Assembly (NCBI GenBank): GCA_012031225.1
Contig: JAAUTZ010000014.1
Span: forward strand, 1 to 55,377
DNA: 55,377 nt
DNA from: Chloroflexaceae bacterium
GTDB taxonomy: Bacteria; Chloroflexota; Chloroflexia; Chloroflexales; Chloroflexaceae
Direction of reading: 5' to 3'
Shown: positions 1 through 55,377 of the stretch, piece by piece
How positions within the stretch are numbered: the stretch's first letter is position 1
How the letters are laid out: each line of letters opens with the position of its first letter
Notes under the pieces: model-generated
What the model was told of the DNA's origin: nothing
Seen by the model: only the letters and a program-made list of their open reading frames with translations
The model's database searches: none
Made by a program: the position numbers and the translations under genes

Positions 1-692
1 CCCACACCCGTGCCGCCCGCTTCAGAGCCGCCACAGGATGTCCCCCCGCGCCAGAGCCGCCACAGGATGAGCCGCCACAGGATGCCCTAGGCGCACCCGC
101 CAATGGCTTGCCGCCCCTGCCGGAGGCTGGGCCCACGCTCGTATTTGATGGCAATGGCACGCTGGAGACGGGCTTGTTTACGCTGCCTGCGCCGGTCAGC
201 CGCCTGCAAATCCAGCACGATGGGCGGGAGCGGTTTATCGTGCGGCGGCTCACCCCGACTGACCCGATTGGGATTGGCTTGGTGGATCACGATGGGGTGT
301 ATAGCGGCAGTGTGCTGCAAGTGCGCCGCGACGATCCCGAACAGCAGGAGTATTTCTACACCGTAGAAGCCGATGGCAACTGGCGGCTCGTGCTGGAAGC
401 CGTGCCCGAAACCAGCCCGCCGGGTGATATTGTGGTGGGCAGTGGCGATTTTGTGAGCGATTTCTTTATCCCCGATCTCGAACGTGGGCGCGATTTCCTG
501 ATCCGCCACAACAAGGATGAGAGTGCCTTTCAGGTGTACATCCATTGCGCCAATGGCAAGGATGAGACGCTGGTGTTGCAAGCCGAAGGTGCCGTAGATA
601 CCGTCACCCCTATCGAACTTGGTGAGCCGCGTTGCCTGTGGGAAGTGTTTGCTGCGCCGGATGGTGAGTGGACATTGGAACGCCTGCCCTGA
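1..692 (+). CDS. C-terminal part of an extracellular beta-rich protein (5' end outside window)
   Basis: The reading frame is open from the window edge to the TGA at 690-692, so the start lies upstream. The visible part begins with a Pro-rich EPPQD repeat linker (25-83). About 190 residues of beta-rich sequence follow, apparently two similar units: one starts near LVFDGNGTLETG and the second near DIVVGSGDFVSDFF. This layout resembles extracellular modules that follow low-complexity linkers, but I recognise no named family. The first repeat copy (25-39) is in frame 1, while copies 54-83 and the rest are in frame 3. One extra C in the C6 run at 42-47 would join them. The protein could be a surface or secreted protein, and its function is unknown. 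Confidence 0.6.
   Translation, partial: HTRAARFRAATGCPPAPEPPQDEPPQDALGAPANGLPPLPEAGPTLVFDGNGTLETGLFTLPAPVSRLQIQHDGRERFIVRRLTPTDPIGIGLVDHDGVYSGSVLQVRRDDPEQQEYFYTVEADGNWRLVLEAVPETSPPGDIVVGSGDFVSDFFIPDLERGRDFLIRHNKDESAFQVYIHCANGKDETLVLQAEGAVDTVTPIELGEPRCLWEVFAAPDGEWTLERLP
25..83 (+). repeat. 15-bp repeats encoding EPPQD, with a frame slip between copies 1 and 2
   Basis: Three identical copies of GAGCCGCCACAGGAT lie at 25-39, 54-68 and 69-83. Copies 2 and 3 are adjacent and in the frame of the downstream protein. Copy 1 is 29 bases before copy 2, so it is out of frame by one base. The C6 run at 42-47 lies between them. Confidence 0.8.
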
Positions 693-761
693 TACCCCGT
701 TGCGGTTCCTCGTGGAGCCTATGGCTTCGGCTGATGTAGCCCACACGGTTCCCCAAAGCTG

Positions 762-770
762 TGGTATACT
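762..770 (+). promoter_or_regulatory. Extended -10 promoter for potABC
   Basis: TGG followed by TATACT (765-770) forms an extended -10 element. No good -35 box lies 16-18 bases upstream. It is the best candidate start for potABC, about 105 bases before the potA ATG. Confidence 0.4.
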
Positions 771-879
771 ATACGCCAATATCGGAAACCCACACCGTAT
801 CTTTCCTGTGGTAGCGCACCGTCCGCGCACCGGCAGCATACCCTTCCTGATCACCTACGATCATTTTGGCAGGAGTCCT

Positions 880-1998
880 ATGGCACGCACCATTGCGGTA
901 GAGCTTGCCAGCGTCACCAAACGCTTTGGCGACGTAACGGCAGTAGATAATACCTCATTGCAACTGTATGACGGCGAATTCTTCTCGCTGCTTGGGCCTA
1001 GTGGCTGTGGCAAAACCACCATTCTACGGATGCTAGCGGGGTTTGAGTATCCCACTAGTGGGAGTATCACGATCCACGGACGCGAGATGGGGCACACCCC
1101 ACCATACAAACGCCCCGTCAATACCGTGTTTCAATCCTATGCGCTGTTTCCGCACATGACGGTTGAGCAGAATGTGGCCTTCGGGCTAGAGATGAAAAAC
1201 GCGCCCAAAGCCGAAATTAAGACCCGCGTCGTGGAGGCGTTGGAGATGGTGCGCTTGGGCGAGTATGGCAACCGCAGGCCGCGTCAGCTCAGTGGCGGGC
1301 AGCAGCAGCGGGTGGCATTGGCGCGGGCCCTTGTCAATCAGCCCGAAGTGCTATTGCTCGATGAACCCCTCGCCGCGCTCGATGAGAAGCTCCGCAAGGA
1401 GATGCAGCTCGAATTGAAGGGCTTGCAAGAACGGCTTGGGATTACCTTCCTCTTTGTCACCCACGATCAAGAAGAAGCCCTCACCATGTCGGATCGGATT
1501 GGGGTTATGAATCGCGGGCATATCCTCCAAGTCGGCAACCCGATTGAGATTTACGAACGCCCAACCTCGCGCTTCGTTGCCGACTTCATCGGTGAAACCA
1601 ACTTCGTGAGCGGCACGGTGTGCGAGCTACACGGCAACATCGCGGCAATCAATACCGCCGCTGGCCAAACCCTGCGGGGCTTGGCGCAGCAGGGGGTGCA
1701 GGTCGGGCAGCCCGTGACAATCTCGATCCGCCCTGAAAAGGTTTTCTTGACCCCGATCAGCAACGGCACACCACCGACCCCGCCCTCCAAACACATGAAC
1801 GCCATGCCCGTGCAGGTCGAGCGGATCAACTACATTGGCAGTGATACGCGCATCATCGTGCGCCTCCACGATGGCAACACCTTCGACGTGTGGGAATCGA
1901 ATACCCGCAGCACGCTTGACCGCGACGAGTATTGGCAGCCGGGCGAAGCCGCACTGCTCTCTTGGCCTGAAGAAAATGCACTGGTGCTGACCGAGTAA
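880..1998 (+). CDS. potA: Spermidine/putrescine ABC transporter ATP-binding protein
   Basis: This is the 372-residue ATPase that powers polyamine import. The Walker A motif GPSGCGKT is at residues 39-46. The signature LSGGQQQR is near 137, Walker B LLLDEP near 160-165, and an H-loop THDQEE near 195. A C-terminal region of about 120 residues fits the TOBE domain of the PotA/MalK group. The start at 880 is chosen because AGGAG (871-875) precedes it and the ABC fold begins immediately after it; the frame is open further upstream. potB and potC follow at 17 and 36 bases. PotA rather than another importer ATPase is inferred from the PotB/PotC-type permeases next door and PotD at 10623-11777. Confidence 0.9.
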   Translation: MARTIAVELASVTKRFGDVTAVDNTSLQLYDGEFFSLLGPSGCGKTTILRMLAGFEYPTSGSITIHGREMGHTPPYKRPVNTVFQSYALFPHMTVEQNVAFGLEMKNAPKAEIKTRVVEALEMVRLGEYGNRRPRQLSGGQQQRVALARALVNQPEVLLLDEPLAALDEKLRKEMQLELKGLQERLGITFLFVTHDQEEALTMSDRIGVMNRGHILQVGNPIEIYERPTSRFVADFIGETNFVSGTVCELHGNIAAINTAAGQTLRGLAQQGVQVGQPVTISIRPEKVFLTPISNGTPPTPPSKHMNAMPVQVERINYIGSDTRIIVRLHDGNTFDVWESNTRSTLDRDEYWQPGEAALLSWPEENALVLTE

Positions 1999-2015
1999 CC
2001 CAAAGGAGCTGCCGT

Positions 2016-2894
2016 ATGGCGATCACACAACCGACCCTTACGCCCGAAGCCGCCGCACCGCGCCGCAATTGGCAACTGCCGGTGCTGCTTGGCCCGGCTG
2101 CGTTCTGGCTGTTCTGGTTCTTCCTTGTGCCGCTCGTGGTGATCCTGATCTACAGCTTCCTGACGCGCAGTGCAACGGGCGGCGTGGATTGGATCTTTAC
2201 CTTCGATAATTACGCCCGCCTGCTCAGTGATCCGATCTACGTCACGATCTTGTGGCGTTCGGTGTGGATTGGTGGGGTTGCCACGCTGATCTGCCTGCTG
2301 ATCGCCTATCCCCTCGCGCTGTTCATCATCTTGCAGCCCGCGCAGTGGCGGTCATTCTATATCTTCTTGGTGTTGATCCCGTTCTGGACAAACATGCTCG
2401 TGCGGACATATGCATGGATGACCATCCTCAATAATAATGGCTTGATCAACTCGTTCGTGACCGGCTTGGGTGGCCCCCGCCTGACCTTGATCAATACCGA
2501 AGGAGCGGTGCTGCTGGGGCTAGTGTATGGGCAATTGCCGTTTATGGTGTTGCCGCTCTATGCCGCAATGGATCGGTTTGATTTCCGGATGATGGAAGCG
2601 GCAAGCGATCTGGGGGCAAACAAGTGGCGGGCATTCCTGCGCGTGATGCTGCCCATGACTGCACCCGGAATCGCGGCTGGCTCGGTGCTCGTCTTTATTC
2701 TCTCGGCGGGCAACTATATCATCCCCGCGCTGCTCGGTGGCAACAAAGTGACGATGATTGGCAACCAGCTTGAGCTATGGTTTCGCACCGCGCAGAATCA
2801 GCCGCTCGGCTCGGCGGCGGCGGTGCTGTTGATGATTATGATGGTGGGCGGCGTGATTATCTATTTCCGCACGACCACCGAAGATGATCGCTAG
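2016..2894 (+). CDS. potB: Spermidine/putrescine ABC transporter permease (PotB type)
   Basis: This is a 292-residue inner-membrane permease with about six hydrophobic segments, the first at about residues 25-50. The EAA loop is visible as MEAASDLGANKWRAFLRVML near residues 195-215, the contact site for the PotA ATPase. Length and order (potA, potB, potC) match polyamine importers. AAAGGAG lies 8 bases before the ATG. It is co-directional with potA and surely in the same transcript. Confidence 0.9.
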   Translation: MAITQPTLTPEAAAPRRNWQLPVLLGPAAFWLFWFFLVPLVVILIYSFLTRSATGGVDWIFTFDNYARLLSDPIYVTILWRSVWIGGVATLICLLIAYPLALFIILQPAQWRSFYIFLVLIPFWTNMLVRTYAWMTILNNNGLINSFVTGLGGPRLTLINTEGAVLLGLVYGQLPFMVLPLYAAMDRFDFRMMEAASDLGANKWRAFLRVMLPMTAPGIAAGSVLVFILSAGNYIIPALLGGNKVTMIGNQLELWFRTAQNQPLGSAAAVLLMIMMVGGVIIYFRTTTEDDR

Positions 2895-2930
2895 CGTGGC
2901 ATATCTTTGCTGTAATCAGAGGAATCGCTA

Positions 2931-3797
2931 ATGGCTGAAGAAACCCTTGTCCGTCCGCTCCCGCAAGCCGCCGCCCGCCCCGCCCAGCGCAATCGTTGGG
3001 GCGAGCGTGCGCTCCAGATCAACGCCTTCTTTGCCTACTTCTTTCTCTATGCCCCGATTGCTATTCTGGTGATCTTCTCATTTAGCAATTCGAGCTTCGC
3101 GGGGGTGTGGGGTGGCTTCACCTTCGATTGGTACATCCGCCTCTTCCAGAATGCACGCTTGATGGAAGCCCTCCGCAACAGCGTCTATGTGGCGCTGATC
3201 TCAACCACACTGGCAACCATGATTGGCACATTGGTAGCATTGGGCATGGAACGTTTCCGCTTCAAGGGGCGCACGTCGTTGGATGCGGTGCTGTACTTGC
3301 CGATTGTGATTCCCGATATTGTGATGGCGGTGATGTTGCTGCTGTTCTTCTCTACGGCACTCCAGCTCATCAATGGCATGTTTGGCACGGCAATGCGGAT
3401 GAACTTGACCACCGTGATTATTGCCCACGTTGCCTTCAATATCTCGTTTGTGGCGGTGGTGGTGCGGGCCAGCCTCAAGAGCTTTGATTGGCGGATGGAA
3501 GAAGCCGCCCAAGATTTGGGCGCGAATGAATGGGCGACGTTCCGGCGGATCACCTTGCCGCTCATCTTGCCCGGCATTGTGGGCGGGGCGTTGCTGGGCT
3601 TCACGCTCTCGCTCGATGATTATGTGATCGCGGCGTTTACCACCGGGCCCGGCTTCTCGACGTTGCCTATCGAGGTGTTTAGCCGCGTGCGGCGCAGCAT
3701 TACGCCGGAGATCAATGCGATCTCGACGATTATGCTGCTCGCTTCGGTGCTGCTGGTGGTTGCGTCGCAGATCTTCCAGAGCCGCCAGCACCGCTAG
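2931..3797 (+). CDS. potC: Spermidine/putrescine ABC transporter permease (PotC type)
   Basis: This is the second permease of the importer, 288 residues. Hydrophobic segment 1 is at about 30-55. The EAA loop MEEAAQDLGANEWATFRRIT is near 190-210, followed by the last two membrane segments; the PotC-type stretch LDDYVIAAFTTGPG is near 230-245. AGAGGA precedes the ATG. The gene ends 12 bases before the convergent GAF/PAS gene, leaving almost no room for a terminator. The periplasmic binding protein is not in this operon; potD is 7 kb away. Confidence 0.9.
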   Translation: MAEETLVRPLPQAAARPAQRNRWGERALQINAFFAYFFLYAPIAILVIFSFSNSSFAGVWGGFTFDWYIRLFQNARLMEALRNSVYVALISTTLATMIGTLVALGMERFRFKGRTSLDAVLYLPIVIPDIVMAVMLLLFFSTALQLINGMFGTAMRMNLTTVIIAHVAFNISFVAVVVRASLKSFDWRMEEAAQDLGANEWATFRRITLPLILPGIVGGALLGFTLSLDDYVIAAFTTGPGFSTLPIEVFSRVRRSITPEINAISTIMLLASVLLVVASQIFQSRQHR

Positions 3798-3809
3798 CAG
3801 GCGATTGGC

Positions 3810-5333
3810 CTAGCCCATCAGCTCCCAATATTCGAGATACTGCACTGGCTCGTCGGCGGCATCCAGCACTGGATCACGCTTGACAAGATACCAGCCCTGC
3901 TCACCCTGTGCATCCACGCACTTGACGGCGTACATCTGGCGGCCCTGCGGCGCATTGGGGCTATGATCGGGGTGCGAGGTGAGGTGCAAGCCGCGCTGCT
4001 CCAACTCCTGCCAAATGGCATCGTAGGCACGCCCGACGACCTCACGCGGGTGCAAGCCAAGAATGGTGCGGCTAAAGCTGACATTAACTTCCAGCACCAC
4101 CTCATCTGCATCCAACAAAAGTACCCCATCGCTGAGAGCATCCAGCATTGTGCGTAATGTCATGGTCTCGGCCTTGAGCTGGCGGAGGGGTTCATCGGCG
4201 GCAAGGTGTGGGCTAGCAGGCTCGGCAGGGGCAGGGATCGCTAGCGGAGCTGGGGGGGTGAGTGCGAACTGGGCACATGCCGCCGCCACCAGATTGGCAA
4301 ATACCGTCAGCAAAGCCCACGTTCCAGCCGAGAAAGCAAGGCTCTCTGGCGCATCACCAAGCAGTATCAATACGCCGACGTTGCGCCCCGCATATTGCAA
4401 TGGCACGGCAAGGCAGGGCAGATCCATCGGCTCGGCGAGATGGGTCTGCTGGCTCTGGCTGGTCTGCCAGACGGTCGCAGCAAGTGCGCTGATCTCCTGC
4501 TGGAACAGCTCGTGGGTGTAGAGCCGCCCCGTAGGAGCCTGCGCCAGTTCGAGCTTGCCTGCGCCCTGTTCCACAAACAGCAGGGTGCGCTGAATAGGGA
4601 AGAGCTGGGTGCTGCGCTCGTGGATCATCTTGGCCAGATCAGGGAGCGTGTGCAGGGTGGCATTGTATTGGCTGGTGAGCAGCAGGGCCTGTAGTTGCTC
4701 ACGCCGTTCGTGGTAGCTCTGCTGGAGTTGCAGGTGGGCCAGCGATACGGCAAGCTGGGCTGCGATACTCTGGAGCAGGAGTGCGTCTTCAATCGGGAAG
4801 GCCCGTGTCTCGTAGGCGTGCATAATGAGTACGCCGAGTGCGCTGCCGTTGTGGGCCAGCGGCAAAACCAGCGCACTGCCTTGCATTGGGAGCAGGGGCT
4901 GTTGTTGCCAGCGCAGGTCGCGGCTCACATCATTGATGACGGCACTCTCGCCGTGCTTGCAGATGGACGCAATCGCTGGGTGGGTATACAGCTCGTGGCT
5001 GATGACGGCATCCAGCCCGGCTTCTGCCTCATCCACGTAGCTATAGCCGCTATGCAACGCCGTGTGTTGATCGCGCACAATGAACCAGCAGTTCATGGGG
5101 TAGGCTTTGGCAATCAGCTGGATGCTGCGCTGGGCGAGCTGCGCTTGATCATGCACCCGGCTCACTACATTGCCAAGCCAGATCAGCAGCGCGCTGCGTT
5201 GCTTCTGGCGGGCGAGGCTGTTGCGGAGCCGGTCAAGTTCAGTGGTCTCATCGGTATCATCATGTATAGTGATGGGGCTACTCGCCAGTTTCACATTGTT
5301 CCCATTGCGATGGGACGGTACTACTTTGTGCAT
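3810..5333 (-). CDS. GAF-GAF-PAS sensor protein without output domain
   Basis: This is a soluble signalling protein of 507 residues. A short coiled segment (about 33-50) is followed by a GAF domain (about 50-205), a helical linker, a second GAF domain (about 220-365), an Ala/Pro-rich linker and a C-terminal PAS domain (about 395-500, LDALSDGVLLLDADEVVLEVN). No kinase, cyclase, EAL or HTH domain follows, so it probably passes its signal through partners. The start has AAGGA about 9 bases upstream. A G7 run on the + strand at 4252-4258 encodes Pro-Pro in the linker; slippage there would cut off the PAS domain. The ligand is unknown. Confidence 0.75.
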   Translation of the reverse strand: MHKVVPSHRNGNNVKLASSPITIHDDTDETTELDRLRNSLARQKQRSALLIWLGNVVSRVHDQAQLAQRSIQLIAKAYPMNCWFIVRDQHTALHSGYSYVDEAEAGLDAVISHELYTHPAIASICKHGESAVINDVSRDLRWQQQPLLPMQGSALVLPLAHNGSALGVLIMHAYETRAFPIEDALLLQSIAAQLAVSLAHLQLQQSYHERREQLQALLLTSQYNATLHTLPDLAKMIHERSTQLFPIQRTLLFVEQGAGKLELAQAPTGRLYTHELFQQEISALAATVWQTSQSQQTHLAEPMDLPCLAVPLQYAGRNVGVLILLGDAPESLAFSAGTWALLTVFANLVAAACAQFALTPPAPLAIPAPAEPASPHLAADEPLRQLKAETMTLRTMLDALSDGVLLLDADEVVLEVNVSFSRTILGLHPREVVGRAYDAIWQELEQRGLHLTSHPDHSPNAPQGRQMYAVKCVDAQGEQGWYLVKRDPVLDAADEPVQYLEYWELMG

Positions 5334-5682
5334 TGCGCTCTTCCTTCTCCGTGAGGATCACATGGATCATAGCCCACAGCCGATTGATTGGTTGATTGGT
5401 GAGGATAGTTTTTATTACGTACAGATTGTAACATAAAAAATTGGCATTAGGTCAAGATCTCTTCAGGTAATAGTCAATTTTCTCTCCAGAAATCTTGACT
5501 GTTGTACACTGCGGTGGCCCACTGAATAGAGCGTATTCAACGTGACCTGTGAAATTTTATACCCACGAATGCGATTTTACTATTTGTATATATCTTATTC
5601 GATACACCTGCCGAACAGCCGGTGATGACGTTAGCCGGTAAAGTTATCAAACCTTTTCTTATGGGAAGAAATTCTTTCTGGC
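5334..5682. other. AT-rich intergenic region between divergent signalling genes
   Basis: About 350 bases without a convincing gene and markedly richer in A/T than its surroundings. The GAF/PAS gene starts at its left end, transcribed leftwards. A possible weak minus-strand promoter is TTACAA (5426-5431, reverse strand) and TATCCT (5402-5407), spacer 18. The inverted repeat TGAATA-GAGCG-TATTCA lies at 5523-5539. The region passes into the structured element at 5683-5802. Confidence 0.5.
5523..5539. promoter_or_regulatory. Operator-like inverted repeat
   Basis: TGAATA and TATTCA are perfect 6-base arms around a 5-base centre, 17 bases overall, in the AT-rich divergent region. The size and spacing suit a dimeric HTH protein. 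No binding protein can be named. Confidence 0.3.
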
Positions 5683-5802
5683 AAGTAGCCCTTTTCCTGT
5701 TTGCAAAATGGTAGGAGGCGTGTACAATGATCATGGAAGCCTAAGGCAGTGCCTAGATGCACCCGCAACAAGGGTTGTTGACGGAGTGGGGCTACTTTTT
5801 TT
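5683..5802 (+). ncRNA. Candidate structured RNA closed by a 9-bp helix and ending in T7
   Basis: AAGTAGCCC (5683-5691) is the exact reverse complement of GGGCTACTT (5789-5797), and the second arm runs into seven Ts (5796-5802). Between them several shorter helices can be drawn by eye, for example CTA(A)GGC with GCCTAG and CAAC with GTTG. The layout, a closed multi-helix domain with the 3' helix leading into a U-tract, is that of a small RNA or a leader attenuator. It ends 44 bases before the roadblock gene at 5847. It matches no SRP, 6S, cobalamin, TPP, SAM or c-di-GMP consensus that I know. Confidence 0.35.
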
Positions 5803-5846
5803 GAGGCATATTGCTTGCACGCAGAGCGCGTGGAAAGGGTATGGTC

Positions 5847-6218
5847 ATGTCAACTCGACAAGAACTTATTTCGTCGGTACTGGAAACCTTTACCAACAAT
5901 ACCGGCAACGATGTCGCAGGCGTTGCGGCGGTTGGTATGGATGGGATTGTGTTGGTCTCGAAGATGTCATCGGATACCAATGCTGACAAAGTTGGAGCGA
6001 TGGCGGCAACCATGATGGGTGTGACCCGCCGTGTCACCGGTCAATTGCAGATTGGAACCCCCGAAGAAACGATTATTAAATCTGATGGTGGGCTGTTTAT
6101 GGTGCTGCCTGCGGGTGAGCAAAGCCTGCTTGCAATCAACTTGCGGCAGGGTGCGAATCTAGGCTTGGTGCGGATTGAAGCGCGTGAGGCAGCCCGTGAA
6201 GTAGGGCGGTTGATCTAG
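5847..6218 (+). CDS. Roadblock/LC7 domain protein (MglB-like)
   Basis: This is a 123-residue single-domain roadblock/LC7 protein; the whole length fits the fold, with GVAAVGMDGIVLVSKM near 25-40 and LLAINLRQGANLGLVRIEAR near 92-111. Family members bind Ras-like GTPases and act as activating or recruiting partners, as MglB does for MglA and CvnB in actinobacterial conservons. The start at 5847 is chosen because GGAAAGGG (5832-5839) is 7 bases upstream; an in-frame ATG at 5841 is too close to it. The GTPase at 7089-7682 is the obvious partner. Confidence 0.85.
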   Translation: MSTRQELISSVLETFTNNTGNDVAGVAAVGMDGIVLVSKMSSDTNADKVGAMAATMMGVTRRVTGQLQIGTPEETIIKSDGGLFMVLPAGEQSLLAINLRQGANLGLVRIEAREAAREVGRLI

Positions 6219-6363
6219 GCTGCGCGTAGCCGATCATGCGGTAGGCGCGCCAAAACACAGTGGATATGCGGTGAGCAATGGTGCTCAGCCGACAGTCAGG
6301 AGCTGCTCACTGCACACCGGATGGCGATGTTGATACACCTGTGAATAGGCTGAGGTACGAACT

Positions 6364-7068
6364 ATGGCACTCGAAGGTTCCCTTGAGGATATGTCCCTAA
6401 GTGATCTGTTTCAGGTCTTTCGGATGGGGCCGAAAACGGGCGTATTACTGCTCTACAATCGCCACGAGCGCGGCGTGATCTACGTCAATCAAGGCTTGCT
6501 GGTAGATGCGTTTGTCGTCTCAGGGCCTGAGCGCAAGGTGGTTGCCTCGAAGGATGAAGCCGTGCTGTATATGCTGGATTGGACGACAGCGGGCTTCATT
6601 TTCCGCCACGACCCATCGGTGGTGGGGCGGGCGGTGCAGATCAAACACGATGCCGAGTGGCTGGTGCTGGAGAATATGCGCCGCCACACCAGCCCCCAAA
6701 CAGCTGTGCCGTATCGCAAAGTCACGCTGGATACACGGCTCCAGCTCTCGCCCATTCCGAGCAACACCGAAAGCCAAGTGAGCTTGGGTGTGGATCAGTG
6801 GCGTATCCTCAGCCACGCGGCCAATCATCAGACGGTGCGCGAGATCTGCGCTGAAACGACTATGCCTGAAGATAAAGCGATACGGATTGTCGCTGAGTTG
6901 TTAGCCATTGGCTTGATTGATGTCAGTTCGGCGATTGCGCCTCCCACTAAAGCAACGGCAACGTCCAATAGCCGCCCCGACCCGAGTCATCCTGATGCCC
7001 GCCAGAGTGCGCCGCCAGTAGGGCGTTCCCTGCTCTCCGCAATCCTGCGCCGCGTCAGCGAACTGTAA
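6364..7068 (+). CDS. DUF4388 (PatA N-terminal-like) domain protein
   Basis: This is a soluble protein of 234 residues. The N-terminal ~110 residues match DUF4388: LEGSLEDMSLSDLFQVFRMG at the start, then KTGVLLLYN and GVIYVNQGLLVDAF. The middle (about 145-195) looks like a small helical/winged domain, with VDQWRILSHAANHQTVREIC. The C-terminus is low-complexity. DUF4388 proteins are common beside two-component and GTPase systems; their biochemical role is not established. It lies 145 bases after the roadblock gene and 20 bases before the GTPase gene. Confidence 0.75.
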   Translation: MALEGSLEDMSLSDLFQVFRMGPKTGVLLLYNRHERGVIYVNQGLLVDAFVVSGPERKVVASKDEAVLYMLDWTTAGFIFRHDPSVVGRAVQIKHDAEWLVLENMRRHTSPQTAVPYRKVTLDTRLQLSPIPSNTESQVSLGVDQWRILSHAANHQTVREICAETTMPEDKAIRIVAELLAIGLIDVSSAIAPPTKATATSNSRPDPSHPDARQSAPPVGRSLLSAILRRVSEL

Positions 7069-7088
7069 GCATTGAGGAGCAACAGCCG

Positions 7089-7682
7089 GTGAAACACATG
7101 CTTAAGATTGTGGTGACGGGGAGCTTTGCCGCAGGCAAAACCCAATTCATCCGCTCAATCAGCGACATTGACGTAGTAGACACGGATTTCAAGACCACAA
7201 CTAATGAAGAACGTGGCCTCAAAAGCGAAACAACTGTTGCGCTCGATTTCGGCACGATTGTGATTACCCCTAGCCTCAAGCTCTACTTGTTTGGCACACC
7301 CGGTCAGGTGCGCTTCGATTATATGTGGGAAGAGTTGGCGACCGGCTGCATTGGCTATGTGGTCTTGGTAGATAGCTGCCGTCCGGCATATTTTGCCGAA
7401 ACCCAACACTTGATGCACCGCTTTACCGAGATCACCCCCGCTCCATTCGTGGTGGCGGCAAACAAGCAGGATGATCCGGCGGCCCTGCCCCCGATGTACG
7501 TGCGCCGCCGTTTGGGGATCCCCGCCGAGATTCCCGTCCTGCCGTGTGTCGCATCCGAGCGGAGTAGCGTCAAGTTGGTGCTGATTAGCCTGCTCAAGCA
7601 TATAACATCCTATGGCGCGACGAGCGATGCTGAGGATAACGTTGTTGATGATGCCCCCAGTTCCCACGCTTCATCTGCCTAG
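7089..7682 (+). CDS. Small Ras-like GTPase (MglA/CvnD-like)
   Basis: This is a 197-residue GTP-binding protein. The P-loop GSFAAGKT is at residues 11-18, the G3 region reads FGTPGQ (69-73; the canonical DxxG Asp is replaced), and G4 is NKQD (125-128). A Ser/Asp-rich tail follows residue 175. The FGTPGQ variant is typical of the small GTPases paired with roadblock proteins in actinobacterial conservons. The GTG at 7089 is chosen because GAGGAG (7074-7079) is 9 bases upstream; ATG 7098 is too far. Likely regulated by the roadblock protein at 5847, by analogy with MglA/MglB. Confidence 0.85.
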   Translation: MKHMLKIVVTGSFAAGKTQFIRSISDIDVVDTDFKTTTNEERGLKSETTVALDFGTIVITPSLKLYLFGTPGQVRFDYMWEELATGCIGYVVLVDSCRPAYFAETQHLMHRFTEITPAPFVVAANKQDDPAALPPMYVRRRLGIPAEIPVLPCVASERSSVKLVLISLLKHITSYGATSDAEDNVVDDAPSSHASSA

Positions 7683-7813
7683 CGTGCGTGAGCCTCCGTA
7701 GCGGGGCTAGTGCATTGGGCAAGCCTGCCTGTGCCCGCGCATCGCTCCTCCCCCCTCCCTCCCTTTTGCCTGTGCCACGTCTGCTTTCTTCAGCATCCGG
7801 TCAGAGATTTGGT

Positions 7814-7843
7814 TTGATCTTGACCGTGATTACGTTCTATAAT
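7814..7843 (+). promoter_or_regulatory. Promoter for the coiled-coil membrane protein
   Basis: TTGATC (7814-7819), an 18-base spacer and a perfect TATAAT (7838-7843). The start would be near 7850, with a leader of about 20 bases to ATG 7870. Confidence 0.6.
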
Positions 7844-7869
7844 GTAGGAAGTAAGAAAAGGAGCATGCT

Positions 7870-8355
7870 ATGTTAGGCTTGTTTGTGGCACTGGGCATTG
7901 CGATCCTCACGCTATTGGCGATTCTGTTGTGGTTTCTGCCCTACTTGTTGCAGCAGCAAGCCCAACAGCAAGCCCGTGAAGCAACCCATCTGCGGGCCTT
8001 GATTGCCGAGATCATGCATGAACAGGAAGCGTCTACGGTGCGCCACATGCAGCTCGGTGCATCGGTGGCGTACCTGCAAGATCAGCTTGATCAATTGAAT
8101 ACACGCATCCCAGAGCCGCAGCGCGTCACGGCACGCATGCCCGTCGGCTTACTGGAGACAGCCGCCCTAGAGCGCATTGAACACCGCTTAAGCAGCTTGC
8201 AGCACCAAGTCGCGCAGCAGCAGCATGTCTACCACAGCCATGCCCGCAGCGATACCGAAGCGTGGCTCTACCTGCTTGATCTGTTGGTGGCGATGCAGAC
8301 CCAGATCAAGACGCTGTCCGAACAGCTTCCGCCGCATACGGCAAATCAACGCTGA
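7870..8355 (+). CDS. Membrane-anchored coiled-coil protein, unknown function
   Basis: 161 residues. A single hydrophobic helix at about 3-28 is followed at once by a Gln/Ala-rich helical region (QQQAQQQAREATHLRALIAE), then further heptad-like stretches at about 55-78 and 95-118. No catalytic motif is visible. A good AAGGAG lies 6-8 bases before the ATG, and the gene has its own promoter (7814-7843). The layout is that of a scaffold or sensor-adaptor protein anchored in the membrane by its N-terminus. Any link to the GTPase module upstream is by position only. Confidence 0.65.
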   Translation: MLGLFVALGIAILTLLAILLWFLPYLLQQQAQQQAREATHLRALIAEIMHEQEASTVRHMQLGASVAYLQDQLDQLNTRIPEPQRVTARMPVGLLETAALERIEHRLSSLQHQVAQQQHVYHSHARSDTEAWLYLLDLLVAMQTQIKTLSEQLPPHTANQR

Positions 8356-8428
8356 TTGTCGTTCTATTGGGTAGCTATCGTGTGTATGTAGTATGCTGAC
8401 TATGCTGACGATCTGAACGGAACCCACT

Positions 8429-9268
8429 ATGAGTATTGTCGTCATTGGCGATCAAATGGTTCATTACGAAGTCATTGGGCGCGGACGACCCGTGATTTTT
8501 CTGCATGGCTGGCTCGGCAGTTGGCGGTATTGGTTTCCGTCTATGGAAGCGGTCAGCCGTGATTTCCGCGCCTTCTCCTTTGATTTCTGGGGCTTTGGTG
8601 GCTCCCAACGCCAACACGCAACGGGTGGGATTGAAGTCTATTCCAGCCAAGTGATCCAATTCCTCGACGCGCTCGGCATTGATCGGGTGATGTTGGTGGG
8701 ACACTCGATGGGCGGTATGGTGGCGATGAAAACCGCGCTGGATCACCCAGAGCGGGTGCTACAGGTGGTGACGGTGGGCGCACCGTTTCAGGGGCGTTCG
8801 CTCTCGTGGCTGCTCAAGATGGCCCGCTACCGCACGCTGGTGCATACGTTCGGGGAGTCGGCTTGGCTCCGGCGCACGGTGTTCCGCTTCTTTATGGGGG
8901 AGTTCAACGATCCTTCGATCAGTGAAATCCTCAATGATACGGTCAAGTCGAGTGCGGATACGCTGTGCTACACGGTGCGCTCGATGCTTGCCACTGATCT
9001 GCGCCCAGAGCTAGCCAATTTGCGGGTGCCGACGCTGGTGATGCATGGCGGGCGCGATGATGTCGTCAACCCGAAGCAGGTGGATCTGTTCGATCACGTT
9101 GGCTCGGCAGGGGTGGTGGTGCTGCGCGATAGCCGCCACTTCCCCTTCCTCGATGAGACCGATCTGTTCAATGATCTCTTAGTGCGCTTCCTGAAGCAGA
9201 ATCTTGTCACCCCTGCACCCACCACAGATCGCTTGCAGCTACCCGCCTCACCGATCACGTCGGGCTAG
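8429..9268 (+). CDS. Alpha/beta hydrolase
   Basis: This is a 279-residue alpha/beta hydrolase. An oxyanion-hole HGW is at 26-28 and the nucleophile elbow GHSMGG gives Ser93. The acid is probably an Asp in HGGRDDVV near 210 and the base is His in DSRHFPF near 236, so the triad is complete. The substrate cannot be predicted; related proteins include lactonases, esterases and C-C hydrolases. A tandem TATGCTGAC repeat (8392-8409) lies just upstream. The gene converges on the CHAP gene at 9375. Confidence 0.85.
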   Translation: MSIVVIGDQMVHYEVIGRGRPVIFLHGWLGSWRYWFPSMEAVSRDFRAFSFDFWGFGGSQRQHATGGIEVYSSQVIQFLDALGIDRVMLVGHSMGGMVAMKTALDHPERVLQVVTVGAPFQGRSLSWLLKMARYRTLVHTFGESAWLRRTVFRFFMGEFNDPSISEILNDTVKSSADTLCYTVRSMLATDLRPELANLRVPTLVMHGGRDDVVNPKQVDLFDHVGSAGVVVLRDSRHFPFLDETDLFNDLLVRFLKQNLVTPAPTTDRLQLPASPITSG

Positions 9269-9328
9269 GCGCAAAGCCCAAACGATACGCCGAATCGCTC
9301 GGACTCGGCGCATCCCCCATGTTGTTGT

Positions 9329-9344
9329 ACAGGACTGTTCCTGT
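9329..9344. terminator. Hairpin between convergent genes
   Basis: ACAGGA-CTGT-TCCTGT is a perfect 6-bp stem with a 4-base loop between two convergent genes. There is no T-tract on either strand. A looser stem, CGCCGA/TCGGCG, lies at 9288-9310. Confidence 0.35.
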
Positions 9345-9374
9345 GGTATTCGTTCCCGTGAGTTGCGTAAGAGC

Positions 9375-10343
9375 TTACGGCGTTGGCGCGTCCCCATCGG
9401 CGGGGGCGGTATCAGCATCTTTACCCACGTTGCTGGCTGAGCGGATCTGCGGTTTGGCGGTGATCTCCGGCTGCACCACTGTGTAACGCACCACATTGCC
9501 ATCGGGAATTTCCAGCCACGCCCCGTCTACCTTGAGCGTCGGGGCAACAAAATGCTCACCGACGTGCTGCGGCGTGAACGTGCCCGTGTAGTGGTAGATT
9601 TCGCCCGGCGCAAGCACGATGCTCGCGCTGCCGCCAAAGTTGGCTTGGGTCGCCGCATCCCAGCTATCGCCCCGCCGCCCGCCCGCCATTGCCGTCTCGA
9701 TGGTGAGGTCCGTGCCGCCGACATTCTGGAAGGCAAACGCCGCCGTGATTTCTTCCCCTACGGCGACTTCGTGGTCTGCGTCGGAGATGGACAGCGGCTG
9801 CGCGATCCACGGCTTGGCGGGCCAGACATAGTAGGCAATGTAGGCATAGCGCGGGGAGTGCGCAATGTGGTACATATCGGAGACATTGTAGCACCCATAC
9901 TCCGACCAGATGCCCGCCCACGATTGGTTGGCTCCGCGCAGCACGAGCTGGGCCGAGTCGCCACTCCAGTGGGCTTGCTCAACAACGGCAACGTGCCCGT
10001 AGTAGGAATTGATGCCGTAACCAAACCAGCCGGGGAAAACAGCAATTGCGCCCGGCTGGGGCGTGCTAACTTGCACCATGCCATTGGCTTGCAGGTAGGG
10101 GCCCATATCTTGTGCGCCCCAGAACCAGCCGATGGACGAGAACAGGCCAAAGCGTTGGCGCACGTAATCCGTGCATTGGCAGTAGTAGGCATAGTCGAGG
10201 TTGGCAGCACCAGTGTTGTCTGGGCTAGGGGCCGCTTGATACAGGTCGAGGGTGGGGACGGTTGCTTCAATCAGCGCGGTGCTGTGCGGTACTACCGCAA
10301 AACTCAGCACCAACGTCAACACGAAAGAGGCTATTAAGCGCAT
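9375..10343 (-). CDS. Secreted CHAP-domain protein
   Basis: 322 residues. An N-terminal signal peptide (about 1-24) is followed by a CHAP cysteine-peptidase domain (about 45-170). The likely catalytic Cys is in YYCQCTDYVRQRF (Cys57), with His117 in YGHVAVVEQ. A C-terminal CARDB-like beta domain (about 190-290) ends in a charged tail. CHAP enzymes cleave peptidoglycan peptide bonds, so a cell-wall hydrolase is likely, but the substrate is not shown. The start at 10343 is chosen because AAGGTGA is 7 bases upstream; an earlier in-frame ATG at 10361 has no ribosome site and would spoil the signal peptide. Confidence 0.8.
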   Translation of the reverse strand: MRLIASFVLTLVLSFAVVPHSTALIEATVPTLDLYQAAPSPDNTGAANLDYAYYCQCTDYVRQRFGLFSSIGWFWGAQDMGPYLQANGMVQVSTPQPGAIAVFPGWFGYGINSYYGHVAVVEQAHWSGDSAQLVLRGANQSWAGIWSEYGCYNVSDMYHIAHSPRYAYIAYYVWPAKPWIAQPLSISDADHEVAVGEEITAAFAFQNVGGTDLTIETAMAGGRRGDSWDAATQANFGGSASIVLAPGEIYHYTGTFTPQHVGEHFVAPTLKVDGAWLEIPDGNVVRYTVVQPEITAKPQIRSASNVGKDADTAPADGDAPTP

Positions 10344-10562
10344 ATCAATGTCACCTTGCATACTTGGCTAGGGATCCGGTGAACATACATGGTTTACTCG
10401 CGGGGCAGAACCCCACTAGCAATCACCGCATCACGACGACTTGACAACGAATCATTCAGCTTGGAATGATGCAAACCTTACAAACACCTGATATGTTTGT
10501 GAGAAGAGTATAGCACGGGCCAAGAAAATATGCAAGAGGGAATTTTGACTGCGGGCAAGGCG

Positions 10563-10588
10563 ACGGCGTTCCCGCGTGGGAACGCCGT
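10563..10588 (-). terminator. 11-bp perfect hairpin downstream of potD, no T-tract
   Basis: ACGGCGTTCCC and GGGAACGCCGT are perfect arms around GCGT. It begins 34 bases beyond the potD stop in the direction of potD transcription. Neither strand has a T-run after it. Confidence 0.5.
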
Positions 10589-10622
10589 GCAGAGGGCGCG
10601 TGGCGCAGGTTGCAACGGGGGG

Positions 10623-11777
10623 CTATTGCGCCGTGACCCGCGTCCACAGGTCGCTAAACAGTTCGTCCGTCTGGGCGTTGCGCTCGATCCATTGCAGGCG
10701 CATCATGGTCGTCTCATCCGGCTCTAGCCCGGCTTCGTACAGCGCGAGCGTGTCTTCCGAGAGGAGCTCGCGGGCGGGGGCATTGGGCGTAAGGTAGAGC
10801 ACCCAATCGGTGTTCTGCGCGGCAACTTCGGGGCGCAGCAGGTAGTTCATAAAGACGTGCGCGGTGTACTTGTTGGGCGAATCGAACACGACCGCGAGGT
10901 TATCCATCCAGATGATGCCGCCCTCATCGGGGATCAAGAACTTCACATCGGGGTTGCCGGGCTTGTCGTCAATACCGGACATCGCCTGCCCCGCCATGCC
11001 CGACCATGCGTGGGCAAGGACGACCTCCTCAGTGGCCAGCTTGAAGTTGACGTTGCTGCTGTCATACGAAGCGACAAACGGCTTCTGGGCGATGAGCAGC
11101 TCCTGCACCTCGGCAAGTACGGCGGTGTCGGTAGTGTTGACCGAATGGCCTTTGTAGATCAGGGCTGCGCCGGGCACTTCACGCGGATCTTCAAGCATAG
11201 TAAAGCGATTGCTGATCTTCTCTAGCTCAGCCGGCTCAAAGATCGTGGACCAGCTTGTGGGGGGCGTATCGAAGAATTTCTGATTGTAAGCAAGTCCCGA
11301 TGTGCCCCAGAAATAGGGGATCGAGTGTTCATTGCTTGGATCGAAGTACAGGTTCATCAATTCGGGGTCAAGGTTGCCAATGTTGGTTAGCAGGCTCTTG
11401 TCCAGTGGGGCGAGCAAGCCATCCAGCACCATAGATTGCACGGCGTAATCGGAGGGCACGACAATATCGTAGCCGGAGTTGCCCGCCCGGATGCGGGGGA
11501 TCATGGACTCGTTCGAGTCGAACAGATCCACCGTCACCCGCACACCATATTCGGCCTCGAAATCTTCAAGGATCTGCGGATCAATATAGTCGCTCCAGAT
11601 GTAGAGGAAGAGTTGATCAGCGAGTTGGCTGCGGTCTACGCCATCCATATCGTCAGTGGCGGGGGCATCGGTATCGCCAGTAGACGCGGCGGGCGCGGTG
11701 GTTGGGGCGGTGGGTGCGCCGCCACACGCGGCGAGCAAGGGCACGAGCAGGGCAAACAGTAGAAGCCAGTGTTTCAT
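10623..11777 (-). CDS. potD: Polyamine ABC transporter substrate-binding lipoprotein
   Basis: 384 residues, a PotD/PotF-type periplasmic binding protein. A lipoprotein signal ends in LLAAC, so Cys18 would be lipidated. A low-complexity Thr/Ala linker follows, then the binding fold beginning LFLYIWSDYIDPQILEDFE. The stretch DIVVPSDYAVQSMV is typical of the family, as is VVFDSPNKYTAHVFMNYLLR near the end. The start at 11777 is chosen because GGAGG lies 10 bases upstream and the lipobox is then at the right depth. potABC is at 880-3797 on the other strand, so the importer is split into two transcription units about 7 kb apart. Confidence 0.9.
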   Translation of the reverse strand: MKHWLLLFALLVPLLAACGGAPTAPTTAPAASTGDTDAPATDDMDGVDRSQLADQLFLYIWSDYIDPQILEDFEAEYGVRVTVDLFDSNESMIPRIRAGNSGYDIVVPSDYAVQSMVLDGLLAPLDKSLLTNIGNLDPELMNLYFDPSNEHSIPYFWGTSGLAYNQKFFDTPPTSWSTIFEPAELEKISNRFTMLEDPREVPGAALIYKGHSVNTTDTAVLAEVQELLIAQKPFVASYDSSNVNFKLATEEVVLAHAWSGMAGQAMSGIDDKPGNPDVKFLIPDEGGIIWMDNLAVVFDSPNKYTAHVFMNYLLRPEVAAQNTDWVLYLTPNAPARELLSEDTLALYEAGLEPDETTMMRLQWIERNAQTDELFSDLWTRVTAQ

Positions 11778-11950
11778 GTGGTTAAGGTCCTCCTTCGCAT
11801 ACAGTGGAATAAAAAACGCCTGAGCAACAGGGTGGTACGTCCAAGTGGGGCAACACTGCGTCCTGTTGATCGGGTTCCTAGTAGTATACGATATTTTGAC
11901 CAAGAGTGCATGCGGCTGTGCGGTGGCTGGTGGAGGCGTGATATGCCGCA

Positions 11951-11994
11951 CGCTACCGATCCATCCATAGTATGCAGGAGGTGGATCGGTAGCG
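11951..11994 (-). terminator. 13-bp perfect inverted repeat after the PAS-STAS gene
   Basis: CGCTACCGATCCA (11951-11963) and TGGATCGGTAGCG (11982-11994) are perfect arms around an 18-base loop. It begins 22 bases beyond the stop at 12016 in the direction of transcription and upstream of potD. No T-tract follows. Confidence 0.45.
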
Positions 11995-12015
11995 GATGAA
12001 CGTAGCCGGTCTACG

Positions 12016-14397
12016 TTAGCGGAGCTTCAGCGCGTAGGCGATGCCATCTTCCAGTGTGGATCGGGTAACAATCCCGGTCAGTTCCACGCCGAGCTGCACC
12101 AGCGTCTGGGCGATGCGGGGCTGGATGCCGGTGATGACCACCTGTGCGCCTAGCAAGCGCACCGCTTGGGCAGTGCTGATCAGGGCTTGGGCAACCTGCG
12201 TATCTACCACCTTCACGCCGGTAATATCCACGATAGCAATCAGGGCTTTGTGCGAGGCAATGCCTTCAAGCAGCGTCTCCATCACCTGCTGGGCCCGCGC
12301 CGTATCCACACTGCCCACAATCGGGAGCGCAACCACGCCCCGACTGAGCGGCAGGAGCGGGGTAGATAGCTCGTGGATCGCGGCCCGTTGCGCGTCAATC
12401 ACCCGCTGCTGGAGTTCGAGCCGCTCCTGCTCACCCCGCTTGCGCTCGCTGATGTCGCGCACGATGCCAGCTTGGGCAATCGGCGCACCAGTTTGCGGGT
12501 CAGTGATCACAAAGCTCACAACTTCGACCGGCACGATTACGCCAGTATCCAGCGGGCGGATGATCGTCTCGCCACTCCAGAAGCCGCGTGTTTGCATCGC
12601 AGGCATAATCTCATTGAGGAGCTTCGGCTGGGCTTCAGGCGGCGTGATCTGAAGGGGATCATAGTTGTGCAGTGGACCATCAAGCGGATAGCCTGCAAGC
12701 TTACGCCCAGCTAGATTAATATATACCTCGCTGTAATCCATGGACGTATACGACATATAGTCCGGGCTATTCTCGACAATGGCCGCGAGCTTGCGAAATT
12801 CTTGCTCACCCCGTTTGCGCTCGCTGATGTCGCGCATAATCCCAGCTTGGGCAATCGGCTCACCTGTCTGGGTATCGTTAATCATAAAGCTCACGACTTC
12901 GACCGGAATGGTGGTGTCCGTACCGAGCGGGCGGATGATCGTCTCGCCACTCCAGAAGCCGCGTGTTTGCATCGCAGGCATAATCTCATCGAACAGCTGC
13001 GCGTGTGTTTCGGCGGGCATAATTTGGGCTGGATCATAGTCTGTGATCGGAGCCTCTGGATCATAGCCAACCAGCTTGCGCCCCGCCGCGTTGATATACA
13101 CCTCGCTCAGATCGAGTGAAGCATACGACATATAATCGGGGCTACTCTGCACAATCGCAGCCAACTTCTGCATCTCCTGCTCCATCCGCTTTTGCTCACG
13201 CACATCGCGCAGAATAGCGGCCATCGCAAGAGGCTCACCCGTCTGCGTATCTGTTACTAGAAAGGCATGCCCACTCATGGGGATGATCGTCCCCTCGTGG
13301 ATGTGGCGCAGACGCATATCGCCCGTCCACGGTTGGCCCTGCATCAGCGTCGGCACCACCTGATCTATAAAGATTGACAGGTCTGCGGGGTAGACGGGTA
13401 GGGTTACATCGTAGTTGTTCTGTAGATCATCTAGCGTCACCCCGACTAGTTCGCGTCCCGCCGGGTTGATATACACCTCGCTTAAGTCAAGCGTGGTGTA
13501 TGTAATGTAGTCGGGGTTACTCTCGATAATCGCGACGAACTTCTGAAGCTCGCGTTCATTCTGCTTCTTCGCGGTAATATCATTGACCACGCCCAGCACG
13601 CGGGTCGGGTTGCCATCGGCATCGCGGGCAACCACACCGCCGCGTGATTCGAGCCACTGCCACGCGCCGGACTCGTTCCGCATGCGGAACTGGTTGTTCA
13701 TCTGGGGGATCTGCCCAGCAAGCAGAGCTTGGAAATCGCGCGTGATCTGGGGCAAATCATCGGGATGCACTAGTTGATACCACTCCTCAAATGTCTGGGC
13801 AAAGGTGGAGCTATTGTAGCCCATCATTGTGGCGTAGTTCTCATTGTAATAGGTGTTCTGGTTGGGTACGTCTAGATCCCACACGCCATAGCCGGTTGCT
13901 TCCAGCACAAGGCGGGCTTGGTCGGTTTCGTTTTGTCGCTGCTGCTCGGTTTGCTGCTGTTGGGGGATATTTTGGAAGATGACGGCGACATGCTGATCGG
14001 ATAGCGCAAAGGACTTGATCGCAAAGGCACTCTCAATCACGGACTCATCGCCGTAGATTAGCTCAGTCTGGAATGGCTGCCCAGTGCGTACCACCTCAGC
14101 ATAGGCTTGAGGGATACCGTGCCGGCGCAGATTAGGGAACTCCTCATCAAGGGTCTGCCCGATGATGCGTTGCGGGGCGACATTCGTCAGGGCTTCAGTT
14201 GCCGCATTTGCCGTAATAAATCGCAGGCTGCGATCATCATTGCAATCTTCGAGGTGGAAGATATAGACCCCATCCGAGATCTGCTCAAGAACTTGGGCAT
14301 ATAAAAACACCTGTTGCTGTAGCTCGTCAGCATTGGTAGCAGTGAGGTTAGCCCCATTTGCATATTCAGTTTTCTTGTCACGTTGAGATGATTTCAT
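12016..14397 (-). CDS. Multi-PAS sensor with C-terminal RsbR-like STAS domain
   Basis: 793 residues from the chosen start. There is an N-terminal PAS-like domain (about 35-150), a PAS/PAC pair (about 160-280), then three tandem related PAS repeats (about 285-405, 410-530, 535-655) and a C-terminal STAS domain (about 670-790). The STAS domain matches stressosome RsbR: AIVDITGVKVVDTQVAQ and GIQPRIAQTLVQLG carry both Thr residues phosphorylated in Bacillus RsbRA. No transmembrane segment is visible. ATG 14397 is preferred because AAAGGA lies about 12 bases upstream; in-frame ATGs at 14418 and 14454 have no such site. No rsbS or rsbT lies nearby. A stressosome role is inferred. Confidence 0.85.
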   Translation of the reverse strand: MKSSQRDKKTEYANGANLTATNADELQQQVFLYAQVLEQISDGVYIFHLEDCNDDRSLRFITANAATEALTNVAPQRIIGQTLDEEFPNLRRHGIPQAYAEVVRTGQPFQTELIYGDESVIESAFAIKSFALSDQHVAVIFQNIPQQQQTEQQRQNETDQARLVLEATGYGVWDLDVPNQNTYYNENYATMMGYNSSTFAQTFEEWYQLVHPDDLPQITRDFQALLAGQIPQMNNQFRMRNESGAWQWLESRGGVVARDADGNPTRVLGVVNDITAKKQNERELQKFVAIIESNPDYITYTTLDLSEVYINPAGRELVGVTLDDLQNNYDVTLPVYPADLSIFIDQVVPTLMQGQPWTGDMRLRHIHEGTIIPMSGHAFLVTDTQTGEPLAMAAILRDVREQKRMEQEMQKLAAIVQSSPDYMSYASLDLSEVYINAAGRKLVGYDPEAPITDYDPAQIMPAETHAQLFDEIMPAMQTRGFWSGETIIRPLGTDTTIPVEVVSFMINDTQTGEPIAQAGIMRDISERKRGEQEFRKLAAIVENSPDYMSYTSMDYSEVYINLAGRKLAGYPLDGPLHNYDPLQITPPEAQPKLLNEIMPAMQTRGFWSGETIIRPLDTGVIVPVEVVSFVITDPQTGAPIAQAGIVRDISERKRGEQERLELQQRVIDAQRAAIHELSTPLLPLSRGVVALPIVGSVDTARAQQVMETLLEGIASHKALIAIVDITGVKVVDTQVAQALISTAQAVRLLGAQVVITGIQPRIAQTLVQLGVELTGIVTRSTLEDGIAYALKLR
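12551..12614 (-). repeat. 64-bp exact direct repeat, copy 1 (in PAS repeat 3)
   Basis: Identical to 12926-12989, 375 bases (125 codons) away, within a longer similar stretch covering tandem PAS domains. The exact match at DNA level indicates recent duplication or gene conversion. Confidence 0.9.
12926..12989 (-). repeat. 64-bp exact direct repeat, copy 2 (in PAS repeat 2)
   Basis: Identical to 12551-12614. It encodes the stretch GRMIVSPLQ region on the opposite strand, i.e. MQTRGFWSGETIIRPL in the PAS protein. Confidence 0.9.
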
Positions 14398-14450
14398 TAG
14401 TGTATTTGTTCCTTTCATGTCCGCACTGGCATAGTGCATATTAGCAAAAA

Positions 14451-14472
14451 CCATTCTAGCCCGATAGAATGG
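14451..14472 (-). promoter_or_regulatory. Leader hairpin upstream of the PAS-STAS start
   Basis: CCATTCTA and TAGAATGG form a perfect 8-bp stem around a 6-base loop in the predicted leader. It would hide the earliest in-frame ATG (14454), which supports a downstream start. Confidence 0.4.
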
Positions 14473-14573
14473 CCCATCGAAATGAGAGCGAAGTGTAGCT
14501 CTTGCACAGTGCTTACCCCAAGATCAGAGGCAGAGCTATCACTTTGTTTATGGTAATTAATGTATATCGGATA

Positions 14574-14602
14574 ATATTACCAATCTTTACGAACGATGTC
14601 AA
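14574..14602 (-). promoter_or_regulatory. Consensus promoter for the PAS-STAS gene
   Basis: On the minus strand TTGACA (14602-14597), 17 bases, then TAATAT (14579-14574). The start would be near 14567, giving a leader of about 170 bases. Confidence 0.65.
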
Positions 14603-14665
14603 TATTCTTTTAGTCCTATTCCAAACATAGGACTAGCACACACGCGGTAGTAAAGGGGAATGGGC

Positions 14666-15943
14666 CTAGAGCGAGTGGGCGTACACTGTCCGCACTTGCT
14701 GATACTTATGCTCCCACGTCAGCCCCTGCTGCACCTTGCGCCAGCCGGCTGCACCCATCGCCCGAGCGCGTTGGGGGTGGGTGATCAAGAAGGTGATTGC
14801 GTGGGCCAGTTCGGCAACATCGCCGAAGCGCACCAGTAAGCCATCGCTGCCGTGCGTAATCACATCGGGCACACCGCCCGCCAGTGCGCCAATTACGGGC
14901 ACGCCGTAGCACCACGCCTCAAGGTAGACGATGCCAAAGCTATCGGTGCGCGAGGGCAGCGCAAACACCTGCGCCGCCGCCAGTGCGTCGCGGCGGGTCT
15001 GGTCATCTACATAGCCGAGCAAGCGCACCCGCTCCTGATCGGCGGGGGCAAGGTGGGCAACCAGATTGGTGAAGTGCTGCATCTGGCTGCCACACTGCAC
15101 CCACACGGCGGGGATGTCCTGCTCCCACAGGCACTGCATGGCGGCGAGGACGTGCGGCGTGCCTTTATCGTAGGCGGCAGTGCCAATCGTCAGCACAAGC
15201 GGTGCGTCGGGGGCGATCTGGTGCTGCTGGCGGAAGCGGTGCGCGTCGCCGCCGGCCAGCTCGCTAGGGGTTACGCCTACGCCAATCGTGTGCAGCAGGT
15301 GATCGGGGATGCCCTGCTGCTGCAAGAATGCGCGTTCACGCGGGGTCTGGACAATCACCGCCGCACTGCGGCGCAGCAGATCAAGCTGGTGTGGCATGCT
15401 GTAGTAGCGGCGCACGGTGTCGTTATCCGGCTCGCCCAGATGCACAAACGGCGTGCAGATGTGGGGGATGCCGCGCCGTGCGGCCCATGCGATCAGGGGA
15501 ATGAGCATAAAGTCGAGCGTGATGTTGGTGGTGTGGAGCAGGGCGACATCGCGCAGGGCGGGGTGCTGATCGAGGTAGGGGCGTAGCTGGGGCAGGCGCG
15601 GCGCAATCGTGGCCATGCGGCGTAGCCCGGCTAGCTTGGTTGAGGGGGGCAGGGGCAGGTGGCTATACTCCAGCATCAGGCGGCGCAGCACCGGATAGGC
15701 CAGCGTAGGTGCGGGCGGGCGTTGCACCGCAAACCGTTGCACCTGCACGCCGTTGTGGGTGTCGTGCAGTTGGGCGAAGTGGCGTTTGCCGCTGGCCCAG
15801 AAATGCTCCAGATCGCAGGCATCGCTGGCAAGCACGGTGACACGGTGCTGCTCTTGCACAAGCCGCTCGCCGATCTCGATGAAGTAGCGGGCGGCTCCGC
15901 TTGGGGCTGGGTGATAAATTTGAACCGCGTGGAGAATGTGCAT
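14666..15943 (-). CDS. Glycosyltransferase family 4 (GT-B) protein
   Basis: 425 residues with a GT-B fold. The N-terminal domain starts MHILHAVQIYHPAPSGAARY, the usual donor-side entry loop. The C-terminal domain has VLTIGTAAYDKGT, LLGYVDDQTRRDALAAAQVF and PSRTDSFGIVYLEAWCYGVP near 330-350, the GT4 E-x7-E type motif, followed by IGALAGGVPDVI. It probably transfers a sugar to a lipid or polysaccharide at the inner membrane face. No Shine-Dalgarno site is visible before the ATG, but the domain begins at the first residue. A heptamer repeat array (15954-16030) lies directly upstream. Acceptor unknown. Confidence 0.85.
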   Translation of the reverse strand: MHILHAVQIYHPAPSGAARYFIEIGERLVQEQHRVTVLASDACDLEHFWASGKRHFAQLHDTHNGVQVQRFAVQRPPAPTLAYPVLRRLMLEYSHLPLPPSTKLAGLRRMATIAPRLPQLRPYLDQHPALRDVALLHTTNITLDFMLIPLIAWAARRGIPHICTPFVHLGEPDNDTVRRYYSMPHQLDLLRRSAAVIVQTPRERAFLQQQGIPDHLLHTIGVGVTPSELAGGDAHRFRQQHQIAPDAPLVLTIGTAAYDKGTPHVLAAMQCLWEQDIPAVWVQCGSQMQHFTNLVAHLAPADQERVRLLGYVDDQTRRDALAAAQVFALPSRTDSFGIVYLEAWCYGVPVIGALAGGVPDVITHGSDGLLVRFGDVAELAHAITFLITHPQRARAMGAAGWRKVQQGLTWEHKYQQVRTVYAHSL

Positions 15944-15953
15944 CGTAGTTTAG

Positions 15954-16030
15954 GTGCTAGGTGACGGGTGACAGGTAACAGGTGCGAGGTGACAGGTGTC
16001 GGGTGCGAGGTGACAGGTGTCGGGTGCGAG
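15954..16030 (+). repeat. Heptanucleotide tandem array (GTGNNNG type), 11 units
   Basis: Period-7 units: GTGCTAG, GTGACGG, GTGACAG, GTAACAG, GTGCGAG, GTGACAG, GTGTCGG, GTGCGAG, GTGACAG, GTGTCGG, GTGCGAG. It lies directly upstream of the glycosyltransferase gene and faces an oppositely oriented array at 16041-16103. Confidence 0.9.
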
Positions 16031-16040
16031 GACACTTCTC

Positions 16041-16103
16041 CTGACCCCTGCAACCTGACCCCTGCAACCTGACCCCTGCAACCTGACCCCTGCAACCTGA
16101 CCC
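16041..16103 (-). repeat. Heptanucleotide tandem array (CTGACCC/CTGCAAC), 9 units
   Basis: Four copies of the 14-base pair CTGACCC-CTGCAAC plus one CTGACCC. Read on the minus strand the units become GGGTCAG and GTTGCAG, the same family as the array at 15954-16030 in opposite orientation. It ends 14 bases before the DUF255 stop. Confidence 0.9.
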
Positions 16104-16117
16104 CTCGCATCGAGCGA

Positions 16118-18211
16118 TTAGCCGTCGAGCTGGGCTTGTAACGCCGTCGCATCACTGACGGGGAGCTGGCAGGTGAAGCCCTCGCACACATACGCGGTGG
16201 CGGTGCCCTCTACCAAGTCGCGCTGCGCCAATAGCTCCAACTGTGCGGTTGCGCCGCCAGTGGCAGCCGTGCTGGGTGTGCGGCACACCACCACACTAAA
16301 TGGGCGATAGGCGTGATGCACCGCTTGCAGCAGGGCGTGCAGATCGGGCTGGGCCGGATCGCCCACCAGCACAATCTCGCGCACGCGGGCAAGGTGGTAG
16401 GCTACGGCACTCAGCGCACGCCCAAAGCCATTGGGCACCCGTTGCATCGGCTCCACCAGCGTTTCAAGGATGCCCACCGCTCGTTGGCGGTAATCGTGGT
16501 TGCCGGTGATTGTGGCGAGCTTCAGCAACACATACACCGCAGTTGATGTGCCCGATGGGGTGGCATTGTCGCTCAAATCACGCGGGCGGGTGATGAGTTG
16601 CTCCTGATCGGTGGCGGTATCGTAGAAGCCGCCGAGCGGTTCATCCCAGAACAGGCGCAGCATATCATCGGCGAGGGCAAGGCTCGCGTTGAGCCAGCGA
16701 GCATCGCCGTCTACGCCGTGCAGGGTGAGCAAGGCCTCACTCAGCAGGGCGTAGTCTTCGAGGTAGGCGGGAATCACCGTGCGCCCATCCTTCCAGCTCC
16801 GCATCAAGCGACCATCGGCGCGGCGCAGGGTGTCGAGCACAAAGGCGGCGTTGCGCTGGGCGGCGTGCAGGTAGGCGGGGTTGGCGAAGGCGGCGGCGGC
16901 AAGCGCATAGCCGCGCAGCATCATGGCGTTCCACGCGGTCAGGATCTTCTCGTCGCGGCCCGGCTTCACGCGCTGCTCGCGCACCTGCCACAGCTTCGCC
17001 CGCCCGCGCTGCTGAGCCTGTTCGAGCCGCTCCAGCGATACCCCTGTGACGCGGGCAATCTCGCTAAGCGGGCGCGGCACATTCAGGACAGTCTGCCCCT
17101 CGAAGTTGCCGCGTGCGGTGACTTCGTAGATCTGGCTGAACAGCACGGCATCTTCGCCGAGCAGATCCCGCACTTCGTTGGCTCGCCACACAAAGAACTT
17201 GCCTTCCTCGCCTTCGGTATCGGCATCTTGGGCACTGTAGAAGCCACCGTCAGGACTGGTCATCTCGCGTTCGATGTAGCTCAGGGTCTCCTCGACAATG
17301 CGCTGATAGAGCGGGTTGCGGGTGATCTGCCACGCTTGGGTATAGATCGCCGTGAGCAAGCCGTTGTCGTAGAGCATCTTCTCGAAGTGCGGCACAAGCC
17401 AGCGTTCGTCTACGCTGTAGCGGTGGAAGCCGCCGCCAAGCTGATCGTACATGCCGCCGTGTGCCATCTTGGTCAGGGTCAATTCAAGCATCCGCAGCAC
17501 CTCGCTGCTGCCGTTGCGGGCGTAGAGGTGCAGCAACATTTCGAGCGTGGTAGGCTGGGGGAATTTGGGTGCGCCGCCAAAGCCGCCATGCTCGTAATCG
17601 AAGTCGCCGATCAAGGTGAAGAACAGGTTATCAAGCAGGGCCGGCGTGAGCGGGCTGGCGGCGAGCTTGCTCTGATGCTCCTGCTGCAACACGCCGAGCA
17701 GCTGGGTGGCGTTTTGCTCTAGCTCCTCGCGCCGATTGCGGTAGGCATCGTGAATGGCAAACAGCAGCGATTTGAAGCCCGTCATACCGTAGCGTTGGGC
17801 GGTGGCATCGGGCGGGAAGTAGGTGCCGCCATAGAACGGGGTGCCATCGGCAAAGAGGAAAGCCGTGAGGGGCCAGCCGCCGCGCCGGGTCATGGCAACC
17901 ACCGCCGCCATGTAGATCGAGTCAATATCGGGGCGTTCCTCACGGTCTACCTTGATATTGACGAAATGCTCATTCATCACGGCGGCGACAGCGGGGTCTT
18001 CAAAGCTCTCGTGGGCCATAACGTGACACCAGTGGCAGCTCGAGTAGCCAATACTAAGCAGGATCGGCTTATCTTCGGTTCGCGCTTTGGCGAGGGCTTC
18101 GTCGCCCCACTCATACCAATCTACGGGGTTGTGAGCGTGTTGCAAGAGGTAGGGGCTAGTGGCGTGGATCAGGCGGTTAGTGGAGCTTGGGCGAGCATCG
18201 GTAGGTTGCAC
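16118..18211 (-). CDS. DUF255 thioredoxin-fold / glycosidase-like protein (YyaL family)
   Basis: 697 residues, the usual family length. The N-terminal thioredoxin-like domain has SSCHWCHVM with a C-H-W-C pair at residues 59-62, and [11 protein letters not shown] follows. The rest is an alpha/alpha barrel like that of N-acylglucosamine 2-epimerases and mannosidases. The family's reaction is not established. The start is GTG 18211, because AAGGA is 8 bases upstream and the conserved region begins soon after ([20 protein letters not shown]). The frame is open further upstream, but without a ribosome site. Confidence 0.8.
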
Positions 18212-18384
18212 AGAATTGATCCTTACTATGATTAGAGCGGTTAGGCATTTAGACAAGGCTAGCATGGAGTAGGCTGGGACACTCGAGGCTATTATACCGC
18301 AGATAGGCAAGGGGGGATGATGAACCAGTCGCAAAACCTTGCCACCTGAATAGCTTTACTCCTGAAGTTATCTGGTTATTATCA

Positions 18385-18401
18385 CAGGAATCGCTTCCCT
18401 G
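18385..18401 (-). terminator. Weak hairpin after the BchI-like gene
   Basis: CAGGAA-TCGC-TTCC(C)TG forms a 6-bp stem with one bulge, about 30 bases beyond the stop at 18430. No T-tract. Confidence 0.25.
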
Positions 18402-18429
18402 ATTGTTCAGTATTCCCCCCGCCCCGCCG

Positions 18430-19509
18430 CTACGCCCCGTCCTGCTCGAGCTGGCGCATCGTGCTGCGCGGCTGCTTGCGCTTGCGGATGGGCTGCTCTG
18501 GGGCGGCGGGCGGGCTGTGCTGCGCGGTGACTTTATGCAGCGCGGCTTGCACCTGCTCATTCTCTTGCTGCACCTGTGCGGCATAGGCTTCAATCGTGGT
18601 GCTGCGGCGTTGGCGCAGAGCGAGGGCCGCCATCCGAACGATGTCATCCTGCCCTACCACGCTGCGGAAATCAGCAGCGGCGCGGGCGCGGGCGGCTTCG
18701 AGCAGGGCTATTTCGGCCCGGTGCGAGGGTATCTGAAGTTCTTGCACAAGGTTGAGCGAAAGGGCTTCGAGCAGCGGCGGAACCTGCACATGCGGCAGAA
18801 TCTCGCGGGCGATCTCCACCTCCTCGCGGAGCAGCTGGGTCTGCTCGGCATAGGCCGCCCGAAAGGCGTGCGGATCGGTGCGGAACAACTGTGCCCGCCG
18901 ATACACCTCCAGCCGCTCCCGCGCATCGCTCAGGGGCGCAACCCACACCCGCAAGCCGAAACGATCCAGAATCTGCGGGCGGAGGGTGCCCTCTTCGGGG
19001 TTCAGCGAGCCAACCAGCACAAACTGCGCCGGAAATAGACGCACCAACGGCCCGCGCCGCACGAGCGTGCGCCCCTGTGCAGCAGCATCCAGAATGACAT
19101 CAATGACGTGCGGCTCCAGCAGGTTGATCTCATCCACATAGAGCAGGTTGCGGTGGGCCCGGGCGAGAATGCCCTCTTCCAGCAAGACCCGTTGCTGCTC
19201 AATCGCTACGCGCTCATTGATCCCACCGACCACATCCTCAATCCGCGCATTCAAGGGCAATTCGATCAAGCGCATCGGCTCGCGCACCGTGCGGATGGTG
19301 CCATCGTCCTGCCACAGCTCACGCTCGACAACGGGCATCAGGTCGAGCAGGCTGCGCACGGCGGTGGTTTTGCCCACGCCATACGGCCCACTGAGGAGCA
19401 CCCCGCCTACCATCGGGTTGATCAAGGTGATGACGAGCGCGGTTTTCAGTTCCGGCTGGCCCACAATCGCCAGTAGCGGGAACGGTTGAATCTCATCGGC
19501 AGCATGCAT
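18430..19509 (-). CDS. AAA+ ATPase of the magnesium chelatase BchI/ChlI type
   Basis: 359 residues, the length of BchI. It begins FPLLAIVGQPELKTALVITL, then Walker A GPYGVGKTT (41-49), IEDVVGGINERVA (90-103) and NLLYVDEINLLEPHVID (121-137), which are all BchI signatures. The C-terminal ~40 residues are a basic, Pro/Arg-rich tail. In chlorophyll synthesis BchI drives Mg insertion with BchD and BchH, but neither is within the window. A photosynthetic role is therefore possible but unproven; stand-alone homologues exist. It follows DUF503 by 5 bases and is the last gene of a minus-strand run. Confidence 0.8.
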   Translation of the reverse strand: MHAADEIQPFPLLAIVGQPELKTALVITLINPMVGGVLLSGPYGVGKTTAVRSLLDLMPVVERELWQDDGTIRTVREPMRLIELPLNARIEDVVGGINERVAIEQQRVLLEEGILARAHRNLLYVDEINLLEPHVIDVILDAAAQGRTLVRRGPLVRLFPAQFVLVGSLNPEEGTLRPQILDRFGLRVWVAPLSDARERLEVYRRAQLFRTDPHAFRAAYAEQTQLLREEVEIAREILPHVQVPPLLEALSLNLVQELQIPSHRAEIALLEAARARAAADFRSVVGQDDIVRMAALALRQRRSTTIEAYAAQVQQENEQVQAALHKVTAQHSPPAAPEQPIRKRKQPRSTMRQLEQDGA

Positions 19510-19514
19510 GGGCG

Positions 19515-19799
19515 TTACAGAATCTCAATGTCGTAATGGGTCAAGGGGAGATCAGGGCGGTGCGTCTGCACAAAACGCACCACCGCTTCGAGCTGCTCGT
19601 GGGCGTACTTCTGGGAGGGGGAAACACAGGCTACCCCAAGCACGGCAACTTGCCATGCCTGCTGCTGATCCACCTCTGCCACCGCAATGTTGAATTCATT
19701 GCGGAGCCGGGCCATCAATGATTTGATCGCCTGCCGCTTGTCCTTCAGCGATTGCGCCAACGGCAGATGCAACGTTAGCTCACACGCCCCGATAAACAT
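19515..19799 (-). CDS. DUF503 (YlxP-like) protein
   Basis: 94 residues, full family length. It starts MFIGACELTLHLPLAQSLKD, then KRQAIKSLMARLRNEFNIAV, both typical of DUF503, a small ferredoxin-like fold often found in ribosome-maturation gene clusters. Its function is not established. GGAG lies close (2 bases) to the ATG. It sits between the LON-domain gene (39 bases) and the BchI-like gene (5 bases), so it is surely co-transcribed with both. Confidence 0.85.
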   Translation of the reverse strand: MFIGACELTLHLPLAQSLKDKRQAIKSLMARLRNEFNIAVAEVDQQQAWQVAVLGVACVSPSQKYAHEQLEAVVRFVQTHRPDLPLTHYDIEIL

Positions 19800-19838
19800 A
19801 GCTCCGTACCGATTGCCGCATTGCGCTACTCGCGCGGC

Positions 19839-20492
19839 TTAGTTCCAAGACCACGGCAGATCAGAGATGCGCGATAGGTCATTGCGCTGGTTGCGCGGCA
19901 GCAGATCAATTTCGGCCCGCATCATCGCCGCAATCTCGCGCAGGCGGGTAGTGGCATCGCTCGCCAGCCAGCGTTGCTTGCGCTCGTTGGTCACTTGCAG
20001 GCGATAGGCGAGGTGGTGGGAAAGTTCAAGATTGTCGTCGGGCAGATCCTCTTCATCCTGCTGCACGCCTGTCGCGGCCGCCACTGCCTGCCAATACTGC
20101 CCGTGGATCTGACGCACCTCTTGGGCCACAAGGCTTGTCTGGCGCGAGGGGGTCTCATCGAGCAACGCCACAGTTGCAGTCAGGTAGGGGGTCTGCTGCA
20201 CAATGCTGTGAATGCGGAAGCGTTGCTGCCCCACCGTCGCAATCAAGAGGCGGCCATCTTCAAGGCGCACACTCGCATTGATCGCCACCAGCGTGCCAAT
20301 CTCATACGGGGTTGCCCCACCCAGCCCGACTTCGTGCCCCTCGCGGATGAGCACCACCCCGAAGGGCGTGCTACGTTCGAGGCACTCGCCAATCATCAAC
20401 CGATAGCGTTCTTCAAAGATATGCAGGGTCAGCGTTGCGCCCGGAAACATCACCGTACCTAAAGGAAACAACGGAAGTTCTTGTAGTGTCAT
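19839..20492 (-). CDS. LON substrate-binding domain protein
   Basis: 217 residues matching the Lon N-terminal domain only: ELPLFPLGTVMFPGATLTLH at 5-24, IFEERYRLMIGECL, and GTLVAINASVRLEDGRLLIA near 67-86. There is no ATPase or protease part. Stand-alone LON-domain proteins are common, but their clients are mostly unknown. Its ATG overlaps the argJ stop as ATGA, so translation is coupled to argJ. Confidence 0.85.
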   Translation of the reverse strand: MTLQELPLFPLGTVMFPGATLTLHIFEERYRLMIGECLERSTPFGVVLIREGHEVGLGGATPYEIGTLVAINASVRLEDGRLLIATVGQQRFRIHSIVQQTPYLTATVALLDETPSRQTSLVAQEVRQIHGQYWQAVAAATGVQQDEEDLPDDNLELSHHLAYRLQVTNERKQRWLASDATTRLREIAAMMRAEIDLLPRNQRNDLSRISDLPWSWN

Positions 20493-21718
20493 GCAAATTC
20501 ACCATGCCATGTACATGTCCAAATCGTCGCTGCACCTGCGCCCAGATGCAGGTCAATCATAAACTCTAGCTCTTGATTGGAGAAATATTGCACGGCGGCT
20601 TGCTGATCAAACGAAACCGGCAAACCTTCCTGCATAACTAGTATATCACCAACATACAGATCAAGCAGGTCGGGATACAGATCAACATTGCTGGCCCCAA
20701 TTGCCGCGAGCAATGTGCCCCAATCGGGGGTGCCCTCTTTGCAGGCCCGCCGCACTGCCGCCGAACGAGCGACAACTTGGGCAATCTGGCGGGCGGCAGC
20801 TTCCGTCTGTGCGCCGCGCACCTGCACTTGGATGATCTTGCCACTGCTGGCCGCATCGCGCACAATCTGCTGCGACAGATCGGCGAGCAACGCATCGAGG
20901 GCTTCTTGCCACGCACCATACTCCCACGAACTGGCTTCCACAATCGCTGAGCCTTCGGCGGCTCCATTGGCCAATACGAGCACGGTGTCATTGGGCGAGG
21001 TGTCGCCATCTATGGTGAGCCGGCTAAACGAACGGGCGACGCTCTGCTGAAGCGAACGCTGCAACAGGCGCACATCAATCGGAACATCGGCGGTGACAAT
21101 CGTGAGGAGCGTGGCGAGCTGCGGATGCACCATGCGCGTGCCCTTGGCCATACCGGCCAGCCGGATCGTGCGCCCATCGCGCAGTTGCACCGCGTAGGCC
21201 CGTTCTTTGGGGCGCGTATCAGTCGTGAGCATGGCCAATGCGGCCCGCCGCCCAGCACCGCTATCTAGCTCTGAGATCGCCCGAATAATCCCATCGCGCA
21301 TCTTGTCCATCATCAAGGGCACGCCAATGATGCCACTCGACATAAGCAGCACACTATCGCGGGGGATTTCGAGTTCATCGGCGGTGAGCTTGGCGGTCTC
21401 CACCGCATCGTTCAAGCCCGGCTGGCCCGTGCCCGCGTTGGCTTGCCCCGAATTGATCAGCACGGCCCGGATCGCATCACGGTTGCGAGCCAGAATCGCC
21501 TGATCGAAAAAGACCGGCGCGGCTTTGGTGGTGCTCGTCGTAAAGACGGCTGCGGCCCGGGCGGGTAGCTCCGAATACACGAGCGCAAGATCACGCGCCC
21601 GCGAGCCTTCCTTGAAGCCCGCCGAGACCCCTGTGGCGCGATACCCCTGCGGGCTAGAGATATGCCCATCATACAAGATTGAGTAGCTCATAAGCGCATA
21701 CAATTCGTGTTCACACAT
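20489..21718 (-). CDS. argJ: Bifunctional glutamate N-acetyltransferase / ornithine acetyltransferase
   Basis: Arginine biosynthesis enzyme that recycles the acetyl group from N-acetylornithine to glutamate; about 409 residues. The self-cleavage region reads AKGTRMVHPQLATLL; the nucleophilic Thr of the ATLL/ATML motif is kept, but the usual Asn is Gln and the preceding Gly is Arg. Other family stretches are INSGQANAGTG and LTIDGDTSPNDTVL. Cleavage at the Thr would give alpha and beta chains. No ribosome site is clear at ATG 21718; ATG 21691 (MSYSILYDG) is an alternative start. It lies 27 bases after the methyltransferase gene and overlaps the LON gene by 4 bases. Other arg genes are absent. 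Confidence 0.9.
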   Translation of the reverse strand: MCEHELYALMSYSILYDGHISSPQGYRATGVSAGFKEGSRARDLALVYSELPARAAAVFTTSTTKAAPVFFDQAILARNRDAIRAVLINSGQANAGTGQPGLNDAVETAKLTADELEIPRDSVLLMSSGIIGVPLMMDKMRDGIIRAISELDSGAGRRAALAMLTTDTRPKERAYAVQLRDGRTIRLAGMAKGTRMVHPQLATLLTIVTADVPIDVRLLQRSLQQSVARSFSRLTIDGDTSPNDTVLVLANGAAEGSAIVEASSWEYGAWQEALDALLADLSQQIVRDAASSGKIIQVQVRGAQTEAAARQIAQVVARSAAVRRACKEGTPDWGTLLAAIGASNVDLYPDLLDLYVGDILVMQEGLPVSFDQQAAVQYFSNQELEFMIDLHLGAGAATIWTCTWHGEFA

Positions 21719-21745
21719 GCAGCACAGCCGGGGAAGTGCCGCCGT

Positions 21746-22945
21746 TTACCAGACCCGGCAAATAAACCCTTTGAGATATTCGCTCTCTGGGAACGATAAT
21801 AGCACAGGATGATCCGCCGCCTGCGTCAGGCGTTCCAGAATCTGCACCTCGCGGCGGGCATCCAGCGCGGCTCCAAACACCACCTTTTGGAATAGCTCGG
21901 CTGAGAGTAGCCCCGAACAGCTAAAGGTCGCCAAAATGCCGCCTTGCCGCAGCAGCCGCATGGCATTCATGTTTATATCTTTGTAGCCGCGTGTGGCCCG
22001 ATCTATCTGTTGCTGGCTATGCGCGAACTTGGGCGGATCTAGCACGATCAAATCAAAGTCGCGTTCTTCCAGCCGATACTGGCGCAGCTGCTTAAACACA
22101 TCCGCCTCAACGAGTTCCAATTCGGGATGCACCTGATTCTGTTGCATATGGGTTGCCACCCGCGCCAGTGCGCCTGCGCTACTATCTACGGCGGTGATCT
22201 GCGGTGCGCCTGCGCGGGCCGCATACACCGCGAAGCCGCCACTATAGCAGAAGCAGTCGAGCATCTCGCGTCCGACGGCATAGCTGGCAACCCGCAGGCG
22301 GTTGTCGCTCTGATCGAGGTAGAAGCCCGTCTTTTGCCCGTCGCGCCAATCCACGCTGAAGCTCAGATCGTGCGTGCGAAACTGGATTGCAGCGGGCGCA
22401 GGGGCACCCCAGCGCAGCCCCGACTCCTGCGGTAGCCCCTCTTTCTGGCGCACGTCGGCATCGCTCCGCTCATAGATGCTGCGCGGCGCAAAGACTTGCA
22501 CGAGCAACTCAAGCACCTGCTCAAGGCGCACCGCCATACCCTGCGTGAGGATTTGGATCACCAGATCGTCGCCATACCGATCTACGATCAAGCCGGGCAG
22601 CCCATCCGCTTCGGAGTAGACCACACGATACGCATTGCTGCGGTGCGTCAAGGGGAGCTGCTGGCGCAGGGCAAACGCCCGTTCGAGGCGGGCGCGGATC
22701 AGATCCGGCTCCAGATGCTCACGGTCATCCCACGTAAACAGGCGCACCCGAATCTGTGAGGCACTGCTCCATGTGCCGCGGGCCACCCACTCGCCGGCTC
22801 CCGTCTGGACATCCACCTCATCGCCATCGGCGGGGCGGCCAATGACCCGTGCGATGGCTCCCGAAAAGACCCACGGGTGATGGGCAAGCACAGGGCGTTC
22901 GCGGCCTTGTTGCAGCATAACTGTTGCGCTTGGTAGGCTCGGCAT
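21746..22945 (-). CDS. rlmI: Class I SAM-dependent rRNA methyltransferase (RlmI-like) with PUA domain
   Basis: 399 residues, close to E. coli RlmI (m5C1962 of 23S rRNA). An N-terminal PUA-like domain (about 8-80, HPWVFSGAI) and a linker with YGDDLVIQ precede the Rossmann methyltransferase domain. Motifs are DCFCYSGGFAVYAARAGA, AVDSS, IVLDPPKFAHS and TFSCSG, which carry the family's catalytic Cys. The start at 22945 has GGAGAG about 4 bases upstream and begins just before the PUA domain; the frame is open for 45 codons further upstream. It is the first gene of the run to 18430. Exact target base is inferred by family. Confidence 0.85.
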   Translation of the reverse strand: MPSLPSATVMLQQGRERPVLAHHPWVFSGAIARVIGRPADGDEVDVQTGAGEWVARGTWSSASQIRVRLFTWDDREHLEPDLIRARLERAFALRQQLPLTHRSNAYRVVYSEADGLPGLIVDRYGDDLVIQILTQGMAVRLEQVLELLVQVFAPRSIYERSDADVRQKEGLPQESGLRWGAPAPAAIQFRTHDLSFSVDWRDGQKTGFYLDQSDNRLRVASYAVGREMLDCFCYSGGFAVYAARAGAPQITAVDSSAGALARVATHMQQNQVHPELELVEADVFKQLRQYRLEERDFDLIVLDPPKFAHSQQQIDRATRGYKDINMNAMRLLRQGGILATFSCSGLLSAELFQKVVFGAALDARREVQILERLTQAADHPVLLSFPESEYLKGFICRVW

Positions 22946-23193
22946 GCTCTCTCCGCTCAGACGCATTTCAGACGCATTAACGCATTCGTGTGGTATGCGG
23001 AGCAATAGTTCAGAACGACACCACAGACCCTCCGGCTTTTGTATAGCTAGCACTGTAGCACAGGCGGTACGGCTGGTCAACCACGCACAGCCAGAAATGC
23101 GCGTGACAGAGCAAGACGTTCCTGAGCATCGCGCAGATTGCCTACGCTCTAGGCAATCTTATGATAGTGTATAGTACCACACATAGAACAGGT

Positions 23194-24177
23194 TTAGCGG
23201 GGCAGCCGCACCGCACCGTCAGCGACAACGATCAAGCCATCGCGGTGCAAGCCGTGCAGCAGGCGTTCGAGCCATGCCTGCTCGGTATCGGCAGCGAAGG
23301 TGGGCTTGAGTTGCACGCCAAGCTGGGTGATGGGCAGGTGCGTATCTGGCGGCAATGCCCGCAGCAGACTCACCACGCGCCCCCGATAGTACCGATTCGA
23401 GCCGACAAACGGCGTTTCTGGGCGTTCGGCAGCGCGGCGGCGCGGCGGCTGATCGGCACGAGGGTAGGCCATGCCATCGGGCGCAGCAAACAGTTGCTCA
23501 TCGCGGGTGCGCCACTGGGCATAGCTGCGGCAGTGGGGCTGAAGCGGGCACTGCCAGCAGGTGGGAGCGCGAGCGGTGCAGAGCAGTGCGCCGAGTTCCA
23601 TAATCGCCTGATTCCAGTGCCAGCCCTGCCCTGCCGGAACCAGTTCTGCGCCAAGCTGTTGCAGTACCCGATCTGGGGTGGGCGGGGGCATGTCCTCTGG
23701 GGCAACCCAAGCGCGGCGGATCACGCGGCGGATATTCGTATCGAGGAAGGCGACATCCTGCTCAAAGGCAAAGCAGGCGATTGCGCCAGCCGTATACGCC
23801 CCGATGCCGGGCAGCTGCTGCAATGCGGCAACGCTGCGCGGGAACTCGCCGCCGGAGCTGCTCACGATCAGGCGGGCAATGCGTTGCAGATTGACGGCGC
23901 GGCGATTGTAGCCCAAGCCAGCCCACAGCCGAATCACATCGGCGGTGGCGGCTTCAGCGAGGTGGCTGAGCGTGGGCAAGGCTTCCAGAAAGGCGTGGTA
24001 TTTGGGCACAACGCGCTCAACCTGTGTCTGTTGCAGCATCATCTCAGCGACGAGGATGTGATACGGGTCGCGGGTCGTGCGCCACGGCAGATCGCGGGCG
24101 TGCTGGCGAAACCACGCCAGCACGGCCTGCTGCATGGCGGGCAGGGTGCTGGAGTTGGGGGTGAGTGGCTGCGTCAT
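23194..24177 (-). CDS. mutY: A/G-specific adenine glycosylase
   Basis: Base-excision repair enzyme that removes A opposite 8-oxoguanine. HhH-GPD fold: EMMLQQTQVERV carries the catalytic Glu, WAGLGYNRRAVNL is the MutY-type motif, LPGIGAYTAGAIACFAF is the helix-hairpin-helix, and LDTNIRRV has the catalytic Asp. CTARAPTCWQCPLQPHC has the C-x6-C-x2-C-x5-C 4Fe-4S ligands. The C-terminal ~90 residues do not look like the usual NUDIX-like domain; see findings. ATG 24177 has AGGA upstream; ATG 24210 (three bases after the rel stop) is also possible. Translation is probably coupled to rel. Confidence 0.85.
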   Translation of the reverse strand: MTQPLTPNSSTLPAMQQAVLAWFRQHARDLPWRTTRDPYHILVAEMMLQQTQVERVVPKYHAFLEALPTLSHLAEAATADVIRLWAGLGYNRRAVNLQRIARLIVSSSGGEFPRSVAALQQLPGIGAYTAGAIACFAFEQDVAFLDTNIRRVIRRAWVAPEDMPPPTPDRVLQQLGAELVPAGQGWHWNQAIMELGALLCTARAPTCWQCPLQPHCRSYAQWRTRDEQLFAAPDGMAYPRADQPPRRRAAERPETPFVGSNRYYRGRVVSLLRALPPDTHLPITQLGVQLKPTFAADTEQAWLERLLHGLHRDGLIVVADGAVRLPR

Positions 24178-24213
24178 TTGCGGTTGCCATCCTGTTGGGG
24201 CACGGCGCATACG

Positions 24214-26568
24214 CTACGATGGGCGGCGCACTGGGGGGTAGGTGCGCGTGTCGCGGCTAGCTTCGATCACATTTGAAATGCGGTGCAGCTTATCCAGCAG
24301 GCGCGTGAGCTGATCGAGGGTGGAGATGCGGAGGTGCATCACAAACACGGCCCGTTGGTTATCGGGGGCGGGGATCTGCTGCAACTCAACAATATTGATC
24401 CCCGCATCAGCTACCACCGCCGATACATCGCGCCATAGCCCCACCCGATCCCACGACTCAACGCGCACTGCGACAATCCAGCTATCCTGTTCGGGCACGT
24501 TCCAGTTGGCTTCTACCAGCCGTTCGCGCTCCTTCTCATTGAGGATCGTATGACAATTGGCGCGGTGGATCGTGATCCCCCGCCCGCGAGTGATATAGCC
24601 CATGATATGATCGCCCTGCACCGGATTGCAACAGCGGGCAAGGCGCGTCATCAGGTTGGTCGTGCCAAGCACCTGTATGTTTGCAGTCTGGGTCGGGTTG
24701 GGCAACGCGGGGTGACGCGGAACGGTAGTGGTTTCGGGAATCTGGGACAGATTATCGGCGGTACTCTTGAGGAGCGCGGCGGCTTTCTGCACCGCTTGGC
24801 GGGCGGTAATTTCGCCCGTCCCAATCGCAAGGAACAGCTCCTCGACGGAGCGCAAGTCGTTGGCACTGACAATATCATCAAAGGCGATAGGCAACACCAG
24901 CCGCTTCAGTTCTTTCTCTAGCAGGGTTCGTCCGGCGGTGATATTCTCGGTCCGTTCGAGGCGACGGTAGTAGCGTTTGATGTGATTGCGGGCACTGACC
25001 GACTTGACGAAGTTGAGCCAGTCGCGGCTTGGGCCACGCTCGGCCTTGCTCTTCATAATGCTGACCACATCGCCGTTTTTGAGGCGATGATCGAGCGCGA
25101 CTTGTGCGCCATTGACCCGTGCGCCAATACAGCGATTGCCGACCTCACTGTGGATGCGGTAGGCAAAATCTACGGGCGTGCTGCCGTCGGGCAGGTCAAT
25201 AATCTCACCTTTGGGCGTAAAGACATACACCTGATCTTCGAGGAAATCGGTTTTGAGATGATCGAGAAACTCATGGGCATCGGTCAGTTCATACCGCCAT
25301 TCGAGCAATTGGCGTAGCCACGCCAGCTTTGCATCGAACGATTTGTCCATGTTCTTGCCATTCTCGCGGAAGCCCTCTTTATATCGCCAGTGCGCGGCGA
25401 TCCCGCGCTCGGCAACATCGTGCATATCTTGGGTGCGAATCTGCACCTCGCAGGGCGTGCCGCCGGGTGTCAGCACTGTGGTGTGCAGCGAGCGGTACAT
25501 ACTCTCTTTGGGCACCGCGATGTAGTCATCAAACTCGGCGAGCATCGGGGTCCACATCGTATGCACGATGCCTAACACACGGTAACACTCGCCGACTTCG
25601 TTGACAATCACGCGCACCGCAAGCTGATCGTAGATCTGCTCCAGCGGTACACCTTTGCGCTCCATCTTGCGAAAGATCGAGTAGATATGCTTGGGTCGCC
25701 CCGTAATCTTCGCATCACTGATGCCCTCTTTCTCAAGCGCCTGCTTCAGGCGGCTAATCACCCGTTGCACGATCCGCTCACGCACTTCGCGGCGCAGCGA
25801 GAGTTGGAAGCTGATGTCGCGGTATTTCTGCGGGTTCAACACCTTGAAGGACAAGTCCTCCAGTTCAGATTTGATCTGCCAGATCCCGAGCCGATGGGCG
25901 AGGGGCGCGTAAATATCCATCGTCTCTTGGGCAATCCGCACCTGCTTGAGCGGCGGGGTAGCCTCGATAGTCCGCATATTGTGCATGCGATCTGCGAGCT
26001 TAATCAGCACCACCCGCGGGTCATCCGCCATCGCAATGAACATCTTGCGGTAGGAGCCGATTTGGGCTTCCTCTTTGCTCTGCATCTCTAGCACCGAGAG
26101 CTTGGTTACACCATCCACAAGGCGGGCAATCGTTTTGTCGAAGAGAGCTTCGATCTGCTCCACCGTCACCGCTGAGTCCTCGACGACATCGTGCAGCAGC
26201 GCAGCGGTGATCGTGCTAACATCCATCTGCATATCAATCAGGATTGCAGCAGTAGCGACCGGATGGTTGATGTAATCCTCGCCGCTCTTGCGCTTCTGCC
26301 CGTGATGCGCGGCAAACGCAACGGCATAGGCTTTGCGGATTGGAGTTACATCAGCATCAGGCAGGTATTCTTGCAGCCGCCCAAGCAGGGCATCTACCGT
26401 CGGGGCATAGAGGACATCAGGATCATAGAGTTCTTCAGGCGGAGTTTGGGCATCAATCAGGCGCGGTGCAGGCACAAAGCGGCTCGGCTCGGCAGGTAGG
26501 GCAGGCGCAGAACGCAACGGGGGCATGGTATCAGCATTGATCGTCCGTTGGAGGTCAGGTTCTTTCAT
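24214..26568 (-). CDS. rel: Bifunctional (p)ppGpp synthetase/hydrolase (Rel)
   Basis: 784 residues, full length. The HD hydrolase domain (about 70-200) has HHGQKRKSGEDYINHP and LLHDVVEDS; the synthetase domain (about 280-400) has RPKHIYSIFRKMERKG and the EVQIRT motif; TGS is about 440-500 (VYVFTPKGEIIDLPDGSTPVDF); a zinc-finger-like region near 640-660 has RCCNPVQGDHIMGYITRGRG; and an ACT domain ends the protein. HD residues are intact, so both activities are expected. A long N-terminal extension of about 45 residues precedes the HD domain. AAAGGA is 8 bases before the ATG. It controls the stringent response and is followed at once by mutY. Confidence 0.95.
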   Translation of the reverse strand: MKEPDLQRTINADTMPPLRSAPALPAEPSRFVPAPRLIDAQTPPEELYDPDVLYAPTVDALLGRLQEYLPDADVTPIRKAYAVAFAAHHGQKRKSGEDYINHPVATAAILIDMQMDVSTITAALLHDVVEDSAVTVEQIEALFDKTIARLVDGVTKLSVLEMQSKEEAQIGSYRKMFIAMADDPRVVLIKLADRMHNMRTIEATPPLKQVRIAQETMDIYAPLAHRLGIWQIKSELEDLSFKVLNPQKYRDISFQLSLRREVRERIVQRVISRLKQALEKEGISDAKITGRPKHIYSIFRKMERKGVPLEQIYDQLAVRVIVNEVGECYRVLGIVHTMWTPMLAEFDDYIAVPKESMYRSLHTTVLTPGGTPCEVQIRTQDMHDVAERGIAAHWRYKEGFRENGKNMDKSFDAKLAWLRQLLEWRYELTDAHEFLDHLKTDFLEDQVYVFTPKGEIIDLPDGSTPVDFAYRIHSEVGNRCIGARVNGAQVALDHRLKNGDVVSIMKSKAERGPSRDWLNFVKSVSARNHIKRYYRRLERTENITAGRTLLEKELKRLVLPIAFDDIVSANDLRSVEELFLAIGTGEITARQAVQKAAALLKSTADNLSQIPETTTVPRHPALPNPTQTANIQVLGTTNLMTRLARCCNPVQGDHIMGYITRGRGITIHRANCHTILNEKERERLVEANWNVPEQDSWIVAVRVESWDRVGLWRDVSAVVADAGINIVELQQIPAPDNQRAVFVMHLRISTLDQLTRLLDKLHRISNVIEASRDTRTYPPVRRPS

Positions 26569-26698
26569 TGTTCATTCCTTTCACGATGATTCGACGTTCA
26601 CGGGCGAGCATCGTGGGAGCCATCAAGCTGCATCCCGGTGCAATTGACATGTGTGCCTTACGCCAAGCGTGGGCAGGTGCGGGCGAGATTGATTACAT

Positions 26699-27720
26699 TT
26701 AGTTTAACATATCTGGCACTGGCTGATACATCGGTTGGACTGGTGCAGTCCGATACAAAGCGGACGGAACCTGCACCGCCATAGTCCGGCTCGCTGCCGC
26801 TTCAGGTGCGGCAACCACCGGTTGGTAATACATATCGCGCTGCTGGAGGCGGTAGCCATAAAGCTGCAACGCTGCTTGCAGGGTGGCACGGCGACTGTCC
26901 AGCTCACCGAGATCATCAATGCCGCGCGGGCCGCCAGCATCACATGGGCAGGGGGCACGCTTTGGGCTACATAGCCGCGTAGCTGATGATGCGGGATCAC
27001 ATTCAGATACAGGCGCGTGAGTGCAATGCGGTGCAGGTCGGTGTCGCTCAAGCTGGTCTGCGCCATCGGCACAACGTACACCACGCTCAGGAAGCCACTG
27101 CCCACAGTGCGCTGGCTGTAATCCTGAATGATGCGAATACGCTGGAGCCAGTGCAGATAGGTTGCTTCGGCAACATCGGCTCCAAGCAGCACCGCCGCAC
27201 TTGCCATCATCCCCATCTGCTGCGCTTCACGCAGCACCCGCAACCATAATGCAGCCATCGGGTTTTGCTGATCAGTATACGGGTCCGAGTTACACAGGGC
27301 AAGCCGGAGCAGTTGTTCATCATCGCCGTGGAGACGGTGCTGCCCGGCAGCAAACAGGTGGCGCAGGATCGTCTCAGTGGGGAGCTGGGTCTGCTCGTGC
27401 AGGGTGATCACATCGGCTACGCCAAAGCAGGCGTGGGCACGCTCCGGCAGATTGAGCCGCAACCACGCGATCAGCTCAAGGGCCGCCGCGAGGGATGTGC
27501 AGGCGTGGGCATGGCTACACGGGGCACACTGCGGCTGGCCGGCACGCTCGGCATACGTTAGGATTGACGCTGGGGCATACTGCTGGCGGATGCGCCGTGC
27601 CATCTGTTGCACTTCATCGCGTTCGCTCGTTTGGGCCAAAAAGCGCAGTTCATTGAAATAGAGGGCCTGCCCGGCGTGCGCTTTGGCACAGATCGCGGCA
27701 AGCGGTGTTGCTTGTTGCAT
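26699..27720 (-). CDS. Unknown protein with a frameshifted C-terminus
   Basis: As written, the frame runs to a stop at 26704 (338 residues), but its last ~80 residues change character (Cys/Arg/Trp-rich). A neighbouring frame over the same bases gives a more normal sequence, IDDLGELDSRRATLQAALQL then YGYRLQQRDMYYQPVVAAPE, ending at 26699. The switch point lies between 26921 and 26956, next to a G5 run at 26951-26955. One base restored there would rejoin the frames. The N-terminal part is mostly helical and has a C-x2-C-x4-C group (CAPCSHAHAC) near 65-74. No family recognised. GAGGAG lies 8 bases before the ATG. It is divergent from the GNAT gene. Confidence 0.5.
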
Positions 27721-27902
27721 TGGAAGAACTCCTCAAGTTTTGAAAGCGTTTCAAGATTTTGATTTCGGCTTTGCTCAATCAGGAACGATTTACAAGTACG
27801 TTTCTCGCTACGATACTTCAGCAATACGAATGATTTTATCCTGTCACTCTTCATTGTACTGTAGATCAGCAGACACGGCAATAGCAAGATGCAAGGCTCG
27901 TG

Positions 27903-27908
27903 TATAAT
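27903..27908 (+). promoter_or_regulatory. -10 box for the GNAT/enolase operon
   Basis: Perfect TATAAT 28 bases before the GNAT ATG, with no convincing -35 box at 16-18 bases. Confidence 0.35.
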
Positions 27909-27935
27909 ACACAGCAAGAACAGGAGCCATAACCA

Positions 27936-28817
27936 ATGAGGAGCCACATCCGAGAGTTGACAACGCTAGCCGATTTTGCGCTCGCTGAGGCGTTCCAGCG
28001 CGATGAGTGGGGCGTGCCGGTGCAGTCCGTTGTGCCTGACCATGTGCTGCTCACGGCCCAGAAGAATGGCGGGATCGTGTTGGGGGCATTTGCTACAGGA
28101 AGTGCCGCCGGCGGGGGCGATGCGCCCATGATTGCCTACCTGTTCAGCTTTATTGGGCGTGAAGCCGATGGGCAGTTCAAGCACTGCTCGCACCAACTAG
28201 CGGTTGCGCCCGCCCATCGCGGGCAGGGCATTGGCACGCGCATGAAGCTGTATCAGCGCGAGCTGGCACTGGCGCAAGGGATCAATCTGATGACGTGGAC
28301 GTTTGACCCGCTAGAGCGGCGCAACGCGCTGATGAACATTCACCTGCTCGGCGGGATCAGTGCGACCTACCTGCCCAATCTCTATGGCCCGATGCAGAAT
28401 GGACTGCCTATGGCTTTGCCCTCAGACCGGCTACTGGTGCGCTGGGAGCTGGATGAAGGGCGGGTGCGGCAACGCATCGCTAGCATTCACGCCCGCCGGC
28501 CAATGGCTCAGCTGGTGCAACAGTATCGCACGGCGGGGGCGGTACTGCTGAATCCGCCCGAGACCGACCCAAGCGGCGGGCTGCTGCCGCGCCCGTGTGC
28601 CACCCCCCTAGCACCACTGGCATCAACGCTGCTAGTGGCAATTCCGGCGCAGATGCGGCGCATCCGCGAACAGGATCACGAACTGGCACTGGCGTGGCGG
28701 CTGCACATTCGGGCGGTGCTAGGGGGGGTCTGTGGAGCGGGGTACACAATCACCGATATGCTTGCCGATGGGGAGATCGGATACTATGTTTTGCAACAAG
28801 ATGGGACGCGGGAATGA
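27936..28817 (+). CDS. GNAT-family acyltransferase (COG3375-like)
   Basis: 293 residues. The GNAT acyl-CoA-binding motif is clear: QLAVAPAHRGQGIGTRMK near residues 88-105, followed by MTWTFDPLERRNALMNIHLL, typical of COG3375 proteins, which often neighbour menC-like genes. AGGAG lies about 9 bases before the ATG. The gene ends in ATGA overlapping the next start, so the two products are made together. With the enolase-superfamily partner, N-acylation of an amino acid is a reasonable guess. A G7 run at 28722-28728 near the 3' end would truncate the last ~30 residues if it slipped. Confidence 0.8.
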   Translation: MRSHIRELTTLADFALAEAFQRDEWGVPVQSVVPDHVLLTAQKNGGIVLGAFATGSAAGGGDAPMIAYLFSFIGREADGQFKHCSHQLAVAPAHRGQGIGTRMKLYQRELALAQGINLMTWTFDPLERRNALMNIHLLGGISATYLPNLYGPMQNGLPMALPSDRLLVRWELDEGRVRQRIASIHARRPMAQLVQQYRTAGAVLLNPPETDPSGGLLPRPCATPLAPLASTLLVAIPAQMRRIREQDHELALAWRLHIRAVLGGVCGAGYTITDMLADGEIGYYVLQQDGTRE

Positions 28818-29941
28818 AGCCACTGACAATTGAACAGATTGAGTTGCACTTGATTGAGATGCCGTTGGTGCATCCATTTGAGACGAGCTTTGGGCGCGAG
28901 ACCGTGCGCCCCTGCATTCTCGTGTCGGTGGCGAGTGATGGGCTAATCGGGTGGGGCGAGTGTGTCGCGGGCAGTGGCCCGTGGTATGCCTCAGAGACGG
29001 TGCAGACGGCGTGGCACGTTCTGCGGGATTACCTGATCGGGATGGTGTTGGGGCAACCGATCAGTGCGCCGCAGGAGGTGCCTGAACTGGTGGCGCGGGT
29101 GCGTGGGCACGCCATGGCGCGAGCCGCGCTAGAGAATGCGATCTGGGATCTGGTGGCGCAGGCGCAAGGCGTATCGCTGGCAACGCTGCTCGGTGGTACG
29201 CGAGCGGCAGTGCCGGTTGGGGTGAGCGTGGGGCTAGAGCCAACCATTGCGGCTCTGCTCGCGCAGGTGGAGGGCTTTGTGGCTCGCGGCTACCAGCGGG
29301 TCAAGCTGAAGATCAAGCCGGGCCAAGATGTGCAACTGGTGCGGGCGGTGCGCGAACGCTACCCCGATCTGCTGCTACAGGTGGATGCCAACTCGGCCTA
29401 CACATTGGCTGATACGGCGGTGTTCAAGGAGCTAGATGCGTACCAGTTACTGTTGATAGAGCAGCCCCTGCACCACGACGATCTGGTGGATCATGCCACG
29501 CTGCAACACGAACTGCACACGCCGATCTGCCTCGACGAGAGCATCCAATCGCCGGAGCATGCGCGGTGGGCGTTGCAGCTTGGGGCGTGCCGCGTGATCA
29601 ACATCAAAGTAGGGCGGGTCGGCGGCTTCACGGCGGCAATGGCAATCCACGATCTCTGCGCCGCACAGGGCGTGCCGGTGTGGTGCGGGGGCATGCTCGA
29701 AACCAACATCGGGCGAGCGGGCAACCTTGCACTGGCCAGCACGGCAAACTTCACCCTGCCCGGCGACATCTCCGAATCCGTCCGCTATTTCGCCGAAGAT
29801 GTCGCCTTGCCCAACCTGACGCTCAATTCCGACTCGACGATCACCGTGCCAGATGAGGGTGGGCTAGGCGTAACGTTGGATGCCGAACGGCTCGCGGCAG
29901 TGCGCCAGCAGCATCTCGTGGTGCGGGCATCGGGCGCGTGA
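28814..29941 (+). CDS. menC: Enolase-superfamily OSBS / N-acylamino acid racemase
   Basis: 375 residues, MenC2/NAAAR type. N-terminal capping domain, then a barrel with catalytic residues in VKLKIKPG (Lys), LLQVDANSAYT (Asp), LLIEQPL (Glu), ICLDESIQ (Asp) and INIKVGRVGG (Lys). All expected metal ligands and both acid/base lysines are present. Members make o-succinylbenzoate (menaquinone) or racemise N-acylamino acids, and many do both. The overlap with a GNAT gene and the lack of other men genes here favour a racemase role, but menaquinone synthesis cannot be excluded. The gene symbol marks the family, not proven function. Confidence 0.8.
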   Translation: MKPLTIEQIELHLIEMPLVHPFETSFGRETVRPCILVSVASDGLIGWGECVAGSGPWYASETVQTAWHVLRDYLIGMVLGQPISAPQEVPELVARVRGHAMARAALENAIWDLVAQAQGVSLATLLGGTRAAVPVGVSVGLEPTIAALLAQVEGFVARGYQRVKLKIKPGQDVQLVRAVRERYPDLLLQVDANSAYTLADTAVFKELDAYQLLLIEQPLHHDDLVDHATLQHELHTPICLDESIQSPEHARWALQLGACRVINIKVGRVGGFTAAMAIHDLCAAQGVPVWCGGMLETNIGRAGNLALASTANFTLPGDISESVRYFAEDVALPNLTLNSDSTITVPDEGGLGVTLDAERLAAVRQQHLVVRASGA

Positions 29942-29943
29942 CC

Positions 29944-29992
29944 GGTGCTAGGAGACAGGAGCGCGGGTGTCAGGTGTTAGGGGACAGGAGCG
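29944..29992 (+). repeat. Heptanucleotide tandem array, 7 degenerate units
   Basis: Period-7 units GGTGCTA, GGAGACA, GGAGCGC, GGGTGTC, AGGTGTT, AGGGGAC, AGGAGCG fill the gap between the convergent racemase and glycosidase genes. Same family as 15954-16030 and 51711-51752. Confidence 0.75.
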
Positions 29993-30017
29993 CGGTTGGC
30001 CGCACTGCCGCCCCTGC

Positions 30018-31793
30018 TTAGCGGGTGTGCCACAGAAACACCGGCTCGCCGCTCACCGTCAGCGGGATGCGATCCCCGCGCACGGCTGCCTCTAGCACGC
30101 TCCCATCCGGGCGGCGGAAGTAGGCGGTAGCGGCGTTGGTAGCAAGCGTGACGCGGGTGTGCGGCGGCGACCAGATAACATCAAGGGCACGCCCAGCGCG
30201 GGTGAAGCGCAGATCGTACACCTCGCGCCCATAGATCGCTTTGACATCATCAAGATAGATTGTGCCCAAGCCAACAAACGCATCATAGGCATCATCCAAG
30301 AGGATCGCCTGTAGGCTGATCGGGTAATCGAGTTGCCCGTTGCCGCCGCTCGTCACGCGGTTGCCCAGCTCCACCGTGCCACCGAGCGGTGTGCTGATAA
30401 ACCGCCAGCCCGGTTCGCCCACGACACCCACCTTGTATTGCAACACCTCGCCTTCAGCATCGCGGAGCCACACCCGCAGCAGATGCTCGCTGCCATCGCC
30501 GTACACCCATAGCCCAATGGCATACGGATCGCCCCTGAGTGGGATCGGCTGGGCTAGCTCAAACACGAGGTAATCATTCGCACGGGTGCTGAAGTTGTAG
30601 TCAATCCGCGCAACGTGGGCATCGCTGAAGCTGAGGCTGCCGTTTGGTTGGGCGGGGCGCACCCAGCCCGCAGCTTGACTGAAATCGGTCACGATAGCAG
30701 CATCAAACAGATCGCGCCGCTCGACGAACTGCGCCCCCTGTAGCTCACGGTGCAGCGTTTGCAGCGCAAAGTAGGCCGGCTTGTATAGCTCCGGCGCAAA
30801 GTCGGTGCGCCCATTGCCGTAGCGCACCAAGCCGTAAGGGTTGTGGTGGTCATCCTTGAGCATATACCAAAAGATGCGTTCGACCCCCGCCGACCAGAGC
30901 AGTAACATCGAGCGCACAAGGTAGTGGGCCTGCTGCTGCTCATTGGTGTGGCCCACCGCATCCCGATCACCGGGGCCACTCGCCCAGCCAATTTCTGTCA
31001 CCCAGATCGGCTTCTGGCCATACTGGTACATCAATGCATACAGCGTATCCACTGCCGCCACCAGATTGCCCTGTTCGGGTGTCGCCGGATCTATGTAGGG
31101 GTGGATGGCGAGAATATCAAAGGACGACCACGCACCCTGCTGGGCGACGGTGCGGATAAACGCTGGATCGTAGGGATTGAAGCCACCAATCACGACCCGT
31201 GCGTCGGGGTCTATCTCCTTGATAATGCGGCTGACACGCATGAGCATATTCGCGTAAGCGACAGGATCAGGCGCAGGTTGCCAGAAGAGCGCGTGATCCG
31301 GCTCATTCCAAATCTCCCAGTGCTTGACGTAGCGGCGATAGCGGGCAACCACCCCGCGTACATAGTCCTCAAACAGATCGGGATCGGGGGCGTAGTAGGA
31401 AACAGCGTGGCGTTGATCGCCGGTGTATGGGGTGGCCCAGCCAACGGAAGGCCCCAGCACGCCCAAGATCTGGATGTCGCGGCGGGCAAGCTCACGCACG
31501 GCGGCATCGTTGAAGCTCCAATCCCACACGTCCCGATCCGGCTGAATGCGATGCCAGTGGAAATCCTCACGCACCCACTGCACCCCCAGATCGGTCAGGG
31601 CTGCGCCGGGAATGTGCATGCTGGTCGGATCGGGGTAGCGCGTCGCAAGGTGGCTATTCAGCCCGAAGGTCGGCTCACTGACGGGCAGGGGCGGGCGTTC
31701 CCAGTTGAGCGGGCGGGCCGGCGGAGCCAGATTGGATGAGGCGAGTAGCAAAGCCAGCGGCACAAGCAGGAGGCTCAACAGGCGGCGCGACAT
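30018..31793 (-). CDS. Secreted clan-A glycoside hydrolase-like protein
   Basis: 591 residues. A signal peptide (about 1-22) precedes a TIM-barrel region (about 40-350). The acid/base motif WEIWNEPDHALFW near 150-160 and the nucleophile strand IWVTEIGWAS near 260-270 give the two Glu residues expected of GH39/GH5-type retaining enzymes. The C-terminal ~240 residues are beta-rich, including a carbohydrate-binding-like domain (FELAQPIPLRGDPYAIGLWV). Substrate unknown; beta-xylosidase-like or endo-acting are both possible. GAGGAG lies 5 bases before the ATG. Confidence 0.8.
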   Translation of the reverse strand: MSRRLLSLLLVPLALLLASSNLAPPARPLNWERPPLPVSEPTFGLNSHLATRYPDPTSMHIPGAALTDLGVQWVREDFHWHRIQPDRDVWDWSFNDAAVRELARRDIQILGVLGPSVGWATPYTGDQRHAVSYYAPDPDLFEDYVRGVVARYRRYVKHWEIWNEPDHALFWQPAPDPVAYANMLMRVSRIIKEIDPDARVVIGGFNPYDPAFIRTVAQQGAWSSFDILAIHPYIDPATPEQGNLVAAVDTLYALMYQYGQKPIWVTEIGWASGPGDRDAVGHTNEQQQAHYLVRSMLLLWSAGVERIFWYMLKDDHHNPYGLVRYGNGRTDFAPELYKPAYFALQTLHRELQGAQFVERRDLFDAAIVTDFSQAAGWVRPAQPNGSLSFSDAHVARIDYNFSTRANDYLVFELAQPIPLRGDPYAIGLWVYGDGSEHLLRVWLRDAEGEVLQYKVGVVGEPGWRFISTPLGGTVELGNRVTSGGNGQLDYPISLQAILLDDAYDAFVGLGTIYLDDVKAIYGREVYDLRFTRAGRALDVIWSPPHTRVTLATNAATAYFRRPDGSVLEAAVRGDRIPLTVSGEPVFLWHTR

Positions 31794-31963
31794 GGCAACT
31801 CCTCGTGGGGCATTTCAGATCGGCTTCCCCATCCCCATTATACCACCCCCCGCGCTGCTGCAATCCGGCGGCACGGCGGGCCGTGGGTGGCTCCTTGCAG
31901 GGATGACGTGCGACAGGGCGCGAAAGTTCCTGAGGTTAGCGGATCGGGTGGCGGGCATGGTGC

Positions 31964-31992
31964 TTGACGTGGCGCAGGGTTCGGCGTACAGT
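31964..31992 (+). promoter_or_regulatory. Promoter for the FAD oxidoreductase gene
   Basis: TTGACG (31964-31969), exactly 17 bases, TACAGT (31987-31992). The start would be near 31999, about 55 bases before ATG 32055. Confidence 0.5.
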
Positions 31993-32054
31993 GAATGGAG
32001 TGAATATGGAAATAATAACACCTCAACTTTGAGCTAGCGAAGGATACGTTTGGG

Positions 32055-33440
32055 ATGGCGATTAAGCACATCACACGACAGGACACGCCCACCACTCAGG
32101 AGCACGAGCCTACCACCAATGATAGCTTCGACGTGATTATTGTGGGCGCACGGGTAGCCGGCTGTGCCACTGCCGCGCTCCTTGCCCAGCAGGGCGCACG
32201 GGTGCTGCTGCTCGAGCGGAGCACCTTCCCCGCCCCGACCGTCTCGTGCCCGATCTTCTACGGCAACAGCATGGCCGTACTTGAGCGGATTGGCGTACTC
32301 GCCGATATTGAAGCCATCGGTGCGCCCCAGATTCGCTACTACGGCGTGCGGACCGAGCAGTTCGATATGGTGGCACGGCTGCCGGCCTCGCACGGGCGCG
32401 ACTATGCCTACTCGATCCGGCGTGAGGTGATGGATGCGGCAATCCTAGCGCGCATCCGCAGCTACCCCAACATCACGGTGCGCGAGGGCTTCAATGTCAC
32501 GGGCTTGCTCTGGGCGCACGGGCGCGTGGTTGGCGTGCGCGGGCGGCCGCACGGGCGCAGCGAGCAAGCCTGCTATGCGCGGGCGGTGATCGGCGCGGAT
32601 GGCAAGCGCAGCTTTGTTGGGCGGGCGGTGGGGGCCCAGATCTACGCCGCACACCCCAACCCCTCGTGTATCTACTATGCCTACTACCGCAACTTCGCCC
32701 CACTGCACGAACCGAGCGCAGTGGTGTATGCCTCACTCAAAGAGACCGGGCGCGGGGTGCTCGTGTTCGATGCCGATGCCGACTTGACGGTCGTCTCGGT
32801 GGGCATTCCGGTTGCCGAATTTGAGACCGCCCGCAAAGACCCGGAAGGCATTATGCAGCAGGTCTGGCAGAGTTTCCCCGAAGTAGCCGAGCGCGGGCGC
32901 AACGCCGAGCGGGTCACACCGATTATGGGGCAAGGCCCAGTGGATAGCTTTTACCGCCAATCCTACGGGCCCGGCTGGGCTTTGGTGGGCGATGCCGGGC
33001 ATTACATTGACCCGATCACGGGGCAGGGCATCAACTATGCCTTGCGCGGCGCAGAGCTGCTCGCCGAAGCATGGGCCCGCTGGAACGCGCCCGGCGCACG
33101 CCTGAACTGGTGCAGCGCGATGGCCCACTATCAGGCGCAGCGCGATGGGGAAACCCGCCCGCACTACGATCTGTATGAGCTGGGTAGCTCCATCGAGCAG
33201 GTACAGGATCTGGGGATCAACATTGGCGAGCTGCTGCTGCGAGCCATCTCGCGCCGCCCATCGCTAGCAACCCGCTACGCTGGCATGGCCAATGGAGCCA
33301 CGCCAGTGCGCGAGTTTCTGCACCCGCTCAACCTTGCACGGATCCTCGTGGAGGACGCGCTGCTGTATGAGCTTCCAGCGCGGGCGGCCCAGCTTGCCCC
33401 CGTGCGGGGCGGCCCAATGCCGGCTCCTGCGGGGGCGTAG
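32055..33440 (+). CDS. FAD-dependent oxidoreductase (aromatic hydroxylase / geranylgeranyl reductase-like)
   Basis: 461 residues. The FAD Rossmann motif VIIVGARVAGCATAALLAQQ is near 27-46 (a GxRxxG variant of GxGxxG), with an acidic Glu at the strand end (LLERS). AVIGADGKRSFV is the DG motif and LVGDAGHYIDPITGQGINYA is the ribityl-binding GD motif. All three are hallmarks of class A flavoprotein monooxygenases and the related geranylgeranyl reductases. Substrate unknown. AAGGA lies about 11 bases before the ATG. A lipid, quinone or carotenoid substrate is possible because the next gene makes glycolipid, but this is only positional. Confidence 0.8.
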   Translation: MAIKHITRQDTPTTQEHEPTTNDSFDVIIVGARVAGCATAALLAQQGARVLLLERSTFPAPTVSCPIFYGNSMAVLERIGVLADIEAIGAPQIRYYGVRTEQFDMVARLPASHGRDYAYSIRREVMDAAILARIRSYPNITVREGFNVTGLLWAHGRVVGVRGRPHGRSEQACYARAVIGADGKRSFVGRAVGAQIYAAHPNPSCIYYAYYRNFAPLHEPSAVVYASLKETGRGVLVFDADADLTVVSVGIPVAEFETARKDPEGIMQQVWQSFPEVAERGRNAERVTPIMGQGPVDSFYRQSYGPGWALVGDAGHYIDPITGQGINYALRGAELLAEAWARWNAPGARLNWCSAMAHYQAQRDGETRPHYDLYELGSSIEQVQDLGINIGELLLRAISRRPSLATRYAGMANGATPVREFLHPLNLARILVEDALLYELPARAAQLAPVRGGPMPAPAGA

Positions 33441-33528
33441 AATCCAGCGGCTACGGTTGGGGCGGGGTGCCAGCCCAGCCTGCCCCAACACCTCCGCTCT
33501 AACCCTTTGTACTCGCCTCTGCACCCTC

Positions 33529-33557
33529 TTTACAGCCCCGCATAGGCGTGGTACGAT
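33529..33557 (+). promoter_or_regulatory. Promoter for the glycolipid glycosyltransferase gene
   Basis: TTTACA (33529-33534), exactly 17 bases, TACGAT (33552-33557). The leader to ATG 33669 would be about 105 bases. Confidence 0.5.
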
Positions 33558-33668
33558 AGATGCTACAAACTAGGCATAAGCCGGAATCAGCAGCGCGGCT
33601 ACCCGACCTACTGCCCCTATCATGTGGCGCATACCCGCCACACCATCTGGTCAAGGTAAGGAGCTGTT

Positions 33669-34802
33669 ATGCCGCGTGTCCTTCTCTTGCATGCTACCGT
33701 TGGGACAGGCCACAAGACGGCCGCCAACGCCCTACGAAAAGCCTTCGAGATGCGTCAGCCGGGTGATGTGGGCGTAGTTGATACGCTCGACCTTACGCCG
33801 AGCTTCTTTCATAAAACCTATTCGCGTGCTTACATAGATGTGACCAATAATGCCCCGCTTGCGTGGGGCTTGTTCTACAAGCAGACTGACCGCGCCCCAG
33901 AGCTAGCCGAACTTACCAACAATCTCCGTAAACTGATGGAGAGTGTCAGCCTTGTGGATCTCGAAGATCTGCTAGAGACATTCAAGCCGGAGATCATCAT
34001 CTGCACCCACTTCCTGCCCCTGAACATGCTGCTGCGGAAGAAGCGCAAAGGCGATATTCGGCTTCCGCTCTACTGCGTTGTCACCGATCACGCCGTGCAT
34101 ACCTTCTGGGTTTACCCCGACATAGACGGCTACTTTGTCGCATCGGCGATGATGCGCGAGCAACTGGTCGAACGCGGCATCTCAAGTAACATCATTCACG
34201 TTACCGGCATTCCGGTTGATCCGCAGATCGCCACGCCGAAAGACAAAAGCGCGGTGCGCGTGCAGCACGATCTGCCCCGTGAGGGCTTCCTGATTACGCT
34301 CTTTGCAGGCGGCATCCAGAATGAGCGGGTGCGTGGGATCGCCAACAGCATCCTCAAGAGCAACCATCGCGGTACGCTGGTGCTCGCCGCAGGGCGCAAC
34401 GAAACACTCGGCGATGAAGTACGCAATCTGCAACGTGGATCTACGATGGACATCCGAGTATATGGCTATATCAATTTCGTAGATGATCTGGTAGCGGCTT
34501 CGGATGTGGTGATTACTAAAGCGGGGGGCTTGATCGTAAGTGAGATACTGGCACGCGGCACGCCGCTGATTGTGATTGACCCGATTTTGGGGCACGAAGA
34601 ATGGAACGCCGATTATGTCGTGTGTCAAGGGGCTGGCGTGCAGGTGCGGATGTCCGAGTCCGTGCCGATCTTGGTGGATAACCTCCTGCGCCACCCGATC
34701 TGGCTCGATGAACTCCGCAAGGGTGCAGTTGCGGCAGGCAAGCCGCGTGCCGCGCAGGACATCGCGGGCATTGTGATCCAGCAGTTCAGTGGGCAGCGGT
34801 GA
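33669..34802 (+). CDS. MGDG synthase / diacylglycerol glycosyltransferase-like protein (GT28)
   Basis: 377 residues. The N-terminal domain begins VLLLHATVGTGHKTAANALR, the GxGH motif of MGDG synthases and UgtP. The stretches ICTHFLPLNMLL and CVVTDHAVHTFWVYPDID are characteristic of the same group, and the C-terminal donor domain has VITKAGGLIVSEILARGTP. It probably adds a sugar to diacylglycerol at the inner face of the membrane. Galactose or glucose cannot be told apart here. AAGGAG is 5 bases before the ATG. A perfect hairpin at 34839-34868 follows. Confidence 0.85.
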   Translation: MPRVLLLHATVGTGHKTAANALRKAFEMRQPGDVGVVDTLDLTPSFFHKTYSRAYIDVTNNAPLAWGLFYKQTDRAPELAELTNNLRKLMESVSLVDLEDLLETFKPEIIICTHFLPLNMLLRKKRKGDIRLPLYCVVTDHAVHTFWVYPDIDGYFVASAMMREQLVERGISSNIIHVTGIPVDPQIATPKDKSAVRVQHDLPREGFLITLFAGGIQNERVRGIANSILKSNHRGTLVLAAGRNETLGDEVRNLQRGSTMDIRVYGYINFVDDLVAASDVVITKAGGLIVSEILARGTPLIVIDPILGHEEWNADYVVCQGAGVQVRMSESVPILVDNLLRHPIWLDELRKGAVAAGKPRAAQDIAGIVIQQFSGQR

Positions 34803-34838
34803 GGGGTCGGGCGTGGGGCGGCTGACGTGGCTCCGCTC

Positions 34839-34868
34839 AGCGGAGGTCCGCCACGCCGGACCTCCGCT
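34839..34868. terminator. 12-bp perfect hairpin between convergent genes
   Basis: AGCGGAGGTCCG and CGGACCTCCGCT are perfect arms around a 6-base loop, placed between the stops of the glycosyltransferase (34802) and ppdK (34880). It could serve both directions. No real T-tract on either side. Confidence 0.55.
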
Positions 34869-34879
34869 GCTTGTTTGGC

Positions 34880-37543
34880 CTACGCGCTCGCCCGTAGGGC
34901 GGCCTGTGCCGCCGCCAGCCGTGCAATCGGGACGCGGTAGGGCGAACAGCTCACATAGTTGACACCGGCATCGTAGAAGAACAAGATGCTCTGCGGATCG
35001 CCGCCATGCTCGCCACACACGCCGATCTTCAGATCGGGCCGCACGCCGCGCCCCAGCTTGATGCCAGTTTTCAGCAGCTGCCCTACGCCTTTGCGGTCAA
35101 TCGTTTTGAAGGGGTCATCCTCAATGATGGCCCGATCCACGTAGGTGCCCAAGAAGTTGGCATCGTCACGGCTTATGCCGAGCGTGGTTTGGGTCAAATC
35201 GTTTGTCCCAAAGCTGAAGAAATCCGCCGACTCAGCGATCTCATCGGCAATCAAAGCGGCTCGCGGCAGCTCGATCATGGTGCCGATCAGGTATTCAAAG
35301 GAGGTGCCGGTTTCAGCTTCAACTTCGGCCGCTACGCGCCGGATAATGTCTGCCTGTAGCTTCAGCTCGGTGGGGAAGTCTACGAGCGGGATCATCACTT
35401 CGGGCAGCACGGTAATGCCTTCGCGCTGGGCCACGTCAATCGCCCGGAAGAGGGCCCGCGCTTGGGTCTCAGTAATCTCTGGGTAAGATACCCCTAGCCG
35501 GGTGCCACGAAAGCCGAGCATGGGGTTCTTCTCTTGCATATCGTCCACGCGCTGGTGGACGTGTTCCGACGTTAGATGGAGCTTGTCGGCCAGTTCGTCA
35601 ATCTCAGAGTCAGTGTGCGGGAGGAACTCGTGCAGCGGCGGATCGAGGGTGCGGATGGTAACTGGGAAGCCGTTCATCACACGGAAGATGCCCTCAAAGT
35701 CGCTCTGCTGCAATGGCTCGATATGCTTCAGGGCGGCACGCCGCTCGCTTTCGGTGTCGGCCAAAATCATATGGCGCATTTCGTCAATGCGATCCCCTTC
35801 AAAAAACATATGCTCGGTGCGGCACAGCCCGATGCCCTCTGCGCCAAACCGCCGCGCAATCTCAGCATCAGTGGGGGTGTCGGCATTGGCGCGGATGTTG
35901 ATCGTGCGGAACTCATCGGCCCACCCCAGAAAGGTGGTGAAGTAGCCATACAGGATGGAATCCTCGGCGGCCATTTCGCCGCGCACCACGCGCACCACTT
36001 CCGGATCGTTGGTAGGGATTACACCGGCATACACGATGCCGTTGTGCCCATCTACGGTGATCATATCGCCTTTGCGGAGCGTGATGTTGCCCGCGTGTAC
36101 ACTCTCATCGGCGTAGTTGATCGCAAGGTCTTCACAGCCACAGACACAGCACTTGCCCATGCCCCGCGCCACGACTGCCGCGTGCGACGTGCGCCCACCG
36201 CGGGCGGTCAAGATAGCTAGTGCGGCTACCATGCCGTGAAAATCTTCAGGGGCCGTCTCGACCCGCACGAGCACCACCTGCTCACCTTGGCTGGCGCGTT
36301 GCACGGCTTCGTCGGGGTCAAAGACAATCGCCCCACTCACCGCGCCCGGACTAGCCGCAAGGCCTTTGGCTATAGGCGGGTTCGCTTCGGCTGCGTCTGG
36401 AGCCACGATAGGGAATAGAAACTGATTGAGCAGATCGGGGTCTACGCGGCGCACGGCGGTGGCTTTGTCAATGACACCCTCGTTCACCAAGTCTACGGCA
36501 ATCCGCACGGCGGCGGGGCCGGTGCGCTTGCCAGAGCGGGTTTGGAGCAGATAGAGCTTCCCGCGCTCAATCGTAAATTCAATGTCCTGCATATCGCGGT
36601 AGTGCAGTTCGAGTTGGGCGGTGAAGGCCTTGAACTGGTCATACAAATCAGGCATGTCTTGGTGCAAGCGGCTGATCGGCTGCGGGGTGCGAATGCCCGC
36701 GACGACATCCTCGCCTTGGGCGTTGATGAGATACTCGCCGAAGATGCCTAACTCGCCCGTGTTGGGGTTGCGCGTGAAGGCCACGCCTGTTGCACAGTCA
36801 TCGCCCATATTGCCAAAGACCATCATTTGCACATTCACGGCGGTGCCGAGTGAATCGGAGATGTGGTTGAGGCGGCGGTAATCTGTGGCGCGGCGGCTGA
36901 ACCACGAACTGAACACCGCTCCGATAGCTTTCTGGAGCTGGGTATGTGGGTCATCAGGGAATGGTGCGCCCGTTGCGGTGAGGACAATCTGCTTGAACTC
37001 GTCCGAAATCGCCCGCAGTTCTTCCGTGCTCAGATCGGTATCGGAGCGTTTGCCGTGCTGCGTATAGCGTTCGATGACGCTACTGAAGAGGTGGTCGTCT
37101 ACGCCCAACACGATCCGCCCAAACAGCTGGATGAAGCGGCGGTAGGCATCATTGGCGAAGCGCGGGTTATCGGTGAGTGTGGCCAAGCCAGCGAGGGTTG
37201 CTTCGTTCAAGCCGAGATTGAGAACCGTATCCATCATCCCGGGCATGGAAAACTTCGAGCCACTGCGGACGGAGACAATCAACGGGTTATGCGGATCGCC
37301 AAAGACTTTGCCGGTCTGGGTTTCGACCGCGTGCAGGGCCTGCAAGGTTTGCTCCCACATTCCTTCTGGAAACTGTTTGCCACTCTCGTAGTAGGCAAGA
37401 CAGGCTTCGGTGGTGATGGTGAAGCCGGGTGGTACAGGCACACCAGAGCGGGTCATTTCGGCTATGCCAGAGCCTTTGCCGCCAAGCAGATCAAGTAGGC
37501 TGCGGTCACCTTCATGGAACAGATACACCCATTTCTTCTGCAT
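34880..37543 (-). CDS. ppdK: Pyruvate, phosphate dikinase
   Basis: 887 residues, full length. Interconverts pyruvate + ATP + Pi and phosphoenolpyruvate + AMP + PPi. The N-terminal ATP-grasp domain starts KWVYLFHEGDRSLLDLLGGK. The swivelling His domain has GGRTSHAAVVARGMGKCCV with the phosphorylated His. The C-terminal PEP barrel has MLGFRGTRLG, MIELPRAALIAD and GVCGEHGGDP, holding the catalytic Cys. GAGGAGG lies 6 bases before the ATG. Its metabolic direction (gluconeogenic or glycolytic) cannot be judged here. Confidence 0.95.
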   Translation of the reverse strand: MQKKWVYLFHEGDRSLLDLLGGKGSGIAEMTRSGVPVPPGFTITTEACLAYYESGKQFPEGMWEQTLQALHAVETQTGKVFGDPHNPLIVSVRSGSKFSMPGMMDTVLNLGLNEATLAGLATLTDNPRFANDAYRRFIQLFGRIVLGVDDHLFSSVIERYTQHGKRSDTDLSTEELRAISDEFKQIVLTATGAPFPDDPHTQLQKAIGAVFSSWFSRRATDYRRLNHISDSLGTAVNVQMMVFGNMGDDCATGVAFTRNPNTGELGIFGEYLINAQGEDVVAGIRTPQPISRLHQDMPDLYDQFKAFTAQLELHYRDMQDIEFTIERGKLYLLQTRSGKRTGPAAVRIAVDLVNEGVIDKATAVRRVDPDLLNQFLFPIVAPDAAEANPPIAKGLAASPGAVSGAIVFDPDEAVQRASQGEQVVLVRVETAPEDFHGMVAALAILTARGGRTSHAAVVARGMGKCCVCGCEDLAINYADESVHAGNITLRKGDMITVDGHNGIVYAGVIPTNDPEVVRVVRGEMAAEDSILYGYFTTFLGWADEFRTINIRANADTPTDAEIARRFGAEGIGLCRTEHMFFEGDRIDEMRHMILADTESERRAALKHIEPLQQSDFEGIFRVMNGFPVTIRTLDPPLHEFLPHTDSEIDELADKLHLTSEHVHQRVDDMQEKNPMLGFRGTRLGVSYPEITETQARALFRAIDVAQREGITVLPEVMIPLVDFPTELKLQADIIRRVAAEVEAETGTSFEYLIGTMIELPRAALIADEIAESADFFSFGTNDLTQTTLGISRDDANFLGTYVDRAIIEDDPFKTIDRKGVGQLLKTGIKLGRGVRPDLKIGVCGEHGGDPQSILFFYDAGVNYVSCSPYRVPIARLAAAQAALRASA

Positions 37544-37650
37544 TGAAAACCTCCTCTACATTGCGATACATTGTGGATATGACAGCAAACTTAGGCCATC
37601 TTATCACAAGTTGCTTTGTGCAGCAAACTGGGGGTACTTTATTACGATCT

Positions 37651-37659
37651 ATAATACCA
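37651..37659 (-). promoter_or_regulatory. Extended -10 promoter for ppdK
   Basis: On the minus strand TGG then TATTAT, about 110 bases upstream of the ppdK ATG. No good -35 box. Confidence 0.3.
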
Positions 37660-37715
37660 TAAAATGTTGGTGGAGCGTAGCGTGCCGACGTAGGGCCCTC
37701 ATTCGGCGGGCCTTA

Positions 37716-37724
37716 TGGTATCAT
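37716..37724 (+). promoter_or_regulatory. Extended -10 promoter for the SH3b gene
   Basis: TGG followed by TATCAT (37719-37724), 40 bases before ATG 37764. Confidence 0.35.
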
Positions 37725-37763
37725 GGGAACGATGCACTGACCCAGCGATAGCAGAGGAACACC

Positions 37764-38456
37764 ATGAGTAGCGATAGCGATTTCGATGAAGTCTCACGGC
37801 GCAAATGGGAAGAGAGTCGCAACCGCCCGCCGCGTAGCCGCACCTCGCGCTCTGCGCCGCCCACCGAACGGATGCCGAGCGAGCCGCACGCTGCCGCCCC
37901 CGATGATGATCGCCGCGACAGCTATTACAACCGCGATTGGCGGCGCGAGCGCACCGTCCGTACTAACCGCCGGGCCGCGTCGCCGTTCTCCTCGCCGCAA
38001 GCCTTCTATGTCTGGCTGCAACGGGGCGGCTGGATGATCTTTGCGGGCGTGGGGGTCGTGTTGCTGCTCGCCCTGATCGCGATGCTCTGGCAGAGCGGAG
38101 TCGAGCGGCGGGCGAATAATCCGTTTGCGCCAGATGTGACCGCCATACCGGGGCAGACCTTTCCGGTTGGGTTGCCCACCGTTACCCCAGAGCCGAATGC
38201 CGCTGGTGCGCCTGCGGGCGGCGGCGCGTCGCCTGCGTTGCCCGCCTTCGTGGTCGTCAATACTGGAGGGCTAGGCTTACGGATGCGAGCCGAGCCGGGC
38301 ACGGGCAGCGCGGTGATTGCAACCCTGCCCGACGGGGCGCGGGTGGAACAGATTGGTGAGGATAGCATTGGGAGTGACTACAGCTGGCGCAAGATTCGGG
38401 CCCCAAGCGGCGAAGAAGGCTGGGTAGCGGTAGACTTCTTGCAGCCGACGCAATAG
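37764..38456 (+). CDS. Single-pass membrane protein with C-terminal SH3b domain
   Basis: 230 residues. A charged, Arg/Asp/Ser-rich cytoplasmic part (1-85) precedes a transmembrane helix (about 92-112, IFAGVGVVLLLALIAMLW), a Pro/Gly/Ala-rich linker (about 125-165) and a bacterial SH3 domain (about 170-228), with LRMRAEPGTGSAVIATLPDG and GWVAVDFLQP. SH3b domains bind cell-wall peptides or other surface ligands. AGAGGA lies 6 bases before the ATG. The highly charged N-terminal tail suggests intracellular partners. The partner is unknown. Confidence 0.8.
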   Translation: MSSDSDFDEVSRRKWEESRNRPPRSRTSRSAPPTERMPSEPHAAAPDDDRRDSYYNRDWRRERTVRTNRRAASPFSSPQAFYVWLQRGGWMIFAGVGVVLLLALIAMLWQSGVERRANNPFAPDVTAIPGQTFPVGLPTVTPEPNAAGAPAGGGASPALPAFVVVNTGGLGLRMRAEPGTGSAVIATLPDGARVEQIGEDSIGSDYSWRKIRAPSGEEGWVAVDFLQPTQ

Positions 38457-38488
38457 CCCCACGCTCCAACGCACAATCCGCGCAGCTG

Positions 38489-38782
38489 CTAGGGGGTACA
38501 GCTGACGGGCGTATTGTAGACCACAATCACCAATGAGGAGCCATCGGCAAACTGGACGACACGCTCGTTGCGCGGCACAGCAAGCGGCGGGCTGCCGCCA
38601 CAATCCCCAAGTACGTTATTCTCGGACTCATTTACGACCCCCCCCCGCAACACGCCCAACACCCGTTCCGACGGGATGAACAAGCGGGCGGGAGCCATGT
38701 AGGCTGTGCCGGCTACCACTCCCGCAAAGATCACCATTAACAGCAAGAATAAAATGACAAGTGCCCCCGCGCCTCGTATCAT
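38489..38782 (-). CDS. Small membrane-anchored protein with a 9-base homopolymer in its gene
   Basis: 97 residues. An N-terminal transmembrane or signal helix (about 5-30, LVILFLLLMVIFAGVVAGTA) is followed by a short extracytoplasmic part with two Cys residues (GDCGG and VSCTP), which could form a disulfide. No family recognised. The gene reads through a C9 run on the + strand (38638-38646), encoding the Arg-Gly-Gly-Val region around residues 46-49. A change of one base in the run would end or replace the C-terminal half. It is convergent with the SH3b gene, 32 bases apart. Ribosome site weak (AGGCGAA). Confidence 0.55.
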   Translation of the reverse strand: MIRGAGALVILFLLLMVIFAGVVAGTAYMAPARLFIPSERVLGVLRGGVVNESENNVLGDCGGSPPLAVPRNERVVQFADGSSLVIVVYNTPVSCTP

Positions 38783-39048
38783 ACGTTTCGCCTATGTCTC
38801 AACTAATCTGAGCGTTGCCCAGATACTTACCCTATTATACACGAACGGCTCTGGTTAAGATTTCGGGGAACGAAAAAAAATCCTATCCTTACCGTGGCGG
38901 GAACTATCCGTACTGTGCAGGCGTTGTGAGTGTAGCATACTGGAGCGGGCTGTTGCAGGCAAGGACCCAAGCGACACTATGCGGCCCTATGCGGGCATAG
39001 CCAACCGTGTCTAGGTGGCTGCACCGTGCAACGGGACGTAGGTACTGG
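38783..39048. other. Intergenic region, no gene seen
   Basis: About 270 bases between the divergent small membrane gene and the PPC-protein promoter. It has a possible minus-strand TATAAT (38839-38834) 45 bases before the small gene, an A8 run at about 38873-38880 and no other recognisable feature. Confidence 0.4.
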
Positions 39049-39077
39049 TTGTATGATTGGACAGCTCACGGTATAAT
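39049..39077 (+). promoter_or_regulatory. Promoter for the PPC-domain protein
   Basis: TTGTAT (39049-39054), exactly 17 bases, perfect TATAAT (39072-39077). The start would be near 39084, leaving a leader of about 120 bases that contains the 10-base repeats at 39129-39168. Confidence 0.5.
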
Positions 39078-39128
39078 GCGAACAAGGGGAGGCTTGGCTA
39101 TCACAGGCAGTACGAGCATCGCCGCACA

Positions 39129-39168
39129 GTTCGATCCTGTTCGATCCCGTCCGATCCCGTCCGATAGG
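39129..39168 (+). repeat. Four tandem 10-bp repeats in the predicted leader
   Basis: GTTCGATCCT, GTTCGATCCC, GTCCGATCCC, GTCCGATAGG: a period of one helical turn, ending 36 bases before the GTG start of the next gene. Confidence 0.85.
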
Positions 39169-39204
39169 TAGGCGCCACCATTTGAAATCGCTAAGAGGCA
39201 GCCG

Positions 39205-41196
39205 GTGAACCGCGCATCGTCACACCGCCGCAACTTATTCATTACGATCCTGCTGATGCTAGCGGTCATCCTAGCCAGCTATGTCCAGAATGTTTTTGCT
39301 GCCCCTTTGATCTCGTTGCCGCGTGATGATCTGCAAGTGCTCCCGCCCGATGCGACTGACTCGCCTGCACCGACGTTGACCGCAACGCTGCCCAATCCGG
39401 TGGCGGGGCAAATCAGCCTGAGCCAAGCCGATCTTGATCAGATTGATCTGGAGCAGGCGGCAGTCAGCTTCAACCCTAGCGCAATCACGGTGACCCGGGG
39501 CGGCGCGGCAGTCACCGCAAACCTGACCGTGCAAAATACGGGGACAACCACTGAAACCTTTACGCTGGCCCTCTCAAGCATCCCCGGTCTGGTGGTTACG
39601 TCCAGCTCCAACCAACTCAATAATGTTGCCCCCGGAGCATCGGCACAGGTGATTGTCACCATCACGGCGGGCGCAAATGCCGCGCTCGGCACACAGCAAC
39701 TGCTTGCCACCATCACCCAGACGAGCGATAGCTCAACCTTTACGGGAGCGTTAGCAATCACTGTCAACGACCCGCCCGCGCCGAGCCTACGGATTGAGCT
39801 ACGCAGTGGCGAGCGCGTGCGCGATGCCGCACAGGGCAGTGTCACCACCTATCAGCTGCGCGTCGTCAATGCGGGCAGTGTGCGGACCACCTTCAACCTT
39901 GCCTTCGATCCGAATGTGCGCTGTAGCGTAGACACGGTAGGCTGCACGCAGTCGTTTAGTGGGCAGACGCAAGGCATCACGCTCGATCCGAATGCGGGCT
40001 TCGACTTCGATGTCTCGATCCGCCTGCCGACTGATGCGACTCCCGGCAGTACCAGCATCACCCGCGTGGTGGCGCAGGTGGGCGCAAATGATGTGGCTGC
40101 GCTGCTGCTCGAACTGCGGATCACTGCCGCCCCCACCAACACCCCCACTCAAACGCCAACCCAAACGCCGACGCTTACGCCTAGCCCAACCGAAACGCTG
40201 GGGCCGATCTGTGTGGATGATTTCGAGCCGGATGACAGCCGCAGCAGTGCCAAGCTGATCCTTGTCAATCTGCCCCAGCCCCAAGATCCGATCCGGATCG
40301 AGAACCGCGACCGGCGGGCGATCTGTCCGAGCGGCGACGAAGATTGGCTCTTCTTTGGTGGCGTGGCGGGCAAAGTCTACACAATTGATGTGCGCGACGT
40401 TGCGGCCGGCCTTGATCTGTCGCTAGAACTGCTCGACAAAAACGGGCAACGGATCACCTTCAATGATGACTTCTTCCCCCGTGAGCCTTCGATCAATCCG
40501 CGCATCCAATCGTGGCGTGCGCCCACTACCGACATCTACTACATCCGCGTGCGCGATACAGTCGGCAATGGCGGCACGAACTTGACCTATCGCATCGAGT
40601 TGATTGACGAGAGCTTTGGGCCAACCCCGCAGACGGTGGAGGAGATTTGCCTTGATCTGTTTGAGCCAGACGGCTTATCCGAGCAAGCCAAGCTGATTAC
40701 CTCGAACGAACGCCAGCTCGAGCGGCGGCTATGCCCCACTGGGGATGCCGATTGGGTGGTGTTCTTTGGCAAGGCGGGCAAACGCTACTTTGCTTACACC
40801 GACACGCGCCCCTACTTCCAGAACAATCCGGTCAATCCGAGTGTGAATGTGCAGGCCGGAGCCGATACGATCTTGACGCTGGTAGACCGCGACGGGGTGA
40901 CGATTCTGGATGTGAATGATGATATTCCGGGCGGCGAGACACTCGACTCGCAGATCGAATTTGTGCCCGAAACCGATGGCTTCTACTACGTGCAAGTCAA
41001 GAATGTCGGTGATATTGGCAATCAGTTCATCCGCTACGATCTGACCTTGCAGCTGTGTGTGCCCGGTCAAGAGGATTGCGGGCGACCATTCCGCCTACCG
41101 GCTACGCCCGTGCCGACTGTGCCGTCCGAACCTACGCCCACCCTGACTGAGGAGTTCGATCTGGATGAGGAAGCCACGCCCACCCCAGAGGAGTAG
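39205..41196 (+). CDS. Secreted protein with beta-sandwich and two PPC domains
   Basis: 663 residues. A signal peptide (about 10-33) is followed by a linker, an NEW3/CARDB-like beta-sandwich (about 80-195), a second related one (about 197-310), a Thr/Pro linker (TNTPTQTPTQTPTLTPSPTE) and two pre-peptidase C-terminal (PPC)-like domains (about 330-475 and 485-630), each starting with a C-x-D-x-FEPD pattern (ICVDDFEPD, ICLDLFEPD). A Thr/Pro/Glu tail ends the protein. There is no peptidase domain, so it is probably a structural or adhesive surface protein. The start is GTG 39205 with AAGAGG upstream. Confidence 0.75.
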   Translation: MNRASSHRRNLFITILLMLAVILASYVQNVFAAPLISLPRDDLQVLPPDATDSPAPTLTATLPNPVAGQISLSQADLDQIDLEQAAVSFNPSAITVTRGGAAVTANLTVQNTGTTTETFTLALSSIPGLVVTSSSNQLNNVAPGASAQVIVTITAGANAALGTQQLLATITQTSDSSTFTGALAITVNDPPAPSLRIELRSGERVRDAAQGSVTTYQLRVVNAGSVRTTFNLAFDPNVRCSVDTVGCTQSFSGQTQGITLDPNAGFDFDVSIRLPTDATPGSTSITRVVAQVGANDVAALLLELRITAAPTNTPTQTPTQTPTLTPSPTETLGPICVDDFEPDDSRSSAKLILVNLPQPQDPIRIENRDRRAICPSGDEDWLFFGGVAGKVYTIDVRDVAAGLDLSLELLDKNGQRITFNDDFFPREPSINPRIQSWRAPTTDIYYIRVRDTVGNGGTNLTYRIELIDESFGPTPQTVEEICLDLFEPDGLSEQAKLITSNERQLERRLCPTGDADWVVFFGKAGKRYFAYTDTRPYFQNNPVNPSVNVQAGADTILTLVDRDGVTILDVNDDIPGGETLDSQIEFVPETDGFYYVQVKNVGDIGNQFIRYDLTLQLCVPGQEDCGRPFRLPATPVPTVPSEPTPTLTEEFDLDEEATPTPEE

Positions 41197-41333
41197 TAGC
41201 CTAGCGCGTGGCGGCCCAACCTCCCGCCACCACCCCACCACCCCAATGCCCACCCTCTGCTAAATATACGGTACAATACACCGCAGGAAGCCGTATAGTG
41301 CGCCTTTACCTTTAGGTGTAGTGTGAGTGAGCC

Positions 41334-42473
41334 GTGACCCTGCCGCGCTATCGTCGCCACGATCCGCTGGATGTGATGCGCTACCTGCTCCAGATTGGGC
41401 AGCGTCTGCCTACGTCGGTTGCCGAAGCGCAAGCCGCCGCCTATGTGGATAGCCGCTTGCGGCGGGCGGGGCTTGCCGTCGGTGCGGATACCTTTGCGGC
41501 AACCGCACACGCAGGCTGGACTGGGCTGGTGTATGCCCTACCTGCGCTGCTAGCGGTGCTGGTGCTGCTGCTCGATCTGCCGGTGCTAGCGGCGGTGCTG
41601 CTGGTGATCTATGGCAGCCTCTTAATTGTGCTGGATGCCTTTGCACTGCCGTTGCCGTCGCTTGCCCCGCGCCACGATAGCCAGAATATTGTGGCGGTGC
41701 AAGCCTGCCGCGACTCGGTGTCGGACAGCGCACCGCAGCAACCACGCTGGCGGGTGGTGCTGCTTGCCCCCCTCGATACGCCCCCCACGACACAAGGCGC
41801 GGCGGCCCTGTTTGGGCGGCAACCAGTGGCCCACGGCATGCGCCTGCTCTGTTATGCCCTGCTGCTCGGCTTGGTGTGGGCAGTAGCTCCGCTCTGGATG
41901 CTGGCATTACCGGCACTGTTGCTGTGCATCGGGGCAGTGCCACCCGCCGCCCAGAGCAGTACCAGCGACGTATTCGGCAGTTCAGGGGCCCTCGCGGCGG
42001 GGCTGGCAACCGTAGCCCAACTGCCGCAGCCAGCCTCCGTGGAGGTGTGGGTCGTAGCACTCGGCGCAAGCACCAGCGATGATGCCGGGATCACCGATCT
42101 GCTCCGCCGCTACCCCTTCGATGTGAGTGAGACGCTGCTGATCTGCCTGCCCCACATCGGTGAGGGCGATCTCGTGCAGCTCACCCAGACGGGCTTATTG
42201 CGCCAGCCCGCCGCCGATCCATTGCTGCGCGAGCTGTTCAGCATGATTGCGCCGGGCGTAGCCGTGCCGCTTGGGACGGCAGCGGCAGCGGCTCCGGCCC
42301 GCTTTGTCGCGCTGCTGCATCGGCGTGGCTACCGCGTCCTTGCGCTGCACACCCGCGCCGATCCAGAGCCGTACATCCCGCGTGATGAGGCGATGCTGCG
42401 GCTGGACTTTGCCAATCTTGATCCGGTTAGCCGGCTGCTGATCGGCGTGATCGGCTACCTCGATCAGCAGTGA
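41334..42473 (+). CDS. Membrane protein with degenerate peptidase M28-like domain
   Basis: 379 residues. The N-terminal region resembles the M28 start (DVMRYLLQIGQRLPTSVAEA then AAAYVDSRLRRAGL). Hydrophobic segments at about 62-100 and 165-205 interrupt the soluble domain. The metal-binding strand reads VVLLAPLDTPP where M28 enzymes have a GAHxD pattern, and the usual DDxxG/EExG ligand regions are not recognisable. The C-terminal HTRADPEPYI resembles the M28 HTxxD end. It is therefore likely a non-catalytic relative. GTG start with only weak ribosome sites, so the exact start is uncertain. Confidence 0.6.
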   Translation: MTLPRYRRHDPLDVMRYLLQIGQRLPTSVAEAQAAAYVDSRLRRAGLAVGADTFAATAHAGWTGLVYALPALLAVLVLLLDLPVLAAVLLVIYGSLLIVLDAFALPLPSLAPRHDSQNIVAVQACRDSVSDSAPQQPRWRVVLLAPLDTPPTTQGAAALFGRQPVAHGMRLLCYALLLGLVWAVAPLWMLALPALLLCIGAVPPAAQSSTSDVFGSSGALAAGLATVAQLPQPASVEVWVVALGASTSDDAGITDLLRRYPFDVSETLLICLPHIGEGDLVQLTQTGLLRQPAADPLLRELFSMIAPGVAVPLGTAAAAAPARFVALLHRRGYRVLALHTRADPEPYIPRDEAMLRLDFANLDPVSRLLIGVIGYLDQQ

Positions 42474-42502
42474 TGGCCGTGCGCTTGCGCTGCTCGGCTG
42501 CG

Positions 42503-42530
42503 TTGACTCTCACTCAAAAGTGATTATAAT
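42503..42530 (+). promoter_or_regulatory. Consensus promoter for the EF-G-like gene
   Basis: TTGACT (42503-42508), 16 bases, perfect TATAAT (42525-42530). The leader to ATG 42606 is about 70 bases. Confidence 0.65.
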
Positions 42531-42605
42531 AAGCACTATATAGAGCCTCAGCTACCGCACTCCTTGCGGTTTCCATAGTTGGTTTGTTGTCAAGGAGGAC
42601 ACACC

Positions 42606-44707
42606 ATGCGAGAATATGAACCTGAACGGATCTACAACGTTGGCATCTTTGGCCACGTTAGCTCCGGCAAGACGACCCTCATTGAAGCTATGCTCTACGC
42701 AGCCCGCGCCATTCCGCGCCCCGGTCGGGTAGAGGACGGCACTACCACGAGTGATTATGACCCCGATGAACACCGCCGCCAGATGTCCATTCACCTCTCA
42801 GTCACTCCGCTTGAGTGGAAAGAGCGCAAGATCAACCTGATTGACGTGCCCGGCTACGCCGATTTCGCGGGCGATATGGCTGCCGCGATGCACGTTGTAG
42901 ATGGGGCGATCATTGTTGTGGATGCGACGGCTGGGGTCGAGGTGGGCACCGAGCAAGCGTGGCAGCTCGCTCGCGCTGCTGGGGTCAATGTGATCTTTTT
43001 TGTGAATAAGTGTGACCGCGAGAATGCCAATTTCCTGCGCTGTGTAGACCAGATCCGCGAGTTGCTGGATGAGGCGGCCACCCCGCTCTATCTCCCGCTC
43101 GGCGTAGCCCGTAGCTTTCGCGGGCTGATCTCGCTGCGGCAAGGCCTCGCCTACCCCACCGCCCAAGCCCACGACGGCGGCTTTGGCGAGGAGCATGTGC
43201 CGAGTGAGCAGGATGCCGAGATGCATGCATGGCGCACAGCCCTACTCGACAAGATCGCCGCCACGAGCGATGACTTGATCGAAAAGTATCTCGAACATGG
43301 CGAAGATGCACTCAGCCCCGATGAACGCCTGCGCGGGCTGCAACTCGGCATTGCCCAGCATACGATTGTGCCCGTGCTGTGTGGCTCTGGACTAGATGTA
43401 ACTGGCATTGCCCAGCTGCTCAAGGCGATTACCGAAGTGGTGCCGCCTGCCGCCCAGCACACGCGCCGCGCCACCGATCTGAATGCGGGCACAGCGGTGA
43501 ACCTTACTGCTGACCGCACCGCCCCGCTAGCGGCATTGGTCTTTAAGAGCCTCGCCGATCCGTATGGCAAGATCAGCTTCTTCCGCGTGTATCAGGGCAC
43601 CCTGCACACCAACAACGGCACCCGCAACGCCCGCACTGGCAAAGACGAACGCTGCGCCCACCTGTACATCCCGCACGGCAAAGATCAGGAAAGTGTTGAG
43701 CAAATTGGCGCAGGCGATATAGGGGTCACTACCAAGCTGGTAGATACGCTTACCAACGATACGCTGTGTGCGCCGGAACAGCCGCTCCAGATTGCCCCGA
43801 TCCAGTTCCCGCAGCCATCCTTCACAGCGGTAGTCAAACCGCATGGGCGCAGCGATCTGGACAAGCTGGGCGGCGCGTTGCAGCGGATGCTCGAAGAAGA
43901 CCCGACGCTGCACACCAGCCGCGACGATGTAACCGGCGAGACGTTGCTCTCTGGCTTGGGCGAATCCCATCTAGCGATTGTCGCCGAACGGATGAAGCGC
44001 AAATTCGACACGAGCGTGGATATTGAGCTAGCCCGCATCGCCTACCGCGAAACGATTCGGGGCAGTGCCGAAGCGGGCTACCGCCACAAGAAGCAGAGCG
44101 GCGGCGCGGGGCAATTTGCCGATGTGACGCTGCGCGTGGAGCCGCTGCCCCCTGATCCGAGCCGCACTGATCCACTGGAGTTTGTCAATGCTATCGTGGG
44201 CGGCGTGATTAGCAAGGGCTTCATGCCCGCCATCGAGAAGGGCATCCGGGAGCCATGGCGGAGGGCGTGCTCGTTGGTAGCCCCGTCGTGGATGTGCGCG
44301 TATCGGTGATTGACGGCAAAGAGCATCCGGTAGACTCGAAGGAGATCGCCTTCAAGATTGCGGGGGCCCAAGCCTTTAAGATTGCGGTGCAACAGGCGAT
44401 GCCCGCGATCTTAGAGCCGCACTACACGCTCGATATTGATGTGCCCGATCAGTATGCTGGCGACGTGATGAGCGATATGAGTACGCGGCGCGGGCGCGTG
44501 CTCGGTATGCTCCCTTCTGGCGAGGGGCGCACGGTGGTGACGGCGCAGGTTCCACTTGCCGAGTGCCAACGCTACGACACCGACCTGCGCTCGATGACGC
44601 ACGGGCGCGGCAGCTTCACCATGCGCTTCGAGGGCTATGAAGATGTGCCCGCGCAGATTGCCCAGCAACTCTGCGCGGCGCACCAGCAGGAGTTGCAGAC
44701 GGTGTAG
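42606..44707 (+). pseudogene. EF-G2-like translation GTPase gene with one frameshift near 44250
   Basis: Two overlapping frames (42606-44309 and onward to 44707) together make a ~700-residue EF-G-like protein. G1 is GHVSSGKTT (16-24), G3 DVPGYADF, G4 NKCD; domains II-III follow, and domain IV has GGAGQFADVTLRVEP. Frame 1 ends IEKGIREPWRRACS; the other frame continues IRE-AMAEGVLVGSPVVDVRV, exactly what EF-G needs. One missing G in GGGAGCC (44248-44254) explains the break. AAGGAGG lies 8 bases before ATG 42606, with a strong promoter upstream. It is an EF-G paralogue of uncertain role, not necessarily the main fusA. The break is either real loss of domain V or a sequence error. Confidence 0.8.
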
Positions 44708-44715
44708 TCAGGGAT

Positions 44716-44745
44716 CAGGGGGCAGGGCAAGAAACCTGCCCCCTG
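44716..44745. terminator. 11-bp perfect hairpin between convergent genes
   Basis: CAGGGGGCAGG and CCTGCCCCCTG are perfect arms around an 8-base loop, between stops at 44707 and 44758. The left arm overlaps three degenerate heptamer units (TCAGGGA, TCAGGGG, GCAGGGC at 44708-44728). No T-tract. Confidence 0.55.
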
Positions 44746-44757
44746 TGCTCCTGCCGC

Positions 44758-45970
44758 TCATCCCTCTGGTGGTTTGGGGAGGGTAATTGGCAGCCCGCGT
44801 TTGCGGCGTATATGCCGCGTATGCCCCAGCACCATCACCCCCAATCCGGCTAGCCCCACGCCCCCAAACACGATACTCAGCCCATAGGTTGGCGCAAAGC
44901 TCAAGCCGACCCCACCTAGCACAGGCCCGATGATATTGCCGATGATATAGGCAAAGAAGATCGCCGTTGTGCCCTGCACTAGCTGCATTCCGCGCAGGGT
45001 TGCCCCGACGCGGATCACCGCAAGCGTATACAAGCCACCGCCGAGCATGCCCCACACGAAACCCAACAGCCACAGCACCGCCGGAACCCGTAGCGCAAGT
45101 GGCAACAGCAGCGAGGCAACCACCAGTAGCACCGTCGCGGCGAGCATCAGGCGTTGCCACGCCATCCGATCTGCGAGGTAGCCGATGGGGATTTGGAGCA
45201 GGCTACCCACGCCGATCACGGCCACGAGCAACGTTGCCAATGCAAGCGAGAACCCCACCTGCACACTGAACGGGGGCAACACCGCCGGAATCCCGGCTTC
45301 GTACAGCCCACCGAGCAGCGCGGCGGCAAGCACCATGGCCCCGATCTGGCGGAGCGTGTGGGCCAGACGTTGTTGCCCAGCCAGCACAGGCGCGTCGGTG
45401 GTGGGGTGCAAGCCAGCCGGGGGGGTGCATGGGTAGGAATATCAGCAAGCCGATGCCAGTTAGGATTGCGGTAACGACAAACGGGAGCCAGCCGCTTGTG
45501 CCCGTCAGCAACAGGATCAATGGAGCCAGCAGCGACGTTGCGCCAATAATCGTTTCAAAGATACTGACAATCTGCCCGCGTTGCTCTGGCGGGCACAGCA
45601 GCGCAACCCAACTCTCCGCAATCACATAGTAGATGCCGGATGCCACCCCAACGAGGATGACAGCCACCGCCCAGAGCAGCAACGCATCACTCAGGATGAA
45701 GCTCAGGCTTACGCCGAGTGCCAGCCAGAACGCGCCCATAAAGGTTGCGTATGCGCCATAGCGGGCAACAAGCGGCTCTACCAGTGCCAGTGCCAGCAAT
45801 AGCCCTACCGGTTGGCAGGCCGCGAGCAAGCCAATCAAGACTGGCTCGGTGTTGCGGGCGGTCAGGTTCAAGACGATCAGGGCTGGAATCATGTAGTAAG
45901 CGATTGCAGCGAAGAAGTAGCCGGATAGCAAGCGCACCAGAGTCTGCTTCCAGTTGGGCAAATTGGGCAT
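44758..45970 (-). pseudogene. MFS transporter gene frameshifted in a G7 run
   Basis: Starting at ATG 45970 (MPNLPNWKQTLVRLLSGYFF), the frame gives about six membrane segments, then changes at LIFLPMHPPGW. A second frame continues from HPTTDAPVLAGQQRLAHTLR with six more segments to 44758. Together they form a ~400-residue, 12-segment major facilitator. The G7 run on the + strand (45419-45425) is at the junction; six Gs would restore one frame. AAAGGA is about 11 bases before the ATG. It follows marR by 22 bases and is probably a drug or metabolite exporter controlled by it. It could be phase-variable, dead or a sequence error. Confidence 0.75.
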
Positions 45971-45992
45971 ACTGGGCGGAGTCCTTTCTGGC

Positions 45993-46520
45993 TTATGCCC
46001 CACTAGGGGCAACTGGGCACGTCGCCAGTGGGCATACGGACTCGTCGCACAGGCGGCAGATTTGATCGGCGTGGCGTTCATTCCCGGCGAGATTGGCAAG
46101 GGCGGCTTCGAGCAGCCGGGTGAGTTGCGCTTGTTGGGCGGCGGAGAAGCCCTGCACGGCCTGCGCCAATACCTGCTGCCGCGCCGCCAGCAGGGCGTGT
46201 ACGGTGGGCGTGCCGGTATCCGTCAGGTGCAGCGCGACACTGCGCCCATCGGTTCCAGTATGGCGGGTGAGGAGCTGGGCTTGCTCCAGCCGATCTACAA
46301 GGCGGACGGTCGCAGAGTGGGAGCGATTGAGCATCTGGCTGAGCCATTCGATAGACTGCCCAGCATTGGTACTGAGGAGCACCAACGCCGCAGGCGCAAC
46401 CGCCGCGTGCCCAGCTTGAGCCGCAGTTGCGGCATGCAGGTCATCGCTGAGGGCAAGCACCAGTGCCCCAAGCAGATTCAGCATGCGGGGATATTCCGGT
46501 GTGGGTGGGAGCTGTTCCAT
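45993..46520 (-). CDS. MarR-family transcriptional regulator
   Basis: 175 residues from ATG 46520. The winged-helix region has SIEWLSQMLNRSHSATVRLV (recognition helix) near 55-75 and the wing DRLEQAQLLTRHTGTDGRSV, followed by helices for dimerisation. The C-terminus is unusual: IC-x2-C and C-x5-C groups (ICRLCDESVCPLATC) suggest a metal- or redox-sensing tail. The consensus promoter at 46527-46555 predicts transcription to begin at, or one base from, the ATG, so the mRNA may be leaderless. An imperfect 18-base palindrome in the promoter spacer suggests autorepression. The MFS gene follows directly. Confidence 0.8.
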   Translation of the reverse strand: MEQLPPTPEYPRMLNLLGALVLALSDDLHAATAAQAGHAAVAPAALVLLSTNAGQSIEWLSQMLNRSHSATVRLVDRLEQAQLLTRHTGTDGRSVALHLTDTGTPTVHALLAARQQVLAQAVQGFSAAQQAQLTRLLEAALANLAGNERHADQICRLCDESVCPLATCPVAPSGA

Positions 46521-46526
46521 CCACCT

Positions 46527-46555
46527 AGTATATGCGTGATACATACATATGTCAA
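46527..46555 (-). promoter_or_regulatory. Consensus promoter of marR-MFS
   Basis: On the minus strand TTGACA (46555-46550), exactly 17 bases, TATACT (46532-46527). The expected start is at 46520 or 46521, the marR ATG itself. Confidence 0.75.
46537..46554. promoter_or_regulatory. Probable MarR operator
   Basis: TGATACATACATATGTCA matches its own reverse complement at 12 of 18 positions and overlaps the spacer and -35 box, the usual site for MarR-type autorepression. Confidence 0.4.
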
Positions 46556-46622
46556 GGGCCGTAGGCGACACGGGGCATGGTGTGCTTGCCGCCCGCCTCG
46601 TTGCCGCCTAGTTGCCGCCTAG

Positions 46623-46651
46623 TTGCCGCTGCACCCAAGCCGTGCTACACT
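46623..46651 (+). promoter_or_regulatory. Promoter for the GT-C-like gene
   Basis: TTGCCG (46623-46628), 17 bases, TACACT (46646-46651) with a TGC extension. Start near 46658, leader about 70 bases. Confidence 0.4.
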
Positions 46652-46727
46652 AATGCCTGAATTGGCAGCCGCACCGACGCACCGCGCTGCCCCCACCAAT
46701 CAAGCACGAAAGGTACGCCGCTTCGCT

Positions 46728-49136
46728 ATGGCTCACGCCACGCGCCCCGAACGGGCGACACTGACACCCCCCACACTGCACCAACCCGCCCTGAACATTC
46801 GGCAGGCGTGGCGCGTGCAGCCGGCTGTGCCGCCAACCCTGCTCGCCCTGCTCACGCTGGTGCTGCTGATCCTTGCCTACAGCGTGCGCCCGACGGTGTG
46901 GCTTGATTTGGGCAACTACTACGATTCGATCTTTGTGCAGAACTTCCACGCCCGCGAATTGGATGCTGCCGCGCCGGAGCAAGTGTTTGCGTGGGATGCC
47001 GCCGCTGACGAATTGGTGCTGCCCGGCGGCTACGATAGCCACATCCTGATCGAGGTGCAAGCCGATCCCAATCTGCCTGATCGCCCGCTTGGGCTGGTTG
47101 CGCTGAGTGTGAATGATATTCCGGTGAGTATGCCGCGCAGCAGCTCGCACCGCTTCACGGCGTTTGTGCCTGCCGAACAAGCCGCCGCCCCCGAACTCCA
47201 CCTGCGCCTGCGGTCCGCGCTGACCGGTGGGCAAGAGCCTGATCCGGCGGTGGTGCAGCAGGTGGCAGTTGCGCCGGCTCGCACCTATCGCTGGAGTCAG
47301 GGCGAAAGTCGGCTAGTGTTTCCGGGCTTGGGGCGCGGCGCGTGGCAGGTTAATCTTGATCTCGTCACCGCCCACCCCAACAGCGAGCCAGTCAATGCCC
47401 AGATTGCGGCGAACGGCGTGGCCCTTGTATCGCTGCCCGATAGCAACCAGTTGCGCCGCGTGAGCCTGCTCGTGCCCGCCGTGCTGATGGACAGTGGCAA
47501 CCTAGAGCTAACGGTGCAAGCCAACACCTACACCGATCCGCGCCCGCTGGGGGTGTTTCTCGCCGATGTGCAGCTGGCCCCGATCAGCCCGCCGCGGGCA
47601 CTGTTCCCCCCGCCGCTGATCCTGCTCTCTGGCATGAGCATGGCACTGGGTCTGTATGCGGTGCTAGCGATCTTGCTAGGGGGCATCTTGCCGCGCCAAG
47701 CCGCTCCGATGCGCTGGCTCGCCAGTGGCATTGCGCTAGCGGGCTTGGCGGTGCTGGCTGCCGCTTTGATCTACGCCCGCTTCCCGATCAGCTTTATGCC
47801 GCCCGGCTTAGCGGTGCTGGCGGTGTGGAGCCTGTGCTTGTTGCTGATCGTGCGCCCGTTGGTGCTGCGCCTCAGCCCCTCGCCGCAGTTTGGCTATGTG
47901 CTGCTGCTGCTGTTCTTCGGCAGCTACTGGCTCAAGGCGGTGGGCATGCTCTACCCTTATTTTATTGCGATTGACGTACACTGGCATATGGAGCGGGTGC
48001 GCTGGATTCTACAGGGGCAGCTGCCGCTGCTGTATGGCACGGATAGCCCGCTCAATGAAGCCACCATGCCCGTTGCCGAATGGGGCAGCGAACGTCCGGT
48101 CATCCCCTACTCGCCGTGGTTCCATATGATCGCCACAAGCTACAGCCTACTCCCCTTCCGGCTCGAATTCACCAACAACATGGTCAGTGCGCTGGTAGAT
48201 ACCTCCCGCATTCTGATGATCGGCTTAGTCGCGGTGCGGGCGGGCATCGGCCAACGCGGCGGCTTGCTGGCGGCGGGCTTGCTCGCCGTGCTACCAGTCA
48301 ACTTCCTGTTGCACTCGTGGGGCAACGCGCCCACCACGATGGGCTTGTGGTGGAGCCTCGCCGCTACGCTGTGGGCAATCGCGCTGTGGCACCGCCTGCC
48401 CGAACGCCTACCGTTCCTCGTGCTGACGGTGCTGCTGCTCGGCGCGTTCCTGATCTACACCGTGGCGGGGGTATTCATGGGAGCCTTTCTGGTGCTGTTC
48501 AGTGGCCTCGTGTGGCTTGCGGCAGGGCACAGCGGCCAAACCGCGCTCCGGGCCAGCCTGCGTCCGTTGTGGTACGCTACTGCGCTGGCGGTTGCGCTGT
48601 CCATGCTGATCTACTATGTTCAATACGTGCCACTGATTATCGAGCGCACCGTGCCCTACTTTGTCGGGGCGTTTTCGGGCACGGCGAGTCCAGAGGCGAG
48701 CGGCAAAGCCACCGACACGCTCAGTGCCTATATCACACGCCATACCCGCCTGACCACGTATGGCTTGCTCATCCCAATCCTGCTGGGCTTGCTGTATCTT
48801 GCGTGGGGCTGGCTGCAACGCTTCCAACTCAACCCGCGCCCAGAGCTGGCCCTACAGCCGCCCGCGCCCGCTTCCGCCGTGATCCTGTGGGCGGCTGTTG
48901 GGGGCTGGGTCACGATCATGCTGATCTTCCTGCCGCTAGCCTACGTCGTCTCGATGGTAGACAAGCATTTCTTTGTGGCGATCCCGATGCTCATGCTCGC
49001 TAGCGGGGCATTGCTGGAACAGGTCTGGCGGCGCGGCTGGTGGGCGCGGGGGCTGATCCTGCTCTACTACGCCTATCTGCTGATTGCCGCCGTGAACCTA
49101 TGGCTCACGCGCATCGTGACAGTGAAGCAGGGCTGA
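46728..49136 (+). CDS. Large polytopic membrane protein, GT-C-like
   Basis: 802 residues. One N-terminal membrane helix (about 38-57), then a ~230-residue external beta-rich region of two similar parts (starting near DSIFVQNFHARELD and WSQGESRLVFPGLGRG), and a membrane domain of about ten or more helices from residue 290 on. The short loop after an early helix reads IDVHWHMERVRWIL, which may be the acidic/His site of GT-C glycosyltransferases. The start at 46728 is chosen because GAAAGG lies upstream and the predicted mRNA begins near 46658; earlier in-frame codons would be at or before that point. Family and substrate are uncertain; a lipid-linked sugar enzyme is inferred. Confidence 0.6.
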   Translation: MAHATRPERATLTPPTLHQPALNIRQAWRVQPAVPPTLLALLTLVLLILAYSVRPTVWLDLGNYYDSIFVQNFHARELDAAAPEQVFAWDAAADELVLPGGYDSHILIEVQADPNLPDRPLGLVALSVNDIPVSMPRSSSHRFTAFVPAEQAAAPELHLRLRSALTGGQEPDPAVVQQVAVAPARTYRWSQGESRLVFPGLGRGAWQVNLDLVTAHPNSEPVNAQIAANGVALVSLPDSNQLRRVSLLVPAVLMDSGNLELTVQANTYTDPRPLGVFLADVQLAPISPPRALFPPPLILLSGMSMALGLYAVLAILLGGILPRQAAPMRWLASGIALAGLAVLAAALIYARFPISFMPPGLAVLAVWSLCLLLIVRPLVLRLSPSPQFGYVLLLLFFGSYWLKAVGMLYPYFIAIDVHWHMERVRWILQGQLPLLYGTDSPLNEATMPVAEWGSERPVIPYSPWFHMIATSYSLLPFRLEFTNNMVSALVDTSRILMIGLVAVRAGIGQRGGLLAAGLLAVLPVNFLLHSWGNAPTTMGLWWSLAATLWAIALWHRLPERLPFLVLTVLLLGAFLIYTVAGVFMGAFLVLFSGLVWLAAGHSGQTALRASLRPLWYATALAVALSMLIYYVQYVPLIIERTVPYFVGAFSGTASPEASGKATDTLSAYITRHTRLTTYGLLIPILLGLLYLAWGWLQRFQLNPRPELALQPPAPASAVILWAAVGGWVTIMLIFLPLAYVVSMVDKHFFVAIPMLMLASGALLEQVWRRGWWARGLILLYYAYLLIAAVNLWLTRIVTVKQG

Positions 49137-49169
49137 GGCAGCAACAATCGCGCCGCTGCCCCCCGCACC

Positions 49170-49973
49170 CTACATCTGCAACATGTAGCCCTTGCCACGT
49201 ACATTGAGCAGATAGCGCGGCGAGGTAGGATCAGGTTCGAGCTTCTGGCGCAGGTGGTAGATATGCGGCTTGATTAGCTCACTCGCTTCTAACTCCGACG
49301 TGTCGTAGCCTTGAGCGCAGCGTACAATCTGGGCGTAGGTTTGCATCTTGCCTGCCTGCTCGGCCATACACAGCAGCACGCGGAACTCGGTGGGAGTGAG
49401 CGGCAATAGCTGCCCAGCGAAAGTTGCCGCCTGCCGCCACGTATCAATTTGCAACTGGCCAATGTTCATTATGCGCTCTACGCCATCTGCGAAGGGGGTA
49501 TTCACGGGAGTAGCCGGCTCAACTGTGTCCGTTGCTGCTTGGCGGCGTAGCTCTTGGGCGGCTGAGGTTACGGTGTCGATCAAATCCATCTGGCGGCGGC
49601 GGCGGTGGTAGTCCTCTAGCCCCGCTTTGACGCGCTGCACCACAAAGGCTGGATCGGTGGTTTTGAGCAGGTAATCGAAAATCTGGTGGCGAATCCCATC
49701 CATCGCTGACTCAAGCGAGCCGTGCCCAGTCAGCACAATCACCGAGGTGTCTGGGGTAATCGTGCGGGCATGCTCGACCACTTGCATGCCGTCCATGCCG
49801 GGCATCTTCAAGTCTACCAACAGCAGGGCGTAGTGTTGCTGGCGCAGTAGCTCAACGGCTTCTTCACCGCTGCCTGCGGTGGTCACGTCATAGCCAGCAC
49901 GGGTCAGCAGCGTGCTGAGGGTCAAGCGAATATTGGCTTCATCATCTACAATGAGAACGCGGGTTTGGGTCAT
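49170..49973 (-). CDS. Two-component response regulator with C-terminal winged helix
   Basis: 267 residues. Receiver domain (about 1-125): acidic pair Asp10/Asp11, phospho-acceptor Asp54 in LLLVDLKMPGMDG, Thr in VLTGHGS and Lys in YLLKTTDP. A linker (about 125-165) precedes an OmpR-type winged helix (about 170-265: LTPTEFRVLLCMAEQAGK, IYHLRQKLEPD and LLNVRGKGYML). The start is ATG 49973 with AGGAG about 8 bases upstream. It is divergent from the histidine kinase gene at 50194, so the two surely form a pair. The target genes are unknown. Confidence 0.9.
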   Translation of the reverse strand: MTQTRVLIVDDEANIRLTLSTLLTRAGYDVTTAGSGEEAVELLRQQHYALLLVDLKMPGMDGMQVVEHARTITPDTSVIVLTGHGSLESAMDGIRHQIFDYLLKTTDPAFVVQRVKAGLEDYHRRRRQMDLIDTVTSAAQELRRQAATDTVEPATPVNTPFADGVERIMNIGQLQIDTWRQAATFAGQLLPLTPTEFRVLLCMAEQAGKMQTYAQIVRCAQGYDTSELEASELIKPHIYHLRQKLEPDPTSPRYLLNVRGKGYMLQM

Positions 49974-50082
49974 CAGTAACTCTCCTGCCATACGGCATAC
50001 GGGGGCGTAGGAGGTGCAAGGTGGGCTGCACCCGTCAGCCGCCAAGTGCGGTTCCGTTGCTTCGATTTCTCCTGTAGTTCAT

Positions 50083-50135
50083 ATCATACCCCAAGTTAGT
50101 TGGTTTGCAAAGTTTTCACTATTATAATGTATAAT
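50083..50135. promoter_or_regulatory. Divergent promoter region of the two-component pair
   Basis: Minus strand: TTGCAA (50110-50105), 16 bases, TATGAT (50088-50083), reading towards the response regulator. Plus strand: TATAAT boxes at 50123-50128 and 50130-50135 read towards the kinase, with a poor -35. TTGCAA is palindromic and could be shared by both. Confidence 0.45.
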
Positions 50136-50193
50136 GATACTAACCTAATAGCTGCAACAAAGCCGCTAGCGTGTTAGAGAGGAGACCGCCGCT

Positions 50194-51711
50194 ATGCACG
50201 CAGACACGCATCAGATTGAAGGTGCAGGCGAGACAGAGATGTCTGCCGTGTCGTTGTCGCCGGATTGTGTGCATTCCCGCATCACAGAATTGGAAGAACG
50301 GATCGCTGTGCTGACCCGCCGTGAAGCCGCCGCCAATCTTCACATTGCCGATCTGGAAAGCCAATTGGCTGCCGGGCGCGTGTATGCCGAGCAATCTTCG
50401 TATGACCGTTTGGATACGTTATTGGCGATCAGTGCTAATCTGTTGGTGACGCACGAGATCGGTTCGCTGCTGAATCTGGTGGTACGCGAGGCAACCACCC
50501 TGTTTCAGGATCGCAGTCGCGCCCTGCTATTCTTGACCCGCAACGAGCACCATATCGTGGTGCGGAGCTTCAAGCATCAGCACGAGGATGTTGAGCTAAC
50601 CTTGCTGCACGATCACCCGATCACGAGCCATGCCTTTCTTGCACCTCGCGCCATGCTGATGGATACGAGCGAGCTACGCATGGTCGTGCGTCAACTCAAG
50701 CTCGATACCATGCTTGAATTGCCCGAACTGGACAGCGCAAATCGCCCGCGCAGTGTCCTGCTGGCACCGCTCCACACCGATGCGGAACGGATTGGGGCAC
50801 TGGTGCTTTGCTGCGACGTGAACAGCCCCGGCTATCATCCCAACGATCTGCCCTTCATCCAAGCCCTCGCTGATCTTGCCGCCGTTGCAATTGATGATAT
50901 TAGCCAGCGCGAACGTTCGGCATCGCTCGAGACAGACCTCGCCCGCGAGCGGCAGATGCACCGCCAAGCCCAATCCCAGCTCGATACGGCGCAGGCGCAA
51001 CTTTTGCAGAGCGCGAAGCTGGCAGCGATTGGCGAACTGGCGGCATCGGTGGCGCACGAGATCAACAACCCCCTGTATGCCGCCCGCAACAGCCTCTATC
51101 TGCTCGAACAAGATTTGCCCACCGATCTCCCGCAGCATCGTTTCCTCGAAATTGCAAAGGGCGAGTTGGGGCGGATCTCACGCATCATTACGCGCATGCG
51201 TGACTTCTACCGCCCGCAGCGTTCTGAATTGGCTGAAACCAGCGTGAATAGCCTGCTCCACGATACGGTTGATTTTGTGCGGACATATCTGCGGCACGGG
51301 CAGATTAACGTCACCACTAGCTTTGACCCGACCCTGCCGCTCTTGATTGCCCACGCCGATCAGCTACGGCAGGTGTTCCTCAACATTGTGCTGAATGCCT
51401 GTGATGCAATGGCATCTGGGGGCACGCTCCACGTTGCCACCGAAACCACCGGCACCAACAACGGCGGGCACTTGGGCGTGATGATCCGCATCTCGGATAC
51501 TGGCACGGGCATTGATCCGGCGCACCTTGAACACCTCTTCGAGCCGTTCTACACCACCAAGCCGCAGGGCACTGGGCTGGGGCTAGCAATCACCGCGCAT
51601 ATTGTGACCCAGCACGCGGGTGAGATTAACGTCGAGAGTGAGGTTGGTAAAGGCACGACGTTCACGATCACGCTGCCCGTCGTCTCCGAACTCGCGCACA
51701 TGCCGGAGTAG
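50194..51711 (+). CDS. GAF-domain sensor histidine kinase
   Basis: 505 residues, soluble. An N-terminal coiled coil (about 28-58), a GAF domain (about 75-235), a coiled coil (about 240-275), a HisKA domain with the phospho-acceptor His288 in ASVAHEINNPLYAARNSLYL, and a HATPase_c domain (N box LNIVLNACDAM; G boxes DTGTGIDPAHLEHLFEPFYT and GTGLGLAITAHIV). All catalytic boxes are intact. No membrane helix, so it senses an internal signal. GAGAGGAG precedes the ATG. Paired with the divergent response regulator. The gene runs straight into a heptamer repeat array. Confidence 0.9.
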   Translation: MHADTHQIEGAGETEMSAVSLSPDCVHSRITELEERIAVLTRREAAANLHIADLESQLAAGRVYAEQSSYDRLDTLLAISANLLVTHEIGSLLNLVVREATTLFQDRSRALLFLTRNEHHIVVRSFKHQHEDVELTLLHDHPITSHAFLAPRAMLMDTSELRMVVRQLKLDTMLELPELDSANRPRSVLLAPLHTDAERIGALVLCCDVNSPGYHPNDLPFIQALADLAAVAIDDISQRERSASLETDLARERQMHRQAQSQLDTAQAQLLQSAKLAAIGELAASVAHEINNPLYAARNSLYLLEQDLPTDLPQHRFLEIAKGELGRISRIITRMRDFYRPQRSELAETSVNSLLHDTVDFVRTYLRHGQINVTTSFDPTLPLLIAHADQLRQVFLNIVLNACDAMASGGTLHVATETTGTNNGGHLGVMIRISDTGTGIDPAHLEHLFEPFYTTKPQGTGLGLAITAHIVTQHAGEINVESEVGKGTTFTITLPVVSELAHMPE

Positions 51712-51752
51712 GTATCAGGGGTCAGGGGTCAGGTATCAGGGGTCAGAGATAA
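51711..51752 (+). repeat. Heptanucleotide array (GGTATCA/GGGGTCA), starting at the kinase stop codon
   Basis: Units GGTATCA, GGGGTCA, GGGGTCA, GGTATCA, GGGGTCA, GAGATAA. The first base is the last base of the kinase TAG. It is inverted relative to 51814-51848, with about 61 bases between. Confidence 0.9.
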
Positions 51753-51813
51753 TAGGCCTACATGCTAGGGATGCGGTGTTGGGCAGAGTGATGCCACATC
51801 ATCTGCACGCTCG

Positions 51814-51848
51814 CTATCACCTGACCCCTGAAACCTGATACCTTGCAC
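51814..51848 (-). repeat. Heptanucleotide array in inverse orientation
   Basis: Units CTATCAC, CTGACCC, CTGAAAC, CTGATAC, CTTGCAC, the inverse of the array at 51711-51752. The pair can form a long imperfect hairpin between the convergent kinase and murA genes. Confidence 0.85.
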
Positions 51849-51857
51849 CTAGTCGCG

Positions 51858-53147
51858 CTACTCGCCGACGCGCTCGATGCGTGCGCCCAAGCTGGCGAGG
51901 CGTTCCTCGATCCGCTCGTAACCGCGATCAATCTGCTGGATGTTGAAGATTTGGCTGCGCCCCCGCGCACACAGCGCGGCAATCAGCAGGGCCATGCCGG
52001 CGCGAATATCTGGGCTAGGCAGGCCCTCCGGCTCGCCGTAGAGCTGGGCGGGGCCGACCACCACCGCTCGGTGCGGATCGCACAGGACAATGCGTGCGCC
52101 CATACTGATCAGCCGATCTACGAAATACAGGCGGCTCTCAAACAGCTTCTCGTGGATCAGCAGTGTGCCGCGTACCTGCGTGGCAACCACCACCGCCGTG
52201 CTAATCAGATCGGCGGGGAAGCCGGGCCACGGCGCGGAGTCTATCTTGGGGATGGCCCCATGCACATCGTCACGCACGGTCAGCTCTTGATCGGCAGGAA
52301 TGATAATATCGTCGCCTTCATCCAGCCAGCGCACGCCCATCTTGGCAAAGGTGATCCGCGCCATGCGATGATCGCGGGGGCGTGCGCCTGCAATGCGGAG
52401 TTCGCTCCTAGTCACCACCGCCAAGCCGATCAATGAGCCAACTTCCATAAAGTCGGGGCCGATGGTATACTCGGCGGCGTGCAGGCGCGGCACGCCCTCG
52501 ATCTCGATCACGTTTGTGCCAATCCCGCTGATGCGTGCGCCCATCGCATTCAGGCAGTTGCACACATCCTGTATGTGCGGCTCAGAGGCGGCGTTGCCGA
52601 TGGTTGTGTGGCCTTCGGCGAGCACCGCCGCCAAGACTGCCTGCTCCGTACCGGTAACGCTCATCTCATCCAGAAAAATATCTGCGCCGCGCAGGTGGTC
52701 GGCCTGCAAGATGTACTGATTCGGGGTGACTTCGACTGTCGCGCCGAGTGCCTGCAACGCCAGAAAGTGCGTATCAAGCCGCCGCCGCCCGATCACATCG
52801 CCGCCCGGACGGGGCAGCGTGATGGCTCCTCCCCGCGCCAGCGCAGGCCCCGCCAACAGGATCGAGGTGCGGATCTTGCGGCACAGTTGCGGATTGGGCT
52901 GGGTGGGCTGCATGGCCCGCGCACTGAAGGCGTAGCTGTTGGGGCTGAGCTGTTCGACACTCACGCCTATCTCCGCCAGCAGTTCGATCTTCGTGCGCAC
53001 ATCACCGATGTTGGGCAGATTGTGCAGCACCAGCCGCTCATCCGTGAGCAGGGCGGCAGCCAATAGCGGTAGGGCGGCATTCTTGTTGCCAGAGGGGGTT
53101 ATGGTTCCTGCTAGCCGATGGCCACCTTCAATCACGAAACGCTGCAT
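51858..53147 (-). CDS. murA: UDP-N-acetylglucosamine 1-carboxyvinyltransferase with Asp in place of the catalytic Cys
   Basis: 429 residues, first committed step of peptidoglycan synthesis. The SGNKN motif puts Lys22 and Asn23 in standard positions. PADLIS has the general-base Asp and RAGMALLIAAL the active-site Arg. The loop that holds Cys115 in E. coli reads LPRPGGDVIGRRRLDTHF here, so Asp117 replaces Cys. This is the known replacement that makes the enzyme insensitive to fosfomycin in mycobacteria and chlamydia; the effect here is inferred. The start at 53147 has AAGGGAG about 10 bases upstream; the frame extends 18 codons further up without a ribosome site. Confidence 0.9.
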   Translation of the reverse strand: MQRFVIEGGHRLAGTITPSGNKNAALPLLAAALLTDERLVLHNLPNIGDVRTKIELLAEIGVSVEQLSPNSYAFSARAMQPTQPNPQLCRKIRTSILLAGPALARGGAITLPRPGGDVIGRRRLDTHFLALQALGATVEVTPNQYILQADHLRGADIFLDEMSVTGTEQAVLAAVLAEGHTTIGNAASEPHIQDVCNCLNAMGARISGIGTNVIEIEGVPRLHAAEYTIGPDFMEVGSLIGLAVVTRSELRIAGARPRDHRMARITFAKMGVRWLDEGDDIIIPADQELTVRDDVHGAIPKIDSAPWPGFPADLISTAVVVATQVRGTLLIHEKLFESRLYFVDRLISMGARIVLCDPHRAVVVGPAQLYGEPEGLPSPDIRAGMALLIAALCARGRSQIFNIQQIDRGYERIEERLASLGARIERVGE

Positions 53148-53189
53148 GCGCGGGGTACTCCCTTCTGTATCGGTTCGTGTAGCGCGGGT

Positions 53190-53198
53190 ATTATAGCA
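53190..53198 (-). promoter_or_regulatory. Extended -10 promoter of murA
   Basis: On the minus strand TGC then a perfect TATAAT, giving a start near 53183 and a leader of about 36 bases. Confidence 0.55.
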
Positions 53199-53227
53199 CA
53201 ATCACTGGGTGCAGCAGATGGGCTACG

Positions 53228-55249
53228 CTAGCGCACTCGCCACGCGACACTGCGCGGGTAGGGTTCATCTACACTGGCTACGCTGGTTGGGGCACGCAGT
53301 TCGAGCAGGGCACACGCACGCGGCACTGCTAGCTCTAGCACCTGCCACTCGGTACCGAGCGTCAGCGTCTGCACGGGTTGCCCATCGAGCCAGAGCTGCA
53401 CGGGCGTAGCCGCGTGTTGGGCGCGTAGCTCTAGCACCAGCGGCCCCGCCTGCGGCACACGCAGCTGCATGCGCCCCATTGCCCAGCGCAACGGTTCAGC
53501 ATCGGTGGGATCGCGGGCGGCGGGGTAGCTGCCACGCAGCACCCCGATAGCCGGATCGGGGCTGGCAAAGCGGGCTACGCTACAGGCGGGTAGCTGGGCC
53601 CATGCCCACTGGTAGAGCTGGTTGTTGTCCCAGCTGACCTGCTGCAAAGCGGCAAGTGCGGTCTGTACGGTTGTCGGATCATCGAGCTGCCGCGCCAGTT
53701 CAATCTGCCACGCTCGCACAGAGCTATTCTGCGGGTTGCGCTCGGCGGCAGCCGTGTAGGCCGCGAGTGCGCCGCGCAGATCGCCCTGTTCGCGCAGCAG
53801 GTCGCCTTGTGCCACATAGGGCAGGTAGTTCTCCGGCATGGCGGCGATGCCCCGCTCGACAGCTTGCATATCGCGGGTGCGGTGGCCCACCAGCAACCAG
53901 AATTGGCTGTGCCCAAAGGGGATGTAGATGCGGGCAAACCAGATCAGCAGCAGGGCCACCACGCCTGCCCCCAGTGCCGCCCGCCGCCATACCTGCGCCG
54001 CCTGCCAGCGAGTCCACATCTGGCGGGGCTGGGCAAGAACCAGCGCGGCATACCCAAACACAAACAGCATCAGCGGCAGGCGCAGGCGCGGATGCCCTAG
54101 CGATACGGCACTGAGCAGCGTGCCATACACCGCCCACAGGAGCACCGCAAGGCTCTGCTCGTGGCGGTGGGCCAGCATTATGCCGACTACAGCGAGCAGC
54201 AGCAGCAGGGCATATTGCAGATCGCTCGCTAGCGCAAACGGCAGCGAGCCTTGATCGAGGGTTACGCCAATTGGGGCATTCGCCGCAAACAGGCGCACAT
54301 CGAATTGCCACAACGAGATCGCTTTGTTGCGGGTGCGGCTGATGAACAGGGTCGGGTCGGCTTGGATGTTGGCGATAGCTCGCGTCATTGCGAGCCGTTG
54401 CCGATCTGCCAGATTGGGCACGGTTGCGTTCCACTCGAATTGCAGGTTGCGCTCTTCGGGGGTGCGGAGATTGCCGAGCCAGAAACTTGTCCCGCCACTC
54501 GTATCAGTCAAGATCAGGTGGCCATGCACGGCATAGTTACGGATCACCCACGGCGTATTGATTAGCACGAAGCCGGCCAGCAAGGCCGCCCCGGCCCACA
54601 CCCGCCGCCGCACGGGGAGCGCGGGCAGCCACCGCTGGCGCAAGATGCGCCGCACCACCGCCCCGCCCACCCAGATCAGCCCGACGGTGAGCGGCAGGGC
54701 GTAGAAGGCAATCGGGCGGGTGAGCGTGGCCAAGCCCCACACTAGCCCGCACATCAGCATCCAGCGTGGATCAAGGTCGCGCCGCCGGGCCGCCTCAAAC
54801 AGCAGCACGGTGGCGGCCATCAGGAGCGTGAACAGCGTCTCCGAGAGCATCTGGCTAGCATAGCTCGCATACGGGAGGAACAGCCCAGCGAGCAGGGCTG
54901 CGACAAGGGCCACGCGCCGACTGCCGCTCATCAGGTGGGCCAGCTCAGCTAGCAGCACCAGCGTGAGCAGGGAGATGATCGCCTGCACGAGCATAGCGAG
55001 CGGGATGTTGACCCCCGCTACTGCAAATACGCCCGCGAGAAAGATCGAGGTGAGGGGGGGGCGGAGCCACTGCCCGGTATCGTAGTAGGCTTGGTTGAGC
55101 AGGATATGAATTGCGCCGCGATAGTATTCATCTTCGTCGGCGGGGTAGACAACACCGGATGTACCGTGATCGAGCCAGAGCCACAGGCGCGGGAGCATTG
55201 CCAACAGCAACACCCCCGCAAGGAGCAGAGTGTAGGTACGTTGCCTCAC
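53228..55249 (-). CDS. GT39-like membrane glycosyltransferase with TPR and C-terminal beta domain
   Basis: 673 residues. The first membrane helix is followed by PADEDEYYRGAIHI, the acidic loop of GT39/ArnT-type GT-C enzymes, and RPPLTSIFLAGVFAV; about ten further hydrophobic segments run to about 440. A TPR-like part (about 465-530, YLPYVAQGDLLREQGDLRGA) and a C-terminal beta domain (about 580-665) follow. It would use a polyprenyl-phosphate sugar to glycosylate an external acceptor. GTG 55249 overlaps the stop of the upstream STAS gene as GTGA, suggesting coupled translation. A G8 run at 55054-55061 encodes Pro-Pro near residue 64. Acceptor unknown. Confidence 0.75.
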   Translation of the reverse strand: MRQRTYTLLLAGVLLLAMLPRLWLWLDHGTSGVVYPADEDEYYRGAIHILLNQAYYDTGQWLRPPLTSIFLAGVFAVAGVNIPLAMLVQAIISLLTLVLLAELAHLMSGSRRVALVAALLAGLFLPYASYASQMLSETLFTLLMAATVLLFEAARRRDLDPRWMLMCGLVWGLATLTRPIAFYALPLTVGLIWVGGAVVRRILRQRWLPALPVRRRVWAGAALLAGFVLINTPWVIRNYAVHGHLILTDTSGGTSFWLGNLRTPEERNLQFEWNATVPNLADRQRLAMTRAIANIQADPTLFISRTRNKAISLWQFDVRLFAANAPIGVTLDQGSLPFALASDLQYALLLLLAVVGIMLAHRHEQSLAVLLWAVYGTLLSAVSLGHPRLRLPLMLFVFGYAALVLAQPRQMWTRWQAAQVWRRAALGAGVVALLLIWFARIYIPFGHSQFWLLVGHRTRDMQAVERGIAAMPENYLPYVAQGDLLREQGDLRGALAAYTAAAERNPQNSSVRAWQIELARQLDDPTTVQTALAALQQVSWDNNQLYQWAWAQLPACSVARFASPDPAIGVLRGSYPAARDPTDAEPLRWAMGRMQLRVPQAGPLVLELRAQHAATPVQLWLDGQPVQTLTLGTEWQVLELAVPRACALLELRAPTSVASVDEPYPRSVAWRVR

Positions 55250-55377
55250 GAAGCAGAGGCAGCCAAACGGGACGAACGGGGGACTGGGGCCATCTTGGCG
55301 GCGAGGATACTAGCAATGCCTGCTTGCAGCGTGCTGTAGGTGACAATATCGCCCAAGCTCACGCCGAGCTGCACCAG
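55246..55377 (-). CDS. C-terminal end of a second STAS-domain protein (partial)
   Basis: The last 43 codons of a gene that continues beyond the window. The translation begins LVQLGVSLGDIVTYSTLQAG and ends after a short Pro/Arg/Ala-rich tail. It matches the end of the STAS domain in the PAS-STAS protein at 12016 (LVQLGVELTGIVTRSTLEDG) at most positions, so it is a paralogue of that RsbR-like protein. The stop TGA (55246-55248) overlaps the GTG start of the GT39-like gene. What lies N-terminal to the STAS domain cannot be seen. Confidence 0.7.
   Translation of the reverse strand: MVQLGVSLGDIVTYSTLQAGIASILAAKMAPVPRSSRLAASAS

Follow-up and report, generated by a model that had tools for sequence, protein, structure and literature searches.

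Upstream of a roadblock/GTPase gene module in a Chloroflexaceae contig, a perfect inverted repeat runs into a T tract. Does it mark a structured RNA that controls the module, or something else? In the window, which is the whole 55,377-nt stretch of DNA that was analyzed, this element lies within a 513-bp gap with a divergent GAF/PAS gene on one side and, on the other, roadblock/LC7, DUF4388, and small GTPase genes in an operon-like series (Table 1). A preliminary description had proposed an attenuator or riboswitch formed by a 120-nt RNA closed by a 9-bp helix. We give slightly better than even chances to a different reading, that the stretch would comprise the promoter and 5′ leader of the roadblock/DUF4388/GTPase operon, with a leaky or regulated intrinsic terminator. 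Of the original proposal, attenuation is retained as a possibility for a smaller hairpin, predicted in the leader from about 5735 and bordering the T tract in both species compared; the 120-nt RNA is not supported.

Table 1. Features of the element and of the flanking genes, by position in the window
Feature	Position	Strand	Basis or remark
Divergent GAF/PAS gene	3810-5333	-	Far side of the gap
Conserved patch TCTTTCYGGCAMGTAG	5673-5688	+	14/16 bases identical in G001; upstream of the promoter; holds part of the left arm
Left arm, AAGTAGCCC	5683-5691	+	Sequence; 6/9 bases identical in G001; upstream of the promoter
Candidate sigma-70-type promoter	5701-5728	+	Pattern match: -35 TTGCAA (5701-5706), 16-nt spacer, -10 TACAAT (5723-5728); same site in G001
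Putative 5′ leader of the roadblock/DUF4388/GTPase operon	5735-5846	+	Start at about 5735 predicted from the -10 box
Terminator-like leader hairpin	5738-5793	+	Predicted fold, both species; upper stem CAACAA/UUGUUG (5766-5771/5775-5780)
Inverted repeat GTGCCTAGATGCAC (GTGC-N6-GCAC)	5749-5762	+	Identical in G001
Right arm, GGGCTACTT	5789-5797	+	Sequence; 5789-5793 pairs with 5738-5742 in the leader-only fold
T7 tract	5796-5802	+	Sequence; T6 in G001
Small stem CACGC-agagc-GCGTG	5818-5832	+	Sequence; directly 5′ of the ribosome-binding site; kept in G001, where one pair is G-U
Ribosome-binding site of the roadblock gene, GGAAAGGG	5832-5839	+	Sequence
Roadblock/LC7 protein gene	5847-6218	+	ATG 5847; Pfam Robl_LC7, E = 1.9e-12
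DUF4388 (PATAN-type) protein gene	6364-7068	+	Pfam DUF4388, E = 1.7e-14
Small Ras/Arf-like GTPase gene	7089-7682	+	Pfam ATP_bind_1, Arf, and Ras matches

The sequence landmarks reported in the preliminary description are present as claimed: the perfect 9-bp repeat, the T7 at the end of the helix, and the 44 bases from there to the first start codon of the roadblock/GTPase genes. Its statement that this is the window's only hairpin with a real T tract also holds, with one of six runs of at least 6 T (both strands) ending a perfect stem of more than 6 bp. However, the right arm overlaps T7 by two T's, so that only T5 is left beyond the helix. Inverted repeats of 9 bp spanning up to 140 nt occur at background level in the window (42, versus a shuffle mean of 32.7 and range of 22 to 47), and a perfect arm of at least 9 at this T7 arose in 8 of 2,000 shuffles, a count uncorrected for the window's six T runs. 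The fold of 5683 to 5802 had a slight stability advantage over shuffles (z = -1.8), which the equivalent stretch of the sister species G001 lacked (z = +0.22). The arms in G001 (ACGTAGTGC and GTGCT-CCT) carry one mismatch and one gap, leaving five contiguous inner pairs, two of them wobbles, one of which is a double change from C-G to G-U. The minimum-energy fold of G001 does without the closing helix (-32.9 kcal/mol versus -30.2 kcal/mol with the inner helix forced, a cost of 2.7), and the covariation count for the helix was no better than in shuffles (258 of 500; G001 was the only homologue, which left the comparison without statistical power). Support for the closing helix is confined to the window sequence, and the helix is probably a coincidental inverted repeat rather than a functional RNA element.

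A candidate promoter, unnoticed in the preliminary description, lies between the two arms, and this position counts against the closing helix. The left arm sits 10 to 18 bases upstream of the -35 box and would be missing from the transcript, since the predicted start near 5735 is downstream of it. The site has the form expected of a sigma-70-type promoter, hexamers 16 to 18 nt apart upstream of a gene and kept in a relative: both hexamers and their spacing are identical in G001, as are 26 of the 28 bases overall. In a sense-strand scan from 5334 to 6420, it was the only promoter-like site, with none farther upstream. In the 250 bp preceding called genes there were 10 matches to TTGnnn-16..18-TAYAAT (32 per 100 kb), against 4 in 632 kb of coding sequence with both strands counted (0.6 per 100 kb), so that the pattern is about 50-fold denser upstream of genes; these statistics, like those for terminators below, are drawn from 361 kb of this genome with a crude gene caller. 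Considering this density and the position of the conserved hexamers at the start of a conserved block, the site is very probably the operon promoter, with a start near 5735. The conserved patch just upstream, which has one exact match per genome in both genomes, is a possible activator site. As a corrective, the locus illustrates that an inverted repeat across a promoter can mimic a structured RNA in a single-strand reading.

Comparison within the genus involved one sister species, two sequences in all. Among the 61 genomes searched at the DNA level, the region was recovered only in G001, at 82% identity. Identity was poor over 5501 to 5640 (39 to 48%) and just before the -35 box (4/9 bases, 5692 to 5700), and strong conservation started at the -35 box, with 86 to 87% identity from the leader to the start codon. 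Since four-fold sites of the downstream genes were 68 to 78% identical, the promoter and leader look constrained.

In the mechanism that we favor, RNA polymerase would bind at the promoter and initiate near 5735, and the leader would fold within 60 or so nucleotides into a hairpin ending at the U6-U7 tract; a share of transcripts would then stop near 5802, and the remainder would read through into the operon. Sequence comparison of the two species shows the match to a promoter, the conservation, the hairpin, and the T tract; the start site, termination, read-through, and any regulation are what we infer. The predicted leader RNA of the window reaches -22.1 kcal/mol by transcript position 60 and ends 2 nt short of the T tract, while that of G001 reaches -21.9 kcal/mol with a stem that runs into the tract. 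The upper stem is common to both species, and the lower stem is built of different bases. A hairpin and T tract between a promoter and a first gene, as in intrinsic-terminator attenuators, are thus found in two species. An equally stable hairpin at the T tract was obtained in only 4 to 6% of shuffles, and runs of at least 6 T are rare in this genome (30 in 361 kb, both strands counted). Relative to coding DNA, the first 100 nt downstream of called genes were enriched 3- to 4-fold in hairpin-plus-T sites (two looser settings, small numbers), which suggests that this lineage makes use of such terminators.

A terminator step in the leader is suggested because a hairpin of -21 to -22 kcal/mol adjoins the T tract in each of the two species despite the lower-stem differences, and because the only other strong match of a leader covariance model is itself a hairpin with T7, located after a clpB-like gene. 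The leader fold z scores, -1.2 (window) and -1.1 (G001), are unexceptional and count against a terminator, as does the border of the T tract, which is among the less conserved parts and has a 1-nt deletion beside it. On this evidence we consider the terminator step reasonably likely.

Regulation of this terminator by a signal is a matter of speculation. The repeat GTGCCTAGATGCAC, of which neither this genome nor G001 has a second exact copy, may form a competing hairpin or bind a protein; extended to 15 bases, as AGTGCCTAGATGCAC, it was matched exactly at this locus only in the 41 family genomes searched. Part of the terminator can give way to the GTGC/GCAC hairpin, which makes the overall fold 3.5 to 5.3 kcal/mol less stable; two sequences are too few for covariation to be informative. 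A genus-specific attenuator (5735 to 5802) that senses a signal, switches between the GTGC/GCAC and terminator hairpins, and so sets the roadblock/GTPase level is imaginable but improbable, as is regulation by a signal in general. Neither a ligand nor a protein nor an antiterminator emerged for the leader, which counts against the favored mechanism. Near the start codon, stems of other sequence were seen at positions equivalent to 5818 to 5832 in G016 (ACGCC/GGCGT) and G011 (CGCC/GGCG).

Roadblock orthologues, which begin at an equivalent MASRQ, occur across the family, with upstream regions unlike this element by eye. Runs of at least 5 T were absent from the last 140 nt of all 21 upstream regions taken from outside the genus (the L089 region has T5 at -150), so termination would be dispensable for the operon in general. 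A promoter-like site was located upstream of the start codon in 16 of the 21, which argues for the promoter-leader reading. Separately, the upstream regions of orthologues L082, L084, L086, L087, and L093 have in common a GTTRTCYACA-like motif about 17 nt before CTATACT; this points to a promoter or operator shared by roadblock operons in other genera.

The statement that the element fits no class was borne out by Rfam, with no match at the gathering score over the window and none up to an E value of 10 over 5560 to 5860. The covariance check proposed for homologues could be followed only as far as the sister species: Rfam contributed nothing, the leader model found this genome (G000) and G001, and there were no homologues outside the genus. 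Across 82 genomes of the order, these two were the only strong matches apart from the clpB-like terminator, the others being weak chance hits. No tRNA or tmRNA was found in the window, and the conserved leader core had no exact match in viral contigs. 6S RNA (RF00013) was rejected as an identity, with no Rfam match here and neither of the order's motifs GAGCCAACAC and GGCACCCACCTGC in the element. Rfam detected 6S RNA in 11 of 21 genomes searched, all 11 among the 19 Chloroflexales genomes other than G000 and G001 and 9 of them above the cut-off, and neither Rfam nor the motif pattern found it in the whole genomes of G000 and G001; the 6S RNA of this genus may be diverged or absent from the assemblies.

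Among the alternatives, a plain promoter and 5′ leader, in which the hairpin and T tract have no termination role and the sequence is conserved on account of the promoter, an operator (for example GTGCCTAGATGCAC), and translation signals, is rather unlikely but the likeliest of them. It fits the leader fold z score of only -1.2, the related orthologues that function without a T tract, and the full conservation of the GTGC-N6-GCAC repeat as a single exact copy per genome; what it leaves unexplained is the rare run of at least 6 T directly after a hairpin in both species. The leader could instead be a separate trans-acting small RNA of about 67 nt (5735 to 5802) with its own promoter and terminator, the operon being expressed by read-through. 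A promoter and a terminator-like hairpin with a T tract do bound such a unit in both species; however, it is confined to one genus, no separate operon promoter occurs in the following 44 nt, and its position is like that of the leaders of orthologous operons. We think a small RNA improbable.

A structured RNA of 120 nt, with the 9-bp helix as its closing stem, a promoter farther upstream, and a role as riboswitch or attenuator, is less probable again and in our view very unlikely. The perfect helix beside T7, the window fold (z = -1.8), and the five inner pairs still possible in G001 with their one double change speak for it. Against these stand the conserved promoter between the arms with no promoter-like site upstream on the sense strand of the window, the weak conservation of the left arm and the bases after it (6/9 and 4/9), and, in G001, the positive fold z score and a best fold from which the helix is absent, with a covariation count matched by shuffles. 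To a leader-peptide attenuator or hidden gene, encoded by the 15-codon frame from ATG 5757 (MHPQQGLLTEWGYFF) or the 92-aa frame from 5708, we attach hardly any credence. The start of the short frame is identical in G001 (MHPQQ.LL..W), but its differences are mostly amino-acid-changing and its stop is elsewhere; the longer frame is broken in G001 by a stop after 13 codons.

Among known systems, an operon leader with a terminator would most resemble the intrinsic-terminator attenuators of bacterial mRNA leaders in having a promoter, a short leader, and a hairpin with a U tract before the first gene. It differs from them in that no antiterminator has comparative support, no ligand or binding protein is known, and the arrangement spans two sister species only. 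The hairpin-T7 rho-independent-type terminator after the clpB-like gene (L111, G046), from another family of the order, is alike in hairpin shape and T7 tail (leader-model E = 9.8e-6); it sits after a gene, unlike the element here, which lies in a leader, and the likeness is probably one of form, not descent. The 6S RNA of Chloroflexales is likewise a structured RNA with a closing stem but is set apart by its conserved motifs. Prokaryotic roadblock/small GTPase modules of the MglA/MglB type (PMC4316618) also have a roadblock protein and a small GTPase, encoded here downstream; this likeness concerns the proteins, not the leader, and is one of gene content only, implying neither MglA nor a Rup group. 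A description of RNA-level control of a roadblock/GTPase module by such a leader was not found in a non-exhaustive literature search. A functional terminator in this leader would mean that a Chloroflexaceae lineage controls the expression of a roadblock/GTPase module at the RNA level.

Other features were observed in the surroundings. Between 5423 and 5500, a conserved patch, ATAGTCAATTTTC.CTCCAGAAATCTTGACT, is accompanied by a minus-strand TACAAT and probably marks a separate promoter for the divergent GAF/PAS gene. Downstream, a strong promoter-like site (TTGATC-18-TATAAT, 7814 to 7843) precedes a 161-aa gene at 7870 that had no Pfam match. The relatives G013 (contig C323) and G024 (contig C672) each carry two copies of the small GTPase on one contig, separated by about 2 kb.
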